A stretch of DNA of 64,000 nt. Origin: Paenibacillus massiliensis 2301065 = DSM 16942 (GTDB taxonomy: Bacteria; Bacillota; Bacilli; Paenibacillales; Paenibacillaceae). The stretch lies in the NCBI RefSeq assembly GCF_000377505.1, contig NZ_KB898185.1, positions 1 to 64,000 on the forward strand. Direction: 5' to 3'. A model generated the notes under the pieces. The model ran no database searches. It was not told where the DNA came from and worked only from the letters and a program-made list of their open reading frames with translations. The translations under genes and the position numbers were made by a program. Positions 1-64,000 of this stretch are shown here, in pieces. Each line of letters starts with the position of its first letter. The first letter of the stretch is position 1.

Positions 1-3000
1 AGCAGCCGCACCGGGAATTCGCTCAGTCGGTAATCCCGTCGATACGCCGCTGCCGTATTCACCAGACTGCGATGCTCAATCATGACGCCCTTCGGACGTC
101 CGGTTGTACCGGAGGTGTAGATCACATACGCTAGATCCTGCGGCTCGTTGATCCACTCCAGGTTGCTGTCATCCCCGGCATAGAGCGACTCGTCATCCAG
201 CTCTAGCACCTGGCGCAGACGCAGCTCATCTGCGGCCTTGGACTCGGAACCAGCCTCCAATGCTTCCTGCTGCGCTAACAATCCCTTTTGCGTCAGCAGA
301 ACCGTTGCCCCGCTATCCGCCAGCATGAAGCGAATACGCTCAGACGGGTAGTCCGCATCCAGCGGCACATACGCCCCGCCAGCCTTCCACACCGCCAGCA
401 CACCAACCAGCATATCGACAGAACGCTCACTCAGAATACCGACGATAGATTCACGCCCGATGCCTTCCTCTCGCAATCGACGTGCGAGTTGGTTCGCCCT
501 TTCATTAAGCTCACGGTAAGTAAGCTGCTGTCCCTCGTACACGACAGCTACATGCTCAGGTATGAGCTTTGCCTGCTGCTCCACATATGGATGGAACAAG
601 CCCGCAACACCTGTCGTATCCAGCCCTTCGAGTACGCCAACAGAGGCAAAACCGTCAAGGATGCTAGCTCTTTCATTAACCGTCACCAGCTCCAGATCAT
701 CAACCCGGGCGTGTGGACTACTAATGACTTGTTCCATGACGTACACCCAATGCTCGGCAATCTGCCTGATCGCTGAGCGGTCGAATACGAGCGCATTGTA
801 TTCGAGATGAACATGGATATTGTCGCCAGGTACAATCGTAATGTTGAAATCGTAGTTCGTCTGCTCTGACATGGACGCATTCGCAATGGTGAAGCCGCCC
901 GCATCTCGGCTGCCCATTTCCTCCATACGCTGCTCCACAGGGTAATTTTCGAACACCATTATATGATTGACGAGGTCCTGCTTTTGCTCAGTCAGAGCCT
1001 GAATTTCATACAGTGGATATGTCTCATAAGAGCGGGAAGCGAGTGCATGCTCCTGAGTCCGTTTCATCAGCTCTACGAAAGTTACTTCTTCCTCACTATG
1101 AATGCGCACTGGGACGGTATTAATGAACAAGCCGATCATTTTGTCGATACCTGGGATATCTGCCGATCTGCCAGATACAACGCTGCCAAATACCACGTCA
1201 CGACTATTGTTATAGCGCTGCAGCACCACACCCCACGCAGCCTGTAGCAGCGTATTGACAGTCACTTGCTGCTGCTTGACCAGTGAATCCATCTGCTGTG
1301 TCAGCTCACGACCTAGCGTGAAGGACAGCTTGTTTGCTTCGTAGCCCTTGGCTTGAGCATCCAGCACCTTCGCCTGTGGCAGTGTAGTCTGCTGCTCGAA
1401 CCCCGTGAAGTAATCACTCCAGAATCGTTCTGCCTCCGTATTGTCCTGACGCTCCAGCCATTCGATATACTCACTATACGGGGTAACCGGAGCAAGCTCG
1501 GGTGTGCGTCCTGCCAGCACATCAAAGTACGTATTGAATGCTTCCCCGACAATAAGGAACAAGCACCAGCCGTCCATCAGAATATGATGGAAGCTCCACA
1601 CAAAACGGTAGCTCTCCTCATCCGTACGCAAGACAGACACTCTCATTAGCGCCCCTGTGCTAAAGTCAAAGCCCTCAGCCTGATCACGCTTCGCATACTC
1701 AATAATATAGCTGCTCTGCTCTGACTCTCCCATAGAACGAAGATCCTGGAAGCGGAAATCCGCCGCCTTATTGCAATACACCACCTGCAAAGGCTGCTCA
1801 TGCCAGCCGCTATAAAAGTTCGTCCTGAAAATCTGGTGGCGTGCCACCAATTGATTGAGACTGTGCGCAAAAGCCTCGATCTGGAAGCTGCCCTGCAGCT
1901 CAAATGTCGCCTGCTCAAAGTACGCACTGGATTGCGGCTCCATCAGTCCATGGAACAGAATCCCCTTCTGCATCGGTGTCAGGGCATAGATATTGTCCAG
2001 CTCACCCGCTGCCGCAGTCTGGGTCACAATATGCTCCAGCTCTCCAGCCGTCAGTCCCTGGAAAGACAGATCGCTCGGCGTCAGCTCCGGCACTTCCTTG
2101 CCGACACAATGTGCCAGCACATGCTGCAAGCTTGTCTGAAGCAGCTCCGCAAGCTGTTTGATCGTTTTCTTCATAAAAGTCTTACTGCTATAGCTGATCG
2201 TCAGCTCCAGCACCCCAGCTGAGATCATACTGTTCAGATCCAGTGCATAGCGCTTCGTCAACGTATCGCTAATGGACGCACCGCTGGAATAGGTGGACAT
2301 ACGGAAGGCACTATTGCTCAAATCCTGGTCGAATTGCCCCAGATAGTTGAAGCTAATCTCTGGCTCGATCATGAACGCAGGAGACTTCTGCCCCTTCTCG
2401 TTGCTTTGTACCGCTTCCTGCTCGCCTGCCTGGGAGGACAGATAGCGTAAAATGCCGTATCCAACCCCTTTTTGTGGAACGCGGCGCAGCCCTTCCTTGA
2501 CGCGTTTGACACACTGACCTACATCCTGGCCCTCACCCAGATCCAGTACGACGGGGAATTGACTGGTGAACCAACCAACGGTACGTGTAATATCCACATT
2601 CGGCACTATGGCTTCACGGCCATGGCCCTCCAGATTGACCAGCACCTGACTGAGGCCTGCCCACTCATGAATAGCGATGCCAAGCGCAGTCAGCAGCAGG
2701 TCGTTAGCCTCTGTATTGTATGCACGGTGAGCCTGCTTCAGAAATTGCTCTGTCTCCTCCGCCGTCCATGTCACGGTAAGTGTACGATCGTCACGCAGCT
2801 GCGGCTTGGCAGCTGATTTGCGCACATAATCCTTAGGTAACTTGGCCTCAGCTGCTTCGGTCCGCTCAATTCCTTGCCAATACGCACGCTCTTTATCCAA
2901 GGCTGCACTGTGCGCATACTGTTGCAACCCATCTGCCCACATCTGGAACGAATCGGTCTTGTTCGGCAATTGGACAGACTCTCCCCTTACAGCCTGCTCA

Positions 3001-6000
3001 TAGCCCGACGCCAGATCCTCCAGCAATATACGCCAAGACACCCCGTCAACAACCAAATGGTGAATAGCAATCAGCAAATGGTCTCCGTCCGCACAACGGA
3101 ACAGACCTAATCTTACCAATGGGCCATTCTCCAGCTGGATGCTGCTTTGAATATCGCTAGCTTTCTCCTCCAGTAGTCGAGCAACATCCGCTTGGCTTGA
3201 CACGTGGGTCAGATCGACTACATCCAGATTGTACGCTTCACCATCCTGTATACTGCGATTCCAAGCTTCATATCCGCCATCATTAGTCTGTCGCAAGACG
3301 ATCCGCAGTGCATCATGATGCTCGACTACTTGGTGGATAGCCACTCGAAGAGCAGCTTCGTCCATATGATCCTCACGATGCAGCAGCAAAGCCTGATTGT
3401 AATGCTCAGGGTTCGCAGGCTGCTGCTCAAGGAACCAATGCTGGATTGGCGTTAACGCTACCGCACCTGTCACTTCGCCTTGATCCGCAATACGAATCAC
3501 CTGCTGCACCCGTCCACTCAGCTCGGCAATCGTCGGATACTGGAACAGCTCTCTCATTTCCAGCTTGTAGCCATTTTGCAGCAATCTTGAGGACACCTGA
3601 ATAGCCTTGATGGAGTCACCACCCAGGTGGAAGAAGTTATCCAGCACGCCGACCTGCGGAATACCCAACACAGACTGCCATACCGACGTCAATACACTCT
3701 CGACAGCATTGCGGGCAGCGACGTAATCCTGACCTGTGTCGATACGTCCCTCTGGTTCAGGCAGTGCACGGCGGTCTACCTTACCATTTGGAGTTAGTGG
3801 TAGCTGCGGGAGTTCAACAAAATAAGAAGGTACCATATAGCTTGGTAGCTCCTGGCTTAGAGCCGTACGCAGCTCATGCATGGATGGAGTTAACAGGCCA
3901 TCCTCAGCTTCAGCAGCCTTCAGCACAACATACGCACACAGCTGCTTTTGCCCCTGGTCATCCTCTCGTGCCACGACCACGGCTTCATGCACAGCCTCCA
4001 GCTTCAGCAGTTGGGCCTCCACCTCACCTAACTCGATCCGATAGCCGCGAATCTTGACCTGCGCGTCGATCCGCCCCTTGTATTCCAGCGTTCCATCAGC
4101 ACGCCAGCGCACGAGGTCACCCGTCCGATAGCAGCGCTCACCGCTGCGGAAGGGACTATCCATGAATTTCTCTGCTGTCAGGTCTGGTCGGTTGCGATAG
4201 CCGCGGGCCACACCGTCTCCTCCGACGAGCAGTTCCCCCCACGCTCCGACAGGCTGCAGCTGTAGAGCACGATCCACGACATACGCAGTTGAATTCGTAA
4301 TGGGGCTACCGATCGGCACCGCTTCTGTCTGCTCACCTAAAATCGCATGCGTAGTCGAGAAGGTCGTGTTTTCTGTCGGTCCATAGCCGTTGATCAGCTT
4401 CAGCGACGGATGGGCTTTCAGCACACGATTTACATGGGGCACAGACAGTACATCCCCACCAATCAACAGCTCCTTCAGCCCTGCGAACAGCTCTACATCC
4501 TGCTGGGACAGCTGGTTGAAGAGCGGTGCTGTCAGCCACATCGTGGTAACCCCATGACTGCGTACAGCTTCCTTCAGCTTAGCCGCGTCCAGAATAACAT
4601 CCTGGCTAACCAGCACGAGCTGGCCACCATTAAGAAGCGAGCCCCAGATCTCAAAGGTGGACGCGTCAAAGACAACCGCTCCCGTCTGCAGAATACGCGT
4701 ATCTTCACTCAGCACAGCATAGCTCGAATTCTTCACGAGCCGCACGACATTACGATGCTCGACCATAACCCCTTTTGGCTGACCTGTCGTTCCTGAAGTG
4801 TACATTAAATAAGCCAATCGACTGCCGAAGGCTACATCCTTTTCTAGTCCCTGATCGCTCATGGTCGGAAGATTGTTATGGTCATTTTTCACATGCGAAT
4901 AATCGGTATATTCCATATGTTGACGCCCTGCTTGTGCTTCATCCAGCGTATACGCACCCTCTTGAGCATCCACTCCATAGATGGTTACGTCGCTCAGATC
5001 CAGCACGATTCCATCGTAATCATCTGGCTGTTGCTCCGCACGTTGTACCAGCAGTAGCTGCGCCTCGGAATCTGTCAACAGATAGCGGACCCGCTCAGAC
5101 GGATAATCCGGATCGATCGGTACGTAAGCACCGCCTGCCTTGAGAATAGCCAGCATGCCCACGATCATATCCGCCGAGCGGTCAGCAACGATACCCACGG
5201 TCTGCTCCGCCGTCACGCCATAGCTGCGCAGTGTGTGCGCCAATTGATTGGCTTGCTCATTCAGTTGCCCGTAAGTCATTCGCGTGCTGCCAGAGACAAT
5301 CGCGATCTGACCTGGGATGCGCTCAGCCTGTTCCTCGAATAGCTCGTGAATGCCTGCGTCCTGCGGATAGTCTACAGCTGTCGCATTGAATACATTGAGG
5401 ATTTCAGAGCGTTCCTCTTCGCTGATCAGCGACAATTCTTCAATACGCTTTTGCGGACCAGCTACCATGTGCTTCGCTACGCTGAGGAATTGACGGATGA
5501 TTAGTGCAATCTCCTCCTCGCTGAACAGCTCCATACGATAATCCAGATAGAGCACGAGTCGATCATCATCCAGCATTTCGACCATATGCATATCAAAGTC
5601 ATTCACGGTATCACCGCAGAAATCATTGAGTACCTGCTGCAAGGCTTCGTCAAAGCGTGAGAAGCTCAGTGTACGATATTGAATCGTCACGCCGAACAGG
5701 CGCTGAAGGTCCATATTGTTCTGCTGCTCGCGCAAATCCTGAATAATCTTGTTATAAGGATAGCGCTGATGTCTAAGGATGGATGACTGCTCCTTGCCGA
5801 CACCCTGCAGGAAGCTCAGTAATTCTGCCTCAGGCTCGACCTGCAGCCGCGTCGCCACGGTGCTCACGAACATGCCTACTGTATCTTTCTCCTTCTTGGA
5901 AGTCCGGTTCGCATATAGCGTACCTACCGTCAAATCCTGCTCGCCCGTCACCTTATGCATGTAAATATACAGAGCAGCCAAGAAGAATGTGAAGATGCTG

Positions 6001-6725
6001 GTCTTATGCTCTTCGCAGAAAGCCTTGACCCCGCGATACAGCTCATCCTCCAGCACAACACTCTCGCGAAGCGCAGTAGTACCTAAAGTAAGTGGATTGT
6101 ACGATTTCAAGCCGGTGATTTCCGGTACATCAGCGAATTTCTCAGTCCAATAGGCCCGATCCTTCTCATAGCGGTCCGATTGCTCGTAGTTTTGCTCTAC
6201 CTGAATAAAATCCAGATAGGCATTTTCTTTAGCTGCGGTATCTTGACCATGTACGATATCTATGTAATGACCCGTAATTTCATTAATTGCCTGATTCATC
6301 GATACGCCGTCGGAGACGATATGATGCATTTTGAAATTGTACCAGGTCTCCTCCGCATCAAGCTGTAAGATCGCGAAGCGATATAATTGGGATTCCAGTA
6401 CCTTGAAGGGCTGTGGATTGTGCTGCTGAACCCATGCCTCAGCTTCTTCAGAAGTAACCTGGAGCGTCTCAATCTCCTGCTCGGCAAATGGAATTACGTG
6501 CTGGTAAGGGACGCCATCCTGCTCCGTGATCCTGATGCGGAATGAATCATTGTTTGCTACGACTCGGTTCATCGCTTGCTGCAATGCATCTATACGAATT
6601 GCTCCCTGAATTTTGACTGTAGCGATAATGGTGGAGGTATTACGCTGGGGGTACAGAAGCTCCGTATACCAAATACGCTGCTGTGGCTGGCTTAATGGAA
6701 ACAGTTGAACATTGTTCTGTGTCAT
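1..6725 (-). CDS. Lipopeptide NRPS, first module plus start of second (5' part only; 3' end outside window)
   Basis: Reading frame stays open from the ATG at 6723-6725 (AGGAG 9 bases upstream) to the window edge, 2,241 codons. Domain order: starter-type condensation domain (HHIVSDG near residue 134), adenylation domain 1 (YTSGTTGQPKG near 640), thiolation domain (LGGDS near 1035), epimerization domain (HHLVVDG near 1222), condensation domain 2 (HHILMDGW near 1712), adenylation domain 2 (YTSGTTGRPKG near 2205) cut off before its specificity residues. The A1 pocket reads D-A-F-W-L-G-G-T-F plus the invariant Lys, a valine code. A protein that starts with C-A-T-E makes an N-acylated D-amino acid, so the product begins fatty acyl-D-Val. 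Tridecaptin A starts this way, and its TriD is preceded by the same thioesterase and transporter genes. Identity with TriD is inferred, because module 2 (D-Dab in tridecaptin A) cannot be read here. Confidence 0.93.
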   Translation of the reverse strand, partial: MTQNNVQLFPLSQPQQRIWYTELLYPQRNTSTIIATVKIQGAIRIDALQQAMNRVVANNDSFRIRITEQDGVPYQHVIPFAEQEIETLQVTSEEAEAWVQQHNPQPFKVLESQLYRFAILQLDAEETWYNFKMHHIVSDGVSMNQAINEITGHYIDIVHGQDTAAKENAYLDFIQVEQNYEQSDRYEKDRAYWTEKFADVPEITGLKSYNPLTLGTTALRESVVLEDELYRGVKAFCEEHKTSIFTFFLAALYIYMHKVTGEQDLTVGTLYANRTSKKEKDTVGMFVSTVATRLQVEPEAELLSFLQGVGKEQSSILRHQRYPYNKIIQDLREQQNNMDLQRLFGVTIQYRTLSFSRFDEALQQVLNDFCGDTVNDFDMHMVEMLDDDRLVLYLDYRMELFSEEEIALIIRQFLSVAKHMVAGPQKRIEELSLISEEERSEILNVFNATAVDYPQDAGIHELFEEQAERIPGQIAIVSGSTRMTYGQLNEQANQLAHTLRSYGVTAEQTVGIVADRSADMIVGMLAILKAGGAYVPIDPDYPSERVRYLLTDSEAQLLLVQRAEQQPDDYDGIVLDLSDVTIYGVDAQEGAYTLDEAQAGRQHMEYTDYSHVKNDHNNLPTMSDQGLEKDVAFGSRLAYLMYTSGTTGQPKGVMVEHRNVVRLVKNSSYAVLSEDTRILQTGAVVFDASTFEIWGSLLNGGQLVLVSQDVILDAAKLKEAVRSHGVTTMWLTAPLFNQLSQQDVELFAGLKELLIGGDVLSVPHVNRVLKAHPSLKLINGYGPTENTTFSTTHAILGEQTEAVPIGSPITNSTAYVVDRALQLQPVGAWGELLVGGDGVARGYRNRPDLTAEKFMDSPFRSGERCYRTGDLVRWRADGTLEYKGRIDAQVKIRGYRIELGEVEAQLLKLEAVHEAVVVAREDDQGQKQLCAYVVLKAAEAEDGLLTPSMHELRTALSQELPSYMVPSYFVELPQLPLTPNGKVDRRALPEPEGRIDTGQDYVAARNAVESVLTSVWQSVLGIPQVGVLDNFFHLGGDSIKAIQVSSRLLQNGYKLEMRELFQYPTIAELSGRVQQVIRIADQGEVTGAVALTPIQHWFLEQQPANPEHYNQALLLHREDHMDEAALRVAIHQVVEHHDALRIVLRQTNDGGYEAWNRSIQDGEAYNLDVVDLTHVSSQADVARLLEEKASDIQSSIQLENGPLVRLGLFRCADGDHLLIAIHHLVVDGVSWRILLEDLASGYEQAVRGESVQLPNKTDSFQMWADGLQQYAHSAALDKERAYWQGIERTEAAEAKLPKDYVRKSAAKPQLRDDRTLTVTWTAEETEQFLKQAHRAYNTEANDLLLTALGIAIHEWAGLSQVLVNLEGHGREAIVPNVDITRTVGWFTSQFPVVLDLGEGQDVGQCVKRVKEGLRRVPQKGVGYGILRYLSSQAGEQEAVQSNEKGQKSPAFMIEPEISFNYLGQFDQDLSNSAFRMSTYSSGASISDTLTKRYALDLNSMISAGVLELTISYSSKTFMKKTIKQLAELLQTSLQHVLAHCVGKEVPELTPSDLSFQGLTAGELEHIVTQTAAAGELDNIYALTPMQKGILFHGLMEPQSSAYFEQATFELQGSFQIEAFAHSLNQLVARHQIFRTNFYSGWHEQPLQVVYCNKAADFRFQDLRSMGESEQSSYIIEYAKRDQAEGFDFSTGALMRVSVLRTDEESYRFVWSFHHILMDGWCLFLIVGEAFNTYFDVLAGRTPELAPVTPYSEYIEWLERQDNTEAERFWSDYFTGFEQQTTLPQAKVLDAQAKGYEANKLSFTLGRELTQQMDSLVKQQQVTVNTLLQAAWGVVLQRYNNSRDVVFGSVVSGRSADIPGIDKMIGLFINTVPVRIHSEEEVTFVELMKRTQEHALASRSYETYPLYEIQALTEQKQDLVNHIMVFENYPVEQRMEEMGSRDAGGFTIANASMSEQTNYDFNITIVPGDNIHVHLEYNALVFDRSAIRQIAEHWVYVMEQVISSPHARVDDLELVTVNERASILDGFASVGVLEGLDTTGVAGLFHPYVEQQAKLIPEHVAVVYEGQQLTYRELNERANQLARRLREEGIGRESIVGILSERSVDMLVGVLAVWKAGGAYVPLDADYPSERIRFMLADSGATVLLTQKGLLAQQEALEAGSESKAADELRLRQVLELDDESLYAGDDSNLEWINEPQDLAYVIYTSGTTGRPKGVMIEHRSLVNTAAAYRRDYRLSEFPVRL

Positions 6726-6881
6726 ACGTGTCTCGCTCCTTACAAATTGTAATATGATCAAGAAACTGCACTTACGCCTGAACGTTGCTTACTGTTCATC
6801 TCTTCAACATGCACAAACTCATCTTCCAAAGGTGCTATTTCCAAAAATGGTTATCCCTGAAGCTACTGTCTCATTCGAATG

Positions 6882-8780
6882 TCAGGCCGATTGCTCCTGA
6901 GGCTGCTTGCGGGACTGAATGTCATACATCTCCGCATAATGCCCTCCCATCGCCAGCAGTTGTTCATGGGTTCCTTGCTCCTTCAATTCTCCCTCAGCAA
7001 GCACACAGATGCGATCCGCCTGCTCAATGGTCGATAAGCGATGAGCGATCACCAGTGTCGTGCGGCCCTTCATCAGCGCAGACAATCCCTGTTGGACTTC
7101 GTACTCAGCTTCCGCATCCAGTGCAGACGTTGCTTCATCAAGCAGCAGGATCGGCGCATTCTTGAGCATAGCCCGCGCGATCGCAATTCGCTGACGCTGT
7201 CCACCTGACAGGTTCGCTCCACGTTCGCCAACGAGCGTATGATAGCCCTCCGGTAGCTCCGCAATGAACCCACTGGCATAGGCGAGCTTAGCTGCTGCCT
7301 CAACCTGCTCATCGCTGGCATCAGGAGAACCAAAACGTATGTTATCGGCTATCGTCCCATGGAACAGCGTCGCTTCCTGCGGCACATAAGCGATCCAGTC
7401 GCGGACTTCATCCAGTCGACAGACTCCTGCGGAACGCTCACGAATCCTCAGCTCGCCTTCGTCGGGTGGATAGAACCCCAGTACCAGCTTCATGACAGTA
7501 CTCTTGCCGCTGCCACTCGGACCAACAAGGGCAGTCACTTTGCCTTCGGGTACCGTTAGACTTAGCCTTCTGAGCGCCGGACGATCCGGCTGATAGGCAA
7601 AGCTGATATCCTGCAGCTCTAATGCCGCAGGGCCTCCCTCCAAGGATGGATCCTCAACAGCGATCCGTGGAGCTGCCCTGGAATCGTCACTCTGTCTTAC
7701 CGGTCTGATCGTTTCCATAAGCCCCTCTGCGCTCAATCTGTCCACTGCCTCGGCCTCCCTCTTCTCAGGATGCTGCTGCCCTAGCAGCGCCGCCGGGAAC
7801 TTCTCTTTCTCTAATGGTTCATCCAGCACCTCGCGGATCCGTGCCAGACCTGCCAAAGAGTTCTGCAAGAGGGACACCGCTGCACCAAGCTGCAGGAATA
7901 CCGTTGAAATCCCTGTTTGCAACTGTACAATTTGACCCAGCACGCCAAGCTGCATCTGGTTCTGAGACACCAATATCAAACCAGCGACAAGTACACCGCC
8001 CAGCGCAAGGAATTCAACGAGAAAATTACACATATCTTGCAGACCCATTTGCCGTCCCTGACGGATGCTAGTACGACTCACCTGCTCACTGGCTGTATTG
8101 CACAGTCCGCCTACTTTGTTCCTTAATCCGAACAGCTTTACTACTTGCAGACCGGTGAGTAAATCACTTAGCCGTTCTGTAAATGTGCTCAGTCGTCCCT
8201 GCAGCTCCTCGCTGGTATGACGCATTCTTTTGGCAAAAAAAGCATTGATCCATGCTGAAGCGAGTCCCAGTATTATCGCTGCAACACCAAATCTCCAATC
8301 CAGTGCCAGCATGATGGTAAGCGAGCCGATAAATAGCGAAACTTCGAGAATGATCGAGCGAATATGGTCTGTATACGCCTGCTCCAGCGTCTGTACATCA
8401 TTCGACATACGGGATACCAGATCACCAGAGTGTCGTTTCTCAACTTGGGCATAAGATAGATTAACAATATGGCCGAACAATCTCCTGCGCACCTCAGCAA
8501 TAGCCAGCCTCACACATTTCATATACATATAGCTGCATAATGGAGACACCAGGCTTAATACGATAAATGTCCCGGTGACCAGATATATCGCTCTGTATAG
8601 CTCCTGCTCTTCACCACTCACAGCAAAATTCAACAAATAATGAACCACAAAGGATAGCAAAATCGTAATGCTTGCATTGGTCAGACTATTGCCAATCAAG
8701 CCAGCAAAGTACCATTTCCGATGGGGCTTCATCAGGGACATCAGTTGCCGGAACTCATAGAACCCCTGCTTGAAGGTCAC
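6882..8780 (-). CDS. ABC exporter, fused membrane and ATPase domains (TriC-like)
   Basis: Half-transporter of the ABCB type: an N-terminal membrane domain of about six helices (residues 1-310), then a nucleotide-binding domain with Walker A GPSGSGKST, signature LSGGQ, Walker B ILLLDEATSALD and the His-loop AHRLST. An unusually long charged linker of about 70 residues joins the two. The GTG at 8787-8789 sits directly on the ribosome-binding site. The GTG at 8778-8780 lies 8 bases after AGGAG and is the better start. The gene overlaps the 3' end of the upstream exporter, so the two are translationally coupled and probably form a heterodimer. Between a lipopeptide thioesterase and NRPS it most likely exports the product and helps self-protection. 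Confidence 0.93.
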   Translation of the reverse strand: MTFKQGFYEFRQLMSLMKPHRKWYFAGLIGNSLTNASITILLSFVVHYLLNFAVSGEEQELYRAIYLVTGTFIVLSLVSPLCSYMYMKCVRLAIAEVRRRLFGHIVNLSYAQVEKRHSGDLVSRMSNDVQTLEQAYTDHIRSIILEVSLFIGSLTIMLALDWRFGVAAIILGLASAWINAFFAKRMRHTSEELQGRLSTFTERLSDLLTGLQVVKLFGLRNKVGGLCNTASEQVSRTSIRQGRQMGLQDMCNFLVEFLALGGVLVAGLILVSQNQMQLGVLGQIVQLQTGISTVFLQLGAAVSLLQNSLAGLARIREVLDEPLEKEKFPAALLGQQHPEKREAEAVDRLSAEGLMETIRPVRQSDDSRAAPRIAVEDPSLEGGPAALELQDISFAYQPDRPALRRLSLTVPEGKVTALVGPSGSGKSTVMKLVLGFYPPDEGELRIRERSAGVCRLDEVRDWIAYVPQEATLFHGTIADNIRFGSPDASDEQVEAAAKLAYASGFIAELPEGYHTLVGERGANLSGGQRQRIAIARAMLKNAPILLLDEATSALDAEAEYEVQQGLSALMKGRTTLVIAHRLSTIEQADRICVLAEGELKEQGTHEQLLAMGGHYAEMYDIQSRKQPQEQSA

Positions 8781-10632
8781 GCTGCTCACTCCTTTCCTGC
8801 GGCGTAGAGGAAGCTAAATCGGAATCCTGCTGTTGCTGCTCGAAATTCTGCAAATACAGTCTCCGATATACACCGTTATGGGCCAGCAGCTCCTCATGCG
8901 TTCCCGACTCTGCAATCCTGCCCTGGTCGAGCACAATAATCCGGTCCGCCTGACGAATCGTGGATAGCCGGTGTGCGATGACCAGTACTGTTCGATCCTG
9001 CATTGCGGTTTGGAGTGCGCTCTGCACCATTGCTTCTGATTGGCTATCTAGTGCCGATGTAGGTTCGTCCAGAAGCAGCAATGGTGCATTCTTCAGAAGG
9101 GCTCTGGCAATCGCAAGTCGTTGCTTCTGTCCACCGGACAGTCCGCCGCCTCGCTCTTTCAAAACGGTACCGTACCCCTCTGGAAGTCGGATGATAAAGT
9201 CATGGGCATGTGCGGCCGTGGCTGCCTCGACAATTTCCTCACGTGACGCCTCCATGCGCCCATATCCGATATTTTCTGCAACGGTAGTCGGAAAAAGCGA
9301 TGGCTCCTGAGATACCATCGAGATCCGACTGCGAAGGTCAACTAAATCCCAGCTCAGTAGGCTCTTTCCGAAAATACTAATCGTTCCACTCTGCTGCCCA
9401 TCCTCCAGAAATCCACATAGAAGCTTGAAGATCGTGCTCTTTCCACCTCCACTGGCCCCTACGATGGCAACCATTTCCCCTTGTCTGATCTTGAAGCTAA
9501 TTTCCTTCAGCACCAGACTATCTTCGTCGTAGCCAAAGCTCACATTCTCCAGACAGACTACAGCAGTCTCTTCCACACGATGTTGCTCATCCGTTGTGCG
9601 TATAGCCCCTGTGTTGGCGCCTCCCCCCCCATGTGTAGCTTCCTTCTGAAGGGCGTAGCTACTATCACTCTGGCGTTCATTGGACCAATCCAGCACCTCA
9701 AACAGATGCTTGGCAGCTCCAGCCGCCTCCTTCATCTGTGAAATGATTGTAGGCAGCATTGAGATTGGCTGCAGAATGAATGAGATCAGGTAGAGGAACA
9801 GAACAATCCCACCAGCGTTAAGTTCCCCTTGTGCAATCAGGTAGCCACCGTACACAATGACCAGAATAATGGGTGTAGCCAGCATCATGACACTGACAGG
9901 CGTAATGGCAGCATAGCGTTTTTCCAGCCCCAGTCCACGCTTGATGACATCCTCCATAATCACCATATATTTCTTCATCAAGATCGCCTGCATGTTAAAA
10001 GCCTTAATGATGGGGATGCCTCCGATAGCATCCTGTGCCACAGCGTTCAGATTGGCCAACTTCTCCTGCAACTGCTCCGAATATTTCTCAATAGGCTTAC
10101 TCATGAATGAGGTGATAATCAGTCCTATGGGCATGAGTGCCAGGCTTGCGAGAACCAGCTTCCAGCTTGTCATGAGCAGCAGCGTCAGAGATGCCACGAA
10201 TACTAGCGGCAGATAGAACAAATTCGCGAACTGCTGAATGAAAAAGCTCTGTAATACAGCAGTATTGCTCGTCAAACGGGATACCAGGTCACCCGTGAAC
10301 TTCCTTTCTACGCTCGACACGGGTAGATCACAAAACTTATGTACGAGGTCTTCTCTTAAATCGCGCAATGCGCCAACGCTAAACCGCACTGAAGCGTACT
10401 TCATGACGAATTTGCACGGCAGACCTATGAGCATCATCCCTCCGACAAGTGCAACCATGCTCCAGGTGGATGAGAAGGCTCCTTCTGCCATTTGTTCAAT
10501 AGCTTTGCCTAAAATGATATCTATTGCTGCCAGGCCTATAGAGGCTACGACGGTCAAGAATACCCACAGGTTATACGGTCTGACATAATGTGTGAGCCTT
10601 CGAAAAGCAGAATTAGATCGGAACAAGGACAT
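8755..10632 (-). CDS. ABC exporter, fused membrane and ATPase domains (TriB-like)
   Basis: Second ABCB-type half-transporter, with six predicted membrane helices followed by an ATPase domain: Walker A GASGGGKST, signature LSGGQ, Walker B LLLLDEPTSALD, His-loop AHRLST. The linker holds a Gly run encoded by eight consecutive G bases (C tract at 9633-9640 on the plus strand). It overlaps the next exporter by 26 bases. GAGGG sits directly against the ATG at 10630-10632, so the TTG two codons later may be the real start. Its role is presumably export of the lipopeptide as a heterodimer with the following gene. The partner assignment rests on gene order. Confidence 0.92.
   Translation of the reverse strand: MSLFRSNSAFRRLTHYVRPYNLWVFLTVVASIGLAAIDIILGKAIEQMAEGAFSSTWSMVALVGGMMLIGLPCKFVMKYASVRFSVGALRDLREDLVHKFCDLPVSSVERKFTGDLVSRLTSNTAVLQSFFIQQFANLFYLPLVFVASLTLLLMTSWKLVLASLALMPIGLIITSFMSKPIEKYSEQLQEKLANLNAVAQDAIGGIPIIKAFNMQAILMKKYMVIMEDVIKRGLGLEKRYAAITPVSVMMLATPIILVIVYGGYLIAQGELNAGGIVLFLYLISFILQPISMLPTIISQMKEAAGAAKHLFEVLDWSNERQSDSSYALQKEATHGGGGANTGAIRTTDEQHRVEETAVVCLENVSFGYDEDSLVLKEISFKIRQGEMVAIVGASGGGKSTIFKLLCGFLEDGQQSGTISIFGKSLLSWDLVDLRSRISMVSQEPSLFPTTVAENIGYGRMEASREEIVEAATAAHAHDFIIRLPEGYGTVLKERGGGLSGGQKQRLAIARALLKNAPLLLLDEPTSALDSQSEAMVQSALQTAMQDRTVLVIAHRLSTIRQADRIIVLDQGRIAESGTHEELLAHNGVYRRLYLQNFEQQQQDSDLASSTPQERSEQRDLQAGVL
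9633..9640 (-). repeat. Eight-base G homopolymer inside exporter gene
   Basis: C8 on the plus strand (G8 in the coding strand) within the flexible linker between membrane and ATPase domains. Slippage by one base would truncate the protein before its ATPase domain. The frame is intact here. Confidence 0.6.
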
Positions 10633-10980
10633 CCCTCTTTTTCGCTACTCACAACTATTCAGTGCGAGTTTTTTTGAAGTTGCAATGGAGCTTGTAATAT
10701 ACCTGCCAATGCTCGATATAAGAGTGTCTGTGTTATGAGATGAAGTGCTTGCTTGGTGCCAGCAGTTTCACTAAGACACGGCTTGGAGCACAGTGCCTTG
10801 TGTAAGAGATGTTGATAGATACATTCGCTAAGATTTCATGTGAGTGTGTGGTATGTTGCATGTTAGCTGTTGTGTAAGCTGCCATGATCGTGTTCGCGTA
10901 GAGCTGCGATAGGTGGACATTTAGCTTGTGTCTAAGCTGTGGTTACAATACCTGGAACTGCGGGTGTATTAGAGTGTAAG
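10633..10980. other. 348-base spacer between thioesterase and exporter genes
   Basis: No convincing gene on either strand. On the plus strand the stretch is rich in short TGTG/GTGT and AGCTGTG motifs. I see no intrinsic terminator in it, so thioesterase and exporters may still share a transcript. A separate promoter for the exporters cannot be excluded. Confidence 0.5.
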
Positions 10981-11775
10981 TTAGTTAGAGCGATATGTTG
11001 TGTATGCTGCAGTATGCTTATGTTCTGCTGAGCCCAACAGGATATTAACGATTTTTTGGATGACTTCCTGCTCTTGCTCATGAATGAAAAAATGATTGCC
11101 ATCAAACATATGTACCTCAATCGGCGAGGTTGAATGCTGCTGCCAAGCCTGTAGCGAGTCTGTACTGACTTCAACATCCTGACGACCTCCGAACACAGTA
11201 ACCGGACAGGAAAGTGGATTTCCCAGCTTATATTCATACCTCTCACAGACCTTGAAGTCTGCGCGTAGGCGCGGCATGATCAGCTGCATTAATTCTCTGT
11301 TCTGCAGCACTTCCTCGGGAGTTCCCTGCATCAAACGAAGCTCCTCAATGAATGGATCGTCCGCCAGCTCATGAAGCCGTTTTTTGGAATATGGAAGCTG
11401 CGGTGCGGATTTGCCCGATACAATCAGATGGACGGGAAGCTGGCCTGTGCGGATATACAGTTCTCTGGCTGTCTCAAAAGCAAGTAACGAGCCCATACTG
11501 TGACCGAAGAAAGCAAATGGCTTGTGCACATAAGGAATCATGGCCGGAACCAGTGCGTCTACGATATCTTGTAGGTGCTCCATAGGCTCTTCCATGGAGC
11601 GACCTTCACGTCCAGGAAGCTGTATGGGCAGCACCGCAATATCCGGGGCAAGTCTGGACTTCCACGAAGAAAATATGGAAGCGCCCCCGCCGGCATAAGG
11701 AAAGCAGAATAATTGCAGTCTCTCAGCCGGATGAGCTACGGTCTTCGCCAGCCAGCGTTGTGACCGATTCATCAT
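10981..11775 (-). CDS. Type II thioesterase of NRPS cluster (TriA-like)
   Basis: Alpha/beta-hydrolase of 264 residues with the type II thioesterase signatures FPYAGGGAS, QLPGREGR and the nucleophile motif GHSMGS, plus a C-terminal catalytic His in DGNHFF. Such enzymes remove wrong or stalled acyl groups from carrier domains. TGGAGGT lies 8 bases before the ATG. It is the first gene of the cluster, upstream of two exporters and the NRPS, the order known for triA-triB-triC-triD. The last 15 or so residues (ending TTYRSN) extend beyond the usual family end. Confidence 0.92.
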   Translation of the reverse strand: MMNRSQRWLAKTVAHPAERLQLFCFPYAGGGASIFSSWKSRLAPDIAVLPIQLPGREGRSMEEPMEHLQDIVDALVPAMIPYVHKPFAFFGHSMGSLLAFETARELYIRTGQLPVHLIVSGKSAPQLPYSKKRLHELADDPFIEELRLMQGTPEEVLQNRELMQLIMPRLRADFKVCERYEYKLGNPLSCPVTVFGGRQDVEVSTDSLQAWQQHSTSPIEVHMFDGNHFFIHEQEQEVIQKIVNILLGSAEHKHTAAYTTYRSN

Positions 11776-12454
11776 ACATGGATACCTCCATCCTCTATTT
11801 AATTCAGGATGATACAGCTATTACAGGGAAATCCTTGTAATGGATGTATTCTTCCAGCAATTTCTAACTGGTTTTAAATATACAAACTTTAAATCGCCTT
11901 GGCATGGGACAAAAGAACCTAATTTATCCAATTCATAAATATATATTTTAATACAATTTATTACATTTAATTTCGATTTTTCAAATACTTTTTTTCACTT
12001 TTGGAATTAATTACCTGATGTTTGTGGAGTGTTATTTTGTTTTAAAACCATGCTTTCTATATTCATGCAGTATGTAAAAATAACTATTAAAAATGTTGAG
12101 TAGTCAGAAAAACGCCTTGCTATCAAAAGATTCTTTATTTACATATCCTTAACATGATGCTAACAAAATGAACATGTTTTCGCAGTCTAAATTGTATGTT
12201 TTTCCACTGTTGATTTTATTAGCCTAATTAATGGTAATTTTATTAATAATACTGCTCACTTTCTCTATTATTAACTCTTTAACTTTGGACTGAAAAAGTG
12301 CTTTTTATAGTCCCAAGGACCTATAACGCTTCATAAATATATTGACGTTTAGTCTAATTTTTTTAGTAATCTATTAATTTTTACGGAACCCATTAACGAC
12401 ATAATCGTATATGAGCCCCTTATATCTAAACATCCACCTGAGGTTATCTGGCAG
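11776..12454. promoter_or_regulatory. AT-rich control region upstream of NRPS cluster
   Basis: About 680 bases of very AT-rich DNA with no gene, unlike the GC-balanced neighbours. It must hold the promoter of the minus-strand cluster. AT-rich upstream regions of Firmicute antibiotic clusters are often AbrB targets; that is family knowledge, not shown here. I could not pick one convincing -35/-10 pair among many AT-rich candidates. Confidence 0.55.
12284..12319. repeat. Near-perfect hairpin in the cluster control region
   Basis: GGACT plus an A-rich arm, a three-base TGC loop, a T-rich arm and AGTCC form a stem of about 12 pairs, with outer partial pairing of CTTTGG with CCAAGG. There is no T run on either side, so it is not an ordinary terminator. 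It could be an operator or an mRNA leader structure. Confidence 0.5.
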
Positions 12455-12493
12455 CAAAAAAGCGGAATTCCCTTTTCACAGGAGATATCCGCT
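12455..12493 (-). terminator. Intrinsic terminator of the phosphotransferase gene
   Basis: On the minus strand AGCGGA...TCCGCT arms are followed by TTTTTTG, just after the stop codon of the gene at 12511-13311. Confidence 0.85.
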
Positions 12494-12510
12494 TTGCTGA
12501 TCTTCTTTAA

Positions 12511-13311
12511 TCAGTAGACTATGATACCCTTTGTTATCTGCTGCTCATTCTTGCGTAAGTACTCCATATCATTCAGATACACACTCAGATGTCCATCCTG
12601 AATATGAGACTGAAAATCCTCGTTCCCCTGTTTGGCTTCATTTCGCATGAATTGGGTTAGGGCTTCAAGCCGTTCTATAAGTATGCGGACAAATGACTCC
12701 TTACCCTCCAGGCCAATTCCATAAGTATCAAGGAACAGTCGGGCTTTTCGGATATGCTCGTCCAAGTCACCTTGAGTATCTGGATGCATGGGAGCGTTAA
12801 ATGGTACCCAGCGATAGACCGCATAGGCGACATCCCACATTCTTGGTCCGGGATGCAGCGTATCAAAATCTATCATCCCCGCCGCCTGATTCGAGATAAT
12901 TGTAACATTATAAGGAGCAAAATCCCCATGACACATGACCTCTACCGGGCTTACCTTCTCCAGCATCCAGTGCTCCTGCCCTGTCAGATTAGCAAGATAC
13001 CTCTCACTGTATTGATGAAAGGTCCGTAATAGGCTTGCTGCCGATACAAGCATGGAGTCTGTCAGCAAGTGCTCAGGCAATGGATAGTTGAACACTTCGC
13101 CAGGCATATAGGAGACCTGCTCCTGCTTCAATTCATTCATGCCATAAGGCATGGGAACAAATTCAGCTCCTTCAGCACGAACAAAACGCAAAAAGGAATG
13201 AACATCATCAGTCCAGGCCTGAGCTGGCCGCACGACTAACCTGCCGATCTTTTGAATTTTACCACTTCGTCCCCCAATTAATTGCTCGTGATTCTCCAAG
13301 TACAAGCACAC
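12511..13311 (-). CDS. Aminoglycoside phosphotransferase (APH)-family kinase
   Basis: Protein of about 266 residues with the APH/choline-kinase catalytic loop HGDFAPYN (residues about 130-137) and the metal-binding motif IDFD (about 149-152). The family phosphorylates small hydroxyl substrates, including aminoglycosides, choline and homoserine. The substrate cannot be read from sequence. The GTG at 13309-13311 overlaps the ribosome-binding GAGG. The TTG at 13303-13305 has a better spacing and may be the true start. It has its own terminator and faces away from the NRPS promoter region. Resistance is possible but unproven; such kinases are common in Paenibacillus. Confidence 0.82.
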   Translation of the reverse strand: MCLYLENHEQLIGGRSGKIQKIGRLVVRPAQAWTDDVHSFLRFVRAEGAEFVPMPYGMNELKQEQVSYMPGEVFNYPLPEHLLTDSMLVSAASLLRTFHQYSERYLANLTGQEHWMLEKVSPVEVMCHGDFAPYNVTIISNQAAGMIDFDTLHPGPRMWDVAYAVYRWVPFNAPMHPDTQGDLDEHIRKARLFLDTYGIGLEGKESFVRILIERLEALTQFMRNEAKQGNEDFQSHIQDGHLSVYLNDMEYLRKNEQQITKGIIVY

Positions 13312-13461
13312 CTCACTTCTTAATTTGAAACAAAATACTCTTAGCTCATTGCCACGATGGCATCATCCACAATGATTCTACCAGAAGTTGCAATGCTAAT
13401 TCAGCTTATAGTGGTATCTTCCAGATGGTTGTCCAGTCGGACATGCATGAGATTACCCCAA

Positions 13462-14763
13462 TTACTCCAATTCTCTGGAAAATTGATATAGCCATTCATC
13501 CATGCCTTGTTCAGGCACATGTAATGTACGGTAAGTGGGATTCGTATCCGGGTATCCTCCTACATCTTCCTGGCTATCGATCAGTTTTCCTCGACCTGCA
13601 AGCACGTCAGAGATAATTCGCTGATCGGTAGCATCTCGATCCTTTGGTCTTGCTCCAGCATGCGTGGTAACCTCCTTCAAGACTACTGAAGCAGGGACAG
13701 CTTTCAGCCCTTGAATCCACACAGGAGGATTGCTGAGTTCTACGATCCCGCCAAATGTCAGCGGAACAGGCTTGTCTTTCTGATCATAAGCAAGATTATC
13801 CTGTAGATAGGCTGAGCCGCTCTTACTGTTCGTACCTACTAGTCCCAATCCTTGCACCGTGTCTGCACCGTGCCGCAAATAATTCCCAACAATACTGACC
13901 CTTGGTCCTTCTGGTGTAATGCCTGTATTGGCCCATTCCTTCTCCACATAGCCGAGACGGATGGCCCATTTTCCCGGATTATAGATCACATTGTTCACAA
14001 TGACGCCCGTCGCGAATCCCTTGAACCACGGATTACGCTCCATATTATGGGCGTACAGATTGCCGATTACAGCCACATCCTGAACATAATCATGAACAAG
14101 GGTACCCATAGAATGAGATCCCTTCTCGTGTACTGAATGATTCAAGCCTTCAGCGATAATATTGTTGCTTAGCGTTACTCTGCGTGTAGTCGCTTCAGGA
14201 CCATTCGTTCGTGGACCGGAGAAAGACATGTTCTCATCCACACCCCAGGAGAAGGAGCAGTGATCAATAACAATGTTATACGCAGAGGCACCATAAGTGG
14301 ATACATCCGGCTCAAAGCCTGAACCCGGTGCACTCTCAGCATCTCCCATGCGGAATCGGACATGCTGCATTAGCACATCATGTGTACGGATTTGCATACC
14401 TCCTCGTATGAATGTGATGCCTGGCGAAGGGGCCGTCTGACCTGCAATGGTTACATAAGGCTCTCTTAGATCCAATCTCTCCTTCTCCAAATCAATGATC
14501 CCACCGACTTCAAATACGATAATACGCGGCCCTTTAGCCGCCAATGCCTCACGAAATGAACCTGGTCCATCGTTGTTCAGATTCGTAACTTTGATCACTT
14601 TCCCACCCCGGCCTGCTGGCGTATCCGTCCCAAATCCCACTGCTCCTGGAAATACGGGTTCAGCTCCAGCTTGTCCTGCTCCTGCCACCATGATCCAAGA
14701 CCACAGCAACAGCATACATATGCTTACTTTTCCGATGCACTGCATTCTGCTACTTACTTTCAT
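13462..14763 (-). CDS. Secreted pectate-lyase-like parallel beta-helix protein
   Basis: 433 residues. A signal peptide (residues 1-34, cleaved near AGAEP) precedes a right-handed beta-helix domain with the pectate-lyase superfamily signatures FREAL, ITIAGQTAPSPG-like text and VIIDHCSFSW-like repeats. Such enzymes cleave polygalacturonate by beta-elimination. Whether pectin is the actual substrate is inferred. AGGAGAG precedes the ATG. A cre-like site at 14793-14806 lies just upstream, so expression is probably lowered by good carbon sources. Confidence 0.85.
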   Translation of the reverse strand: MKVSSRMQCIGKVSICMLLLWSWIMVAGAGQAGAEPVFPGAVGFGTDTPAGRGGKVIKVTNLNNDGPGSFREALAAKGPRIIVFEVGGIIDLEKERLDLREPYVTIAGQTAPSPGITFIRGGMQIRTHDVLMQHVRFRMGDAESAPGSGFEPDVSTYGASAYNIVIDHCSFSWGVDENMSFSGPRTNGPEATTRRVTLSNNIIAEGLNHSVHEKGSHSMGTLVHDYVQDVAVIGNLYAHNMERNPWFKGFATGVIVNNVIYNPGKWAIRLGYVEKEWANTGITPEGPRVSIVGNYLRHGADTVQGLGLVGTNSKSGSAYLQDNLAYDQKDKPVPLTFGGIVELSNPPVWIQGLKAVPASVVLKEVTTHAGARPKDRDATDQRIISDVLAGRGKLIDSQEDVGGYPDTNPTYRTLHVPEQGMDEWLYQFSRELE

Positions 14764-14792
14764 AAGTACACTCTCCTTTATGTTTAATTTGA

Positions 14793-14806
14793 TGATAACG
14801 CTTACA
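14793..14806. promoter_or_regulatory. cre-like catabolite control site
   Basis: TGATAACGCTTACA agrees with the CcpA operator consensus TGWAANCGNTNWCA except at one position. It lies about 30 bases upstream of the lyase start. Confidence 0.6.
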
Positions 14807-14945
14807 ACTCTAATATAACTTTTTTTAATAAAATCTCCATCTATTTCAATACAATAAATGCTGAATCTTATTTCGAACCCGTTCTTATTGGGATACTTGC
14901 CGAGTACCTTACTTTTGCTAAGATTAAAACACGTCTCCTAGCAAC

Positions 14946-15005
14946 AAAAAAACACCTCCAAGAGCATCTCCATGTCTCACGACATGGCAGCATGCTCTCG
15001 AAGGT
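14946..15005 (-). terminator. Intrinsic terminator after the beta-propeller gene
   Basis: Long stem-loop on the minus strand: ACCTTCGAGAGCAT / ATGCTCTTGGAGGT outer arms, CCATGTC / GACATGG inner arms, followed by GTTTTTTTG. It ends the transcript of the gene at 15079-16230. Confidence 0.85.
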
Positions 15006-15078
15006 TTAGATTAGGGAATTCATTTACTGGAAACAGTTAAGAATATATTGCAAAAGGCTCGGGAACGATGACTTCTGA

Positions 15079-16230
15079 CTAGCTATCCTGCCTACTTAGA
15101 TTATTTTCATCATTCTTGTTTGAATTCGCATAAGGTAGATCTATCCGTTCTGGTTCCCCACCAGCAACCGGCATCGCGTATAGTTCTTTGTGGCCCCAAA
15201 TAATAGCTGAATAGTCACCTACCATAAAATAGATCTGATCACCAACAGACACTGGTCTGGTGACATGTTCATCGAGATGGGTCAATTGCTTCTCCTTGCC
15301 GGCGGCCTCGTCGTATACATATAGTGCCTTGATTAATCTAGCATTTGAGTCATTTGACTCCCAAGAAGTGAAGTAGAGCTTTGTCTCGTCGGAATTCCAT
15401 ACAGCTTCAGTCAGTTCATCTCGTCTGGCGAAAGAGACAGCCGCACCGCTCCCGCTCCCACTATGAAGAGGAAATTTACTAATCTGTTGTTTATACTGTT
15501 CATTAAATCCATAGGGTTGCTGAGTAGAGACATTAGTATCTGACAAATAGTAGGAGCGTCCATCTGCTGCTAGCTGTAATGAATTCATAGTAGGGCTCTG
15601 TAATTGAGAATGACGTGTAGCCAACTTCGCACCCTGATTCCACTCATATACATCAAATCCAACGAGTCCCTTGTCTTGATCTAACCGTGGTGATTTGAGC
15701 AATTCCCCTTGCAGGAAATAAATGGACTTCCCATCTGGTGCAAAATCAATCTCAGTTATCATGTGCTTGACTTGAAGCGAGCTAATGAGCTTGTTATTTC
15801 TTACATCCATGACCCGAATTGTGCTAGTTGGCTCGGAGTTCAGTGAGACTAGACGCGTAATCCCGGAATTGTATCTGGTAGATTCAAGAAAGGCTACATA
15901 GGTACCATCCGCCGAGAAGTCAACATCTAGAATGTAACTGTTAGAAGTGTATATTGTGGATGCTTCCGTTAGTGTGGATGGATTATAGAGCATTAGCAGA
16001 TTCTGGTTGGCAAAACCAGTCGTACTGGTTGCACTGACAACATACGCAATCTCCCCAGAGCCCGATACATCAAATACCTCTGTCAGGATAGGCTCAGTCA
16101 CAATAGATGACGATGCGTTCACTACAGGGACCTCTGCACGAATAGATGTGGTTGGCATGATACCAATCGTCATAAGAATAGTTAATAGAAGAATGAATCG
16201 TAATTTGAATATAGATGTACAAACGTGCAT
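15079..16230 (-). CDS. Secreted TolB/WD40-like beta-propeller protein, function unknown
   Basis: 383 residues with a signal peptide (hydrophobic LRFILLLTILMTIGI, cleavage near SIRAE). The rest reads as repeated four-stranded blades, for example DFSADGTYVAFLE, DFAPDGKSIYFL and AVWNSDETKLYFT, typical of PD40 / DPP-IV-type propellers. No catalytic domain follows, so it is a propeller-only exported protein, probably for binding or scaffolding. It stands alone with its own terminator. I do not recognise a specific family member. Confidence 0.75.
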   Translation of the reverse strand: MHVCTSIFKLRFILLLTILMTIGIMPTTSIRAEVPVVNASSSIVTEPILTEVFDVSGSGEIAYVVSATSTTGFANQNLLMLYNPSTLTEASTIYTSNSYILDVDFSADGTYVAFLESTRYNSGITRLVSLNSEPTSTIRVMDVRNNKLISSLQVKHMITEIDFAPDGKSIYFLQGELLKSPRLDQDKGLVGFDVYEWNQGAKLATRHSQLQSPTMNSLQLAADGRSYYLSDTNVSTQQPYGFNEQYKQQISKFPLHSGSGSGAAVSFARRDELTEAVWNSDETKLYFTSWESNDSNARLIKALYVYDEAAGKEKQLTHLDEHVTRPVSVGDQIYFMVGDYSAIIWGHKELYAMPVAGGEPERIDLPYANSNKNDENNLSRQDS

Positions 16231-16396
16231 GGCTATCTCCCTTGGTATGTTTTTCCTCAGTATACATCTTCAACCTCAGTTTGTCTCTACAGCACAGAAT
16301 GTACACTGGATCAAACAAAAATAATTCGTTCGTCTTTTGTGCTGGACAATACGTGGATGAATTCATATCGCATAGGAACAGCTCCTTTGTGATGAA

Positions 16397-16633
16397 TTAG
16401 GCCTTCAGCTGCGCCAGCATGCCTTCTCTTATCCGATCCGTAGCCTCTACCATGTTGCGCAAAGACTCTCTTGTCTCAGGTAATCCGCGTGTCTTCAGTC
16501 CACAATCCGGGTTGATCCAGAACAGCTTAGGGTCCAGTACCCGAAAAATAGCTTGGATATAACCGCTGCAACTGTCAAAATACCTGAATCCAAGCTGATC
16601 AAGTATACCTTCAAAGGAGACGTTCAGTAGCAT
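16397..16633 (-). pseudogene. metE: metE remnant (C-terminal end of cobalamin-independent methionine synthase)
   Basis: The last 50 residues read [13 protein letters not shown]...[10 protein letters not shown], the C-terminal end of MetE including the zinc-ligand Cys in NPDCGLKTR. Full MetE is about 760 residues, and only about 78 codons remain. The part before RVLDPK no longer resembles MetE, which points to a deletion or frameshift just upstream. No catalytic barrel remains, so it is not functional. Confidence 0.8.
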
Positions 16634-16667
16634 TTCATACTAGTTCCTCATCTCCTTCATTAATCCC

Positions 16668-16698
16668 ATTGACTGGGCGGCGTAACCCATGCTATATT
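16668..16698 (+). promoter_or_regulatory. Promoter of the hflX leader transcript
   Basis: TTGACT (16669-16674) and TATATT (16693-16698) are 18 bases apart. The start codon of the leader peptide follows 33 bases after the -10 box. Confidence 0.65.
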
Positions 16699-16730
16699 TG
16701 GTATACTTTTACATGAACGGAGGGTTAGGT

Positions 16731-16769
16731 GTGATACATTTTATCCGGATTCGCACTTTGCGTGGCTAA
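16731..16769 (+). CDS. Candidate ErmDL-like leader peptide MIHFIRIRTLRG
   Basis: Twelve-codon frame, GTG start, TAA stop. GGAGGG at 16719-16724 is 6 bases upstream, stronger than most ribosome-binding sites in the window. The first eight residues match the pattern M-x-H-x-[IM]-R-[IL]-R of the ErmD leader peptide, and R-x-R is the known macrolide-arrest motif of that class. It sits under its own promoter, upstream of structured RNA, a terminator and hflX. Function as a drug-sensing stalling peptide is inferred. Confidence 0.6.
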   Translation: MIHFIRIRTLRG

Positions 16770-17160
16770 TTTAGAACTTGCCCCAAGGATCTGCCCGTAG
16801 GCAGAGGAATCAGGATAGGTCTGTCCACTTACCCATTCTGCAGGGTTGCTAGCTTCCTTGTATATGACTTGAGGAACTGCGTCTCCCCTGCTAATGACGA
16901 GTCATAGCCTTCATCTAACGCTTCACGTCCAGGAATTCATTTGGTCCACGGATGATTATGCTTGCAATTCTAGTAAGCTGACTCCCCCGTATATCCACTT
17001 CTGGACTAGGCTTAGAATCTAAGGCTTATACAAAATAAGTAGCTGCTGGTTGTACAGTCACCATCTGGTGACCAACCTCCTTTGGCTATGCTACTCGTCT
17101 TCTAGGAATGTGACGGTATGGGTTCACTCCATCAACCAACTGATCTCCTTTTGCTTATGC
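16770..17160 (+). promoter_or_regulatory. Structured 5' leader of hflX
   Basis: About 390 bases between leader peptide and terminator with several hairpins: TCTGCC/GGCAGA at 16790-16805, CTTAGA/TCTAAG near 17010-17022, and GGTTG...TCACCA-TC-TGGTGA...CAACC at 17048-17077. I found no T-box or known riboswitch signature. On the opposite strand, 16764-16880 is open for 39 codons (reading PQVIYKEASNPAEW...), possibly a remnant of an older gene that I cannot identify. Confidence 0.5.
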
Positions 17161-17188
17161 ACACAGGCAGCCTTGCCTGTGTTTTTTT
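17161..17188 (+). terminator. Leader terminator (attenuator) before hflX
   Basis: Perfect ACACAGGCA / TGCCTGTGT stem with a four-base loop and a seven-T run. It lies 72 bases upstream of the hflX start and downstream of the leader peptide, so it would block hflX unless read through. Confidence 0.85.
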
Positions 17189-17260
17189 GTGCTTCTTGGG
17201 GGCGAATGCTCTGCATTAGATGTACTACCCGAATGGACAATAAGAAAGGATGATTCATAT

Positions 17261-18541
17261 ATGAAAGAAAAGCGTAACAAAGTATTACTCGTAGGTGTTC
17301 AATTACAGCGGCAGACGGATTTTGAGTATGGCATGGAGGAGCTCGCTAATCTGGCGACAGCCTGCGATCTACAGCCCGTAGGAGAACTGACGCAAAAGGC
17401 TGAACGCCTTCACTCATCTTATTACATTGGCCGCGGCAAGCTTCAGGAGCTGCAAGCCATGCTGGAGGCACATGACTCGCCGACTGTTATCTTCAACGAT
17501 GAGCTCTCCCCCTCGCAGATTCGCAATCTGGAGGCTGTCCTCGACTGTCGGATTATCGACCGCACGATGCTGATCCTGGAGATCTTCGCTGAGCGTGCCC
17601 AGACACGTGAGGCTCAGTTACAGGTCGAGGTGGCTCGACTGCAATATATGCTGCCGAGACTCGTAGGCAGTCGTGAGAGCCTGGGACGCCAAGGGGGCGG
17701 GGCTGGATTGAAGAATCGCGGCTCTGGTGAGACTCGACTGGAGCTGGATCGCCGCCGTATTGAGGAGCGAATCACGATGCTTGAGGCAGAGCTCACGAAG
17801 CTGGCTGCAAGGCGTCAGCAGCTGCGTAAGCAACGCCGCAAGAATGAGGTGCCTGTCGTTTCGCTTGTAGGCTATACCAACGCAGGCAAGTCCTCGCTGC
17901 TGAACACGATGCTGGAACGATATCATCCCGGTCAAGGCAAGCAAGTCTTCGCACATGATATGCTATTTGCCACATTGGAGACCAAGTCCCGCAGCATTCG
18001 TCTGCAGGGTAATCGCTCAATCGTACTGACGGATACCGTCGGCTTCGTCAGCAGGCTGCCGCATCATCTGGTCAAGGCTTTCCGTTCTACCCTTGAGGAG
18101 GTTGCCGAGTCGGATCTGCTGCTGCACGTCGTTGACTCCTCTCACCCAGAACAGGAAGCCCAGATTCAAGTAACACGTCAGACCCTGCGTGAATTGGGCG
18201 CAGATCAGGTTGAGGAGTTGATCGTCTATAACAAAGCAGATCTAACCCATGAATCTTATCCTCGGATTGAGGGGGGTGCCATCTACCTGTCTGCACGTCA
18301 GGCCATAGGAATTGATGAATTATCGAGCATCCTGACCAAGCGCTTATTCCACGATGAAGTGCAGCTGGAGATCCTGGTTCCGTATGATAAGGGCCATATC
18401 GTCTCCTACTTCAAGAGCTATGCTGAGGTCACCTCGATGTCTCACGAGGAAGAAGGTACCCGGATGAGCTTACACTGCAGCCCGGCAGATATGGAGCGAT
18501 ACAAGGATGAGATCTTGATCTATGATCTTCCCTCTCAGTAG
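17261..18541 (+). CDS. hflX: Ribosome-associated GTPase HflX
   Basis: 426 residues: an N-terminal HflX domain (nucleotide-binding-like fold, about 1-150), a coiled segment rich in Arg/Glu/Leu with the glycine-rich GGAGLKNRG, then a GTPase domain with GYTNAGKSS (about 203-211), DTVGFV and NKAD. HflX splits stalled 70S ribosomes. Some Firmicute paralogues (HflXr) also give macrolide-lincosamide resistance. AAAGGA precedes the ATG at 17261; an upstream in-frame start would lie across the leader. Its leader architecture (peptide plus terminator) suggests antibiotic induction, as known for Listeria hflXr. Confidence 0.95.
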   Translation: MKEKRNKVLLVGVQLQRQTDFEYGMEELANLATACDLQPVGELTQKAERLHSSYYIGRGKLQELQAMLEAHDSPTVIFNDELSPSQIRNLEAVLDCRIIDRTMLILEIFAERAQTREAQLQVEVARLQYMLPRLVGSRESLGRQGGGAGLKNRGSGETRLELDRRRIEERITMLEAELTKLAARRQQLRKQRRKNEVPVVSLVGYTNAGKSSLLNTMLERYHPGQGKQVFAHDMLFATLETKSRSIRLQGNRSIVLTDTVGFVSRLPHHLVKAFRSTLEEVAESDLLLHVVDSSHPEQEAQIQVTRQTLRELGADQVEELIVYNKADLTHESYPRIEGGAIYLSARQAIGIDELSSILTKRLFHDEVQLEILVPYDKGHIVSYFKSYAEVTSMSHEEEGTRMSLHCSPADMERYKDEILIYDLPSQ

Positions 18542-18603
18542 GATACAGCTACCGTATCTGCAAGTGACTGAGAAAATCACATAGGAACATCTAACGCACT
18601 ACA

Positions 18604-18644
18604 GGGGATGCCCGGACCAGTATTGGTGAGGCATCCCCTTTTTT
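18604..18644 (+). terminator. Intrinsic terminator of hflX
   Basis: Perfect nine-pair stem GGGGATGCC / GGCATCCCC followed by TTTTTT, 62 bases after the hflX stop. Confidence 0.92.
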
Positions 18645-18668
18645 GAGCTATAGCATCACTAAGCTCTC

Positions 18669-19826
18669 TTACCAGAAATACAGATCCTGACCCTTCAGCT
18701 TCAGTATCGCTTCCATAAAGTAATAGTCACCGTAGATGATTGATTGATGATGCTCCTTGTTGTGATAGGATGCGGAGCCGTTCTTGAGAAAGCAATCGTT
18801 ATCCATGCTCCAGTCCGTACGCGTCCCATCTAGTGCTTGAAGTAATCTCAATGCCGCTCCAAGGTACAGATCCTTTTCATAGGGTCCGACTACCTTGGAG
18901 ATTTCGATTAACCCGCATGCTGCAATAGCGGCAGCCGTAGAATCCTCGTAGGCGGGTTCCTTGGGCTGTCTGAAATCAACCGGGATGATGCAGTCTGCTG
19001 GAATATTAGCTATAAAATAATGAGCAATGCGCTTGGCGGTATGCAGATACTCTTCCTTGCCTGTGTGCCTGTAGCTCATCATGAAGCCATACAATCCCCA
19101 AGTCTGCCCCCGTGTCCAGGCTGAGCCGTCCTCATATCCCTGCCCACCATAGGTTTTGACCACGCCACCCACGAAAGGATCGAACTCCACAATATGATGG
19201 ACAGAGCCGTCGGGTCGGACGAAGCTGCTCATCACAGTGTCTGCATGCTTCATGGCGATGTGCTTGAAACGAGGATCTCCAGTCTCTGCGCTGGCCCAGT
19301 ACAGGAGTGGAATATTGAACATACAGTCGATAATTGCCCAACCGCGGGTATCTTCATTCGGAAGATCGTTCCACGCACGGATGAATTCCCCGATTGGATT
19401 GTAGCGTCCAGCGAGGAGATTGGCGGCATGAAGTGCCCTTTTACGTGAATTGGGGTTGCCTGTTAATTGATAGTTTGCCACACTGGTCGGCAGCCACATG
19501 AACCCTACATCATGATGCAGCCCGTAGAATTGCTCAAAGCACGAATCAAGCTTATCCTCCAAAAGGTTGGCATACTCCTTGTACTTCTCCTCACCAGTAA
19601 CGTGATACATCTGCCACAGCATACCGCCCCAGAAGCCGTTCGTCCACCAGCTGATGCCATTGTCGGCTGTACCGCTGGGATTCCAGGTGCCCCGATCATC
19701 ATGCTCGCCCTGAATCGTGGTATATGGAATTTTATCTTTGGATTTGTCACTTACCCAATCCATTTTGTCTGTCATTCTTTGCAGCACATCCTGCAGCCAT
19801 TCCGTAGATTGATCCAATGTCAGCAT
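18669..19826 (-). CDS. Glycoside hydrolase family 88 (unsaturated glucuronyl hydrolase)
   Basis: 385 residues of (alpha/alpha)6-barrel type. Motifs include WWTNGFWGGMLW, HHDVGFMW, GYEDGSAWTRGQTWGLYG and EDSTAAAIAACGL, characteristic of GH88. GH88 enzymes hydrate the double bond of unsaturated uronic sugars left by polysaccharide lyases. It is cytoplasmic, with no signal peptide. Best start is the ATG at 19824-19826, with GGTGGGG 9 bases before it; an upstream GTG at 19841 lacks a site. It is divergent from an AraC regulator, with a cre-like site between them. It would complement the secreted lyase at 13462-14763. Confidence 0.9.
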   Translation of the reverse strand: MLTLDQSTEWLQDVLQRMTDKMDWVSDKSKDKIPYTTIQGEHDDRGTWNPSGTADNGISWWTNGFWGGMLWQMYHVTGEEKYKEYANLLEDKLDSCFEQFYGLHHDVGFMWLPTSVANYQLTGNPNSRKRALHAANLLAGRYNPIGEFIRAWNDLPNEDTRGWAIIDCMFNIPLLYWASAETGDPRFKHIAMKHADTVMSSFVRPDGSVHHIVEFDPFVGGVVKTYGGQGYEDGSAWTRGQTWGLYGFMMSYRHTGKEEYLHTAKRIAHYFIANIPADCIIPVDFRQPKEPAYEDSTAAAIAACGLIEISKVVGPYEKDLYLGAALRLLQALDGTRTDWSMDNDCFLKNGSASYHNKEHHQSIIYGDYYFMEAILKLKGQDLYFW

Positions 19827-20014
19827 AGAGCACAGCCCCACCTTCGTTCATATATTTTTACGTCCAACTGCGGTAGCCCTACATCCATATGAGCGTATAG
19901 GACTATAACAAAACGTTAAAAGTCCGCTGGACTCGATTAGCGACCTCAGTATAGCACGCTAGAATCTTGAAAAGTGTGGATTTATGCAACAGAAATAACG
20001 GTTCATTTCACTTG

Positions 20015-20028
20015 TGATAACGCTATCA
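20015..20028. promoter_or_regulatory. cre-like site between GH88 and araC genes
   Basis: TGATAACGCTATCA is nearly palindromic and matches the CcpA consensus except at one position. It sits in the 247-base divergent intergenic region. Confidence 0.6.
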
Positions 20029-20073
20029 TCAGTGCTACACTAAAAGCAAATTCTAGTGGAAGTGGGCTACAGT

Positions 20074-20961
20074 ATGTCTCTTGGGTTTGAATCAGTAGCA
20101 TTTCACGGCGCACCCATCGTATGGACGGATCGCCATGTGACACGAACTCCAAACATTAGCTTCTATCATTGGCATCAATGCTGTGAGCTGTTGATTGTCT
20201 ACAACGGTGACGGCATCGTCGTCATGAATAATCAGACCTATCAGATTAGAAAGGGTATGCTCTTTGTATTTCAGCCCTTCGAGATTCATAAGGTATATGC
20301 CAAAATAACAGACGATTGCGCATATGAGAGAGCTGTCATTCATCTGAATCATCCTTATATTGAACAATATCTGCATGATTTTCCGCGGCGACGTGAGTTG
20401 TTTGACCGCCTATGCTACGCCAGTGACATCGAACGTGCATTTGATCTGGGGGAGGAACTGGAGCAATTCGCGCAATGTATGACAGATTACGAGCAACTGG
20501 CTCATACAGATCGAGGTGCCTCTCAGGAGGAGATTACTGTCTTCATGCTGAGGCTACTGACGGCAATGGAAAAGCTGATCCCTATATCAGAGGCCAAGCC
20601 CTCTCTGGGGCGGCGCCCAGAAGAGTATTCGGAGATTATTATGAACTGGATTGAGACGCATTACATGGAATCAGATATATTGAACAAACTCGCACATGAG
20701 CTGCACTTGACAAGGTCCTATGTATCCCGTCTGTTCAAAAAGGAGACCGGTAGCAACCTGAGTGAGTATCTAGCAGCCAAGCGAATTAAGGTGGCAGCCC
20801 ACCTGCTGGAGACGACCTCGCAGCCGGTAGAAGCGATTGCCAATCAGATCGGGTTTCAGAATGTGTCGCACTTTATAGCCTGCTTCAAGCGAACCTATCG
20901 TCTGACTCCTCTGAAGTTCAGAATGAAGACCAAGGAAAGCAAACTACCCCACTTTAACTGA
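20074..20961 (+). CDS. AraC-family regulator with cupin sensor, for GH88
   Basis: About 295 residues. The N-terminal cupin (HWHQCCELLIVYNGDG, then FQPFEIHKVY) would bind a sugar. Two helix-turn-helix motifs follow in the C-terminal 100 residues (LAHELHLTRSYVSRLFK and IANQIGFQNVSHFIACFKR). It probably activates the divergent GH88 gene in response to an unsaturated uronide; this is inferred from position. The ATG at 20074 follows GAAGTGGG; a GTG at 20056 is possible. Confidence 0.9.
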   Translation: MSLGFESVAFHGAPIVWTDRHVTRTPNISFYHWHQCCELLIVYNGDGIVVMNNQTYQIRKGMLFVFQPFEIHKVYAKITDDCAYERAVIHLNHPYIEQYLHDFPRRRELFDRLCYASDIERAFDLGEELEQFAQCMTDYEQLAHTDRGASQEEITVFMLRLLTAMEKLIPISEAKPSLGRRPEEYSEIIMNWIETHYMESDILNKLAHELHLTRSYVSRLFKKETGSNLSEYLAAKRIKVAAHLLETTSQPVEAIANQIGFQNVSHFIACFKRTYRLTPLKFRMKTKESKLPHFN

Positions 20962-21093
20962 ACAATAAAACGTGATTTTTGTGATACAGAGCGGGACTTT
21001 TCGAGACAGTGGCATGCTATATTGGAAGCGATTTATTAAATTCCGGCCTGATCCATAGCAGAATAAATAGGTTGGTAACTTATGAGGTGTACT

Positions 21094-21885
21094 ATGACGA
21101 AGCTAACGATTGAAGTACAAAATGCGGAAGGAAATATCCTTGCAGAGCACACGGATTCCGAGAAGACACATCTGGTGTATGCCCAAGCTTATCAGCCCGG
21201 CGATTCTATTGTGCTGAGAAGCTCCGCGGCCCACTCCTATTTGTATATCCAGCTGGACGATGCCATGAGCGAGACCTTTGTGTATTGTAGCGGACAGGAG
21301 TATCGTCTTCTGATTCCTTTCGCAGAGAAGAAAACATCCTATTCACCAAAATCCTTCTCCGGTGAGCTTCATCTGCTTACAGCACGAGTGGCGACCGCTG
21401 AAGAAATCGCAGCCTATAAGAATCTAGCTAGAAACGATTATGATCATCATACCAACAGCACCTTGTTCCCACATGCTTCAGCCAACGTAGAGACCCGCGG
21501 TGAGGCTGTGTTCGCTGCTCGCAATGCGATCAACGGCAACACCGTAACGTACTCGCACGGCGAGTGGCCGTTTGAGTCCTGGGGGATTAACCAGCAAGCA
21601 GATGCAGAATTCACCCTTGATTTTGGTCGTAGCGTAAAGATTGACAAGATCGTATTATTCCTTCGTGCTGATTTCCCTCATGATAATTATTGGGAGAAAG
21701 TCACCTTGACCTTCTCCGACGGAAGTGTCCTGACACCGAGTCTGATCAAGTCGGGCAAAGCACAGTCCATCACGTTCGAGCCGAAGACTGTGGAGTGGGT
21801 CAAGCTGGGCGAGCTGATTAAATCCGATGATCCTGCCCTCTTCCCTGCGCTCACGCAGTTCGAAGCTTATGGATATGAGGCCTAA
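21094..21885 (+). CDS. Carbohydrate-binding-like protein with C-terminal discoidin-type domain
   Basis: 263 residues without a signal peptide. The first 90 or so residues form a small beta domain. From about residue 125 the text (AINGNTVTYSHGEWPFESWG, DFGRSVKIDKIVLFLRAD, VTLTFSDGS) has the pattern of an F5/8 type C (galactose-binding-like) domain. It follows the GH88 regulator on the same strand after 132 bases, so it may belong to the same uronide pathway. GAGGTG sits only 4 bases from the ATG at 21094; an in-frame ATG at 21082 is an alternative. Enzymatic activity is not evident. Confidence 0.7.
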   Translation: MTKLTIEVQNAEGNILAEHTDSEKTHLVYAQAYQPGDSIVLRSSAAHSYLYIQLDDAMSETFVYCSGQEYRLLIPFAEKKTSYSPKSFSGELHLLTARVATAEEIAAYKNLARNDYDHHTNSTLFPHASANVETRGEAVFAARNAINGNTVTYSHGEWPFESWGINQQADAEFTLDFGRSVKIDKIVLFLRADFPHDNYWEKVTLTFSDGSVLTPSLIKSGKAQSITFEPKTVEWVKLGELIKSDDPALFPALTQFEAYGYEA

Positions 21886-21993
21886 GCAGCGTCAGGATGT
21901 CGATCTGGTAGGATGTACGTAGTCACTTTGGGAGAACACTCCGCGCACAGAGCATTGTGCCAATCGTGTTTAAACAGAATGATCCTATTATCT

Positions 21994-22047
21994 ATAAAAA
22001 AAATAAAAATAGAGCAGCGATTCTTCATTAGAGAATGCTGCTCTATT
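21994..22047 (-). terminator. Long hairpin terminator, mainly minus strand
   Basis: AATAGAGCAGC / GCTGCTCTATT stem continuing into ATTCT / AGAAT arms. On the minus strand it is followed by TTTTTATTTTTTTTATAG. On the plus strand there is a weaker TTTT after GGC. It may serve genes on both sides. Confidence 0.75.
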
Positions 22048-22154
22048 GGCTTTTACCGATTGGACCAAACTACAACCTAGCAAATTAATTAGATAGCAGA
22101 CTATTACCTTGACTGGAATACGATTTCTGGTTTGAATGATCTGCAGAGAGCGTG

Positions 22155-22290
22155 GTTAGCGGAAAGCGGGGAAGCCCTAGAGAAACGAAGTAAACACCTT
22201 TAAGCTTGTTGTTCATCCGTTTGTCAACTTCGTTCAAAGGAACAGCAAGCTTAACAGTGGCCGACAGGGCTCCCCGCTTGCAGCGGCTCA
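22155..22290. repeat. Dispersed structured repeat, copy 1
   Basis: Long nested inverted repeat. Outer arms AAGCGGGGAAGCCCT and AGGGCTCCCCGCTT differ by one bulge, and inner arms TTAAGCTTGTTGTTC and GAACAGCAAGCTTAA by one base. Its right half, from AACAGCAAGCTTAA to CAGCGGCTC, recurs in diverged form at 29028-29086. It lies directly downstream of the pentapeptide gene. No transposase is nearby, so it resembles a REP/MITE-like non-autonomous element. Confidence 0.65.
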
Positions 22291-22301
22291 ACCAAGGAGC
22301 A

Positions 22302-22907
22302 TCAACCGATTTTGGCCCCAAGGGCGGTAGCCAACAGCGCGGCTTGCTCCCGATCCATTCGCACACCTTTAACAGAGAATGCCGTGAAATCCACCCCGCT
22401 CATACTAGCTCCTCTGAGATCCGCCCCCTGCAGGTTGGCCTGTGCCAGGACAGCCTTCGTGAGCTCACAGTCTCTCAGATCGGCCTTTTCCAGATTGCTC
22501 GCGGATAGATCAGCTTCATCAAAACGTACTCCTCGTAAATCTTGCTTAGCCAGCCGTGCGTACCTCAAGTTCGTATAAGACCAGTCTCCGAGCAGAATCG
22601 TAATCCCATCCACATTCGCACCCGAGAAATCCGAGCCTGTCATCTTGCAATTATCGAATTTACTTACGAAGAGATTCGCTTCAATAAAGCTGCAATTCTC
22701 AAAGGCTGATTCAGTATGTATAGAGCCGTTCAATGACGCACCACGGAAGCTGCATTCGATAAAGCGACAGTTGGTTGTCACGATCTCCTCCAGTGATCCC
22801 GCAGCAAACTTACAGCGCTTGAAGGTACAGCTGATTAACTCCCCATCTCTTAGCTGCTGACTGCTGAAATCCACATCATCATAGACCTGATTCACATGCT
22901 GGTACAT
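22302..22907 (-). CDS. Pentapeptide-repeat protein, Qnr-like
   Basis: 201 residues made almost wholly of A(D/N)LXX-type pentapeptides (RCKFA, NCRFI, DCELT, ANLQG, ADLRG), which fold as a right-handed quadrilateral beta-helix. The C-terminal end, MDREQAALLATALG, aligns with the Qnr tail ending YQASLLMERLG. Qnr proteins mimic DNA and protect gyrase from quinolones or natural gyrase toxins. That role is a family possibility only. It is the second gene of a two-gene unit, 18 bases behind 22926-23555, with AAAGGGGAG before the ATG. Confidence 0.85.
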   Translation of the reverse strand: MYQHVNQVYDDVDFSSQQLRDGELISCTFKRCKFAAGSLEEIVTTNCRFIECSFRGASLNGSIHTESAFENCSFIEANLFVSKFDNCKMTGSDFSGANVDGITILLGDWSYTNLRYARLAKQDLRGVRFDEADLSASNLEKADLRDCELTKAVLAQANLQGADLRGASMSGVDFTAFSVKGVRMDREQAALLATALGAKIG

Positions 22908-22925
22908 TCGCGCCCACTCCCCTTT

Positions 22926-23555
22926 CTATTTAATTGTCATACCTAACAGGCCCACAAAAGTAGACGCCTGATATGGAGAAATAATACAGCCCTTCAAATC
23001 CTCAATCTCAACCATTAACTCATCAAAGCTGCAATCACTAAGGTCAATCTGGTTCAGCTTGGTCCCGCTCAGCACTGCATGGTTCAGATGACATTGTCTG
23101 AGTTCAATATCCTTCGTGGTCAGATCAGCCAGATTCGCATGTACGAGTGAGGTCTCATCGAACATCACTCGCTTCAACGTAGAGAAGCGGAGATACGCAT
23201 AATCCCCCACGCACGACTCAAATCGAACATGCTGCAAGCGGCTGCTGCCAAAATCCGTCCCCATCCATTTACAATTCCGTAAATACGTACGGTGCATGAA
23301 GGCGTGTGATAGATTTACGTTTGAGAAATCACAGTTTTCAAAAATCACATCTGTAAACTCAAAGTGTTCCAAAGTAGATTCACAAATGGTCACGTCTCTG
23401 AACAGCACCTTATCAAAGGAGGTCTTGACGGCCTCCTGCTGCTCAAGGGTGACATGCTCAATAATCAGATTGTGATATTCGACTCTGGACTCCAGCACTT
23501 GCAGTTCTGCAAGCTCAAGCTGGTCAATCTGAATTTTAGGAATATCGATATTCAT
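22926..23555 (-). CDS. Degenerate pentapeptide-repeat protein
   Basis: 209 residues with recurring five-residue turns (FENCD, FSNVN, LRNCK, LRQCH, LSDCS) but a less regular pattern than its neighbour. An N-terminal stretch of about 50 residues has no clear repeat. It is the first gene of the pair with 22302-22907. Both end in a short hydrophobic tail (here FVGLLGMTIK), as in Qnr-type dimerisation ends. Function is unknown. Confidence 0.8.
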   Translation of the reverse strand: MNIDIPKIQIDQLELAELQVLESRVEYHNLIIEHVTLEQQEAVKTSFDKVLFRDVTICESTLEHFEFTDVIFENCDFSNVNLSHAFMHRTYLRNCKWMGTDFGSSRLQHVRFESCVGDYAYLRFSTLKRVMFDETSLVHANLADLTTKDIELRQCHLNHAVLSGTKLNQIDLSDCSFDELMVEIEDLKGCIISPYQASTFVGLLGMTIK

Positions 23556-23685
23556 ATTTCCACGCCCCCATCATGTCTAGCTCTATTCATTATAGAACAA
23601 GCGTTCCTGACGATCAATCCAAGTCCTTATGATTAATTAGCCTCCACACAAACAACATAGGGATAGACGACCAATACCATGTAGA

Positions 23686-23725
23686 CAAAAACAGCAGACC
23701 TCAAAGCTATTACAGCTCTGAGGTC
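23686..23725 (-). terminator. Intrinsic terminator of the aldo/keto reductase gene
   Basis: GACCTCAGAGCT / AGCTTTGAGGTC stem on the minus strand followed by TGCTGTTTTTGTC, just past the stop at 23747. Confidence 0.8.
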
Positions 23726-23746
23726 CGCGAGTGCTGGACTATTCAT

Positions 23747-24745
23747 CTATCCGATTTGTTTAGGAGCGATAGCTCCCACAACCGGGTGCGGTACATACGG
23801 CTCTTCCAGATAGGTGACTTCTTCCGGTGTCAGTGTTACATCAAGTGCAGCTACGGCATCCTCCAGATGAGAGTCTTTTGTAGCACCGACGATCGGGGCC
23901 GAGACAGGTTGCTTTTGCAGCAGCCAGGCCAGGGCAATATGTGAACGCGGTACACCGTGTTTCTCCGCAATCTCCGCTACACGCTCCATAATAACACGAT
24001 CCGTATCTGCAGTCGCATCGTATTTGGATTTCTGAATCTGGTCTGTCTCGGACCGATGCGTTGTAACTTCCCAGTCGCGGGTCAATCTGCCAGATGCCAG
24101 TGGACTGTAAGGGATCACACCAATTTGCTCCTCTCTACAGAGTGGAAGCATCTCTCTCTCCTCTTCCCTGTACAACAGGTTGAGGTGATTCTGCATGGAG
24201 ACGAATCTTGTCCAGCCATGACGCTCAGCCACATACAGAGCCTTCTGGAATTGCCATGCATACATAGCCGATGCTCCGATGTAGCGGACTTTTCCAGCTT
24301 TGACGAGATCATGTAAAGCCTCCATCGTCTCTTCAATAGGAGTGGTGTAATCCCAACGATGAATTTGATACAAATCCACATAATCCGTCCCCAGACGCTT
24401 CAAGCTTTTGTCGATCTCACTCATAATTGCTTTGCGGGAAAGCCCGCCACCGTTAGGCCCTTCATGCATCCGTCCATGCACCTTCGTAGCGATGACGAGC
24501 TCATCCCGTTGGCCATAATCCTTGAGGGCACGGCCCAGCACCTCTTCACTAGCTCCTAGGGAGTAGACATTCGCAGTATCGAAAAAGTTAATGCCCATGT
24601 CCAATGCTTTTTTAATGACAGGACGACTATGCTCCTCATCCAGCACCCATGGGTGAATCCAGCGTGAAGGGTCGCCAAAGCCCATACATCCCAGGCAAAT
24701 CCGAGAGACATCCAGACCTGTATTGCCAAGCTTTACGTATTCCAT
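23747..24745 (-). CDS. Aldo/keto reductase
   Basis: 332 residues, NAD(P)H-dependent (beta/alpha)8 barrel. Catalytic tetrad visible: Asp in FFDTANVY, Tyr of the same motif, Lys in ATKVHG and His in YQIHRWDY. The cofactor motif is near IVGATK. Such enzymes reduce aldehydes and ketones; the substrate is unknown. GGGAGTG lies 8 bases before the ATG at 24745; an upstream ATG at 24778 lacks a site. It is divergent from an AraC-family gene that probably regulates it. Confidence 0.93.
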   Translation of the reverse strand: MEYVKLGNTGLDVSRICLGCMGFGDPSRWIHPWVLDEEHSRPVIKKALDMGINFFDTANVYSLGASEEVLGRALKDYGQRDELVIATKVHGRMHEGPNGGGLSRKAIMSEIDKSLKRLGTDYVDLYQIHRWDYTTPIEETMEALHDLVKAGKVRYIGASAMYAWQFQKALYVAERHGWTRFVSMQNHLNLLYREEEREMLPLCREEQIGVIPYSPLASGRLTRDWEVTTHRSETDQIQKSKYDATADTDRVIMERVAEIAEKHGVPRSHIALAWLLQKQPVSAPIVGATKDSHLEDAVAALDVTLTPEEVTYLEEPYVPHPVVGAIAPKQIG

Positions 24746-24961
24746 TACATGCACACTCCCTTGTATCATTGTGGTCAAAAATATAATTACTGCTCTTCAA
24801 CATCTAACAATTGCTCACTGCTATGATCTAATTATGCCGAATTTCATGAGGAGACTGTTATCTTGATTGTATTAATTCCTTGCCTAATCCTCTCACAACT
24901 ATTCATATAGCCTTCCCGATTCGATTATAATAGAGCTGATTAACGATCACAGGAGGTCATC

Positions 24962-25876
24962 ATGACGAATGAAATGCATCAGCAGCAAGCTGAGCTCGCC
25001 GAGCTGATGGAGCGACATTGTCATAGGGAAGGTAGTCAGGAGACAGCCGTTCCCTCCTTATACTTCGTCCGTTATTCCTCCATGACGGAGCCGGACTACG
25101 GTGTCTATAAGCCATGCTTCTGTGTCATTGCCAAAGGCTCGAAGCAGGTCTTGCTGGCACAGGAGCGATTTGTGTATAATCCTGCAGATTATCTGATTGC
25201 GTCGCTGAACCTGCCTGTCGTGGGACAAGTCATTAACGCCTCGCCCGACGCCCCCTACTTGAGCTTCAAGCTGGAATTTACGCATCATCAGATTATGGAC
25301 ACGTTGACGGAAGCGGATATTCAGCTAAGCTCCAAGGAAGAATCGAAGCGTGCTTTATTTGTAGGGCAGATCGAAGCTGAATTGCTGGATGCCACGCTGA
25401 GACTCGCCCGGTTGCTGGATAGCCCCAAGGATATTCCGTTCCTGGCTCCCATGATCACGAGAGAAATTCTGTATCGGCTGCTACAGGGACCGCATGGTGC
25501 CCGTCTTGCCCAGATTGCTCTGGAAGGAAGCAGTACCTATCGTATCAGAAATGCAATCGAGCAAATCACCCAGCACTATGATGAGCCACTGCGGGTAGAC
25601 GAGCTTGCACAGATTGCCAACATGAGTGTATCTACGTTTCACCGTAATTTCAAAGAGGTGACCGCCATGAGCCCACTTCAATTTATGAAGGAGCTACGAC
25701 TTCAGGAAGCGCGTCGTCTGCTCATGTCCGAATCGGCTGGTGCAGCAGATGTCGCTTTTCGAGTAGGCTATGAAAGTCCCTCCCAATTCAGTCGTGAGTA
25801 CGCCCGCATGTTCGGGGCACCACCTATTGCGGATATGAAGCGACTGAAGGAGCAATATGAGCCAGCCCAGTTATAA
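24962..25876 (+). CDS. AraC-family regulator with AraC_N domain
   Basis: 304 residues. The N-terminal half matches the AraC_N type often paired with oxidoreductase genes (VYKPCFCVIAKGSKQVLL, YLIASLNLPVVGQV). The C-terminal half carries two helix-turn-helix motifs (LAQIANMSVSTFHRNFK, VAFRVGYESPSQFSREYAR). AGGAGGT stands just before the ATG. Divergent from the aldo/keto reductase, its likely target. Confidence 0.92.
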   Translation: MTNEMHQQQAELAELMERHCHREGSQETAVPSLYFVRYSSMTEPDYGVYKPCFCVIAKGSKQVLLAQERFVYNPADYLIASLNLPVVGQVINASPDAPYLSFKLEFTHHQIMDTLTEADIQLSSKEESKRALFVGQIEAELLDATLRLARLLDSPKDIPFLAPMITREILYRLLQGPHGARLAQIALEGSSTYRIRNAIEQITQHYDEPLRVDELAQIANMSVSTFHRNFKEVTAMSPLQFMKELRLQEARRLLMSESAGAADVAFRVGYESPSQFSREYARMFGAPPIADMKRLKEQYEPAQL

Positions 25877-25895
25877 GAAAGGTGTTGTGAATCGT

Positions 25896-26426
25896 ATGAG
25901 CGATTTTTTAACCGAGTTTGAGGACAGATTTAGAGCAGGATTCATAGACGATCTCAAGAAAACGCTGGAAGAAGTGAAGGATGAGAAGGTTTACGCCTGT
26001 GCATTCGGGACAGACAGCGATTTTGTCACCTTGTTCCTGGCTGTGAATACGGAAGAATCGCTTGCCAGACACCTAGCGAGCATGAAGGCTCAGGACCTTT
26101 GCGATTCCGAGGAGGATGTGAGCTATTACAGATGGGGAATCAGTGAATACCAATATGGTGATGCAGCACATTTTAACCATATCAGCAGATTCTTGAATGC
26201 TACCGAGAATGTCTCGGACTACAGAGATGAAATGGTCAAAATCATAGCCAAGGTAGTTCTAGAGACGGATGATGCACTTCTTACACAATATGGACAATCC
26301 AAAGAAGATATTATCTTTTTCATGTCGATGACGGATGATGACCAGGCTGAGGAATTGGAAAATCAATCTGCAGCTCAGATGACCAATCCCCAATTGGTGA
26401 GTTCTTTCTTGCAGCGCTATTCATAA
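25896..26426 (+). CDS. DUF4303-type protein
   Basis: 176 residues, acidic and soluble, with no signal peptide or membrane segment. The pattern of a FGTDSDFVTLFLAVNTEE core, a YRWGISEYQYG motif in the middle and an acidic C-terminal helix fits DUF4303 (SMI1/KNR4-associated immunity-like families). Start is the ATG at 25896 after AAAGGTG; an upstream in-frame start would overlap the preceding regulator. It directly follows the AraC gene. No toxin gene is adjacent, so an immunity role is not supported here. Confidence 0.72.
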   Translation: MSDFLTEFEDRFRAGFIDDLKKTLEEVKDEKVYACAFGTDSDFVTLFLAVNTEESLARHLASMKAQDLCDSEEDVSYYRWGISEYQYGDAAHFNHISRFLNATENVSDYRDEMVKIIAKVVLETDDALLTQYGQSKEDIIFFMSMTDDDQAEELENQSAAQMTNPQLVSSFLQRYS

Positions 26427-26465
26427 GGAAATATGGAAAAAGATAGAGGTGCCGTATTCGTTGTT

Positions 26466-26507
26466 AAAAACCGAGGTCCCACCAACCAATAATTGGCTCG
26501 TGGGACC
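26466..26507 (-). terminator. Hairpin terminator downstream of hmp
   Basis: GGTCCCAC / GTGGGACC stem. On the minus strand TCGGTTTTTAAC follows. It lies about 120 bases after the hmp stop. Confidence 0.7.
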
Positions 26508-26627
26508 CTCTGTCAAGCTTATTGGAATATCGTAATAAGAAGAGGCATGATGGGCAAGTGTAATAAGCAACTATATCTGACAGCTGAAAAATCTTAAAAT
26601 ACGGGTGTTCGCACCCACAGATGATAG

Positions 26628-27845
26628 TTATTGCAGATCCGCAGCAGGACCGAAGAATTCAAAGTGAATATCCTGATCAGGCACCCCACATGCCCGCAAT
26701 GCCTGATACACCGTCTTCATGAACGGGACTGGGCCGCAGAAATAGAAAGCCGCCTCTTGATCCGGTATAACGCCTCGCAGCCAATCCAGATCGATATAAC
26801 CTTCCTTGTAATATCGACTAGCCGAACGATCCTCCTCCGATGGAGCAGCATATACCCAGTGTGCCTGATAATTTGCATGGGCAAGTGTCAACTCCTCAAC
26901 AGCCGAGCGCATGGCATGATATTCACTATTCTTGGCTGCATGGATGAAGGTCACTGCTCGCGATGGAGATCGTTCAGACAACGTATTTAGCATACTCATC
27001 ATCGGAGTCAGCCCTACTCCTCCACTAATCAAGACTACAGGTCGACTGTCCTGCTCATCCAATACGAACTCCCCAGCTGGCGCTGATAGCTCCAGTACAT
27101 CTCCTTCAGCTACCTGCTCATGAAGATACGTCGATATTTTTCCTGCCGGTCGTTCCTCGTAGGCATCCTCCCTCTTCACTGATATTCTGTAATAAGGTCT
27201 TCCGGGTGCATCCGACAGGCTGTATTGGCGAATATGGGTATACGTATCATCTGGGATGTTCATCTTGACGCTAATATATTGCCCTGGCTGGAAGGAAGGG
27301 AGTGTACCGCCATCCGCAGGTATCAGATAGAAGGATGTAATCACTTCACTTTCCCGGACTTTGCGCTCCACACGGAAGGACCGGAATCCGGACCAGCCTC
27401 CCTTCTGCGCTTCAGCTTCTTGATATAGTTCAGCCTCCACACTAATGAACACATTGGCAATTACACCATAAGCCTCTGCCCAAGCCTGCAGGATCTCCTC
27501 TGTCGCCTGTTCGCCGAGTACCTCGGCAATAGCAGCGAGCAAATGCTCGCCTACAATCGGGTAATGCTCGGGCAAAATGCCCAAACTGCGATGCTTGTGA
27601 GCAATTTGTCTGACGACAGGCAAAATGGTCTCCAACTGATCAATATGCTTGGCCGCAGCATAGACTGCATTAGCCAAAGCTGCTTGCTGGCGCCCCTGCT
27701 TTTGGTTGGCGTGATTGAAAATATTCAGCAACTCGGGATGAGCTGCGAACATGCGCTGGTAGAAGGTAGAAGTAATCTGTGTACCGTAGACCTCCATGAC
27801 AGGAACAGTAGATTTAATCGTAGCAATCGTTTGCTGAGTAAGCAT
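26628..27845 (-). CDS. hmp: Flavohemoglobin (nitric oxide dioxygenase)
   Basis: 405 residues in three domains. A globin (about 1-140) has the proximal heme His in AHKHRSLGI. An FAD domain follows with RQYSLSD. The NAD(P)H domain has GGVGLTPM and ends FEFFGP. Hmp oxidises NO to nitrate with O2 and NADPH and is the main bacterial NO defence. The ATG at 27843-27845 lies in a duplicated AAAGGATG, whose upstream copy acts as ribosome-binding site. Two Fnr-type boxes lie upstream. Confidence 0.97.
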   Translation of the reverse strand: MLTQQTIATIKSTVPVMEVYGTQITSTFYQRMFAAHPELLNIFNHANQKQGRQQAALANAVYAAAKHIDQLETILPVVRQIAHKHRSLGILPEHYPIVGEHLLAAIAEVLGEQATEEILQAWAEAYGVIANVFISVEAELYQEAEAQKGGWSGFRSFRVERKVRESEVITSFYLIPADGGTLPSFQPGQYISVKMNIPDDTYTHIRQYSLSDAPGRPYYRISVKREDAYEERPAGKISTYLHEQVAEGDVLELSAPAGEFVLDEQDSRPVVLISGGVGLTPMMSMLNTLSERSPSRAVTFIHAAKNSEYHAMRSAVEELTLAHANYQAHWVYAAPSEEDRSASRYYKEGYIDLDWLRGVIPDQEAAFYFCGPVPFMKTVYQALRACGVPDQDIHFEFFGPAADLQ

Positions 27846-27878
27846 CCTTTCGCATCCTTTCGTTCTTGGTTGTAACCC

Positions 27879-27884
27879 AGTATA
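27879..27884 (-). promoter_or_regulatory. hmp -10 box
   Basis: TATACT on the minus strand, 34 bases upstream of the hmp start codon. The expected transcript start near 27872 puts the box at 27906-27921 at -41.5. Confidence 0.55.
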
Positions 27885-27905
27885 GAAAAGTCGAGAGGCC
27901 TAATT

Positions 27906-27921
27906 TGTGATCGAAATCACT
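27906..27921. promoter_or_regulatory. Fnr-type box 1, hmp
   Basis: TGTGA-N6-TCACT, exactly the Bacillus Fnr consensus half-sites. Its centre lies 32 bases from the -10 box centre, as expected for an activator at -41.5. Confidence 0.65.
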
Positions 27922-27937
27922 CTAAAATGGTCTATAA

Positions 27938-27953
27938 TGTGACATTTATCACA
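27938..27953. promoter_or_regulatory. Fnr/CRP-type box 2, hmp
   Basis: Perfect palindrome TGTGA-N6-TCACA with its centre exactly 32 bases from box 1, so on the same face of the helix. Confidence 0.65.
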
Positions 27954-27997
27954 CTGATAGATTGTAGTGCCTCAGTACCAATTCATATTCTTCGCTC

Positions 27998-28026
27998 TTG
28001 GAAGCAAGTGATAGAGATGCTATGAT
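27998..28026 (+). promoter_or_regulatory. Promoter of small gene 28056-28280
   Basis: TTGGAA and TATGAT separated by 17 bases, 30 bases before the start codon. Confidence 0.55.
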
Positions 28027-28055
28027 AGGATTCGGAAAGGAGTGTGTTATACACG

Positions 28056-28280
28056 ATGGAGACATTAAGATATACATTTACTTACGAGGTCATCTCCACT
28101 GGGGAGGCTTCTGAATTCAGCCAAATGGCGACCAGCAAGGAAGAGGCTGCTGAGCTCATCCTTCCGCGCATTGCCGATCTGGAATTCACAGACGAAAGCG
28201 ATATTCGACTGGGGAATCTTACTGCGATCAGCAAGCAAGTGGGAGATAATTATGTAGCCTGTGAAGGCTGCGCCTCCTAA
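28056..28280 (+). CDS. Small protein of unknown function
   Basis: 74 residues: METLRYTFTYEV opening strand, acidic middle, C-terminal end with two Cys in VACEGC. Upstream AAGGAG (28037-28042) is 13 bases from the ATG, a little long; a GTG at 28044 would be too close. A plausible promoter precedes it and a hairpin follows. I do not recognise the family. The Cys pair could bind a metal or be redox active, but nothing proves this. Confidence 0.65.
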   Translation: METLRYTFTYEVISTGEASEFSQMATSKEEAAELILPRIADLEFTDESDIRLGNLTAISKQVGDNYVACEGCAS

Positions 28281-28341
28281 GGCAAGACTAGCGCGAATCA
28301 CGAATTGATCTTATGCGCTTAGCTTGAACGATGTGTATATA

Positions 28342-28395
28342 AGCTCCGTTATGCCCGTCTCTCTTCACATGAGAGGCGTTGGCGTAGCGGAGCTC
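28342..28395 (+). terminator. Long hairpin after the small gene
   Basis: AGCTCCGTTATGCC pairs with GGCGTAGCGGAGCT with two G-T wobbles, enclosing a GTCTCTC / GAGAGGC inner stem, followed by CTTTGCTTATT. A weak T run makes terminator function uncertain. Confidence 0.5.
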
Positions 28396-28508
28396 TTTGC
28401 TTATTCCCGTGGTACATGAGAAATTACGTTGAACATGCATAATTCATTTCCTGATAAAGCCATACTAGGTCCGGTGAACCCAATACACATCTACAACGGA
28501 GGTAAGTC

Positions 28509-28895
28509 ATGAATTCGAACATGTCATCCCAACAAATTTCACAGCTCGTACAGCAGTTGACACAACAGACACAACAAGCTTCCATGCAATATGAGCAATT
28601 GCTGCGTCAGGAGCAAAGCAATGCTGCCCAGTTGGAGCAACTTGCACAACGTGAGCATCAGGCTGCACAGACGATTCAGCATGCGCTTCAAGGACATCAG
28701 GTCGCGATTCAACAATTGCAACAAATCTCCTCGATCGCTCAGCAGCTGTCCAACTCGGTATCTCAGGCTCAAGCTTACTCCAATCAGCAGCATCAATATG
28801 CAGCGATTCAGAACAACCAAGGCATGAACAGTGGCCTGCACAGCTATTCCAACAATAACAGCGGAATGGGCTCCTCCTATATGGGACGCCATTAA
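28509..28895 (+). CDS. Gln-rich coiled-coil protein, unknown function
   Basis: 128 residues, about one third Gln, with heptad-like spacing in residues 8-90 (QISQLVQQLTQQTQ...) and an Asn/Gly/Ser/His-rich tail ending SSYMGRH. No signal peptide. GGAGG is 6 bases before the ATG. The Gln bias keeps other frames open too, but this frame has the ribosome-binding site and a terminator downstream. Similar Gln-rich small proteins in spore formers are often spore-coat or coat-associated; that is only a guess here. Confidence 0.7.
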   Translation: MNSNMSSQQISQLVQQLTQQTQQASMQYEQLLRQEQSNAAQLEQLAQREHQAAQTIQHALQGHQVAIQQLQQISSIAQQLSNSVSQAQAYSNQQHQYAAIQNNQGMNSGLHSYSNNNSGMGSSYMGRH

Positions 28896-28911
28896 TACTC
28901 TGCACTTGCCC

Positions 28912-28933
28912 TAGCGATACCTAGGTATCGCTA
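28912..28933. repeat. Perfect 22-base palindrome
   Basis: TAGCGATACC and its exact complement meet with no more than a two-base centre, just after the Gln-rich gene. No T run follows, so it could be an operator or RNA processing hairpin. Confidence 0.6.
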
Positions 28934-28942
28934 AGGTGAATT

Positions 28943-28980
28943 AGGAGAGGGAAGCTATGTTTGCTTCCTTCTCCTTTTCC
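28943..28980 (+). terminator. Intrinsic terminator of the Gln-rich gene
   Basis: AGGAGAGGGAAGC / GCTTCCTTCTCCT stem followed by TTTTCCCC. Confidence 0.7.
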
Positions 28981-29027
28981 CCTGTTGTCATCTGCTTGCT
29001 GTCATCAGCTGTGTGTGTTCATTAAGC

Positions 29028-29086
29028 AGCACAACAAGCTTAGCCGTCGTCGACAGGGCTACCCATTTACAGTGGCTCTATACTCA
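29028..29086. repeat. Dispersed repeat, copy 2 (partial)
   Basis: AACAACAAGCTTAGC...CGACAGGGCTACCC...CAGTGGCTC matches the right half of the element at 22155-22290 at roughly three quarters of positions. The left arm that would complete the hairpin is missing. Confidence 0.6.
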
Positions 29087-29166
29087 CATTGATCTGGGTA
29101 AGTTACTTCAGTTACTGGTCAAGGGTACAAGTAAATTTATTTTACAAGCACCTGCTCCTATTCAAG

Positions 29167-29481
29167 CTAGCTCACCCACTTTAGCCCCACAGCCGAACCA
29201 AGTACCATCACTATACATAGAATTCTTAGGATGTTTCGCGGCTCGCCATAGAAGATCATCCCCAGAATCGCACCGCCAGCGGCTCCAATTCCCGTCCACA
29301 CTGCATAGGCGATCCCCATAGGCAGCGTGCCCATAGCCATAGTAAGGAACAAGAAGCTCAGTCCGAAGCCTGTCACCAGCAAAATCAACGAAAGAGCATT
29401 ACGGTCTCGATGAAGCTTATTAATCATCAGAACACCTAGCATTTCAAATATACCTGCAAGAATAAGAAACAACCAGTTCAT
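29167..29481 (-). CDS. ykkD: SMR-family guanidinium exporter subunit YkkD
   Basis: 104 residues, four membrane helices. The first helix, GIFEMLGVLMINK, carries the conserved membrane Glu. AYAVWTGIGAAGGA matches YkkD, the subunit partner of YkkC. The start codon lies 3 bases after the ykkC stop, so the two are co-translated and form a heterodimer. Control by the guanidine riboswitch upstream supports guanidinium export coupled to proton uptake rather than broad drug efflux. Confidence 0.93.
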   Translation of the reverse strand: MNWLFLILAGIFEMLGVLMINKLHRDRNALSLILLVTGFGLSFLFLTMAMGTLPMGIAYAVWTGIGAAGGAILGMIFYGEPRNILRILCIVMVLGSAVGLKWVS

Positions 29482-29484
29482 GGT

Positions 29485-29820
29485 TTAGTGCACCTCCCTC
29501 TGCGTGGACTTGCTTAGCATTTTGAGCCCAATGACACCTAGTAAGAGGACGCCGATCAGTACTAGCTTGCCAGCCTGTACCGGATATCCGAATAGAATAA
29601 TCTCGGCCAAGACCGTCCCGGCTGTACCCAGGCCTACGAATACAGCGTATACAGTCCCTACCGGAAGTGAGCGAGCGGCTGCAATCATGAGCGAGAAGCT
29701 GATGATGATGGCAATCAGTGTAAGGCCCCATTCCAGTACACCGGTAGCATGCTTCAGGCCGATGACCCAGCCCACCTCAAATAATGCAGCAATGATGACA
29801 GACAACCAGGTTTTGTTCAT
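29485..29820 (-). CDS. ykkC: SMR-family guanidinium exporter subunit YkkC
   Basis: 111 residues, four membrane helices. [10 protein letters not shown] with the conserved Glu and [19 protein letters not shown] are typical of YkkC/Gdx-type subunits. The ATG at 29820 follows GGAGG at proper spacing; an upstream in-frame start at 29862 has none. It is the first gene after the guanidine-I riboswitch and pairs with YkkD. Confidence 0.94.
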
Positions 29821-29895
29821 GATAAATCGCCTCCTAGATATCGATATATTGAACAATGTCATAGAGGGCTATGCAGCAAGAAGACGCCGCAGACA

Positions 29896-30030
29896 ACAAA
29901 AAAAGCCCAGGAGTTAACTGCTGCTTAAGCAGTTCATCTCCCAGGCTTTTATCCCTCCGTGGCACAGCGCGATGCTGTGAGTTTTCTCTCGGACCAGTCC
30001 GACGCGAGCGCCGCGGAACCCTAGAAAACA
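29896..30030 (-). ncRNA. Guanidine-I riboswitch (ykkC motif) with terminator
   Basis: On the minus strand the conserved elements appear in order: CTAGGGTTCCG, CTGGTCCGAGAG, ACGGAGGGATAAAAGCCTGGGAG-like core (in 29928-30027). The final GCCTGGGAG is also the 5' arm of a terminator with CTCCTGGGC and TTTTTTT (29896-29949). Guanidine binding holds that arm in the aptamer, prevents termination and turns on ykkC-ykkD. Confidence 0.95.
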
Positions 30031-30053
30031 TTCATCATTCAATTGTCCTTTGA

Positions 30054-30081
30054 ATTATACACAATTCTAGCCGATATTCAA
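30054..30081 (-). promoter_or_regulatory. Promoter of the ykkC-ykkD riboswitch transcript
   Basis: TTGAAT (30076-30081) and TATAAT (30054-30059) with 16 bases between, about 25 bases before the aptamer. Confidence 0.75.
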
Positions 30082-30236
30082 CCCCTCATGGACTAGCTTT
30101 TTACTCAGCCCTTTCATGGGCGATTCAAATCGATCCGTTCATTGGGTCCTTCCCTCTACTCTTTCTCTAGTTAAATTGAGGCATCCTCTTAAACATGGTA
30201 ACATCGTGCTTATAGAACCTAACCGAGGGGGACGAC

Positions 30237-30911
30237 ATGTCGAGAACGATCTTGATCGTGGAAGATCAGCAAATACTACGTGAAATTATGAAGGAGTATT
30301 TGTTGGATGAAGGATACCAAGTGTTAGAGGCCAGCGATGGAAGCCAGGCCTTGGAGCTGTTTCAAGACCATAAAATTGATTTGATTATTCTGGACATTAT
30401 GCTACCAGAAATTGACGGGTGGTCTGTCTGTCGGCGGATTCGCAAGACATCGAACGTCCCGATATTGATGTTGACTTCCCGATCAGACGAGGACGACACA
30501 CTTCTAGGATTTGAGCTGGGTGCGGACGATTACGTCGTCAAGCCCTGCAGCCCACCCATCCTGCTGGCTCGGTCGAAGCGGCTACTTGAAAGCCGGCAAC
30601 ACCGTGATGCGGGGGATATGCTATCTGGCGGGATGATCATGCTCCATCTCCCCTCCCGAACTGTCACGCTAGATGGACAACCATGTAGCCTGACACATAC
30701 GGAATTCGAAATATTAGCCTGTCTATTGAAGAACAAAGGCATCATTATCACAAGAGAGCAACTCATCACGAATATCTGGGGCTACGATTATGCCGGTGAC
30801 GATCGTACGCTCAGCAGTCATATTCGAAATCTGCGTTCCAAATTGGGCGAGCACGCGACAAGGATCGTCACTGTTGTTCGCTCAGGCTACAAATTCGAGG
30901 AGCAGCCATGA
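30237..30911 (+). CDS. OmpR/PhoB-family response regulator
   Basis: 224 residues. Receiver domain with acid pair E9-D10, phospho-acceptor D53 (ILDIMLPE), and Lys in DDYVVKP. A C-terminal winged helix (about 128-222) carries TREQLITNIWGYDYAGDDRT and YKFE. GAGGGGG precedes the ATG. The last four bases overlap the histidine kinase start. It probably drives the surface-modification genes downstream. Confidence 0.95.
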   Translation: MSRTILIVEDQQILREIMKEYLLDEGYQVLEASDGSQALELFQDHKIDLIILDIMLPEIDGWSVCRRIRKTSNVPILMLTSRSDEDDTLLGFELGADDYVVKPCSPPILLARSKRLLESRQHRDAGDMLSGGMIMLHLPSRTVTLDGQPCSLTHTEFEILACLLKNKGIIITREQLITNIWGYDYAGDDRTLSSHIRNLRSKLGEHATRIVTVVRSGYKFEEQP

Positions 30912-32734
30912 GAAAAAGCATCGTCTTTAAGCTGTTTCTGCTGACGATTGGCTTGTGCACACTTATTATCGCTGGCCTCTTTATAGGCCAAACTGTATTT
31001 TTCAAACAATTTTATGTGCATCAAAAGGTCGAGAGTGTCCAAAATGCGCTCCAGACAGCTTCCGAAGAAGATTGGACAAACACACAGGATGTTCTAACCG
31101 AATTTAGGAACGAGCAACAATTTTATCAAAAGTATAACACCTGGATCACCAGACTAGACAACGATGGCAACCTGAAATATACGGACAACTTCGAAGCAGA
31201 GGTACGCTTGGAGAACTCCGCGAATACTCCTGCCCTATCCGGCAAGATGCTCAACATTCCCTTGTATACGGTGATGAATGTGGAAGATCTCAGGGACGAC
31301 AATCCACTTCGGCCTGATTTCCTCGTCACACCAGGGGTACGTATCGCCATCGAAGGCCTCCTGATTAATGACCAATTCTTTCCGCAGCGTATCGGTCAAA
31401 GAGCCACTGATTTGCGAGGAGAAGCCCGGTTAGAAAACGGACCATTCGTCCGTAAGGAATACGATGTCGTCGCAAGATTCAAAAGTCCCACCGAATATCA
31501 TGATCGTTACCCCAGCGTTCTAATATACGGTACCGTTATGCAAGTTCAGACACCCGAGGGTGCCGAAGAATCACGATATACGAACCATTTATTTCTGGAA
31601 CGGATAAAGGCTTTTCAGTCTGATCTGCTCTACGGAGATTTCAGCGACAATAGCGATACCGTCATCGATTACGAGGAAAACAACGTCCCATACAAAATAT
31701 TCGTGAAGCGCTTGCCAGATCTTGCAGGAAACGTCGAGTTCCTGTTTGCCATGACCTCGCTTCAACCCGTGAACGAGGCTACGGGAGTGATGCGTGATTA
31801 TTACGGCTACATTGCGTTAGGAGCTCTGCTGCTCGTCGTATCAGCCTCCTTTTATTATGCCCGTCACATTGCCCGTCCGTTGCTCCGCATGAACGCCGCG
31901 ACACAACGAATGGCCAACCTGGACTTTTCCGAACGAATTCCGGTAACAACCGACGACGAGATCGGCAGCTTGTCCAATAGCATCAATGAGCTTTCGAGCT
32001 TGCTGCATGTCCATATTATCCGACTTGAGCAGGATATTGAGCAAGAAAGGCGGCTGGAGCAGACGCGAAAAGAGTTCATCGCTGGCGTATCTCACGAATT
32101 GAAGACCCCGCTCAGCGTTATCGAGAGCTGCCTGTATATTCTAGAAGACAAGCCTGAAAGCCGGAAACGCGAGTATTACTTTGCTGCCATGAAAGCCGAA
32201 GTGAAGAAGATGGATTTGCTGATCGCGGATATGCTGGAGCTTGCAAAATACGAGTCCGGTACTTATAAAATGGAGATGGCCCCATTCCGTATCGATACTG
32301 TGCTGGAGCGCGTGTGTGAGAAGCTGGCCCCAAGTATCGATGACAAACAGCTGCAGCTGCATACCCACTTCGTCCCTGCCGAAGTCGTCGCGAATCCGCT
32401 GCGGATCGAGCAAGTCGTCGTGAATTTCCTCACGAACGCAATCCGTTATACACCGGAAGGCGAGAATATCTACTTTTCGATAGCGAAAAAAAGTGAAACC
32501 GTCAAAATATGCATTGAAAATAAAGGTACCCACATTCCGAAAGATCAGATAGAAAAAATATGGGATCGCTTTTATCGCGGCGAACGCTCCCGTCATCGTT
32601 CAACCGGCGGCACTGGACTGGGGCTTGCGATATCCAAGCAAATCTTAGATCTACATGGAGTGCGCTATGGTGCGGTTAATACCGAGGACGGTGTACTGTT
32701 CTATTTTGAATTGAATAGGAAGATGGAAGCGTAG
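30908..32734 (+). CDS. Membrane sensor histidine kinase
   Basis: 608 residues. Helix 1 at about 8-30, an outer sensor region of about 265 residues with no family I recognise, and helix 2 at about 298-318. HAMP follows, then HisKA with H396 in VSHELKTPLS, and the ATPase domain with NFLTNAIRYTPEG (N box) and GGTGLGLAI (G box). ATGA overlap with the response regulator. The large external domain suggests sensing of an envelope or extracellular signal. Confidence 0.95.
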   Translation: MRKSIVFKLFLLTIGLCTLIIAGLFIGQTVFFKQFYVHQKVESVQNALQTASEEDWTNTQDVLTEFRNEQQFYQKYNTWITRLDNDGNLKYTDNFEAEVRLENSANTPALSGKMLNIPLYTVMNVEDLRDDNPLRPDFLVTPGVRIAIEGLLINDQFFPQRIGQRATDLRGEARLENGPFVRKEYDVVARFKSPTEYHDRYPSVLIYGTVMQVQTPEGAEESRYTNHLFLERIKAFQSDLLYGDFSDNSDTVIDYEENNVPYKIFVKRLPDLAGNVEFLFAMTSLQPVNEATGVMRDYYGYIALGALLLVVSASFYYARHIARPLLRMNAATQRMANLDFSERIPVTTDDEIGSLSNSINELSSLLHVHIIRLEQDIEQERRLEQTRKEFIAGVSHELKTPLSVIESCLYILEDKPESRKREYYFAAMKAEVKKMDLLIADMLELAKYESGTYKMEMAPFRIDTVLERVCEKLAPSIDDKQLQLHTHFVPAEVVANPLRIEQVVVNFLTNAIRYTPEGENIYFSIAKKSETVKICIENKGTHIPKDQIEKIWDRFYRGERSRHRSTGGTGLGLAISKQILDLHGVRYGAVNTEDGVLFYFELNRKMEA

Positions 32735-32758
32735 AACTTCACGTTCTGCGTTTTTTTT
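32728..32758 (+). terminator. Intrinsic terminator after the histidine kinase gene
   Basis: GCGTAGAAC / GTTCTGCG stem with one wobble pair and eight Ts. It separates the regulator genes from the four genes that follow. Confidence 0.85.
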
Positions 32759-32839
32759 ATTTGATCTGCACTCCGTCTGCATATGATCTTTATTTCTATC
32801 ACGTAATATTCTCTTAAGTAAAAGAAAGGGGAATAAACG

Positions 32840-33514
32840 ATGAAATATAAAAGGTTGTCCATGCTGCTGATCGGGTTGGGAGTCTTAGTGCTTGTAGCGT
32901 GCGGAAATCAAAGTGGGAATAGAGATGATCTCGCTCCCACGTCTTCGGAACCCGTGGCAACGTCGCAGTCACCGTCGTACAAAGAGTTGTATCAGGCAAG
33001 TGTGTTTCTGGGAGATTCGATTACGGAAGGCTTGGCATATCACGACGTATTAGATGAAGGGAACGTGCTGGCTGGTGCTGGCAAGACGGCTGAATTCACG
33101 CTGATGGAAGATGATGTCGACAGGCTGGTCGAACGAAAGCCCGAACGCGTCTTCATACAGTTAGGCTCAGACGATATTCTGTGGCCGACAGACGATCCTA
33201 TGGAATACTCTCTCTCACATTATGCTAAGTTGATAGACAACATCAAAGCAAGGCTTCCGAAGGCGAAGATTACGCTATTGTCTGTCACCCCTGTGAACGC
33301 TGACGCTGAGAAGAAGGAGCCACGCTACGGAAATATTCAAGAATACAATGCTGGTCTTGAAACGCTCGCCGATCAAAAACAGGTTGAATATGTCGATTTA
33401 ACTTCCCTCGTTACTGAGCATGCAGATCTGTACGACACGGATGGTATTCATTTCCAAGCGGCGTTCTACCCAATCCTGCTTGATTACTTGGCAACCGTTC
33501 GGAATGACCGATGA
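32840..33514 (+). CDS. SGNH/GDSL-type lipoprotein
   Basis: 224 residues. Lipoprotein signal with lipobox VLVAC (Cys21). The SGNH block I, VFLGDSITEG, places the nucleophile at Ser60; block V is DTDGIHF near the end. The family removes or transfers acyl groups on glycans and lipids. It is anchored outside the membrane. First of four adjacent genes with an MBOAT acyltransferase, so it likely de-acetylates or transfers acetyl on a cell-surface polymer. AAAGGGG precedes the ATG. Confidence 0.88.
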   Translation: MKYKRLSMLLIGLGVLVLVACGNQSGNRDDLAPTSSEPVATSQSPSYKELYQASVFLGDSITEGLAYHDVLDEGNVLAGAGKTAEFTLMEDDVDRLVERKPERVFIQLGSDDILWPTDDPMEYSLSHYAKLIDNIKARLPKAKITLLSVTPVNADAEKKEPRYGNIQEYNAGLETLADQKQVEYVDLTSLVTEHADLYDTDGIHFQAAFYPILLDYLATVRNDR

Positions 33515-33545
33515 GCCTCTACAATAACTTTGGAGGTAACGATCA

Positions 33546-34952
33546 TTGGTATTCAGCAGCCTAATTTTTCTATTTCAATTTTTGCCCGCCGCTCTGCTCG
33601 CTTATTACGTCTCGCCCACCAAGCTGCGGAATGTCGTTCTGTTCACCGCTAGCCTCGTCTTCTACGCCTGGGGTGAACCACTCTATATCTTGCTGATGCT
33701 TTTCTCCACCTTCTTCGATTATGCCAACGGTCTCCTGATCGATAAGTTCAGGCACCGGAAGGTGATGGCAAAATCGATCTTCATCGGCTCTCTCTTTGGC
33801 AATTTGGCTATTCTTTGCTTCTATAAATATGCTGGATTCTTTGCGGAAACTCTGAACCAACTGATCCACCTTCAACTACAGGTTGCCGATTTGCCACTGC
33901 CAATAGGCATTTCCTTCTACACATTTCAAACCATGTCGTATGTGTTGGACGTCTACTTTGGTAAGACAACGGTGCAGCGAAACATCATTGCTTTCGGCAC
34001 CTATGTAACGATGTTTCCGCAACTCGTAGCCGGCCCGATCATCAAATACGGAGACGTTTCCCGGCAACTGACCTCGCGTAGCATGACACTTAACCGTTTC
34101 GGGAAAGGTGCGGAATTGTTCATTCGAGGTTTGGCCAAGAAAGTGCTGCTCGCCAATAATCTGGGGATGCTGTGGACAAGCGTGAAAACAGCTCCCACAG
34201 CGGACGTGACTGTGTTGTCTGCCTGGCTCGGCATCATCGCGTTCACATTCCAGATTTACTTCGATTTCAGCGGCTATTCGGACATGGCACGGGGGCTGGC
34301 CAAGATGCTCGGCTTCGAGTTCAAGCTGAATTTTAATTATCCTTACACCTCCAGAAGTGTAACGGAGTTCTGGCGACGATGGCATATTTCGCTAGGGACT
34401 TGGTTCAGAGAATATGTGTATTTTCCGCTTGGGGGCAACCGGACGGGCTTCAGCAAACAGCTTCGAAATTTGCTGATCGTCTGGTTCCTCACCGGCTTGT
34501 GGCATGGGGCCAGTTGGAATTTTGTCATCTGGGGCTTATATTTCGGGGTGCTCGTGACGATGGAAAAGATGTTTCTTTTGAAATGGCTTCAATATTGGCC
34601 TCGTCCAGCAACCCATCTCTACTTGCTTCTGGCCGTCATTATAGGTTGGGTGTGGTTCGAATTCGACCATTTGACTTCTGCTATAACGTTTATTGAAACC
34701 ATGCTCGCCTTCTCCGCCAATGGCTGGGTAGACGATCAAGCACTGTACGACTTGTCAACGTATGGCATCTTACTTGTACTGTCGGTGTTGTGTGCTACGC
34801 CGCTTCCGCGCAAATGGGTCCTGCGCTTTAAGCGCAAATGGCACTTGGGAGGTGCATTAGTCAATACAGCTCTATATTTCGCCATGTTGCTGCTGTCGAC
34901 AGCTTATCTTGTTGCCGAGACATATAATCCCTTCTTATATTTTCGGTTTTGA
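33546..34952 (+). CDS. MBOAT-family O-acyltransferase (AlgI/DltB-like)
   Basis: 468 residues, about ten membrane helices. The conserved MBOAT motifs are present: PIGISFYTFQTMSY, QLVAGPI, EFWRRWHISL (H280) and the catalytic His in GLWHGASWN (H320). Such proteins move acyl groups across the membrane to external acceptors, as AlgI does for alginate. The start is TTG at 33546, 8 bases after GGAGGT. It is followed 18 bases later by a DHHW/AlgX-like protein, the usual partner. Confidence 0.94.
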   Translation: MVFSSLIFLFQFLPAALLAYYVSPTKLRNVVLFTASLVFYAWGEPLYILLMLFSTFFDYANGLLIDKFRHRKVMAKSIFIGSLFGNLAILCFYKYAGFFAETLNQLIHLQLQVADLPLPIGISFYTFQTMSYVLDVYFGKTTVQRNIIAFGTYVTMFPQLVAGPIIKYGDVSRQLTSRSMTLNRFGKGAELFIRGLAKKVLLANNLGMLWTSVKTAPTADVTVLSAWLGIIAFTFQIYFDFSGYSDMARGLAKMLGFEFKLNFNYPYTSRSVTEFWRRWHISLGTWFREYVYFPLGGNRTGFSKQLRNLLIVWFLTGLWHGASWNFVIWGLYFGVLVTMEKMFLLKWLQYWPRPATHLYLLLAVIIGWVWFEFDHLTSAITFIETMLAFSANGWVDDQALYDLSTYGILLVLSVLCATPLPRKWVLRFKRKWHLGGALVNTALYFAMLLLSTAYLVAETYNPFLYFRF

Positions 34953-34970
34953 CAGGGAGAGATAACAGTT

Positions 34971-36128
34971 ATGAGACGCATTACGAAACGCATTACGAAA
35001 CAGAAGTTCCTTACTGGCTTGCTGCTGTTATCATATATCGGCATGATGGCTCTAGCTAATGGTGTAACGCCCGACAGGGACTTCTCAGATTCAGAAAATC
35101 GTGTGTTGGGGCAGCGTCCTGGCTTTTCGCTGCATTCGTTCCTAAACGGACAATTCATTTCAGATTATGAGCGGTATACGTCAGATCAATTCGTCTTCCG
35201 GGACGCCTGGATCCGTATGAAGACTGATGTGGACCGTGCCTTGGGCAAGCGGGAAAGTAACGGAGTCTTCCTGGGCAAGGACGGTTATCTCTTCAAGCAA
35301 TACACTTCACCGTCAGCAGCGGACTTGGAGAACAGAGCCCAGGCGATTCAGATGCTCGACCAAGCCACGCCCGGTCTTAACAAGTATGTGATGCTCGCGC
35401 CAACCGCAGTCGCGCTGCTTTCGGACAAATTGCCAGCTCACGCTCCTGTTGGTGACGAACGAGCTGATCTGGAGCGAATTCGCCAGTTGCTGCCGCAAGA
35501 TATTCGCTTTGTCGATATTTATCCAGCGCTGTATGCCCAGCGAGAACAACCGATTTTTTATAGAACCGATCATCACTGGACAACTGAAGGTGCTTATTAT
35601 GCCTATCGCGAGCTTGGCAGTCAGATGGGAATCGTTCCGCAAAGCACAGATGCATTCGACATTCACCAAGCGTCAGACGAGTTCTACGGCACTCTTTATT
35701 CGACAAGCGGATTTCGCCATCTGCAGCCTGACCGAATTCATCTTTATTTGCCGAAAAAGAAGAGCAGCATTAAGGTATCATATGTGAACGAGGGCCTTGT
35801 GTCGGATTCTATGTACGAGCTGGACCACCTTCGCAAGAAGGACAAGTACGCTATTTTTCTAAACGGCAATCATGCCCTGATTCGAATTGTGACGGACAAT
35901 CCTACAGACAAAAAGCTGCTGGTGATCAAGGATTCGTATGCCAATAGCCTGGTTCCCTTCTTAACAGAACACTTTGGCGAGATCGACATCGTCGATCTTC
36001 GGTATTACGACGAATCCGTGCTGAGGCTCGTGCATGAACGCCAATACCAAGACATGCTGATACTGTACAATGTCACTACCTTTTTCGAAGATCCGTCCAT
36101 TCTGAACTTAATGGAGGAAATACCATGA
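34971..36128 (+). CDS. DHHW-family (AlgJ/AlgX-like) surface acyltransferase partner
   Basis: 385 residues. One N-terminal membrane anchor (about 12-30) is followed by an external SGNH-like domain. The family motif is YRTDHHWTTEGAYYAY (about 198-213), and KDSYANSLVPF later carries the nucleophile-type Ser. AlgJ/AlgX-type proteins receive acetyl from the MBOAT protein and place it on the polymer. Overlaps the next gene by 4 bases. The first codons contain a repeat, RRITKRITK. Confidence 0.9.
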   Translation: MRRITKRITKQKFLTGLLLLSYIGMMALANGVTPDRDFSDSENRVLGQRPGFSLHSFLNGQFISDYERYTSDQFVFRDAWIRMKTDVDRALGKRESNGVFLGKDGYLFKQYTSPSAADLENRAQAIQMLDQATPGLNKYVMLAPTAVALLSDKLPAHAPVGDERADLERIRQLLPQDIRFVDIYPALYAQREQPIFYRTDHHWTTEGAYYAYRELGSQMGIVPQSTDAFDIHQASDEFYGTLYSTSGFRHLQPDRIHLYLPKKKSSIKVSYVNEGLVSDSMYELDHLRKKDKYAIFLNGNHALIRIVTDNPTDKKLLVIKDSYANSLVPFLTEHFGEIDIVDLRYYDESVLRLVHERQYQDMLILYNVTTFFEDPSILNLMEEIP

Positions 36129-36598
36129 AGAACCAAAGGTTAGTTGTGCTTGCTATTGCTATCGCGTTCGGGATCTTGACTGGATGTTCCGGTCGTTCTG
36201 GGGTTCACGAATCATTAACGGCAGCCAAACTAGGCGAAGGCATAATGCAAGCGGTAAATTTAAATGAGATGCAACGAGGAGATAGCGAGAAGCTGCGAAG
36301 GATATATCATATCGAGGTAAGCGATGTGGATGATTTCGTCCTATATACTGCTGTATCAAACGTAAAGGCCGACGAACTTGCCATCATCAAGGTCAAGGAT
36401 GCCAGTGAGATCGAAGCCGTTATGGATCAAATACGGCAGAGGGTCGAGGCGCAGACAGTCAAATTCAAAGACTATCGCCCTGAAGAGTATGCTCTGATCG
36501 AAAAACATGTGCTGAAATCGAAGGCCCCGTTCATTTTGTTCGCGGTTTCGGAGGACATTGGACGCATAGAACGCGCATTTGACGACGCCTTGAGGTAA
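36125..36598 (+). CDS. DUF4358-type lipoprotein
   Basis: 157 residues. Lipobox ILTGC puts the lipid Cys at 21. A single small alpha/beta domain follows, with pattern AVNLNEM...VLYTAVSNVKADELAIIKVKD and a final EDIGRIERAFDDAL helix, fitting DUF4358. This family is often found beside MBOAT and DHHW genes in Firmicutes. Its ATG overlaps the DHHW stop, so it is part of the same unit. Function is unknown. Confidence 0.85.
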   Translation: MKNQRLVVLAIAIAFGILTGCSGRSGVHESLTAAKLGEGIMQAVNLNEMQRGDSEKLRRIYHIEVSDVDDFVLYTAVSNVKADELAIIKVKDASEIEAVMDQIRQRVEAQTVKFKDYRPEEYALIEKHVLKSKAPFILFAVSEDIGRIERAFDDALR

Positions 36599-36608
36599 AT
36601 TACATGAA

Positions 36609-36641
36609 AGCTGCAAGCCAGGTTCGATCGAATCCGGCTTG
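36609..36641. terminator. Hairpin at the end of the acylation operon
   Basis: TGCAAGCC / GGCTTGCA arms, with TTCGATCGAA pairing inside. No T run on either strand, so a terminator role is only likely from position between convergent genes. Confidence 0.45.
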
Positions 36642-36678
36642 CACTTGTGCGACACGCCCCACCCTTTTTCCCACTCCC

Positions 36679-37089
36679 CTAACTCTTTATAATTATGGAC
36701 AGTCTATAATTTGCATGCTGGTTCAGCTCCGTCAGAAATTGATCCAGCACCTCGTTCGAAGGGAACCGACACTCCAGCAAATAACAGCCTTCCCCACTAA
36801 TTTTGTAGTTCCGAATCACATGCTGCGGGTACCCCTCCAGAAAGGCTAAATAAGGCTGGTGGTGGGGACTTTTCGTAAAAATCGTGATCATAGCATGGAT
36901 GTGACATCCCAGCTTCCCCTGATTTACCTTGATCGTATATCCCTCAATGACACCCTGATCCTCCAGCTTCGCTACTCTTGCCGCCGCGGCTTGGCCTGTA
37001 AGGTGGACCTTCTCCCCTAGTTCCTTCATCGTAATGCGGCTATTCCCGGAGAGCTCCTCCAAAATCCGCATGTCTGTCTGATCCAGCAT
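36679..37089 (-). CDS. Lrp/AsnC-family regulator
   Basis: 136 residues. Helix-turn-helix at about 20-42 (TMKELGEKVHLTGQAAAARV) and the RAM ligand-binding domain after it (GCHIHAMITIF...). Divergent from the metallo-hydrolase at 37298-38056, which it may control. An internal part of this gene is repeated in decayed form at 39376-39514. Confidence 0.92.
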   Translation of the reverse strand: MLDQTDMRILEELSGNSRITMKELGEKVHLTGQAAAARVAKLEDQGVIEGYTIKVNQGKLGCHIHAMITIFTKSPHHQPYLAFLEGYPQHVIRNYKISGEGCYLLECRFPSNEVLDQFLTELNQHANYRLSIIIKS

Positions 37090-37297
37090 TCCCCTTCATC
37101 CTTCCTAATCTGCCAAGCCCTTAGTCTTCAGCTGCTATCATACTACGATGCAGCATTCAACTGCGACCACATGACGTCGAGATCACAGCATGATTTTCAA
37201 TAATCAAGTAAAAGCCTGCAATGACTTGATTTTATCCATGTAACTACGCACTGTCCATCCTGTACACTGGAGCTATCAAACAAAAGGAGAGCTCCAT

Positions 37298-38056
37298 ATG
37301 AAAATAACACTCGTAAGAAATGCTACTCTTATCATAGAATTTGCAGGCACTCGCTTTCTAGTCGATCCCTTTCTGGCTGAACAAGGCGCGTATCCACCAT
37401 TTCCCAACTCTCTACGGCAGGATCAGAACAATCCGCTGGTCGGCTTGCCTTTACCACTTGAGCAAATTATAGATGTTGACGCGGTGATCCTCACCCACCT
37501 GCATCTTGACCATTATGACGAAGCCGCCATAAAGGCTCTACCAAAGGACATCAAGCTTTTCGTGCAAAATGATGCAGACGCTGTCGAGGTTGGCAAGGCG
37601 GGCTTTCACAACCTTGAGGTGCTAAGCAAGGATACGTTCCTGGGAGATATTCGCATTTCTAAAACTCATGGTGAGCATGGTAGAGGTGACATCCTGAAAT
37701 TTACTGGTAGTGTGTGCGGAGTTGTCCTGCAGCATTCTACCGAGAAGACCCTCTATGTAGCCGGAGACACGGTCTGGAATCCGTATGTACAGGAAGCGAT
37801 TGATACTTATGCCCCTGAGATTATTGTCGTCAATGGCGGGGATAACCAATTTCTGCAGGGCGGCTCTCTGGTGATGGGTAAGGAGGATATTCACGAGGTG
37901 CATGAAGCAGCGCCCGATGCCACGATCATTTCTGTCCATATGGAGGCGGTTAACCACTGGACTCTGTCCAGAGCAGAGCTCAGAGCATTTGCGGCAGATC
38001 ATGACATCGCAGCGAAGCTGCTAGTACCTGATGACGGCGAAGCTTACAGCTTTTGA
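37298..38056 (+). CDS. Metallo-beta-lactamase-fold hydrolase (UlaG-like)
   Basis: 252 residues. The metal-binding signature THLHLDHYD (about 68-76), later His in SKTHGEHG and Asp in VAGDTVW match the MBL fold of the L-ascorbate-6-phosphate lactonase / UPF0173 type. Substrate unknown. GGAGAG precedes the ATG. The last 90 bases, with the following cyclase tail, are duplicated at 39518-39714. Confidence 0.9.
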   Translation: MKITLVRNATLIIEFAGTRFLVDPFLAEQGAYPPFPNSLRQDQNNPLVGLPLPLEQIIDVDAVILTHLHLDHYDEAAIKALPKDIKLFVQNDADAVEVGKAGFHNLEVLSKDTFLGDIRISKTHGEHGRGDILKFTGSVCGVVLQHSTEKTLYVAGDTVWNPYVQEAIDTYAPEIIVVNGGDNQFLQGGSLVMGKEDIHEVHEAAPDATIISVHMEAVNHWTLSRAELRAFAADHDIAAKLLVPDDGEAYSF

Positions 38057-38057
38057 A

Positions 38058-38163
38058 CTACTCTTCAATCTCAACGATGATATTAACTACAGATGCATCG
38101 TGATTTTTGATACGAAGTGGTGCGGTAAAGGCAGAAATGAGCTTTTTCCCGATTAAAGGAGCT
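38058..38163 (-). pseudogene. Fragment of cyclase gene (3' end, duplicate)
   Basis: These 106 bases are identical to the last 35 codons of the cyclase gene at 39609-40295. The match stops abruptly at AAAGGAGCT, where unrelated AT-rich DNA starts. No start codon or upstream part is present. Confidence 0.9.
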
Positions 38164-38272
38164 TTCATAATCATAAAAATGCTCCCCGTAAAGTAACAGG
38201 GCTTTATGCCTGTCTGCTATATGGGAAGCTGTTCATCATATCTGATTGCTCAAGCCACTGCAAGAAAAAAAA

Positions 38273-38905
38273 TTAATAATTTTTCGTGAAGCTGCCTATT
38301 TCGCTATTATACTTTTTAATGTCAGATGGTAACACATATCCATATGAAGTTTGATAAAGATTGGCAATTTCATTTCCTGCCCCATAATAATAGGCCTGCC
38401 ATACAAATTTTGAACAATAGCTATCAGCAATGTTATCAAGTGGGTAATTGAAAGTATAGTTTTTAACTTTCCTTATATTATTCATCGCCCACTTAGCCGC
38501 GGCTGTACCACCCCCACCATAAGCACGAACAATCGTAAACCTATCACCTTTCGCAAATCTACCAATATATTTATTTAATTCATCGATAAGATAAGGTCCT
38601 TGAGGATGAACATGATAAATTCTACCATCGGTCCCCACAATCCCTACATGACCAGCGAGAAATGTAGAAATAGATTTAGGATTAAAGATAATATCCCCTG
38701 CTTGAACTGTTATATTAGTACCGGGATACTTCTCTGGTACCTCTGCCATCGGGGTAATAATTGTTTCATTTTCTAAGTATGTAGAATCTATCACAGAAGT
38801 TGAACCGTTGAATCCCGTTGAGCTAGCATCTGCGCTAGCTAACCCAGCAAAAAGAAATACCATACAAAAAGCAAGAATAAATCCAATTGAATACTTCAAT
38901 TTCAT
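38273..38905 (-). CDS. Secreted YiiX-type permuted papain-like (NlpC/P60) hydrolase
   Basis: 210 residues with a signal peptide (hydrophobic SIGFILAFCMVFLFAGLAS, cleavage near ASA-DAS). The catalytic pattern is permuted: His first in GHVGIV after GDIIF, Cys later in YCSKFVWQAYY. YiiX/YaeF-type proteins cleave amide bonds, possibly in peptidoglycan. AT-rich codon use. Located in the 1.2-kb insert, divergent from a small DUF3139 protein. Confidence 0.8.
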   Translation of the reverse strand: MKLKYSIGFILAFCMVFLFAGLASADASSTGFNGSTSVIDSTYLENETIITPMAEVPEKYPGTNITVQAGDIIFNPKSISTFLAGHVGIVGTDGRIYHVHPQGPYLIDELNKYIGRFAKGDRFTIVRAYGGGGTAAAKWAMNNIRKVKNYTFNYPLDNIADSYCSKFVWQAYYYGAGNEIANLYQTSYGYVLPSDIKKYNSEIGSFTKNY

Positions 38906-39014
38906 TTACTTCACCTTCCTATAAATGTTATAATTTTCATAAATTTAGCATATAACTAGTTGAATATTCTAGCAATTTATTCTTTTGAATTTTTTTCCAA
39001 AGGGGATCATTTTT

Positions 39015-39356
39015 ATGAAAACAAAACGATGGGTATGGGTAATCGCTTCAATATTTACTGTCATTTTCATGATCTGGGGGTATAGTAAATACACTGTAAT
39101 TCATGCTCAAAATCAAGTATTAAACTATCTCACAGAAGTTAAAAAATACAATTCAGCCGACATTTATTCTATTGAAACATCGATTAGTAAAGCACCTGTA
39201 GTTAGTACAGAAGTTATTTTCAAAGACGAGATGGATGCGAGATACTTTTATAAAGTGGAGGATGGTAAAGTTATTCAGTTTTCACAAGCTCCTGCTAGAG
39301 GGATAGAAACGGAGAAGTATGATTATAAGCATGAGGAGAGCAGGAAATATTATTAG
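39015..39356 (+). CDS. DUF3139-type small membrane-anchored protein
   Basis: 113 residues. One N-terminal membrane helix (WVWVIASIFTVIFMIWGY), then a short external domain with SKYTVIHAQNQVLNYL and a VSTEVIFKDEMDARYFYKVEDGK-like core, matching DUF3139. AAGGGG lies 9 bases before the ATG. Divergent from the YiiX-type gene, and perhaps its partner or immunity protein; that is a guess from position. Confidence 0.72.
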   Translation: MKTKRWVWVIASIFTVIFMIWGYSKYTVIHAQNQVLNYLTEVKKYNSADIYSIETSISKAPVVSTEVIFKDEMDARYFYKVEDGKVIQFSQAPARGIETEKYDYKHEESRKYY

Positions 39357-39375
39357 TGGCATGCTGCGAGATAGA

Positions 39376-39514
39376 TAAGGCTGGTGGTGGGGACTTTTCG
39401 TAAAAATCGTAATCATAGCATGGATGTGACATCCCCGCTTTCCCTGATTCACCTTAATCGTATATCCCTCAATCACACCCCGGTCCTCCAGCTTCGCTAC
39501 TCTTGCCATCGCGG
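39376..39514 (-). pseudogene. lrp fragment (duplicate)
   Basis: 139 bases matching 36851-36989 inside the lrp gene at about 90% of positions. It has neither the start nor the end of the gene and is fused directly to a hydrolase fragment. Confidence 0.88.
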
Positions 39515-39517
39515 ATC

Positions 39518-39607
39518 TCCAGAGCAGAACTCAGAGCATTTGCGGCAGATCATGACATCGCGGCGAAGCTGCTAGTACCTGATGATGGCGAAACTTACAG
39601 CTTTTGA
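39518..39607 (+). pseudogene. Metallo-hydrolase 3' fragment (duplicate)
   Basis: Last 30 codons of the hydrolase gene (37967-38056) with five base changes, joined to the lrp fragment. The 975 bases between these points in the intact copy are absent. Confidence 0.88.
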
Positions 39608-39608
39608 T

Positions 39609-40295
39609 CTACTCTTCAATCTCAACGATGATATTAACTACAGATGCATCGTGATTTTTGATACGAAGTGGTGCGGTAAAGGCAGAAATGAGCTTTTTCC
39701 CGATTAAAGGAGCTGGATTAATATCCTCATAGATTAGCATAGTCCGCTCTGTATATTTTTCATGATCCAAGAAGGCATGGTGTACAAAATACCCGTTGCT
39801 TTTGGCCTCCGTCAGATTTTCAATGCTCAAGGTATCAATGGCCACCGCTTTACATTTGGGTAGCTCCTTACGGATGAATTCGGCAGCCTCCGGGGATACA
39901 GCTGGAAAATCGTTAGCGTATTTCTCGAAATCCGTGTCCCGGTATTTCCAATAACCTGTATTGAAGATCAAAAAATCAGCTTCATACAGGTCTGCATGTT
40001 CCTTCAGCTTGTCGATGGTGATGAAGCCATTCGGGCCAAGCGGACAATCAATGAATAGTGGTTTTTTGTAGATAAAATCTTCAATGGGAACAGCATCTAT
40101 TCCCTTGCCGTTATTCAAATGATGCCACGGAGCATCCACATGGGTACCGGCGTGGAGGTAGATGCTTAGTACACTTCCGTTCCAGTCATCTCCTTTGTCC
40201 AGCCTCTCTCTTGCTTCTATTTTCACCTCTGGCAATCCTGGGTACACAGGCATTCCTTCATAGATGGGGTAAGCAATTTCAACGTATTTTGACAT
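39609..40295 (-). CDS. Cyclase-family (KynB-like) metal hydrolase
   Basis: 228 residues with the zinc motif HAGTHVDAPWH (family HxGTHxDxPxH, about 52-62) and later His in YFVHHAFL. The family includes arylformamidase (KynB) and isatin hydrolase; substrate here unknown. AGGAG is 7 bases before the ATG at 40295; a nearer ATG at 40301 is too close. Its 3' end is duplicated at 38058-38163. With lrp and the MBL hydrolase it forms an ancestral three-gene locus. Confidence 0.9.
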   Translation of the reverse strand: MSKYVEIAYPIYEGMPVYPGLPEVKIEARERLDKGDDWNGSVLSIYLHAGTHVDAPWHHLNNGKGIDAVPIEDFIYKKPLFIDCPLGPNGFITIDKLKEHADLYEADFLIFNTGYWKYRDTDFEKYANDFPAVSPEAAEFIRKELPKCKAVAIDTLSIENLTEAKSNGYFVHHAFLDHEKYTERTMLIYEDINPAPLIGKKLISAFTAPLRIKNHDASVVNIIVEIEE

Positions 40296-40333
40296 GCTCA
40301 TGCTCCTGTATTTTAGTTTGTCGGTATGTAGTA

Positions 40334-40969
40334 TTACTCTCCAAAGCTCGTTCCCGGAAACAGGGTATAACGATCCAGATACTGTGTCGATTGCGGTACA
40401 ATCATCACCGATTGAATTTTATCCGTTCCCGCAAACGTGAATTTCCATTGCTCTACTTTGACTTTGTAATCATCTTCTGCGATAACTCGTTGCACGATTC
40501 GTACAGTTAGGGTAGTGTCAGTGCGGTTCACGGGTTGCATGTCGACAATACTGCCCATATTGTAGGTACCGGCCGGAAAGCTCTCATTGTAAATATCCGT
40601 TTTGAAGCCAGTTGCCGCTAATGCGAGAACATCTTCTTGTCTTCGATCATCATAGGCCATAATCCAATTGAATGCCATGTTGCGCTGGTTGACATAGGTT
40701 ACACTGCCCGTTTCCGCTATGAACTGCACATCGGAATTGACGTATACCGACTTGCTCTTGTTGTCCCACTGAATATCTGCCCCCAGGCCCTCTGATATGG
40801 AGCGAAGAGGTACATAGACTGATCCATCAATGATTTTCGGTGCTGCACTGCTCTGAATGCGGTTGCCATGGACAAAAACCTGCGGAGCTACCGTTGCGGC
40901 ATAAGCCCCCGCGCTAAATATGGACGTGAGCAGGACTCCTCCGATTCCTATTTTGACCATACGCTTCAT
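40334..40969 (-). CDS. Secreted copper-amine-oxidase-N (stalk) domain protein
   Basis: 211 residues. Signal peptide (VKIGIGGVLLTSIFSAGAYA, cleaved near AYA-ATV). The stalk domain follows at about 30-80: IIDGSVYVPLRSISEGLGADIQW-like pattern. A beta-rich C-terminal part of about 110 residues is unknown. Stalk domains attach exported proteins to the wall in Paenibacillus and relatives. GGAGGAG is 9 bases before the ATG at 40969. Confidence 0.85.
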   Translation of the reverse strand: MKRMVKIGIGGVLLTSIFSAGAYAATVAPQVFVHGNRIQSSAAPKIIDGSVYVPLRSISEGLGADIQWDNKSKSVYVNSDVQFIAETGSVTYVNQRNMAFNWIMAYDDRRQEDVLALAATGFKTDIYNESFPAGTYNMGSIVDMQPVNRTDTTLTVRIVQRVIAEDDYKVKVEQWKFTFAGTDKIQSVMIVPQSTQYLDRYTLFPGTSFGE

Positions 40970-41091
40970 GTATTCCATCTCCTCCAGAGTATTGTGAAAA
41001 GTTAGACGTTTGTTTGAGCATTAAGTTTCCACTTATATCAATAAAAAAAGAGTACGAGGCCCTATGTAGCTTTCTCATCATGCCCAGATGC

Positions 41092-41122
41092 AAAAAAGCG
41101 ATCTTCATTGATCGCCTTTTTT
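41092..41122. terminator. Bidirectional intrinsic terminator
   Basis: AAAAAAGCGATC / GATCGCCTTTTTTT: a six-base stem flanked by A and T runs, functional on both strands. It directly follows the tRNA/tmRNA-like 3' end on the minus strand. Confidence 0.8.
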
Positions 41123-41133
41123 TATTATGCATA

Positions 41134-41215
41134 TGGAGGCGAGGAGAGTCGAACCTCTAGCCAAATAACACTCTAGAAGCCTCTACTGGTGCACATCTAC
41201 CAGCAAATCCAGCAG
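41134..41215 (-). pseudogene. tRNA- or tmRNA-like 3' end remnant
   Basis: On the minus strand the sequence ends GGTTCGACTCTCCTCGCCTCCA, read here as T-loop TTCGACT, an imperfect T stem (one mismatch) and acceptor strand CGCCTCC plus A. That acceptor strand would pair with the GGGGGCG-type 5' end of Firmicute tmRNA. A CTGGT/ACCAG hairpin precedes it and a terminator follows. No 5' half is present within the window. It may be a displaced ssrA or tRNA end left by an integration event. Confidence 0.45.
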
Positions 41216-41241
41216 CAGCCATAGATCAAATAGCAAAAGTC

Positions 41242-42723
41242 TCAACTCAAGTCAGGCGGAAAGCGATGCTTAGTTGCCTGTTCAAAACCAAACGCTATTT
41301 TGATCAGCACAGGTTCACTGAATGCTGTACCAACAAATGATATCCCTTGCGGTCCTTTGGTGGTATAACCTTCTGGGGCCATAATTCCTTTTGTGGCATA
41401 GCCTCCAGGAACAGTTATGATGGGATAGCCCGCTCTTGCTGCAAGATCAGCTCCCCCGTCACTTCCAAGGAACATAAGTGCATCCAGCCGGTGCTCCTTC
41501 AAGGTATAATCTATTCCATTTTTTCGGGCCATCTCCGTATTTTGCATCAAGCTTTGTAGATATTCCTTTTCCTTCAAGGTACCACTTGTTTCTTCCGACC
41601 AGATTAATGTACCTTGTCCATATTTCAATGCTCTCTCTGCATGCTGATCATTAAAAGCAATGATTTCTGTTAGTGAATGAACAGGGACATCTTCAGGTAA
41701 CCGAGCCAAATAATTGTTGAGAGCATATTTAAATTCGTACCGTAAAACATTTGCATCCCATTCTGTATTTTCACAAGGCAGACTCACAGGATCAACAATC
41801 GTCGCCCCTTCCCTTTTCAATACTGCTATAGCTTCTTCAACAATTTGAATCCTTTCTTCATCCAAACCTTCATAATAAAATCTTGGAACCCCTATTCTGG
41901 CTTGCTGCAAAAAGTGTCTATCCAAGAATTGAGTGTAGTCTTGGTAGCCATGATGTATATCTTGAGAGTCGGTTTCCTGCTCGTCTGAATAGTCCGAATT
42001 AACCAAAGTACCAAGAATAATTGCGGCATCCGTCACTGTTCTTGCAATTGGACCAGCCGTGTCCTGGCTGAAGGTAATGGGAATGATTCCTGACTGGCTA
42101 ACCAGTTCAATCGTCGGCTTGATGCCTACAACGCTATTTTGACTGGAAGGGCAAATAATAGAACCCGTTGTCTCCGTCCCAATTGCTGCTGCTCCAAGGT
42201 TTGCTGCAACAGATGCAGCAGAACCGGAACTTGAACCGCCAACAAATAACTCCCCTGGTCCATAAGGGTTCAACACCAAGCCGCCTCTGGAACTATAACC
42301 TGCCCACATTTCATTAGACATAAAGTTAGCCCATTCAGTCATATTGGTTTTACCGAGCAAGACAACACCAGCCGCACGGAGCCTGGTAGCAACAACCGAA
42401 TCTTTTACCGCAATGGAATTCTCTAGTGAGATTGAACCTGCACTGGTATGCATTTTGTCATGTGTATCAATATTATCCTTGAGCAGAATGGGGATTCCGT
42501 GCAATAGTCCTCTAGCTCCATTATCTTTCCTTTCTTTATCTAAAGTCCTTGCGATCTCAACAGCCTCTGGATTAATTTCTAGAATTGAATTGATTTTCAT
42601 ATCCCATTTATGGATTCTTTCTATGTAGGCTAATACTAAATCTTCAGAGCTTATTTCCCCAGACGCCATAGCTTTTTGCATGCTAGGTATGTCTGCTTCA
42701 ATGATCCACTTATCAATATCCAT
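41242..42723 (-). CDS. Amidase-signature-family amidase
   Basis: 493 residues. The amidase-signature triad is visible: Lys in ILLKDNID (about 85), cis-Ser and nucleophile Ser in GGSSSGSAASVAANLGAAAIGTE-type motif (about 160-185). Such enzymes hydrolyse amides or act like GatA. No GatB or GatC gene is near, so it is not the tRNA amidotransferase. GGAGGAGG lies 8 bases before the ATG at 42723. Confidence 0.93.
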   Translation of the reverse strand: MDIDKWIIEADIPSMQKAMASGEISSEDLVLAYIERIHKWDMKINSILEINPEAVEIARTLDKERKDNGARGLLHGIPILLKDNIDTHDKMHTSAGSISLENSIAVKDSVVATRLRAAGVVLLGKTNMTEWANFMSNEMWAGYSSRGGLVLNPYGPGELFVGGSSSGSAASVAANLGAAAIGTETTGSIICPSSQNSVVGIKPTIELVSQSGIIPITFSQDTAGPIARTVTDAAIILGTLVNSDYSDEQETDSQDIHHGYQDYTQFLDRHFLQQARIGVPRFYYEGLDEERIQIVEEAIAVLKREGATIVDPVSLPCENTEWDANVLRYEFKYALNNYLARLPEDVPVHSLTEIIAFNDQHAERALKYGQGTLIWSEETSGTLKEKEYLQSLMQNTEMARKNGIDYTLKEHRLDALMFLGSDGGADLAARAGYPIITVPGGYATKGIMAPEGYTTKGPQGISFVGTAFSEPVLIKIAFGFEQATKHRFPPDLS

Positions 42724-42742
42724 CTCATTATCCTCCTCCATT

Positions 42743-42770
42743 AAAGAGGCCTCCATCGCGGAGCCTCTTT
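42743..42770. terminator. Symmetric hairpin upstream of the amidase
   Basis: AAAGAGGC...GCCTCTTT arms around CTCCATCGCGGA. It lies between the sensor/regulator gene and the amidase, with short T tracts only. It may end the upstream transcript. Confidence 0.5.
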
Positions 42771-42858
42771 CCCATTTGAATCCATCTATAACCATCTACC
42801 ACTCACCGACTATCACATAGAACCATACACAACATGCCAAATGGCCTCTCTTCCTCAC

Positions 42859-45177
42859 CTACGAGCCGCTCTTCGTCTCAAGCCGTTCCTTATGGAAGCG
42901 GGTGCGGTATTCACCAGGGGTCGCACTGTTCATTTTCTTGAACACACGGATGAAATTCTGCGAGTTGTTGTATCGAAGCTTCTCAGCAATGTCGGAGATC
43001 TTGTCATTGGTAGTCTCCAGCAGCTCTCTCGCCTTCTCCATCCGGTAGGCAATCAGATACTCCGAGAATGTCATCCCTACCTCCAGCTTGAAGACATGGC
43101 TAAAATGAGACACAGGCATCGCAATATAATCGGCCACGATAGGCATGGACAGATCAGAATCGTAGTGCTCCTGTATATAATCCAGGGCTTGCTGAATGGT
43201 ACTATGGGTCCGCTGCTCCAATCTGGATTGGATATGCTCGGTCATTGGAGGATAGATCTCGGTCTTGAACCAATGTACGATCTTCTCCGTTGTATTGAGC
43301 TCGAACAGCCGTTGGTACAGCTTGGAGCCGTGAATTTGGGGGCTATTCACGTCAAGCTCCAGCATCGTGCGTTGGGAGACGGCAAGCAGCTGCGTAAAGG
43401 ATTGACGAACCTGATCGTAATCCACCACCTCTGATTTCAACGCATGTGCGAAGTTATCCAGCAAATCTTGAATTTTGCCGAGATTACCGAGCTTGAGACT
43501 TGTAATAATCTGCTGCTCGTATTCATAGGGGTAATGCATGGAGGAGCCCTCCAGCTTGATCTGACCAATGTACAGTACCTTGCCGCTTCCCTGAATTAAC
43601 TGGTAATCCAGCGATTCCATAGCCTCACGGAAGCTACGCTTGACCTGACCCAGCCCTTCATAGCTATGTCCGACTCCCAGCGTCACTGTGATGTGCAATA
43701 AAGACTCAGCAATGCTACGAATCTCTTCCGTTATGTGAAATACGCCAGTATTGGGGTCCAGCGTACGCTTCTGCTCTTTATGATTCAACAGCATCACGAT
43801 ATGCCCGCTATGCATCTGCACCACCATACCCTCTGCATGATGATGGACAACCTCCTTCACGATATTCAGCACTGCATAATGGAACAGATTGGTGTCCTGC
43901 TCGGTGTGACCACGCATGTTATCCAGCTCGATGCAGACGACCGTATAATAAGGATGCCGATCAGGTACGTCATAGTAAGCTGCCTGCTCCATCATATCAG
44001 GCCGGAAGGGCTCGTTTAACAGGCGATGAATGAAGTTGCTTCTCAGCGTCGGCATCGATTCCTCGATCTGCTTCTCCAGTCGATCATTGTTGTGCTCCAG
44101 TGACTCGAAATAGCTGCGAATCAGCGTAAATTCATTCTCTTCCGCTCGGCCATCAGCCCCTCCTGATTTCTTCTTCACTACCTCAATTAGCGATTGGAAA
44201 GCGTGAAGCCAACGCTTCGATAGTACCCCGGAAGCCAGTGCACTGACCACGACAAGCAGAAGACAGATCATTAGCGTGGCCTGCTGGATTTTTTGCAGAT
44301 GCTGCGTAATATCGCTGTACGGAACAATCGTGACATATTTCCAGCCATTGTAGGGCGATTCAATGTAATTAAGTGACATCTTAAGGCCATCAATCTGTAC
44401 GGATGAAGTATTCGTAGATGATGAAGGGTCCATAATGCTGCCAAGAAAGCTATATTCCTGCAATGGACGCTTCAGCAGATGCTGTGATTGATCCGAAAAA
44501 ATGTTATAACGCGGGGTAATGATCAGCAGTTCTCTATTTTCTCCAAGGTTCATGTTGTTGAAAATGCGGAATAATGTAGTCTCATCCAGATTGACGATCA
44601 GATAACCGCCTGAGCTGTTATCGGGCGTATCGATCTTGCGAATCAGAGTGATCTGATGTAACCCATCTCTATAGGTATAGGATTCCAGCCGATGATCCAG
44701 CCAGATTTTGCTCGGAGATAGCGACACCGCTTCCTTGATATACGCGGGCAGCACCTGGTCACTGCGCATTCCGAAATCCGGCGAAACCACGAGCTGTTGA
44801 TCTGGACGATACAAATATACGGAATTCACATCGTCAATGAGCACCTGCATGGAGCTCAGGATCGTCATCGTCATCCCTAACACTTCAATATCCTCACCGG
44901 GCTTTGACAAAGACAGAAAATGAGCGAACGTAGGATTCGTTGCATTCTGTAAAGTCATGTTTTCCAGGGTGCTTAGCTTCTCATCTATTCTTTGTTGAAT
45001 CTGTAGCATCGTCTCCTGGTTGGCTGCTCCTATATCCTGGATGATGTTCTTGCTTGCGATGAAATAGGCAGTCGTCCCCATAATTAAGACCGGAATGGTA
45101 GCAAGCAGAGAGGCAATGATCAGAACTTTATTCCGCATTAATCTGGAGGAAAGAGCCTTTCTGATTTTTCTCATCAT
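42859..45177 (-). CDS. YesN-like membrane sensor/AraC transcription regulator
   Basis: 772 residues. Helix 1 at about 12-34, an external Cache-type sensor region of about 250 residues, helix 2 near 290-312. A cytoplasmic stretch follows, and the AraC helix-turn-helix pair fills the C-terminal 100 residues (IVADYIAMPVSHFSHVFK, IAEKLRYNNSQNFIRVFKK). In Paenibacillus such fused sensor/regulators control sugar ABC transporters. Start at the second of two ATGs (45177) after GAGGT. A cre-like site lies 70 bases upstream. The nearby lpl-type operon is a possible target. Confidence 0.92.
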   Translation of the reverse strand: MMRKIRKALSSRLMRNKVLIIASLLATIPVLIMGTTAYFIASKNIIQDIGAANQETMLQIQQRIDEKLSTLENMTLQNATNPTFAHFLSLSKPGEDIEVLGMTMTILSSMQVLIDDVNSVYLYRPDQQLVVSPDFGMRSDQVLPAYIKEAVSLSPSKIWLDHRLESYTYRDGLHQITLIRKIDTPDNSSGGYLIVNLDETTLFRIFNNMNLGENRELLIITPRYNIFSDQSQHLLKRPLQEYSFLGSIMDPSSSTNTSSVQIDGLKMSLNYIESPYNGWKYVTIVPYSDITQHLQKIQQATLMICLLLVVVSALASGVLSKRWLHAFQSLIEVVKKKSGGADGRAEENEFTLIRSYFESLEHNNDRLEKQIEESMPTLRSNFIHRLLNEPFRPDMMEQAAYYDVPDRHPYYTVVCIELDNMRGHTEQDTNLFHYAVLNIVKEVVHHHAEGMVVQMHSGHIVMLLNHKEQKRTLDPNTGVFHITEEIRSIAESLLHITVTLGVGHSYEGLGQVKRSFREAMESLDYQLIQGSGKVLYIGQIKLEGSSMHYPYEYEQQIITSLKLGNLGKIQDLLDNFAHALKSEVVDYDQVRQSFTQLLAVSQRTMLELDVNSPQIHGSKLYQRLFELNTTEKIVHWFKTEIYPPMTEHIQSRLEQRTHSTIQQALDYIQEHYDSDLSMPIVADYIAMPVSHFSHVFKLEVGMTFSEYLIAYRMEKARELLETTNDKISDIAEKLRYNNSQNFIRVFKKMNSATPGEYRTRFHKERLETKSGS

Positions 45178-45246
45178 TAACAGTACCTCGTATTTGTAGT
45201 TATGTTCCACTCTAATCTTATGCCATCAAATAGCATTAAAACCATT

Positions 45247-45260
45247 GTATACGCTTACAA
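45247..45260. promoter_or_regulatory. cre-like site upstream of the YesN-like gene
   Basis: TGTATACGCTTACA matches the CcpA operator consensus except at one position. Confidence 0.5.
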
Positions 45261-45399
45261 CATACTATAGCACAGCATCGCAACAGGTGAATAATCATTT
45301 CAATTGAGTATGGGGTAAATTATCAGTTAAGCCCGCAACAGCGAGCTTCTCTTAGGCCGTATCTTTGTAATTATTCTCTACATTAAGAACGGAAAAAAT

Positions 45400-45447
45400 A
45401 ATTATACCCGGGTAATATTGATTTTTCAATTTCACCCGGGTATAATT
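45400..45447 (+). promoter_or_regulatory. Promoter with paired ACCCGGGT operators, before the DUF2239 gene
   Basis: TTGATT (45418-45423) and TATAAT (45441-45446) are separated by 17 bases. The 14-base arms AATTATACCCGGGT (45400-45413) and ACCCGGGTATAATT (45434-45447) are exact reverse complements. One overlaps the -10 box and one flanks the -35 box. Each contains the palindrome ACCCGGGT, so a dimeric repressor bound at both would block the polymerase. Confidence 0.8.
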
Positions 45448-45471
45448 CAAATTATCCGAAAGGAGGTCAAC

Positions 45472-46086
45472 ATGAATAATAACCTAACAGGCTTTTACTG
45501 CACAGCATTTTTGGATGTAAAAATTGTCGCCAGTGGTTCCTTACAGCACGTTGTTAGTACTGCTAAGGGTACTCTGAGTGACAAAGAACTCACACAGCTG
45601 CTTATATTTGACGATTCCACGGGGAAGCCAATAGATGTTGATTTTCGTGGGAAGATGGATGAGCTGCTTGAACGATTAGGAGAACAGTTGGGTGACCCAT
45701 TCGGTACAGACGTGAATCACCAGACTACACGGCGGGTTGGTCGACCGAAGTTGGGTGTTGTATCCGGTGAGATTACATTATTGCCTCGACATTGGGAATG
45801 GCTCAAGAGCCAACCTGGAGGGGCATCGGTAACATTACGCAAACTCATTGATGAAGCTCGCCGTGCTGGAGAACAGCAGAGCTCAATCCGGGCGTCACAA
45901 GAAGCAACCTATAACTTTATGACAGCTATGGCCGGGGACTTCAATCAATACGAAGAAGCTTTGCGGGCACTCTATGCTAGTGATTCGGATCGTTTTTACC
46001 ACCTCATTGATGAATGGGCACCTGATATCAGAGAGCATGTCAAGAAATTAGCCACCAATGCATTCGCTGAAGAGAACTATGAATGA
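45472..46086 (+). CDS. DUF2239-type protein
   Basis: 204 residues with the DUF2239 core GRPKLGVVSGEITLLPRHW and SVTLRKLIDEARRAG. The strand-helix-helix order of that core resembles a ribbon-helix-helix DNA-binding fold, so the protein might bind the paired palindromes in its own promoter; this is inference. GGAGGT is 4 bases before the ATG. It heads a unit with a truncated DUF1330 gene and an alpha/beta hydrolase. Confidence 0.85.
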   Translation: MNNNLTGFYCTAFLDVKIVASGSLQHVVSTAKGTLSDKELTQLLIFDDSTGKPIDVDFRGKMDELLERLGEQLGDPFGTDVNHQTTRRVGRPKLGVVSGEITLLPRHWEWLKSQPGGASVTLRKLIDEARRAGEQQSSIRASQEATYNFMTAMAGDFNQYEEALRALYASDSDRFYHLIDEWAPDIREHVKKLATNAFAEENYE

Positions 46087-46135
46087 AAGCATATGACGGC
46101 TTAAGGAATTTAAAAAAATTGCGAAGGGAGTCATT

Positions 46136-46300
46136 ATGACTGAGTTAGAGTCTATTCGTTACATTGAACCCACGCAACAATCTGGCATGAGATTCATGCA
46201 ACGAGGGATTGAGGACAGCATCGTCATGTTGAACCTACTGCGCTTTCGTGATGTTACGGATTACACAGCCCATCCTGAATTATCACCACCGAATCATTAA
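46136..46300 (+). pseudogene. Truncated DUF1330-like gene
   Basis: 54 residues starting after AAGGGAG. The NLLRFRDVTDYTAHPEL motif fits the N-terminal third of DUF1330-type proteins. The protein stops after SPPNH, while family members run to about 95-130 residues. The rest is absent before the next gene 12 bases on. Either a deletion joined the reading frame to a new stop, or it is a short functional variant. Confidence 0.55.
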
Positions 46301-46312
46301 AGGAGAACGACC

Positions 46313-47221
46313 ATGAACATGTTAAAAGTTAACGATATAGAGCTCGCCTATGATAGTTTCGGTAACGAAAATGACGAAGCTATTATCCTAATTGCCGGGC
46401 TTGGAACCCAGATGATCCGCTGGACGGTTCCGTTTTGCGAACTATTGGCAGCGCAGGGCTTTCGTGTGATCCGTTTTGATAATCGTGACGTAGGCTGCTC
46501 AACACACTTTAACCATGATCAGACGCTGGATTTTGACGCATTAGCGACTGCTCTCATGTCAGGACAGCGACCGGACATCCCTTACACTCTCGATGACATG
46601 TCCAACGACGCAATCGGACTGCTCGACGCCCTTTCCATTGACCGAGCACATTTCGTGGGCAGGTCGATGGGAGGAATGATCGCCCAGATTGCAGCTAGTG
46701 AATACCCTGAAAGGGCTCTATCACTCACTTCCATTATGTCTAGTTCCGGTAATCCCACCCTTCCGCAAGCTTCTCCGGATGTCATGGGAATGATGACTAG
46801 ACCGGCACCGAACCCCTTTGAGGATGAAGCAGGATTTGTAGCGCACAGCCTCTCTTTTGCCAAACGCATCGCAGGCACTGGCTATCCGTTTGAAGAAGAC
46901 CCTTACCGGGAACTTATTCTGGAGGAAGTCCAGAGAGCCTACGATCCAGGCAGTGTCGGACGACAAATTGCGGCGATCGCTGTGTCCGGTGACCGTCGTC
47001 CGCGACTGGCAACCATAAAAGCACCAGCACTTGTCGTTCATGGGATGGACGATCCCCTGTTCGTCCCGGCGTGTGGTGAGGACACAGCTTCTTCCATCCC
47101 GGGCGCCGAGTTGATGTTAATAGACGGCATGGGACACGACCTACCGCAACCACTGTACAAAGTAATCACTGATGCCATAGTGCGAACGGCTCATCGCAAT
47201 GGACACGCACGCGCTGAATAG
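46313..47221 (+). CDS. Alpha/beta hydrolase
   Basis: 302 residues. Oxyanion-side text LIAGLGTQMIRW, nucleophile elbow GRSMGGM (Ser about 119), Asp in HGMDDPLF and His in DGMGHDLP complete the triad. Close in type to aclacinomycin methylesterase RdmC-like hydrolases. AAGGAGA is 6 bases before the ATG. Last gene of the DUF2239 unit. Substrate unknown. Confidence 0.92.
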   Translation: MNMLKVNDIELAYDSFGNENDEAIILIAGLGTQMIRWTVPFCELLAAQGFRVIRFDNRDVGCSTHFNHDQTLDFDALATALMSGQRPDIPYTLDDMSNDAIGLLDALSIDRAHFVGRSMGGMIAQIAASEYPERALSLTSIMSSSGNPTLPQASPDVMGMMTRPAPNPFEDEAGFVAHSLSFAKRIAGTGYPFEEDPYRELILEEVQRAYDPGSVGRQIAAIAVSGDRRPRLATIKAPALVVHGMDDPLFVPACGEDTASSIPGAELMLIDGMGHDLPQPLYKVITDAIVRTAHRNGHARAE

Positions 47222-47289
47222 CAGCCATTTGGAGCTCCACGGTGCCCATGTAATATCCAATAAAAAAATGTATAGTAACAATCTTAATA

Positions 47290-47325
47290 AGCGCCGGCTC
47301 CAATATATCATCGTGAGCCGGCGCT
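47290..47325 (+). terminator. GC-rich hairpin after the hydrolase gene
   Basis: Perfect AGCGCCGGCTC / GAGCCGGCGCT stem. No clean T run on the plus strand. The rest of 47222-47541 has no gene I can support. Confidence 0.55.
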
Positions 47326-47541
47326 ATATTATCTTCGGAAGGCGGTACGATTAATCGCCAGCTTTAACTATCCTGTGCGTTCGTATAGGATGCATTGTCA
47401 GCCTTATACCATGGGCTGCCAAGTCATCTGCGGAGTGGACAGTGTATGATCACAATCAGCATATTTCAGCGCGGTGACATCTGGCTGACGAGCACAGTTC
47501 CTGTGTCCAACTCAGAGGCTAGCTGTCCCCGCTTATTGATC

Positions 47542-49212
47542 TTAGCGCGCTGTATAACGTTGATAAGCATCCTCATGAATTTTGATCATCTGATCAATCC
47601 CCATACTCTTGATGGTATCCACAAATTTATCGTACTCACTCATCGGAGTCTGACCCATGATGAATTTAGTCATCATTTCGTTCAGGTACGTGGTTATTGG
47701 ATTCATGATCGAAGCGTTCTGTCTAGACTCATCCTCCGTGAAGTGTAGTACAGGCAGCAGAAGTGATTGATCCCCCTTGATCCAGACCTCATTCGCTTCC
47801 TTCTGCTCTTCGTAGGTCATTAAAGCATCCAGATAACGGCTGTCCTGATTCATCGGTCCATCCATGATGGACATGGCGTAGGCGGCCAGTGCCTGGTCAT
47901 AGGTCAGACTCGGATTGTTCAATATCTCATCTGTGAAGCGGATTGCGTCCCCTTCTCTGACGTAGCTCTCCCCTTCTATGCCGAAGTTGAACAGATCATG
48001 CCCCTCCGGGCTATAGTTGAAATCCATCCACTGGACGATATACTTGATCTTCTCTTCATCGGCCGACGACGTAATGGCTGCACCATAGGTCAAGACCTTG
48101 TTATTAAGTGTAAAGGTCATATAAGGCTTACCAGCGGCACCTGTGGGCCATGGAGCTCCCGCAAGCTTAAAGTCTGGATCGGAAGACTTCATCAGATTCA
48201 GGTATTTGGCCATGCCACTGAATACTCCAGCGCTATAAGCACCAGCCTGACCATTCGTGATCTTGTAGTCGAAGGCTTTACCATCATTCGTCATCATTTC
48301 CGGATCGAACAAGCCCTCCTGATACCATTTGGCCATCGTCTCTATGAATTGCTTGTATTCGGGCTCTAATGGGCCATATACTATCTTCCCATCCTTGAAC
48401 TGAAAGCCGCCAATGACGCCAAAGGACGGAGCAAAATCATGCAGCTTGCTCAGATTGCCCGGCCCCCAATTCGCTGTGTACGGGAGCTCATCCTGGAGAC
48501 CATTTCCATTCGGGTCCTGTGTTCTGAACGCCTTGAGCACCGTGTACCAATCATCAATCGTCGTAGGTACCTCCAGATTCAGCTTGTCGAGCCAATCCTT
48601 TCTGACGATCATACCTGCTGTAGCATTCAGCTTCTCTGCATCAGCGCGCATATACGGGAACATGTAGATCGTGCCGTCATCCATGGTGATCTGCTTGCGA
48701 ATCTCCTCATCACTCTCGATCAGCTTCTTGAGGTTGGGGGCATATTTGTCAATATAGTCGTTCAGCTTGATAATTCTGCCATCCGCCAGCATCTTGCCGG
48801 GACCGCCAACGGCGTCGAACCAGTTATAATAGATGACATCAGGCATGTCGTTCGTGGCAACGAGCAGGTTGAACTGATCTCTCTGTTGTCCTAGCGGTGG
48901 ATGAATGAAATTGACCTTGATGCCAGTTAGCTCTTCCTTCTTCTTGTAGGCAGCCATCTCACCAAAATTCTGCAGCGATGCCGTAAGCTTGCCATCGTTA
49001 GCCCGCCAGTAATCAATCGTCATTGGCTCCTCTACTATCGGCAGCGGGATGGAAGTAAGTGCCTCTACATTAGCCAGATCTTCCGAAGGAGCTTCCTTGG
49101 ACTGCTCTTGTCCAGAGCAGGCACTGAGAAAGATGGAGCACACGAATACAAGACATAAGGCCAGAGACAGGTTTTTCTTCATATTGTTTTTTGTCATACC
49201 ATTTTTGTTCAT
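47542..49212 (-). CDS. Extracellular sugar-binding lipoprotein (LplA-type)
   Basis: 556 residues. Lipobox FLSAC (Cys about 33) after a hydrophobic signal segment. The mature part has the large solute-binding family features: VIYYNWFDAVGGPGKML, DGTIYMFPYMRADAEKLN, and WMDFNYSPEGHDLFNFG. Third gene of an importer operon after two permeases. The ATG at 49212 follows GGAGG; an upstream ATG at 49233 precedes the site. Likely ligand: an oligosaccharide, perhaps uronide-type. No ATPase gene is present, so a shared MsmX-like ATPase would be used. Confidence 0.93.
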   Translation of the reverse strand: MNKNGMTKNNMKKNLSLALCLVFVCSIFLSACSGQEQSKEAPSEDLANVEALTSIPLPIVEEPMTIDYWRANDGKLTASLQNFGEMAAYKKKEELTGIKVNFIHPPLGQQRDQFNLLVATNDMPDVIYYNWFDAVGGPGKMLADGRIIKLNDYIDKYAPNLKKLIESDEEIRKQITMDDGTIYMFPYMRADAEKLNATAGMIVRKDWLDKLNLEVPTTIDDWYTVLKAFRTQDPNGNGLQDELPYTANWGPGNLSKLHDFAPSFGVIGGFQFKDGKIVYGPLEPEYKQFIETMAKWYQEGLFDPEMMTNDGKAFDYKITNGQAGAYSAGVFSGMAKYLNLMKSSDPDFKLAGAPWPTGAAGKPYMTFTLNNKVLTYGAAITSSADEEKIKYIVQWMDFNYSPEGHDLFNFGIEGESYVREGDAIRFTDEILNNPSLTYDQALAAYAMSIMDGPMNQDSRYLDALMTYEEQKEANEVWIKGDQSLLLPVLHFTEDESRQNASIMNPITTYLNEMMTKFIMGQTPMSEYDKFVDTIKSMGIDQMIKIHEDAYQRYTAR

Positions 49213-49245
49213 AGAGCCATATTCCTCCTTCATGTAGGTTAGTTC

Positions 49246-50115
49246 TTATTGTTTTACAGCACCAAGCAGAGCGCCTTGAACAAAGTATTTCTGGATGAAC
49301 GGGTACACCATGACAATCGGCAGGGTAGAAATAATAATGGTTGCATACTTGATATTCTCGCCCAGTGCATATCCCGTATCCGCTCCGGGCCCCATCGCCT
49401 CGGTGCTATTACTTAGCAGAATATCTCTGAGTATGATCTGGATCGGATACAGCTCTGCATTACGCAGGTACAGCAGCGGACCCATGTAATCATTCCAATG
49501 ATCAACAGCATAATACAGTGTCAGCACCGCCAGAATCGGCTTGGAGATCGGCAATATGATTCGGAACAGTATGGTAAAATCATTCGCTCCATCCAGCTTG
49601 GCGGATTCGATGAGCTCTTTGGGAACGCTCTCAAAATTGGTCTTCATAATAATCAGGTAAAAGGTATTGATTGCCACGGGCAGAATCAGTGCCAGCCTGC
49701 TATTGATCAAGCCCAGATTCTGAATGAGCAGGAAGGTCGGGATCATGCCACCGCTGAAGAACATGGTGAATACAACGATCTTCATCAGTGCCTTACGGAT
49801 CATCAGATCCGGTCTGGACAACGCATAAGCAGCCAGCGAAGTCATCAGCAGATTGAACGAGGTCCCTACAATAACATAGAAGAGGGTATTCATGTAACCG
49901 CGATAGATTTTGGAATCCTGCAGCACATGCTCATAGGCCGCGAATGTGAATCCATCTGGCCACAGCATGAAGGAACGATTCTGCAGTAATGAATTCGGAT
50001 CGCTAATTGAAGCATTGAATATATACAGCATGGGATAGACTGAGATGAGAATAACGATGGCCAGCATCAGATAATTCGCCCCGTCAAAAATTCGTTCAGC
50101 AATGGAACGCTTCAT
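49246..50115 (-). CDS. Sugar ABC permease, LplC-type
   Basis: 289 residues, six membrane helices. The EAA-type loop ESAKLDGANDFTILFRIILPISKP (about 185-208) contacts the ATPase. C-terminal end FVQGALLGAVKQ is typical for this family. GGAGG is 8 bases before the ATG at 50115. Middle gene of the importer operon. Confidence 0.93.
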   Translation of the reverse strand: MKRSIAERIFDGANYLMLAIVILISVYPMLYIFNASISDPNSLLQNRSFMLWPDGFTFAAYEHVLQDSKIYRGYMNTLFYVIVGTSFNLLMTSLAAYALSRPDLMIRKALMKIVVFTMFFSGGMIPTFLLIQNLGLINSRLALILPVAINTFYLIIMKTNFESVPKELIESAKLDGANDFTILFRIILPISKPILAVLTLYYAVDHWNDYMGPLLYLRNAELYPIQIILRDILLSNSTEAMGPGADTGYALGENIKYATIIISTLPIVMVYPFIQKYFVQGALLGAVKQ

Positions 50116-50131
50116 TCCATGCTCCTCCTTT

Positions 50132-51097
50132 CTACCATAGAGTTGTAGAGTTCGCCTTCCTACTGATGGCATTCGCAATGATGAGCAGCAGGAAATTCAC
50201 TAATCCATTGAATAGCCCTACAGCTGTCGAGTAGGCATAGTTGGCCTCCAGTACCCCTGAGCGATAGACGAAGGTCGATATGACGTCCGATACCTCATAA
50301 GTAGGCGCCGTCTGCATCAGGAGAATCTTCTGCAGATCAGAATTCATGACCGCTCCCAAGCGTAGGATCAGCATAATAACGATCGTAGGCATAATTCCTG
50401 GCAAGGTTACATGCAGGAACTGGCGCCATCTTCCCGCTCCATCCATCTTGGCTGCCTCATACAGCTGGGAATCAATATTGGCGAGCGCTGCGAGGAAGAT
50501 GATTGATGCCCACCCGGCCCCCTGCCATATATTCGATATAATATACATAGGTCGGAACATATCCGGCTCCGAGAAGAACATCATTGGCTGTAAGCTGAAC
50601 ATATCACGGACGATATTGAACAAGCCCCCGTCAAGTGACGAGAACGTCTTCATCATGCCCACGACGACCACAACAGATATAAAATGCGGCAGATAGCTTA
50701 CGGTCTGCACAGTACGCTTGAACATCTTGCTTCTCACTTCATGCAGCAGCAAAGCAAGAATAATCGGTGCAGGGAACCCCAGAATTATGCTGTACAAGCT
50801 CAATATGAGCGTATTCTTCAGGAGTCTCCAGAAGTAGTAGCTGTTGAAGAAGGTAATGAAATTCTCAACACCAACCCATGTCCCTCCCCAGATCCCGTGC
50901 GTGAGATTATAATTTTTTTGGAACGCCATCAGCAAGCCATACATCGGACCATATTGAAATATGCCATAGTAAGCAATGACTGGCACGAGCATCAGATAGA
51001 TATACCTGTTACGAAGCAAGTCTTTTTTGAATAACGTCAATTTGCTCGGTGTGCTTCGTGATGCTACCAGCTTTCTCTTCGCCAGTTCCTGTTTCAC
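50132..51097 (-). CDS. Sugar ABC permease, LplB-type
   Basis: 321 residues, six membrane helices. The EAA-type loop is YEAAKMDGAGRWRQFLHVTLPGI. The start is GTG at 51097, 10 bases after GGGGGAGG, while an in-frame ATG at 51127 precedes that site. First gene of the operon; the next permease starts 16 bases on. Confidence 0.93.
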   Translation of the reverse strand: MKQELAKRKLVASRSTPSKLTLFKKDLLRNRYIYLMLVPVIAYYGIFQYGPMYGLLMAFQKNYNLTHGIWGGTWVGVENFITFFNSYYFWRLLKNTLILSLYSIILGFPAPIILALLLHEVRSKMFKRTVQTVSYLPHFISVVVVVGMMKTFSSLDGGLFNIVRDMFSLQPMMFFSEPDMFRPMYIISNIWQGAGWASIIFLAALANIDSQLYEAAKMDGAGRWRQFLHVTLPGIMPTIVIMLILRLGAVMNSDLQKILLMQTAPTYEVSDVISTFVYRSGVLEANYAYSTAVGLFNGLVNFLLLIIANAISRKANSTTLW

Positions 51098-51317
51098 GTG
51101 TATGCTTCCTCCCCCTGTAAGATTCATGTCTCAACACCCCTAGCGTACTACCACTCCATCCATAAAAATACAATCAACTCAATTGATTATCCGCTTCCCC
51201 GCTCACACCCACAAAAAAAACACACCCAGCATGCAGAATGTTCTGCCGCTACGTGTGCGATAGTCGTTGTTATATGTGCATATCCCATATCGTGTATGCA
51301 TCACCAGTCATATTCCC

Positions 51318-52520
51318 TTATTTCGTGGAGGAGCCCCGGCTTGTTACCTTCACTTTGACCTTGTACGTGATCTTTGACTCGCTGAAGACTTCATCCCAGT
51401 TGTCCTTTACCTGCTTCCATACCTTGGGCTCCTTAATGCGAAGGACCTCTCCAAAATCAGCCACATCCACCTTGTAGGTGCGCTGGAGCTTGTGCAGCAC
51501 CTGCTCAATCTGCTGCTCGGCTATGTCTGCAAAATCCTTTTCCAATTCCTTGAGATACGCACCCTTTTCCTCCGTCTCCGGGATAATCCAATCCTCCATG
51601 AGCCATCCCTCCGACTCGACGTTGACATGGAATGAGATATCCTGACCTCTGACGGTCGGCGTAATCGTCGTCTTATTTTTCTTTGTTTCGTAGACAACTG
51701 TGTAGCCTTCTTTGTTGTAAGTCTTTACGATACCAGCTCGTGATTGCAGATTAATCCAGGCAAGACCCTCCAGATCTGTCTGACTCAGTGCTCCGATATA
51801 TTTGGTCGTCTTGCCACTAAATATGCCTGCCCCAGAGAATTTGTCATCTCCATCAAAGGAGACCACATTCTGAAGCAGAAAGCTTGACCCCGCCTTTAGC
51901 TTGGCATCTAGCTTGGCCAATGTCATGGGCTCCAGGATCTTGTTGATCAAATACGAATTATTGACCATCCCTGTAAGATAGAACGCCGGGACTTCAGATT
52001 GATCTTTCAAGGTTAGCACATCCAAGGCACGCTCATGGCTCAGTAATACGAGGCAATTCAGTCGAATGTCGTTATCCCGCAGCACAAAATCGAGCAATTG
52101 ATCGAGTCTGTACTTCTTGGCAACATCCTTGGAGATGACGATGACCTTCAGATGATGGCCAATTAAGGGACGGTCCCTAAGTAAAGCAAAATGCCGAAAT
52201 ATCTGTAACAGGGAGTCACCTGTAAGCTGTTCATTTGAGTACGAGGACTTATTCGAGGTGTTTGAGCCCTCCTCAGCACTCTTGGTGGATTTCACATGAC
52301 CCGGGGCAATTTGCACCGTAGCAGTAATGTTATTTTGCTTGGGATATTCTGCGCCTTCCTTCGTGAGGTATTTCTCAAGCGGGGTCTCACGCGGTGTATC
52401 GATCCCAAGGCCCAGATACACACTCAGATCTTCAATCTCCCGGCTGCTCCAGCATCCAGTCACTGTAAGCAATACAGCCAGCACGATTATAGTACAGCCT
52501 ACCCGGCGAATCCAACTCAT
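51318..52520 (-). CDS. Ger(x)C-family spore germination lipoprotein
   Basis: 400 residues. Lipobox TVTGC (Cys23). The family signature CWSSREIEDLS follows, and the C-terminal GerC domain includes EKDFADIAEQQIEQVLHKLQ and the final strand KVKVKV. It is the C subunit of a germinant receptor in the spore inner membrane. ATGA overlap with the B gene. Confidence 0.95.
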   Translation of the reverse strand: MSWIRRVGCTIIVLAVLLTVTGCWSSREIEDLSVYLGLGIDTPRETPLEKYLTKEGAEYPKQNNITATVQIAPGHVKSTKSAEEGSNTSNKSSYSNEQLTGDSLLQIFRHFALLRDRPLIGHHLKVIVISKDVAKKYRLDQLLDFVLRDNDIRLNCLVLLSHERALDVLTLKDQSEVPAFYLTGMVNNSYLINKILEPMTLAKLDAKLKAGSSFLLQNVVSFDGDDKFSGAGIFSGKTTKYIGALSQTDLEGLAWINLQSRAGIVKTYNKEGYTVVYETKKNKTTITPTVRGQDISFHVNVESEGWLMEDWIIPETEEKGAYLKELEKDFADIAEQQIEQVLHKLQRTYKVDVADFGEVLRIKEPKVWKQVKDNWDEVFSESKITYKVKVKVTSRGSSTK

Positions 52521-53623
52521 GCCCGCTTTCCTCCTTTTTTGCGAATGATGCTAGTAACCAGCAATAGCAAAGGCAGAATCCCAAACAGAACAACAGATGC
52601 ATTGCCAAGCATGTCCCCAAGCGCCAATGTCTGATCGACATCTTTAGGAATCATTGCCAAAAGATAGATCATAGGCAGAAATATGTACATGATCACACGC
52701 ATTCCTTTAAGACGGAACAGGTCACGTACTCCGATGGACGCTGTATAGTGGGCAATGGCGGATGTTGAGAAAATCTGTATGATCCAAATGACCAGCAGTA
52801 AGGATTCAAAGCGCTCAAAGATCAATCCCTGGATCTCAAAGCTGCGAACGAGGTCCAGTGTCGGCCATATTCTGGTTAAAACCCCATCCAAAGACAGACT
52901 ACCAAGGACCATGACTACAGTGATGAGGTAAATGACCATCGAAATTAGCACCCCCCACACAACCGATCGATTGCTTTTGGCTGGATTCTTCATATAGGCT
53001 GTCATGACGAGCATAACCTCATATCCGGTATATGAGAGCAATGTCGGCTTCAGGCCCTTTATTAACGGCATAAAGCCCTCACCCAGCAGCGGTCTTAGAT
53101 TGTTTATTTCAAAAAGCTGATTGCCGAGCAATATCTCGATGATGAATATAACCAATGTAATTGGCAAAATAATCTCGAACACACGTACGATTACGGGAAG
53201 ACCGCCTGAGGTCATGTATAGTCCAACCCACATGAATAACATGACAACCGCCCATGTAGGTGTGCGTTCCAATAAGAACATACCTGTCACCTCAGCCATC
53301 ACCCTGATCTCGAAGGCCGAAATGGTCACGAAATAGACAATCATAGGCAGCAGCAGAATGTATGCGATCCACTTACCCGTGATAAGCTGGGTAAATTCAA
53401 AGACCGTCTTCCCCGGGAACCTGCGACACAGTATTACGATAATTAGACCCAGCCCCACTACGATCAGACCAGACAAGAGAATGACGATCCACACATCTGG
53501 CGTACCAACGGCGTCAGCGGTAGTACGCGGAAGTGTCAGGATGCCTGCACCGAGCATATAGTTCACGATAATAATAGCGGCTTGTGTCGCACTGAGGTGG
53601 CCCCGAGACTTAGAGCGGCCCAT
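52517..53623 (-). CDS. GerB-family germination permease
   Basis: 368 residues, ten predicted membrane helices, endospore-germination permease family (ISATQAAIIIVNYMLGAGILTLPR-like opening with unwound helix 1, ligand site GAGILTLP). B subunit of the germinant receptor; binds the germinant. Starts 28 bases after the A gene and overlaps the C gene. Confidence 0.95.
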   Translation of the reverse strand: MGRSKSRGHLSATQAAIIIVNYMLGAGILTLPRTTADAVGTPDVWIVILLSGLIVVGLGLIIVILCRRFPGKTVFEFTQLITGKWIAYILLLPMIVYFVTISAFEIRVMAEVTGMFLLERTPTWAVVMLFMWVGLYMTSGGLPVIVRVFEIILPITLVIFIIEILLGNQLFEINNLRPLLGEGFMPLIKGLKPTLLSYTGYEVMLVMTAYMKNPAKSNRSVVWGVLISMVIYLITVVMVLGSLSLDGVLTRIWPTLDLVRSFEIQGLIFERFESLLLVIWIIQIFSTSAIAHYTASIGVRDLFRLKGMRVIMYIFLPMIYLLAMIPKDVDQTLALGDMLGNASVVLFGILPLLLLVTSIIRKKGGKRA

Positions 53624-53651
53624 ATTCTCCCCCCTTTCACTACTACAAAAT

Positions 53652-55391
53652 TTAATTTTTGCGCTCTGGATCGTTCGGCTTGGTCATTTCAGGTCGCAGC
53701 TTCATCATGCTAAGCGGTGCCCGGATGACGAAATCCTTCCAATCCCTGAGATTATATGGCACTGCCGGGGACACATACGGTACACCAAAGCTGCTTAACC
53801 GCGCGAGATGTGTGCATATCAGCAGGAAGAACATAACTACCCCGAATAGTCCAAGCATCGCCGCGCTGAACATGGCAACGAACCGTAAAATCCGCAAGGT
53901 AATCCCGGCACTATAGACGGGTATGGTGAAGGATGATATCGCTGTAATCGCCACGACAATGACCAGGAACTGGCTAATAATACCTGCCTGAACAGCCGCC
54001 TGTCCGATAATCAGACCACCGACGATTCCCATCGCTGGCCCAATCGGCTTAGGCAATCGAATACCCGCTTCTCGCAAAATCTCAATGGCCAGCTCCATGA
54101 TCAAGGCCTCAATAATAGAGGGAAACGGGACACCGCTGCGGGCATCAATGATGGTTAAAGCAAGCTTGGTCGGAATAAGCCCAGGATGGAAGGAAATGAA
54201 CGAAATATATAGCGCTGGAGCAAGTAGAGCCAGCGTAGCTGACATAAAGCGGAGCACGCGTAAAAAGGTACCCGGAATCCAGCGGTCGTAATAATCCTCT
54301 GGCGATTGCAGCAGCATGGTGAAGGTACCAGGCACAATGAGCACAAATGGAGTGCCATCCAGCATAATGACTACCTTGCCTTCCAGCAAGCCACCGATCG
54401 CCCGGTCAGGCCGCTCTGTATTGAGCACCTGCTGAAACGGACTCAGCGTGCTATCCTCAATCAACTGCTCTATATAGCCTGATTCCAGCATGGCATCCAT
54501 ATCCATACGTTGAATGCGGGTCTCCACCTGCTGGACCAGATCAGGATTCACAATATCCTTCATATACGCGATAACCAGCTTTTTCTTGATCCTGGACCCT
54601 ACCTCATACTGTTGAATGAACAGACTTTCATTTTTTCCAATCTGTCGGAGCAGGGCCGTATTCTCATCCAGTCGCTCAGTGAAACCAATGCGCGGACCTC
54701 GTAGTAAGGCTTCGGACAAGGGCTCTTCCAGACTGCGAGTCTTTCCCTTCGCCGAGCCGATTAAGATCGCTACCGTCATGCCGTCTATGAGGAGTGCTCC
54801 TTTACCAGTAAGTACCGCATTGGCAATCTCTTGGATGTGCGATGACTCCTGAATATCACTAACAGGCAACAGACGCATGCTCAAGAAGTCTTTGAACGCC
54901 TCTTGCCGCGGGAGTCGCTTCCACTTCATTCCGACGGTATCCGGGACGCCCTCACGCATTAATGTGGTGATAAGGAATTCATCCATTAGCTGCTGATCCA
55001 CGAGCCCATCAACATACAGGACAGCTGCCTTCAGATCTGTCCCCTTCATATAGAACTCACGAATATGTACATCCGAGTTCTTGCCAAAGCCTTGTCGTAT
55101 CGTAGCTATATCCGCGGTATAGACCCCGGTCAGTGGAGAATCCTTCGAGCGAAAGGTGTCTTTTCCTTGTAAGCTTTGCTGTTGCTGCTTAGCATGTTGA
55201 TTCTGTGTACTGGATTGTTGCTTATTCGTATGTTGCTTATTGCTATTCTTCGAATCGCTGAAGCTTCCATTCTTAACCGCTGTCTGTAGCCAATTCGTTA
55301 ACTTCGCCAGTCCAATCGGAATCATGACCAATAGAAAGGCCTGCCACCAGATCAGCCAGCCAGGTATATATTTCATCACTTCAGACCACAC
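53652..55391 (-). CDS. GerA-family germination protein with extra N-terminal helix
   Basis: 579 residues. The GerA core (from about 100) has YVDGLVDQQLMDEFL, PDRAIGGLLEGKVVIMLDGTPFVLIVPGTF and four to five C-terminal membrane helices. Unlike typical GerA of about 490-530 residues, it begins with a membrane segment (about 11-32) and a Gln/Asn/Ser-rich linker (about 45-85). Start GTG at 55391, 7 bases after GGAGG. First gene of a gerA-gerB-gerC operon; germinant unknown. Confidence 0.93.
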   Translation of the reverse strand: MWSEVMKYIPGWLIWWQAFLLVMIPIGLAKLTNWLQTAVKNGSFSDSKNSNKQHTNKQQSSTQNQHAKQQQQSLQGKDTFRSKDSPLTGVYTADIATIRQGFGKNSDVHIREFYMKGTDLKAAVLYVDGLVDQQLMDEFLITTLMREGVPDTVGMKWKRLPRQEAFKDFLSMRLLPVSDIQESSHIQEIANAVLTGKGALLIDGMTVAILIGSAKGKTRSLEEPLSEALLRGPRIGFTERLDENTALLRQIGKNESLFIQQYEVGSRIKKKLVIAYMKDIVNPDLVQQVETRIQRMDMDAMLESGYIEQLIEDSTLSPFQQVLNTERPDRAIGGLLEGKVVIMLDGTPFVLIVPGTFTMLLQSPEDYYDRWIPGTFLRVLRFMSATLALLAPALYISFISFHPGLIPTKLALTIIDARSGVPFPSIIEALIMELAIEILREAGIRLPKPIGPAMGIVGGLIIGQAAVQAGIISQFLVIVVAITAISSFTIPVYSAGITLRILRFVAMFSAAMLGLFGVVMFFLLICTHLARLSSFGVPYVSPAVPYNLRDWKDFVIRAPLSMMKLRPEMTKPNDPERKN

Positions 55392-55657
55392 ATCGTCACC
55401 TCCCTGTTGTGTTCAGTCGCTTCCATGTCGATCAAGTCATATGCTCAATACGTGTGGGAAATATGGTAATGAATGACGATAAGTAGTGTTTCCAACCTTC
55501 CTATAAACATACGGAGGCATAGCTGGTGAGCTGTATGAAAAGAAGATATTTTCTAGCGTCGCTATACTTTTGCCATGTTCGAGCCATCCATTTTCCTGCA
55601 CAATGAGCATATCTCAAGCAGACAGCAGGTCTGCAGCAACGATCAGGAGGAATCAAC

Positions 55658-56602
55658 ATGGCACAACAAGCGATACAACTACAGTCATTTGCAGATTTAA
55701 CACCTTATATGGAAGGATTCGAGCTTGTCTCCACTCAATGGGGTGCGGATGGGCGGGTCTATGTTCTGCTCATCGATCAGCTCCCCGAGAGGGACAAAGG
55801 CATGTTCGTGCAAGCCAAGCTACACAAGCAGAGACTCTATCGAGTCCTTGTACTGACGGATCACGTCGTGAATGATGTCATGATCTGGAGCAGCTTCAAT
55901 TACCACTATATACAGCCACTTCACGAGCATCTGCTTCTCGTCGGTGCACGCTGCAGCTATTACGGGAGGAATCAGTACGACCTGAATGCGAGAGTATGTG
56001 ATTATGAAGGACACACAGTGAATGAATTTCTGTTAGGTGACGGAATACAGGATGTCCAGGTAAGTGAGGAAGGCATGATCTGGACCAGTTATTTTGATGA
56101 AGGAGTATTCGGAAATTACGGGTGGAGTGAGCCGGTTGGCGCAGCAGGCTTGCTGGCCTGGGACCATCAGGGGCAGCGTACCTATGAGAATCAAGCCGTG
56201 GATATCGCTGACTGCTATGCACTCAATGTAGTCAAGGATCAGGAAGTATGGTTCTATTACTACACGGACTTCTCGCTCGGCTGTATCACAGGTGGAACGC
56301 AGCAGCCAAACGTTACTTTGATGAACCCGGGCATCTCAGGCTCTTCTGGCTTCTGTACAGATGGGTATCACTTCTTGTTCGATGGTGGCTATGGCCGTCA
56401 CGGGACCTACGTCCTGAAGAAGCTGGAGCATTCTCGCCATCTAACGAAAGGCACCAAGATCACCTTCCGTAATGAACAAGCCAGGCAGCTTCAAGTTCAA
56501 GCTCAGTGCTTTCGTCAGAACCGTCTCCTGCTGTATTCAGGCCAGCTACTCTATCAAGTGACCGTGGAAGAGATCGCTGAGCACCTCGGTAATCTTGCGT
56601 AG
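55658..56602 (+). CDS. Protein of unknown function, beta-propeller-like
   Basis: 314 residues, no signal peptide. Repeated short strands with aromatic turns (GMIWTSYFDEGVFGNYGWSE, VWFYYYTDFSLG, YHFLFDGGYGRHG) suggest a small propeller fold. AGGAGG precedes the ATG at 55658. Single gene between the divergent ger operon and a hairpin. I do not recognise the family. Confidence 0.72.
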   Translation: MAQQAIQLQSFADLTPYMEGFELVSTQWGADGRVYVLLIDQLPERDKGMFVQAKLHKQRLYRVLVLTDHVVNDVMIWSSFNYHYIQPLHEHLLLVGARCSYYGRNQYDLNARVCDYEGHTVNEFLLGDGIQDVQVSEEGMIWTSYFDEGVFGNYGWSEPVGAAGLLAWDHQGQRTYENQAVDIADCYALNVVKDQEVWFYYYTDFSLGCITGGTQQPNVTLMNPGISGSSGFCTDGYHFLFDGGYGRHGTYVLKKLEHSRHLTKGTKITFRNEQARQLQVQAQCFRQNRLLLYSGQLLYQVTVEEIAEHLGNLA

Positions 56603-56643
56603 TTTAATAGCGAATCTTATGCTCATCTCTATCACCTCAACAC

Positions 56644-56687
56644 AAATAGTCGCCATCCGGACAGAAAGTCTGGCATGGCGACTATTT
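56644..56687. terminator. Hairpin after the propeller-like gene
   Basis: Perfect 13-pair AAATAGTCGCCAT / ATGGCGACTATTT stem with an inner GGAC/GTCT pairing. It serves convergent genes on both sides and has no long T run. Confidence 0.65.
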
Positions 56688-56813
56688 AGAACAATCCATT
56701 ATAACAGAGAACGATGTATTGTAGGCAAAGAACGATCTATTACAGCAAGACCATACAGATTCAAGCTGCAAAGTGGATAAAGGGAAGTCGCAATAACTAC
56801 AGGACAGACGTAG

Positions 56814-57410
56814 CTAAAAGCGACTATCTTCATTCGGTATGGACAACTTCAAATGCTTGAACGAGACCTGGCAGCCTAAGCCTGTCGGAGATTGTGCGAC
56901 AACCCCAGCCATAAATGGTCCCTCTGCTCCCATGCCAAAGTAGCGAATCAGCTTCCAGTTCTCCCCATCAACTGAGTAATGAAAGGACACCACACGACCA
57001 GCCTTCGTTATTCTCAAATAAGGCTGCTCTACATTCACACGCTCCGAATTGCAGTCATCCGAGAAGCCATGCTGCGTCACTACAGAGACAATGGTCGGAT
57101 ATTCTCCGTTGGATTCAAAGCAGAGCTTCGCCCAATTGTTCTCATCAGCCATCAGCATCAGGCAGCCCGAATCATACTGATGCCTCATATCTACCTTGAC
57201 CTGTGTTGTCAGCTCAAAGGACGAGTCCACATTCAAATATAGAAAAGGAGCGGAATGTACGATATGCTTGCCAGCTGGGTCTTTGAAGAAATCTGCCTTA
57301 GCAGGTGTGTCAATTACCAGCTCTCCCTCCTGCGTAAATGTCCAGCTACTCGGCTCATGCATCCAGCTGAGCTGATGTCTTTCCGTTGCCTCAAATTGAT
57401 TGTTCCCCAT
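56814..57410 (-). CDS. DUF1349 concanavalin-like protein
   Basis: 198 residues, beta-sandwich. The pattern WTFTQEGELVIDTPAKADFFKDP, DSGCLMLMADENNWAKLCFE and VSFHYSVDGENWKLIRYF fits DUF1349, a family of cytoplasmic carbohydrate-binding-like proteins. Single gene, no partner evident. Upstream, 57411-57659 is AT-rich with a GATATAT/ATATATC palindrome near 57488-57505. Confidence 0.85.
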   Translation of the reverse strand: MGNNQFEATERHQLSWMHEPSSWTFTQEGELVIDTPAKADFFKDPAGKHIVHSAPFLYLNVDSSFELTTQVKVDMRHQYDSGCLMLMADENNWAKLCFESNGEYPTIVSVVTQHGFSDDCNSERVNVEQPYLRITKAGRVVSFHYSVDGENWKLIRYFGMGAEGPFMAGVVAQSPTGLGCQVSFKHLKLSIPNEDSRF

Positions 57411-57659
57411 GGACTAAACCTCCGTCTGGTCGGGCTCGACTTCTGAAAAGGAGCCAGCATGATATAATTTCACGTTGATCAGCAGATGGCTGATATATAA
57501 ATATATCGTCATTATATCTGTGCAATGGTTCCATTTATATATAAAATTGTAGTGATTTGATATAATAATACGGAATTGTCGTAAGAAAAATAAATCCCTA
57601 TTTTAGAAATGCAGTATGCAACCACCAGATTAAATTCAGATTCTTCATTATTCTCGGCG

Positions 57660-58319
57660 TTATCTTCGTAATCGACTTTCTAGAAATGGTCGCTTCCTCA
57701 AATCCTGTGGTCGAAGCCCAAGTTGTTTGGCTTTACGATGCCAGGAGAAATGAGCGGCCATTCGATACATAATACGTGGGAAATTAGGCTGAATAAATAG
57801 CGATTCCGCACTACTTCTAGCGAGGATTGCCGTGCTGAGCCGAGTCATCGCATTGCCTAGATTCCTTAGTGGGCCTTTACCCAGCGGCATCTTTAACTCG
57901 TGTAACATCTCCCCTGCTCCGTGACCAACTGCCATTCCAAAACGGAAGCCGCAGCGTACGCACCAGTTCTTAATCATATCTGCTGCAATCGTGCACTGCT
58001 TCCCTTCGAAAAATCCATTATTGATTAACGCATACACGAAGAGATTCGGGTTACCTTGCTCAGTCTGACGGAAATTTTGCAGCTCGACCATCATCCGCAG
58101 TACATGTGAAGGGATAGCATCAAAATAAAGCGGAAATGCCAGTACGATCACATCGGCTTGGTTAAGCTCCCGATATTGCTCAGGCTTCAGCTGCTTCGCA
58201 TTCACCCGGTACGAAGTCAGCTCGTTGCCCTCGGTGATGAAGGGCTTGAGCTTTTCTAGCAGAAATCCAGAATTGGTCGCTCCGCCCTTCGGACTGCCGT
58301 TAATCAGCACAATGTTCAT
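57660..58319 (-). CDS. Flavodoxin-fold NAD(P)H oxidoreductase
   Basis: 219 residues. FMN-binding loop NGSPKGGATNSGF at 7-19 and FPLYFDAIPSHV near 83 match the NADPH-dependent FMN-reductase / flavodoxin-like fold. Cys in NWCVRCGFRFGMAVGHGAGEML may form a further site. Overlaps the gene before it by 4 bases (ATGA). Last gene of a TetR-controlled unit. Likely reduces quinones or nitro-compounds; inferred. Confidence 0.88.
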   Translation of the reverse strand: MNIVLINGSPKGGATNSGFLLEKLKPFITEGNELTSYRVNAKQLKPEQYRELNQADVIVLAFPLYFDAIPSHVLRMMVELQNFRQTEQGNPNLFVYALINNGFFEGKQCTIAADMIKNWCVRCGFRFGMAVGHGAGEMLHELKMPLGKGPLRNLGNAMTRLSTAILARSSAESLFIQPNFPRIMYRMAAHFSWHRKAKQLGLRPQDLRKRPFLESRLRR

Positions 58320-58822
58320 GGTCGCACCTCCACCAACTCGTCAAGCGTGTTGTGAAAAGAAACACTATATTGGGACACATCCAAATTTATTGCATTAGCG
58401 CGAGTCAGTGCCTGTGCTGTGTGACGTTCAGCCTCCGTGATTCCTTCTCCATAAAAATGGACTGTGAACTTGAAGCGCTGTTTGTAGCGTTGCTGATGAT
58501 GTGTCTCACCTTCTTCGATTACAAAATAGGGCAGAACATAAGGTAGTGAGCGGTTCAATACGTTGCTGACGAACGGGCTATATCCTCCATATACATTGCG
58601 GGTGATGAGTACCAACTCTTCGCAGGCGGCGAACCGGTCACCCATGTGTTGATAAGAATCTTTGAGCACGCAGGTCCCCGGAGTGCGAACCCAACAACCG
58701 AAGCAGCCTACACAATGACGAATGGAACCCGTCTCCCCGATTATTTCATCGGTATCCTCGCTGAAGCCGCTAAGGAAGGCAACATAATCATCATTCGCTA
58801 AATCATGGACTATCAGTCTCAT
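58316..58822 (-). CDS. Second flavodoxin-fold reductase-like protein
   Basis: 168 residues. Contains the CVGCFGCW motif with three Cys and TRNVYGGYSPFVSNVLNRS, typical of NADPH-dependent FMN-reductase-type proteins, but it lacks the N-terminal GSP-type FMN loop. It could be a subunit of a pair with the following gene. GGAGGA precedes the ATG at 58822, inside the end of the TetR gene. Confidence 0.82.
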   Translation of the reverse strand: MRLIVHDLANDDYVAFLSGFSEDTDEIIGETGSIRHCVGCFGCWVRTPGTCVLKDSYQHMGDRFAACEELVLITRNVYGGYSPFVSNVLNRSLPYVLPYFVIEEGETHHQQRYKQRFKFTVHFYGEGITEAERHTAQALTRANAINLDVSQYSVSFHNTLDELVEVRP

Positions 58823-59408
58823 TAGCTGTTCCTCCCGACTGAAGAATGGTTTGCCATACTTTTTGCCAATCACCTGAATATCGAATGCCACTGCTTGACA
58901 GTAGTGATGCTACGCCATGTACAAGCGACCAGTAGGCCATTAGCATGTTGTCGTCCTGTTCAGGTGGAAGACCCAGACTGCGGAACAGCCGATAGCCAGT
59001 TGCCCGGAATACTGCAAATGGTGGGTAAGGCGGAACGTTCTCAGCTCCTGCGTCTACCTGAATAACAATGCCTGACTGAAAAAATATAAATGGAAAATAA
59101 GTGGGGTGCCGCTCGAAAAAGGATATATAGGCGGTTCCCAGCTTTTCCATTTCCGACATGGGGTCATTGTGCCCCTCAATAGAGACTTGCAGGGTGGTCG
59201 TGAACTGCTCCGTGACGTGATCGGCCATCGCAGCCAACAGATCCTGTATATCCTTAAAATGACTGTAAGGCGCAGCGTGACTGACACCACACTTGGCTGC
59301 TACCTTTCGTAAGGAGAAACCTCCTAGCCCTTCCTCGCCAATGAGTTCAATACCGGTCTCAATTAAGGTGTTACGTAAATCGCCATGATGGTAAGGTCCA
59401 GGCTTCAA
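58803..59408 (-). CDS. TetR-family repressor of the reductase pair
   Basis: 201 residues. Helix-turn-helix GFSLRKVAAKCGVSHAAPYSHFKD at about 31-54 and a TetR C-terminal ligand domain. Two related palindromes lie in its promoter, so it most likely represses itself and the two reductases. Their inducer is probably a redox or aromatic compound; inferred. Confidence 0.93.
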   Translation of the reverse strand: MKPGPYHHGDLRNTLIETGIELIGEEGLGGFSLRKVAAKCGVSHAAPYSHFKDIQDLLAAMADHVTEQFTTTLQVSIEGHNDPMSEMEKLGTAYISFFERHPTYFPFIFFQSGIVIQVDAGAENVPPYPPFAVFRATGYRLFRSLGLPPEQDDNMLMAYWSLVHGVASLLSSSGIRYSGDWQKVWQTILQSGGTANETDSP

Positions 59409-59429
59409 TCCTATCGCTCCTTCGTATAA

Positions 59430-59444
59430 CTTTACATTGTAAAG
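59430..59444. promoter_or_regulatory. TetR operator 1 (overlaps -10)
   Basis: Perfect palindrome CTTTACA-T-TGTAAAG. It partly covers the -10 box TATCTT of the TetR gene. Confidence 0.75.
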
Positions 59445-59471
59445 ATAACTCTGTATATTGACATTGTCAAG
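59441..59471 (-). promoter_or_regulatory. Promoter of the TetR-reductase operon
   Basis: TTGACA and TATCTT on the minus strand, separated by 17 bases. Confidence 0.7.
59458..59470. promoter_or_regulatory. TetR operator 2 (overlaps -35)
   Basis: Perfect palindrome TTGAC-ATT-GTCAA. It shares the core ACATTGT with operator 1, centre to centre 27 bases. Confidence 0.75.
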
Positions 59472-59521
59472 ATTGAGTTGGAGATATCTGAGGGATTATT
59501 CTCTCGGGAGGGTAATACATT

Positions 59522-59548
59522 TAGGCCGCCCGAGATTCGGACGGCCTA
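59522..59548. terminator. GC-rich hairpin downstream of the oxidoreductase gene
   Basis: TAGGCCGCCCG / CGGACGGCCTA stem, one mismatch, no clear T run. Orientation unclear. Confidence 0.45.
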
Positions 59549-59691
59549 TTATCAAGTAACACTATGGAATAGCAGTTGGGAATAACCTTTGAATTATCAC
59601 TGACAATCAGCATCATCCCGTTAAAGAGCGGATTCAACAGACAAGACAAAGCCTGTGCGATGAAACGCCTCTGGACCTGCCTTCACACCTC

Positions 59692-60732
59692 TTATGACAG
59701 TGTCTTGACGGCTTCCGCTGTGAATGGAATCAATGCCTCAGAATTACCCTCGTGAATCTTGCGCACCCATGCAGGGTCGGACAGCAGTGCACGACCTACA
59801 GCGACGAGATCGAATTCCCCTTGCTCCACTCGTTCTACCAGCGCTTCGACGCCAACATGGTTAGCTCCTTGACCCGTGGTGAAGAAGCTCATGAAATCAC
59901 CGTCCAGTCCTACAGATCCGACTGTAATCGTAGGTTTGCCCGTCAGCTTCTTCGTCCAGCCAGCCAGATTCAGGTCAGAACCAGCAAACTCCGGCTCCCA
60001 AAAACGACGTGTAGAGCAATGGAAGATGTCAACGCCTGCTTCTACCAGAGGTGCCAAAAATTGCTCCAGCTGCTCAGGGCTATCCGCCAGCTTGGCCGTG
60101 TACTCATTACTCTTCCACTGCGAATAACGCAGAATGATTGGGAAGTCTGGGCCGACAGCTTCACGACAAGCCTCAATGACTTCTACCGCAAAACGGGTGC
60201 GTCCTACCATATCGCCGCCGTACTGATCTGTACGGGGATTAGTTTTCTCCCAGAAAAATTGATCAATGAGGTACCCATGCGCGCCGTGGAGCTCAATGCC
60301 GTCAAAGCCGACTCGTTTGGCTTCAGCGGCTGCTTGGCCGAACGCCTGAACGATTTCTTTGACCTCAGCCTCAGTATATTCACCCACGTCGCCCTTGGCT
60401 CCCATGTGCCACAGCTGCGGAACGATGCGTCCTCCTGCTGCGTGCACCTCAGCCACTACATGCTCCCATCCCTTCAAAGCAGCTTCTCCGAAGAAATGTG
60501 GAACGTTCTCCTGATTGGATGCATCTGGATGGTTAACGATCGTGCCCTCGGTGATAATCAGACCCACTTCATTCTCTGCTCTATGGCGATAGTAAGCAGC
60601 TACATCCTGACCGGGAATTCCGTCTGGGGAGAACTGACGAGTCATCGGCGCCATTACGAAGCGATTCGACAGACTCAGCTTGCTGGAGTTGAACGGTGTA
60701 AACAGTGCTTCCAGAGATACAGTAGGTTTCAT
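59692..60732 (-). CDS. NADH:flavin oxidoreductase, Old Yellow Enzyme family
   Basis: 346 residues, FMN-binding barrel. VMAPMTRQFSPDG (about 26-38), PQLWHMGAKG (about 105), FDGIELHGAHGYLIDQFF (catalytic His of the HGAH motif) and DLVAVGRALLSDP match the family. Reduces activated alkenes and nitro compounds. Single gene near the TetR-reductase unit; joint control is not evident, as no matching palindrome lies upstream. Confidence 0.94.
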   Translation of the reverse strand: MKPTVSLEALFTPFNSSKLSLSNRFVMAPMTRQFSPDGIPGQDVAAYYRHRAENEVGLIITEGTIVNHPDASNQENVPHFFGEAALKGWEHVVAEVHAAGGRIVPQLWHMGAKGDVGEYTEAEVKEIVQAFGQAAAEAKRVGFDGIELHGAHGYLIDQFFWEKTNPRTDQYGGDMVGRTRFAVEVIEACREAVGPDFPIILRYSQWKSNEYTAKLADSPEQLEQFLAPLVEAGVDIFHCSTRRFWEPEFAGSDLNLAGWTKKLTGKPTITVGSVGLDGDFMSFFTTGQGANHVGVEALVERVEQGEFDLVAVGRALLSDPAWVRKIHEGNSEALIPFTAEAVKTLS

Positions 60733-61170
60733 ACATTGCCTCCTAAGATTTGAATTAATATATTTATATTAGCTTTCGAATGACACTACTAAGAATTACA
60801 GCGCACAGAGAAACGGAAACATATCTATAATTGGAACAATATCATTCTCATGCAATGATGCAAGAACCAGAGTAAGTACAGGGTGGTGAGATCATGAGAT
60901 AAGTAACAGTACCCTGTCACCTCCCTTTCAAAATAGGATGGGTCTGTACAACAGCTATATCTCATCGTAGCAATCAAGCTACCTAGAAATAGAGATATAG
61001 TTCAGCTTTATCTGTATGATCTCAGCAGTGATAAAATTGAATAATTGTGATGACAATTCATATGTTCTTCTTGTCTCAGCGTTACTTTATCATTTATTGA
61101 CCATGCAGTCAACAAAAAATAATTGTGCACAATGATTTAGATATAAAGACAGCTTACCTCCTCATAAACA
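60733..61170. other. Non-coding region between oxidoreductase and rbs genes
   Basis: No gene or recognised RNA. Contains an imperfect repeat of CAGGGT-type arms around 60876-60925 and AT-rich stretches. Nothing further supported. Confidence 0.5.
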
Positions 61171-61214
61171 GAAAGACATCCCGCTTCCGGACCCTCTGCC
61201 CAGAACGGGATGTC
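61171..61214 (-). terminator. Intrinsic terminator of the rbs operon
   Basis: GACATCCCGTTC / GAAGCGGGATGTC arms on the minus strand followed by TTTCTGTTTA, 10 bases after the rbsB stop. Confidence 0.8.
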
Positions 61215-61223
61215 GAACAAATT

Positions 61224-62156
61224 TTAGTTGTTTACGTTGTCCTCCGTCACCAGCTTCAATTCAGCAGGAATGACCTGCTCTACCTGCTTGCCATCCAGCA
61301 CGTCCAGTGCAGCTTTCACCGCCAACTCACCAATAATTACTGGCTGCTGAGCAACGGTTGCCGTTAATTTTCCGTCCTGAATGGATTTAATGGCATCATC
61401 ATTACCGTCAAATCCGATCACGGGAATATTTTTACCCGAGCTCTGAATCGCTTCAATAGCGCCCAGTGCCATCTCGTCATTGTGGGCAAATACCGCTTGC
61501 ACATCAGGATTACCTTGCAGCAGATTTTCCATGACGTTCAATCCCTTGGACCGATCGAAATCCGCAGATTGTGTAGCAACCACATCAAGCTGTTCATCCG
61601 CGATCTCATGGAAGCCTTTGCCCCTTTCTCTCGTTGCCGAAGCGCCAGGTACCCCCTCAAGCTCGATGACTTTCGCTCCCTTGCCAAGCTGTGCAACAAA
61701 GTATTCCGCTGCCATACGTCCTCCTTTGACATTATCCGATGCCACTAAAGCCGCGACGTCGCCCCGGTCTGCAGACCGATCCAGCGTAATAACAGGTATA
61801 CCGACGCTGTTGGCCGACTGAACGGCTGTCGAGATTGCCGCAGAATCGGCAGGATTAATGAGCAGTGCATTTACACCCTGCTGCAGGAGATCATCCACAT
61901 CGTTGGTTTGCTTAGCTGAATCGTTCTGCGCATCAACAACAATGACCTCAATCCCTTGTTTTTGGGCTTCAGCAACGACCCCGTCCTTCAATGATACAAA
62001 AAATGGATTGTTCAGCGTAGAGATTGACAGACCGATTTTCTTTAATCCGTCGCTTCCAGCAGAATCAGGCTTTGCCCACTCCGGTGGCTCCAGGGAGCAC
62101 CCGGCCAACACAATAATCATCAGCATGCTTACGAGCGTTAAAGTCCACTTTTTCAT
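61224..62156 (-). CDS. rbsB: Ribose-type sugar-binding lipoprotein
   Basis: 310 residues. Lipobox IVLAGC (Cys20). Periplasmic-binding type I fold, with ISTLNNPFFVSLKDGV at the start of the mature part, VDDLLQQGVNALLINPADS, LDRSADRG and AVFAHNDEMALGAIEA, all as in RbsB. Last gene of rbsA-rbsC-rbsB. Ribose is the likely ligand. Confidence 0.94.
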   Translation of the reverse strand: MKKWTLTLVSMLMIIVLAGCSLEPPEWAKPDSAGSDGLKKIGLSISTLNNPFFVSLKDGVVAEAQKQGIEVIVVDAQNDSAKQTNDVDDLLQQGVNALLINPADSAAISTAVQSANSVGIPVITLDRSADRGDVAALVASDNVKGGRMAAEYFVAQLGKGAKVIELEGVPGASATRERGKGFHEIADEQLDVVATQSADFDRSKGLNVMENLLQGNPDVQAVFAHNDEMALGAIEAIQSSGKNIPVIGFDGNDDAIKSIQDGKLTATVAQQPVIIGELAVKAALDVLDGKQVEQVIPAELKLVTEDNVNN

Positions 62157-62170
62157 ATTTGTTTCTCTCC

Positions 62171-63139
62171 TTATGCTGTTTTCTTGCGGTCCAGCAGGAC
62201 GGCAATGGCAATCACGACACCCTTCACCACCATTTGGTAGAAGGAGTTCACACCAAGCAGGTTCAAGCCGTTATTCAATACCCCGATAATCAGAACACCG
62301 ATCAATGTGCCGACAATTCGTCCCCGCCCTCCTGCAAGGCTCGTACCGCCCAGTACAACAGCCGCGATCGCATCCAATTCATAGGATGTCCCCGCTGTTG
62401 GCTGTGCTGAATTCAAGCGCGATGTCAGAATCGCTCCGGCCAGAGCTGCAAGCATACCTGCCAGAGAGTAAATCATGATTTTAACACGCGTTACTTTGAT
62501 CCCTGAGATGATGGAGGCTTTCTCATTGCCACCGATTGCGTACGTTTTGCGACCAAAGGCTGTCTTGTGCAAAATGATCCATAGCACCATAAACGCAATC
62601 AGCATAGTAATCGCTGGTACCGGAATCCCCAGTAAGTAACCTCGGCCAAATAATTGAAACATCAGGCTGTCGCCAAGCCCTGTAATCGGGTTGCCGTTCG
62701 TATATACCAGCGTTAATCCTCTGAAAATGGTCATCGTAGCCAACGTCGCGATAAACGGTGCCATCTTCCCTTTCGTGATCATGAGGCCGTTAACCATCCC
62801 CATGACACCACCCAACGCCACACCGACAATGATGGATAAGATCGGATCAAAGCCAGATACCATCATATTGGCTACAAAGGCACTGGATAAAGCCAAAATT
62901 GAGCCAACCGACAAATCAATTCCGCCTGTTAAAATAACAAATGTCATACCAAAGGCGATAAGTGCATTAATCGAAACCTGACGTAGCAGGTTCAGAATGT
63001 TAAGCGGTTCCAAGAAGCTTGGATTCAAAATAGAGACGATGAGAATAAGAATAATCAAGCCGAGCAATGGCCCCATTTTTTGAGTTATATTCGAGAATCG
63101 TACACCGCTTTGGGCCTTTTTATCCTGAATGGTTGTCAT
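62171..63139 (-). CDS. rbsC: Ribose ABC permease
   Basis: 322 residues, about nine to ten membrane helices. GMTFVILTGGIDLSVGSILALS and AIAAVVLGGTSLAGGRG are RbsC signatures. Starts one base after the rbsA stop and ends 14 bases before rbsB. Confidence 0.95.
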   Translation of the reverse strand: MTTIQDKKAQSGVRFSNITQKMGPLLGLIILILIVSILNPSFLEPLNILNLLRQVSINALIAFGMTFVILTGGIDLSVGSILALSSAFVANMMVSGFDPILSIIVGVALGGVMGMVNGLMITKGKMAPFIATLATMTIFRGLTLVYTNGNPITGLGDSLMFQLFGRGYLLGIPVPAITMLIAFMVLWIILHKTAFGRKTYAIGGNEKASIISGIKVTRVKIMIYSLAGMLAALAGAILTSRLNSAQPTAGTSYELDAIAAVVLGGTSLAGGRGRIVGTLIGVLIIGVLNNGLNLLGVNSFYQMVVKGVVIAIAVLLDRKKTA

Positions 63140-63140
63140 A

Positions 63141-64000
63141 TCATTGTCCCCCTGTAGCCAATGTCATTATCTTTTCCTGTGTGGCTTCTTCCCTAGACAG
63201 CACACCACTAATATGGCCCTCATGTACCACCGCAACCCGGTCACTCATGCCGAGCACCTCAGGCAGCTCTGACGACACCATGATAATTGCCACGCCTCGG
63301 TCTGTCAGTTCATTCATTAGCTGATAGATTTCGCGCTTCGCTCCAACATCTACACCACGCGTAGGTTCGTCCAGGATGAGTACACTTGGACCGATCCCAA
63401 CCCATTTGGCAATAACAACCTTTTGTTGATTACCGCCGGATAGATTCCGTGCAGAGGTTTCCGAGGATTGCGTTTTGATCTGAAGACGTTGGATTAGCGT
63501 ATCGACAAATTCTTGCTCCTTTGCACCTGAGATGAAGCCTTTGCTGGAGAAACTGAACAGGTTAGGCAGAACCATATTTTCACGAATAGAGAAGTCAAGC
63601 ACCAGTCCCTCGTCCTTGCGATCCTCCGTAATAAAACCAATACCATGACTGACCGCATCTGTTGGTTTACGGATGTTCACTTTATGACCACGTATGAAGA
63701 GTTCTCCGCTATCCATCCGATCCAGACCAAAGATCGTTCTCATCATCTCCGTCCGCCCCGAGCCCATAAGTCCTGCAAAACCAAGAACTTCACCCGCTCT
63801 AACCTCGAAGCTTACATTCTGGAATATCCCTTTGCTACTCGCATTTCGGACTTCCAGAACCACTTCGCCATAAGAAGGGTTTCGAACAGGATAACGTTCC
63901 GTCAATTCGCGGCCGACCATTTTTCGTACCACTTCATCAAAGTTTGTCTCAGCAATGGCTTTGGTATCTACGGTTCTGCCGTCACGCATGATCGTAATCC
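63141..64000 (-). CDS. rbsA: Ribose ABC ATPase, C-terminal half (5' end outside window)
   Basis: The reading frame continues past position 64000, so only the last 286 codons are seen. This half contains the second ATPase domain with degenerate Walker [12 protein letters not shown], signature LSGGNQQKV, and Walker [13 protein letters not shown]. The first domain must lie beyond the window. Operon order rbsA-rbsC-rbsB matches Bacillus. Confidence 0.94.

Follow-up and report, generated by a model that had tools for sequence, protein, structure and literature searches.

A conserved leader upstream of an HflXr-type gene in Paenibacillus massiliensis is very probably a drug-sensing transcription attenuator

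The hflX locus and its leader

The window, the stretch of 64,000 nucleotides of Paenibacillus massiliensis DNA analysed here, carries on its + strand an hflX gene (17261–18541, ATG start at 17261) whose product, an HflXr-type GTPase of 426 aa, scores 442.7 bits against TIGR03156. The top PDB match of this protein is 8a57 chain D (420 bits; the next match scores 280), which we take to be Listeria HflXr. The genome encodes a second HflX protein on contig 3, 41% identical to the first, which scores 278 bits against 8a57 and up to 317 against other PDB chains. Judged from these bit scores, it is Listeria HflXr rather than housekeeping HflX that the window protein is nearer to: we class the window gene as HflXr-like and the contig 3 copy as the housekeeping hflX.

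The region upstream of the gene, on the same strand, includes a sigma-70 promoter (TTGACT-18-TATATT with TG before the -10 box; 16669–16698), identified by its pattern and by 98% identity to the nearest relative; the boxes in other relatives, compared by eye, are similar (TTGCCA/TG-TAnACT). A ribosome-binding site, GGAGGG (16719–16724), assigned from the sequence and from folds, precedes a short open reading frame, or uORF (16731–16769; GTG ATA CAT TTT ATC CGG ATT CGC ACT TTG CGT GGC TAA). This has a GTG start and a TAA stop and encodes 12 aa, MIHFIRIRTLRG, with a +X+ stalling motif at R6-I7-R8. Between the uORF and the gene lies an intrinsic terminator, ACACAGGCA-GCCT-TGCCTGTGT-TTTTTT, with a 9 bp stem and a U6 tract (17161–17188, + strand), and the hflX start is 72 nt 3′ of it. 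Promoter, GGAGGG, 12-codon peptide, hairpins, terminator and hflX had all been pointed out in an initial annotation, and each is in place. The leader as a whole is more stably folded than its shuffled versions (z -3.97). The uORF stop and the terminator are separated by about 391 nt, compared to 88–427 (median 255) in relatives. In a stretch of about 1 kb, pattern searches alone retrieved one promoter (1.4 expected by chance) and one terminator (0.8 expected), matches at chance level, so that the case depends on comparison.

Two other features were observed in the window. Adjoining the leader upstream (16397–16660, - strand) is a remnant with an in-frame stop and no intact gene, resembling the C-terminus of methionine synthase, presumably of the cobalamin-independent type. 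A guanidine-I riboswitch (RF00442, 85.3 bits) lies at 29936–30035 on the - strand.

Conservation and the switch strands

The HflXr subfamily is found in 10 of 75 genomes of a genus sample and in 231 of 396 of a family sample. Conservation was assessed in 117 upstream regions of HflXr orthologues from Paenibacillaceae. The leader is present in 116 of these and in none of 21 housekeeping hflX genes; the housekeeping copy in the window's own genome has no leader, and the leader covariance model finds a single copy in that genome. A simple pattern retrieves an R-x-R peptide in 92 of the 117 regions, and the covariance model matches 24 of the other 25. The terminator, with a U-tract before hflX, is present in nearly all of the relatives' leaders. 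Conservation of the peptide frame, on which the initial annotation had staked its proposal, is borne out: the frame is kept before HflXr orthologues and is absent from housekeeping hflX, and the RNA strands around the peptide, which are separately conserved, have the same distribution. Within the limits of sequence comparison, this conservation is decisive for the reality of the leader. In the nearest relative, whose HflX is 97% identical, identity is 98–100% for the promoter, uORF, 3′ element and terminator, compared to 81% for the 235 nt of a middle domain (16851–17085, + strand), and the leader is therefore, on this evidence, composed of two functional ends linked by a fast-changing domain.

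The 92 uORFs encode M-I-[DHN]-[FYW]-I-R-[VIL]-R or a sequence near it, and nearly all are preceded by GGAGG. Residue 6 is the first of the +X+ motif in 55 of 60 distinct uORFs. The initial annotation had matched the peptide to an ErmD leader pattern, M-x-H-x-[IM]-R-[IL]-R. Its R-x-R holds, at positions 6–8 as in ErmDL, but the pattern is too narrow at H3, most relatives having M-I-D-[FY]-I-R-V-R. Some hflXr leaders of genus g3 (L155, L163, L167 and others) carry K-x-R (MLYIKFRFTTLRG), which is still +X+. Arg8 is encoded by six different Arg codons across the uORFs, which indicates an amino-acid constraint, while Ile5-Arg6 is nearly always ATC CGA or ATC CGG, the stretch forming strand s1, which indicates an RNA constraint. 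The uORF is thus, as codon usage has it, selected both as peptide and as RNA.

All switch strands lie on the + strand. Strand s1 (AUCCGGAUUC, 16743–16752), the putative anti-antiterminator, covers codons I5-R6-I7 and pairs with 16807–16816, within strand s3 (GAGGAAUCAGGAU, 16804–16816). According to covariation and folding, s3 has as alternative partners s1 in the OFF state and s3′ (CUGAUCUCCUU, 17140–17150) in the ON state, s3′ pairing with 16804–16813. Strand s4 (AGGUCUGUCCACUUACCCAU, 16817–16836), in which GGTCTGTCC is conserved in the leader alignment, is predicted to pair with the SD/start region (OFF), the uORF SD region meeting ACCC at 16831–16834, or, on weaker evidence, with AUGGGU at 17118–17123 (ON). 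The hairpin P3 (UCUGCC-CGUA-GGCAGA, 16790–16805) is complementary, through its 5′ arm and loop, to the terminator: its conserved strand CUGCCYGU pairs across the variable domain with the terminator 5′ arm ACACAGGCAG. The initial annotation had proposed a covariation search for an antiterminator to ACACAGGCA; the window does contain one, as 16791–16798 (CUGCCCGU) pairs with 17163–17170 with one mismatch, a weak helix. The second antiterminator helix, 16804–16813 with 17140–17150, is the stronger. The s3:s3′ and P3:terminator arm helices are nested, and so jointly form one antiterminator spanning the variable domain, which measures 129–344 nt where both ends could be placed.

Own-partner duplexes were stronger than those with swapped partners (0/2000 permutations for s3:s3′, 4/2000 for s1:s3 and 7/2000 for P3:terminator arm). 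In a dereplicated broad set of 64 leaders including those of other genes, which leaves out the 26 loci without valid automatic uORF or terminator calls among the 58 of the wider search described below, z reached -16.0 for the uORF:s3 region and -8.3 for the s3:s3′ region, each with 0/5000 permutations; effects of relatedness remain in part in all these permutation tests. Compensating pairs can be read directly in the sequences: CCGAGU-type with ACUCGG (L009), CCGUUU with AAACGG-type (L167), CCGAUU with AAUCGG (L202) and CCGGUUU with AAACCGG (L201). The anti-antiterminator and antiterminator helices are mutually exclusive and supported by covariation. RNAalifold on a local alignment recovered P3 and a 4-bp SD:s1 helix and nothing else, since clades differ by one base in their s1:s3 register and s3′ falls outside the alignment. 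About 13 leaders (L061, L071, L078, L080 and others) combine R-I-R with GGACUC in s3; their s1:s3 helix is weaker (-6.9 kcal/mol) and their OFF helix may use a different register.

Folding, the proposed mechanism and its alternatives

The switch was modelled in silico by placing a ribosome footprint of 29 nt on s1, in transcripts that end after the terminator 5′ arm. In the free leader, the median over 77 leaders was 8.4 expected s1:s3 pairs and 0.01 s3:s3′ pairs; with s1 covered, the medians rose to 10.2 for s3:s3′ and 6.0 for P3:terminator arm. In the window's leader both of these values started at 0.0 and rose to 6.5 and 1.5, respectively; shuffling s3′ left 0.08 s3:s3′ pairs and shuffling the spacer 1.0, the latter mostly abolishing the switch, so that the native spacer contributes to pairing over the long range. 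The initial annotation, having found the peptide–terminator distance long, had invoked intermediate structures or a further frame. The extra length is a variable domain, which matters for the fold of the window's own leader; a further conserved frame is not needed. Covering the middle domain/spacer or the stop codon produced no fold switch in 26 leaders; covering the SD/start in these 26 also flips the fold, because the OFF helix reaches over the uORF SD, and an initiating ribosome might, in these models, mimic the signal. Among leaders not selected for hflX, 12 of 24 models switched, some of the 24 having wrongly called uORFs or terminators. In complete-leader folds with s1 covered, the terminator still formed in many models, which implies that antitermination must be kinetic, decided during transcription.

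We consider it highly likely, from comparative sequence evidence, that the hflX leader is a ribosome-mediated transcription attenuator which senses macrolide/lincosamide-type drugs and controls the HflXr ribosome-splitting GTPase. Without drug, the uORF would be translated to its end and its I-R-I codons (s1) would pair with s3; P3 would stay closed, the terminator would form and hflX would be off. With drug, the drug-bound ribosome would stall and cover s1, holding I7 in its P site and R8 in its A site. The released s3 would pair with s3′ once this is transcribed, leaving the P3 strand CUGCCCGU free for the terminator 5′ arm, so that the terminator would fail and hflX would be transcribed. 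Refolding past the terminator upon a stall at R-I-R, as the initial annotation had it, thus finds support in the covariation and in the models with s1 covered. The attenuator reading is also supported by the homologous leaders that precede other macrolide-resistance genes and by a logic matching that of the experimentally tested Listeria rli80 (PMC6310831).

A stall might instead act on translation, by exposing the hflX ribosome-binding site rather than by blocking termination. Translational attenuation is classical in ermC-type leaders and the hflX start lies 72 nt beyond the terminator, but the U-tract terminator before hflX in nearly all leaders, and covarying strands that target the terminator and the segment before it rather than the hflX RBS, make this very unlikely. 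It is highly improbable that the uORF senses charged tRNA-Arg: although three of its twelve codons specify Arg and trp/ilv-type attenuators use the same stalling logic, only the +X+ spacing is conserved, K-x-R occurs in homologous leaders, and the downstream genes concern macrolide resistance, not arginine metabolism.

The leader could also be a general sensor of translation stress, switched whenever initiation or elongation on the uORF is slowed or blocked, as the effect of covering the SD/start would allow; the strict +X+ at residues 6–8 suggests selection for that particular stall site and renders this more general reading unlikely. The least probable is a ligand-binding riboswitch or T-box in place of a ribosome sensor. 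The leader is long and structured, and segments of it are strongly conserved, but this conservation is centred on the uORF codons, the SD and the switch strands, and no Rfam 15 family exceeds its gathering threshold at the leader; T-box, riboswitch and other known Rfam identities were rejected on this ground. The drug-sensing transcription attenuator is the reading retained below.

A wider leader family and known systems

A leader covariance model, R1, built from 44 hflX leaders only, matched 106 of 399 sampled Bacilli genomes and 47 of 145 genera, the weakest matches including at least one false positive (one of E 0.0066 in G511, inside a gene, was rejected as such). There were also matches in a few genomes of the same phylum outside Bacilli, and in Geosporobacter (L211). 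Carriers include Paenibacillus, Cohnella, Brevibacillus, Kroppenstedtia and Bacillus paralicheniformis, where the leader precedes mph. Fifty-eight loci were taken without selection for gene content, eight of them same-genus places and several same-family places. The downstream genes encode Mph (16), Erm (12), HflXr (11), ABC-F (8, in two of which another frame precedes the ABC-F gene), macrolide esterase (3), LmrB-like (3), Mef-like (2), SDR (2) and other MFS (1) proteins. They were classified by similarity to representatives, nine being checked against NCBIfam, and as the representatives came from the same 58 loci, the absence of unclassified genes follows in part from this choice. Of 20 such loci, none matched an Rfam leader family at the element.

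These distributions point, probably, to one homologous modular leader RNA (uORF with +X+, P3, s3 and long-range antiterminator) by which most classes of macrolide/lincosamide resistance genes in Bacilli, and in some Clostridia, sense macrolides. These classes are hflXr, erm, mph, Msr-type ABC-F, macrolide esterases and mef/lmrB-like exporters; the RNA would have become attached to one gene after another, its strands coevolving in the process.

Several loci have particular features. A second terminator-like hairpin with a U-run (GAGGGGGACAGTCTACCCTCTTTTTG) is present in the middle domain of L157, L158, L169, L182, L183, L190, L197, L201 and L203–L206; these leaders belong to other resistance genes or, outside the family, to some hflX genes, and the hairpin suggests two terminators in series. 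In two genomes the leader precedes a short-chain dehydrogenase gene (NF006114; L178, L180), possibly with an unrecognised macrolide-resistance function. The esterase frame after the leader L186 (G736) is 122 aa long, compared to about 280 aa in the families, and is truncated or frameshifted.

The leader is real and conserved and, as far as comparative analysis can tell, very probably a drug-sensing transcription attenuator. This makes it very probable that drugs induce hflXr as a resistance gene in Paenibacillaceae. The switch model is testable strand by strand. The wider family would provide a single sequence/structure signature for inducible macrolide-resistance genes in environmental Bacilli, and this could reveal unrecognised genes such as the SDR and MFS genes found behind the leader.

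Literature searches found nothing specific on this leader in Paenibacillus; as far as searched, neither the switch in its detail nor the modular RNA family shared by these genes has been described, and both are absent from Rfam. The uORF resembles that of ErmDL, from the ermD/ermK leader of Bacillus licheniformis, in having +X+ at residues 6–8, the ErmDL system regulating an Erm methyltransferase where the window leader precedes hflX; the two were compared by peptide. The title of a 1991 report by Kwak reportedly presents ermK as a transcription attenuator. One leader found by the model (L189), before an ABC-F gene, encodes a peptide, MTHSIRLRFPTLN, near-identical to ErmDL. In ErmDL itself, the ribosome stalls at Arg6-Leu7-Arg8 when residue 7 occupies the P site (PMC8298421). 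The macrolide-responsive leaders of B. subtilis yxjB and streptococcal mef/msr(D) also act by transcription attenuation, and as far as the parts of these reports consulted describe them, they resemble the window leader in mode, their peptides and genes being unlike the window's (PMC6851288, PMC4335068).

According to the part of its description consulted, uORFC-6-1 is a predicted uORF motif with 51 representatives in Bacillales, which lie mainly before hflX and show Arg-Leu-Arg together with covarying RNA structure 3′ of the start codon; that text includes neither a long-range antiterminator switch nor erm, mph, ABC-F or esterase partners (PMC8632094). The Rfam copy searched yielded no hit; matched by this text description, uORFC-6-1 probably represents the same RNA family as the window leader. 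The Listeria monocytogenes rli80-hflXr (lmo0762) leader is a ribosome-dependent attenuator, as demonstrated by mutation, with an anti-antiterminator, an antiterminator and a terminator (PMC6310831). As described, it shares with the window an HflXr gene, a short uORF containing the anti-antiterminator, an antiterminator, a terminator and a second, uninvolved hflX copy (PMC6310831); its peptide has 14 aa with RLR, that of the window 12 aa with RIR. The kind of system is thus already known from Listeria rli80-hflXr, the predicted uORFC-6-1 motif and erm leaders, and novelty appears to lie in the bipartite long-range antiterminator made explicit here, in its covariation, and in the evidence for the same RNA element on many classes of macrolide-resistance genes.

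Follow-up and report, generated by a model that had tools for sequence, protein, structure and literature searches.

A two-component system and the four-gene operon downstream of it, found in the 64,000-nucleotide stretch of DNA analysed here (the window), most likely form, judging by their sequences, a self-contained, switchable gene set that attaches small acyl groups to the cell wall. We think it probable that the set is a wall O-acylation machine under two-component control, in which an MBOAT protein hands the group to a DHHW protein and thence to a wall glycan, while a GDSL lipoprotein edits the esters and a DUF4358 lipoprotein serves as accessory. Its probable role is to shield the wall from enzymes that cut it, lysozyme among them. 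By its motifs the system is of the MBOAT-SGNH acyltransferase kind, which is already known; what is new here is the dedicated kinase, predicted to be Cache-type, with its regulator, and the operator before the operon.

Gene layout and linkage of the four families

The six genes lie at 30237-36598, as the earlier note had claimed, and all match Pfam models above the gathering scores (Table 1). That note had also described a two-component pair with four linked genes; these are present, but the regulator gene precedes the kinase gene rather than following it. The residues it had named (GDSL Ser60, MBOAT His280 and His320) are found in the translated sequence. The DHHW gene shares its last 4 bases with the DUF4358 gene, and a terminator-like hairpin at 32725-32755 stands between the two-component pair and the four-gene operon. 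Eight hairpins were found in the region, against 6.3 expected in shuffles; a comparable hairpin-like stretch is visible in most of the listed upstream regions of relatives.

Table 1. Features of the locus, in window coordinates.
Feature	Position	Strand	Evidence
OmpR-type response regulator (Response_reg + Trans_reg_C)	30237..30911	+	Pfam 1.3e-31; 3.8e-24
Sensor histidine kinase (HAMP, HisKA, HATPase_c)	30908..32734	+	Pfam
Extracytoplasmic sensor domain of kinase, predicted Cache/PDC-like with large insert	30995..31813	+	AlphaFold + VIA
Terminator-like hairpin, 3' of kinase stop codon	32725-32755	+	hairpin scan
Direct-repeat operator, TCTGCA-N5-TCTGCA-N5-TCTT-like, 11-bp period; predicted regulator site	32765..32795	+	exact 16-base match
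-10-like TAATAT, 8 bases past scored operator	32804..32809	+	read from sequence
GDSL/SGNH lipoprotein, probable O-acyl esterase	32840..33514	+	GDSL_2 1.6e-20
GDSL predicted catalytic residues: nucleophile Ser60 (33017-33019), Asp201, His204	within 32840..33514	+	conservation
MBOAT acyltransferase, PatA/DltB-like	33546..34952	+	MBOAT 2.6e-25
C-terminal FLYFRF = FxYxxF acyl-shuttle motif (residues 463-468), Tyr465	34932..34949	+	F463, Y465, F468 each 77/77
DHHW-family O-acyltransferase, PatB1-like	34971..36128	+	DHHW 1.1e-35; ALGX 2.3e-15
DHHW motif, residues 200-203	35568-35579	+	D200, H201, H202, W203 each 77/77
DHHW-protein Ser322, predicted nucleophile	35934-35936	+	77/77
DLRY motif, residues 342-345	35994-36005	+	D342, R344 77/77
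DUF4358 lipoprotein, predicted accessory subunit	36125..36598	+	DUF4358 7.4e-28

The comparative set consisted of 80 related loci and the window (n=81). Because GDSL, MBOAT, DHHW and DUF4358 genes stand together in 71 of these loci, in two gene orders, their linkage is far beyond chance; co-occurrence of the families elsewhere had been set beforehand as a test of the proposal, and it was found. In the window, as in nearly all MBOAT-bearing loci, the DHHW gene follows the MBOAT gene. What is more, single chains that fuse DHHW with GDSL (L125, L137) or DUF4358 with two GDSL domains (L104, L105) imply that the proteins would act in one complex.

We predict the DUF4358 protein to be an accessory lipoprotein of the acylation machine, a first likely and testable role for a family of unknown function. 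The family is present in 33 of the 398 Bacillota genomes sampled and is not confined to the MBOAT system, since 16 of the 25 Paenibacillaceae loci picked by hand hold a DUF4358 protein on its own, with no MBOAT. The profile called no DUF4358 gene in L150 and L163, and L066, which has an in-frame stop, was excluded from the DUF4358 alignment; L172, a stray fragment of 1 kb, was dropped. With the AlphaFold model (pLDDT 88), Foldseek returned no match at E <= 0.001. VIA placed the PknH ectodomain first (4esq, Z 7.3, rmsd 4.4 over 122) and TiME next (7cu8, Z 7.0, rmsd 3.6 over 118) before a drop to 4.7; we considered both too weak to use. A sequence search of the PDB with the DUF4358 profile gave coiled-coil chance matches only.

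Motifs of the proposed acyl transfer

Residue counts were made without GDSL proteins below 190 aa, MBOAT proteins below 400 and DHHW proteins below 340. His280 and His320 of the MBOAT are kept in 77 of 77 members, as is the C-terminal FxYxxF, a motif with acyl-shuttle function (PMC12148441). The protein matches DltB at 2.3e-24 and scores 138.8 bits with the DltB equivalog model, under the cut-off of 375. Compared with the DltB/DltX/DltD system of D-alanylation, the MBOAT core is DltB-like and would follow the same acyl-Tyr logic, but here the motif is fused to the MBOAT and the operon lacks the dlt partner genes (DltX, DltC, DltA).

The DHHW protein has the permuted order of the DHHW/PatB1 family: block V DHHW, block II DxRY and a C-terminal Ser nucleophile. 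It matches B. cereus PatB1 (5v8d) at 1.6e-28 and the Pfam models DHHW, ALGX and, weakly, SGNH; DUF459 is not matched. The comparison drawn earlier was with MBOAT plus AlgJ/AlgX-type systems; the closest known relative, PatA1/PatB1 of B. cereus, had been overlooked. The catalytic His, the FxYxxF motif and a linked SGNH-type transferase are all present and support assignment to the MBOAT-SGNH cell-envelope acyltransferases; conservation of the active-site and shuttle motifs in all members checked strengthens the O-acylation machine proposed before.

From these motifs we suggest that an acyl group (probably acetyl, with acetyl-CoA as donor) is taken up by the MBOAT and, by means of His320, loaded at the outer face onto Tyr465 in the protein's own FxYxxF tail. 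The next acceptor would be Ser322 of the DHHW protein, working with Asp200/His202 and with Arg344 as oxyanion hole on the PatB1 pattern; from there the group would pass to a wall glycan, for which peptidoglycan is the likeliest candidate. In a third step, which we infer less firmly, the GDSL lipoprotein would trim or edit the esters, like Ape1 in Gram-negative peptidoglycan O-acetylation clusters, and the DUF4358 lipoprotein would keep it in the same complex.

The GDSL lipoprotein is probably an Ape1-like esterase. Its Ser is retained in 73 and its His in 76 of 76 sequences, and the solved structures nearest to it are annotated as O-acetylesterase/lysophospholipase L1 (1.2e-11). We hold it rather unlikely that it instead acts as a further transferase at the end of a relay MBOAT -> DHHW -> GDSL -> polymer, like that of AlgJ/AlgX in alginate acetylation. 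The DHHW+GDSL fusion, the presence of GDSL in 74 of 81 loci and the replacement of the block III Asn by Asp (44/76, mainly Paenibacillaceae) would suit such a role. On the other hand, the nearest structures are esterases and Gly81 in block II, invariant in all 76, is the residue typical of hydrolases; at this position PatB and OatA carry Ser or Asn (PMC12148441). Moreover, GDSL would not be an obligatory step everywhere, because 10 of 32 phylum-sample loci carry DUF4358-MBOAT-DHHW without it.

Sensor kinase, predicted operator and candidate regulon

The regulator combines a receiver with a winged helix and the kinase combines HisKA with HATPase_c (Pfam), as in OmpR/HisKA systems. Kinases of the same family occur in 49 of the 81 loci, in 46 of them at most five genes upstream of the MBOAT gene. 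The external domain of the kinase (residues about 30-302), previously called unknown, has no Pfam match, and its AlphaFold model (pLDDT 85, pTM 0.85) no Foldseek match at E <= 0.001. The model is nevertheless not wholly without likeness, since by VIA only it resembles Cache/PDC sensors (best Z 9.6; alignments span 111-135 of 273 residues).

The operator before the operon is the sole 0-mismatch site in a pattern search of the 6.39 Mb genome. Its leave-one-out score is 32.8 bits, against 10.2 for the next site in the window, its own 11-bp-shifted register aside. It lies 5' of the operon in 47 of the 49 kinase-bearing loci and in 5 of the 32 others, with a similar T-rich -10-like stretch at the same place in relatives; the control gave 1 match in 4.48 Mb of shuffles. 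This shared operator argues for a two-component system dedicated to the operon, in keeping with the control suggested earlier. We propose that the kinase, a predicted Cache-type sensor, activates the regulator, which would bind the conserved 11-bp direct repeat just upstream of the -10-like box.

Copies of this repeat stand before peptidoglycan N-deacetylase and wall amidase genes in relatives, too. Such amidase/deacetylase genes form the largest neighbour cluster after the six core genes (26 of 81 loci), and the operator precedes 23 of the 34 that the loci contain, some of them standing apart from the operon (L099, L105, L111). For the deacetylases the closest match is a peptidoglycan deacetylase of B. 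cereus (9.5e-56), and they match NF045822 at up to 9.9e-81, below its curated cut-off (271 of 400 bits); the amidases score under the CwlD cut-off. These look-alikes prompted a sporulation-only reading, with a CwlD/PdaA-like pair making muramic lactam, which was rejected: the deacetylases score best with PgdA2-type models and B. cereus peptidoglycan deacetylases, and the nearest amidase is CwlV. In the window's own genome, pattern searches gave a few weak sites besides the operon, exceeding the reversed-pattern control, but not by much (7 vs 2, 10 vs 2). None of its 10 deacetylase-like and 5 amidase genes scanned has the operator (best 9.3 bits), so the tie to peptidoglycan enzymes is comparative only.

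SigV-RsiV, the lysozyme-sensing pair, was seen in two related loci only: embedded in the cluster in L152 (RsiV 3.1e-43; PDB RsiV 5jen 3e-15) and after GDSL-DUF4358 in L143.

Acceptor polymer

The operator-linked deacetylase and amidase genes and the SigV-RsiV pair inside the cluster point to peptidoglycan as the acceptor. Between the wall and a secreted polymer, both named as targets before, the same evidence makes the wall likelier. The reviews consulted assign Gram-positive peptidoglycan O-acetylation to OatA, and the Gram-positive MBOAT route to secondary cell wall polysaccharide (SCWP) or cellulose. We tentatively propose, at somewhat short of even confidence, a second, OatA-independent route of inducible Gram-positive peptidoglycan O-acetylation: a four-protein complex would write and edit the marks, with DUF4358 as an organiser linking the writing and erasing enzymes; the two-component system, hitherto undescribed and with its own operator, would co-switch N-deacetylase and amidase; and SigV-RsiV would be the alternative switch in some Clostridia-like relatives. 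If true, this would be a second inducible armour besides OatA, linked to peptidoglycan N-deacetylation through shared operators and, in two relatives, to a lysozyme receptor. With the regulator, the exact operator and the target-gene set named, it can be tested by a single laboratory.

Known systems share parts of this design. The Neisseria OAP cluster PatA/PatB/Ape1, for peptidoglycan O-acetylation and de-O-acetylation, likewise combines, within a single operon, an MBOAT ending in FxYxxF with an SGNH transferase and a GDSL_2-type enzyme (PMC12148441, PMC6174289); here the transferase is DHHW and not DUF459/PatB, the host is Gram-positive, and DUF4358 and the two-component system are additional. 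In the B. subtilis lysozyme response (sigV-rsiV-oatA), SigV drives oatA (PMC9044953). SigV-RsiV stands beside acyltransferase genes in L152, but these are MBOAT-DHHW and not AT3-SGNH, and the window uses a two-component system instead of SigV. OatA is an AT3 domain fused to SGNH, and the operon has no AT3 domain (Pfam). Counting against our main reading, the window's own genome also encodes a pair of AT3 proteins about as long as OatA (606 and 669 aa), although no SGNH domain was detected in them at 1e-5.

The same machine might instead modify SCWP and tune S-layer protein anchoring, which we regard as unlikely. In the B. cereus group PatA1/PatB1, an MBOAT and DHHW pair whose DHHW, DxRY and Ser motifs align with those here, O-acetylates SCWP, and the account of PatB1, the best characterised DHHW enzyme, gives its substrate as SCWP, not peptidoglycan (PMC9487903). 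This likeness to the closest characterised enzyme speaks against peptidoglycan, as does the SCWP marker CsaB in the window's own genome (281.9 bits against a cut-off of 213.1), which indicates that the host makes SCWP; TagA/WecG, TagO-like and SLH genes are present as well, and CsaB exceeds the cut-off in 19 of 19 Paenibacillaceae hosts tested. However, neither csaB nor SLH genes were seen linked to the operon, CsaB being on another contig; the shared operator marks peptidoglycan enzymes, and SigV-RsiV senses lysozyme. In 19 of 46 hosts (some of them MAGs) CsaB is absent or scores weakly, so pyruvylated SCWP cannot be the acceptor throughout, although it may be in this genome. Relative to PatA1/PatB1, the system here has a GDSL lipoprotein, a DUF4358 lipoprotein, a dedicated two-component system and an operator in addition.

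That the acceptor is an exopolysaccharide, cellulose-like or capsule for example, as with CcsHI, WssHI and AlgIJX, seems highly doubtful. The Clostridioides difficile MBOAT/DHHW pair CcsH/CcsI, predicted to make acetylcellulose, adjoins cellulose synthase (PMC7710045), whereas the window operon has no such gene and no glycosyltransferase or synthase recurs as a neighbour across the 81 loci. None was found among the window genes scanned on both sides of the operon, in agreement with the earlier remark that no glycan-synthesis gene is near.

A DHHW protein of at least 55% identity occurs in just 4 of 75 genomes of the genus (own included), one of them partial, and this sporadic pattern would fit a chance or selfish neighbourhood with an unrelated two-component system; that reading is scarcely credible, being already contradicted by the retention of the set in two orders, the fusions, the common operator and the dedicated sensor kinase. 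A point against the main reading is that the clostridial loci are mostly without the two-component system and operator. Germination genes stand beside some of the clostridial loci (L109).

The four-gene set and its distribution

The six genes of the two-component system and the operon all run in the same direction, and the genes scanned on both flanks, which include a small multidrug resistance protein, a flavohaemoglobin, AraC- and Lrp-type regulators and a metallo-beta-lactamase-fold protein, are unrelated to the operon. Just upstream of the regulator lie two small multidrug-resistance-type genes (29167-29862, minus strand; the Pfam scan covered 29167-29481). The genome of the window (6.39 Mb, 36 contigs) holds one MBOAT and one DUF4358 gene in all; its relatives in our searches are Paenibacillaceae.

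Genes and predicted operator of the locus
Feature	Position (nt)	Basis
Response regulator	30237-30911	gene call and Pfam
Histidine kinase	30908-32734	gene call and Pfam
Operator	32765-32795	weight-matrix score 32.8
GDSL lipoprotein	32840-33514	gene call and Pfam
MBOAT	33546-34952	gene call and Pfam
DHHW	34971-36128	gene call and Pfam
DUF4358 lipoprotein	36125-36598	gene call and Pfam

The earlier note had proposed looking for the four families together elsewhere, and their co-occurrence outside the window was borne out. The named genomes were scanned with a DUF4358 alignment, and the best 80 of 131 places encoding a relative, with the window, gave 81 loci. All four families are clustered in 71 of these, a sample which, being drawn through DUF4358, cannot give the frequency of MBOAT-DHHW without it. 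The order GDSL-MBOAT-DHHW-DUF4358 is seen in 46 of the 71 (Paenibacillus, Brevibacillus, Cohnella, Lysinibacillus), GDSL-DUF4358-MBOAT-DHHW in 19 (Clostridium and relatives), and variants in 6. That the set persists although its gene order differs speaks for selection on it, as do the fusions DHHW+GDSL, in Bacillus ectoiniformans (L125) and L137, which may be one species, and DUF4358+GDSL+GDSL, in two Salibacterium species (L104, L105).

Among 398 sampled Bacillota genomes DUF4358 was found in 33; 34 loci were fetched, some cut by contig ends, and the domain was recognised in 32. MBOAT and DHHW lie at most four genes from DUF4358 in 21 of the 32 (11 with GDSL, 10 without), while the remainder have GDSL alone (6), MBOAT alone (1) or no partner (4). 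One genome (G492) carries GDSL-DUF4358 and DUF4358-MBOAT-DHHW at two places, L138 and L151, as if split. Within the genus, 25 of 75 genomes give some DHHW match, at 55% identity or more in four (the window's own included, one partial) and at about 35% in four others, the rest being weak; the few strong matches indicate that the operon is a patchy trait. No earlier description of the operon, the two-component system or the operator was found in open-licence texts on DUF4358, DHHW/MBOAT, GDSL-lipoprotein operons, Paenibacillus wall modification, peptidoglycan and lysozyme, and Clostridium lysozyme resistance.

Kinase and predicted operator

The kinase ectodomain is common to 49 kinases, the window's included, of which three (L093, L099, L105) do not adjoin the operon. 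Its AlphaFold model (pLDDT 85, pTM 0.85) aligns best with the ectodomains of Mlp24, LuxQ, CitA and WalK (Z 9.0-9.6, with 111-135 of the 273 residues aligned), which points to a probable Cache/PDC core that carries an insert.

Between the kinase and GDSL genes a TCTGCA direct repeat with an 11-bp period forms a candidate operator. With a weight matrix of 30 sites, the tested locus being left out at scoring, the best unrelated site in the 64 kb scored 10.2. Only one place in the genome matches the 16-base pattern exactly; if three mismatches are allowed, chance alone should give about one match within the window, and the weight of the case therefore rests on exactness and conservation, not on count. 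Of the 49 kinase-bearing loci, 47 (all but L074 and L088) have the operator ahead of the operon, and so do 5 of the 32 loci without this kinase (L094, L095, L097, L104, L106); shuffled sequence gave one match in 4.48 Mb at the same threshold. Its presence before the operon in Lysinibacillus and Salibacterium, though the kinase is elsewhere, argues for regulation rather than hitch-hiking.

A second, weaker copy (24.6 bits) lies upstream of a peroxiredoxin-like gene on contig C19 of the window's own genome (4828-4870, minus strand; L201/L228). In Lysinibacillus L093 and L097 the operon is preceded by another GDSL gene, which has an operator of its own upstream; in L099 this additional gene is on the other strand.

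Catalytic residues and DUF4358

His280 and His320 of the MBOAT protein are each invariant in 77 sequences, as are F463, Y465 and F468 of its C-terminal FLYFRF. FxYxxF is the acyl-shuttle motif; in PatA its tyrosine becomes auto-acetylated (PMC12148441). Bacillus cereus PatB1 aligns with the DHHW protein at 1.6e-28, and the DHHW motif, Ser322 and Asp342-x-Arg344 are kept in 77/77; in PatB1 these serve as block V, the nucleophile and the block II oxyanion hole, respectively (PMC9487903).

The GDSL protein keeps Ser60 and Asp201 (73/76 each) and Gly81 and His204 (76/76 each), with Asp (44), Asn (26), Thr (4) or Cys (2) in block III. A block II glycine is of hydrolase type and is replaced in PatB and OatA (PMC12148441). 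The invariant Gly81 thus favours a predicted esterase over the rival reading as a relay transferase.

DUF4358 is lipoprotein-like (lipobox-like stretch in 60 of 73). Its AlphaFold model, from 47 sequences, is an alpha/beta domain (pLDDT 88.2) with no convincing match in structure searches; Y61, E84 and Y117 are invariant in the 47, and no obvious catalytic set was seen among the conserved residues. In 16 of 25 Paenibacillaceae loci, chosen for their odd look, it has no nearby MBOAT, mostly in proteins of about 300 residues, so it can also act outside this set. L173-L183, L191 and L192 (Paenibacillaceae, mainly one genus) lack MBOAT, DHHW and GDSL nearby; many of their DUF4358 proteins have about 300 residues, with several per genome. 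An in-frame stop codon interrupts the DUF4358 gene of a Paenibacillus (L066 10001-10447; L015). One paper in the open-licence literature searched names the domain, in a single row of a proteome table.

The acceptor polymer

Peptidoglycan is probably the acceptor. Amidase_3 and/or polysaccharide deacetylase genes fall within the fetched stretch of 27 of 81 loci, and in 18, several of them close relatives and hence not 18 independent events, one directly precedes the GDSL gene. Against NF045822, the model for peptidoglycan GlcNAc deacetylases, the linked deacetylases reach 9.9e-81 without passing the model cut-off, and they also match structures of peptidoglycan deacetylases from B. cereus; the linked amidase is nearest to CwlV. 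Of 34 such genes, 23 have the operator in front of them, among them genes in L099, L105 and L111 that stand apart from the operon. SigV and RsiV genes are interposed in L152 (G481, 20-5335; GDSL-DUF4358-SigV-RsiV-MBOAT-DHHW) and follow GDSL-DUF4358 in L143 (G365, 5933-8750); in B. subtilis, RsiV binds lysozyme, which releases SigV, and SigV turns on oatA (PMC9044953).

Against peptidoglycan, matrix scoring found no operator at the deacetylase and amidase genes of the window's own genome. That genome also makes secondary cell wall polysaccharide (SCWP), the polymer on which PatB1 acts (PMC9487903), and SCWP would be the alternative acceptor. We consider it rather unlikely. Of the 46 host genomes, 23 score above the cut-off for the SCWP pyruvyltransferase CsaB, including 19/19 Paenibacillaceae, but in 19 of the 46 CsaB is absent or at most 59 bits, so that pyruvylated SCWP is not a general acceptor. 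Peptidoglycan remains the reading we prefer. Two AT3 acyltransferases similar in size to OatA are encoded elsewhere in the genome (C14:128044-130050 and C1:702136-703953; L193, L194); no SGNH domain was detected in either.
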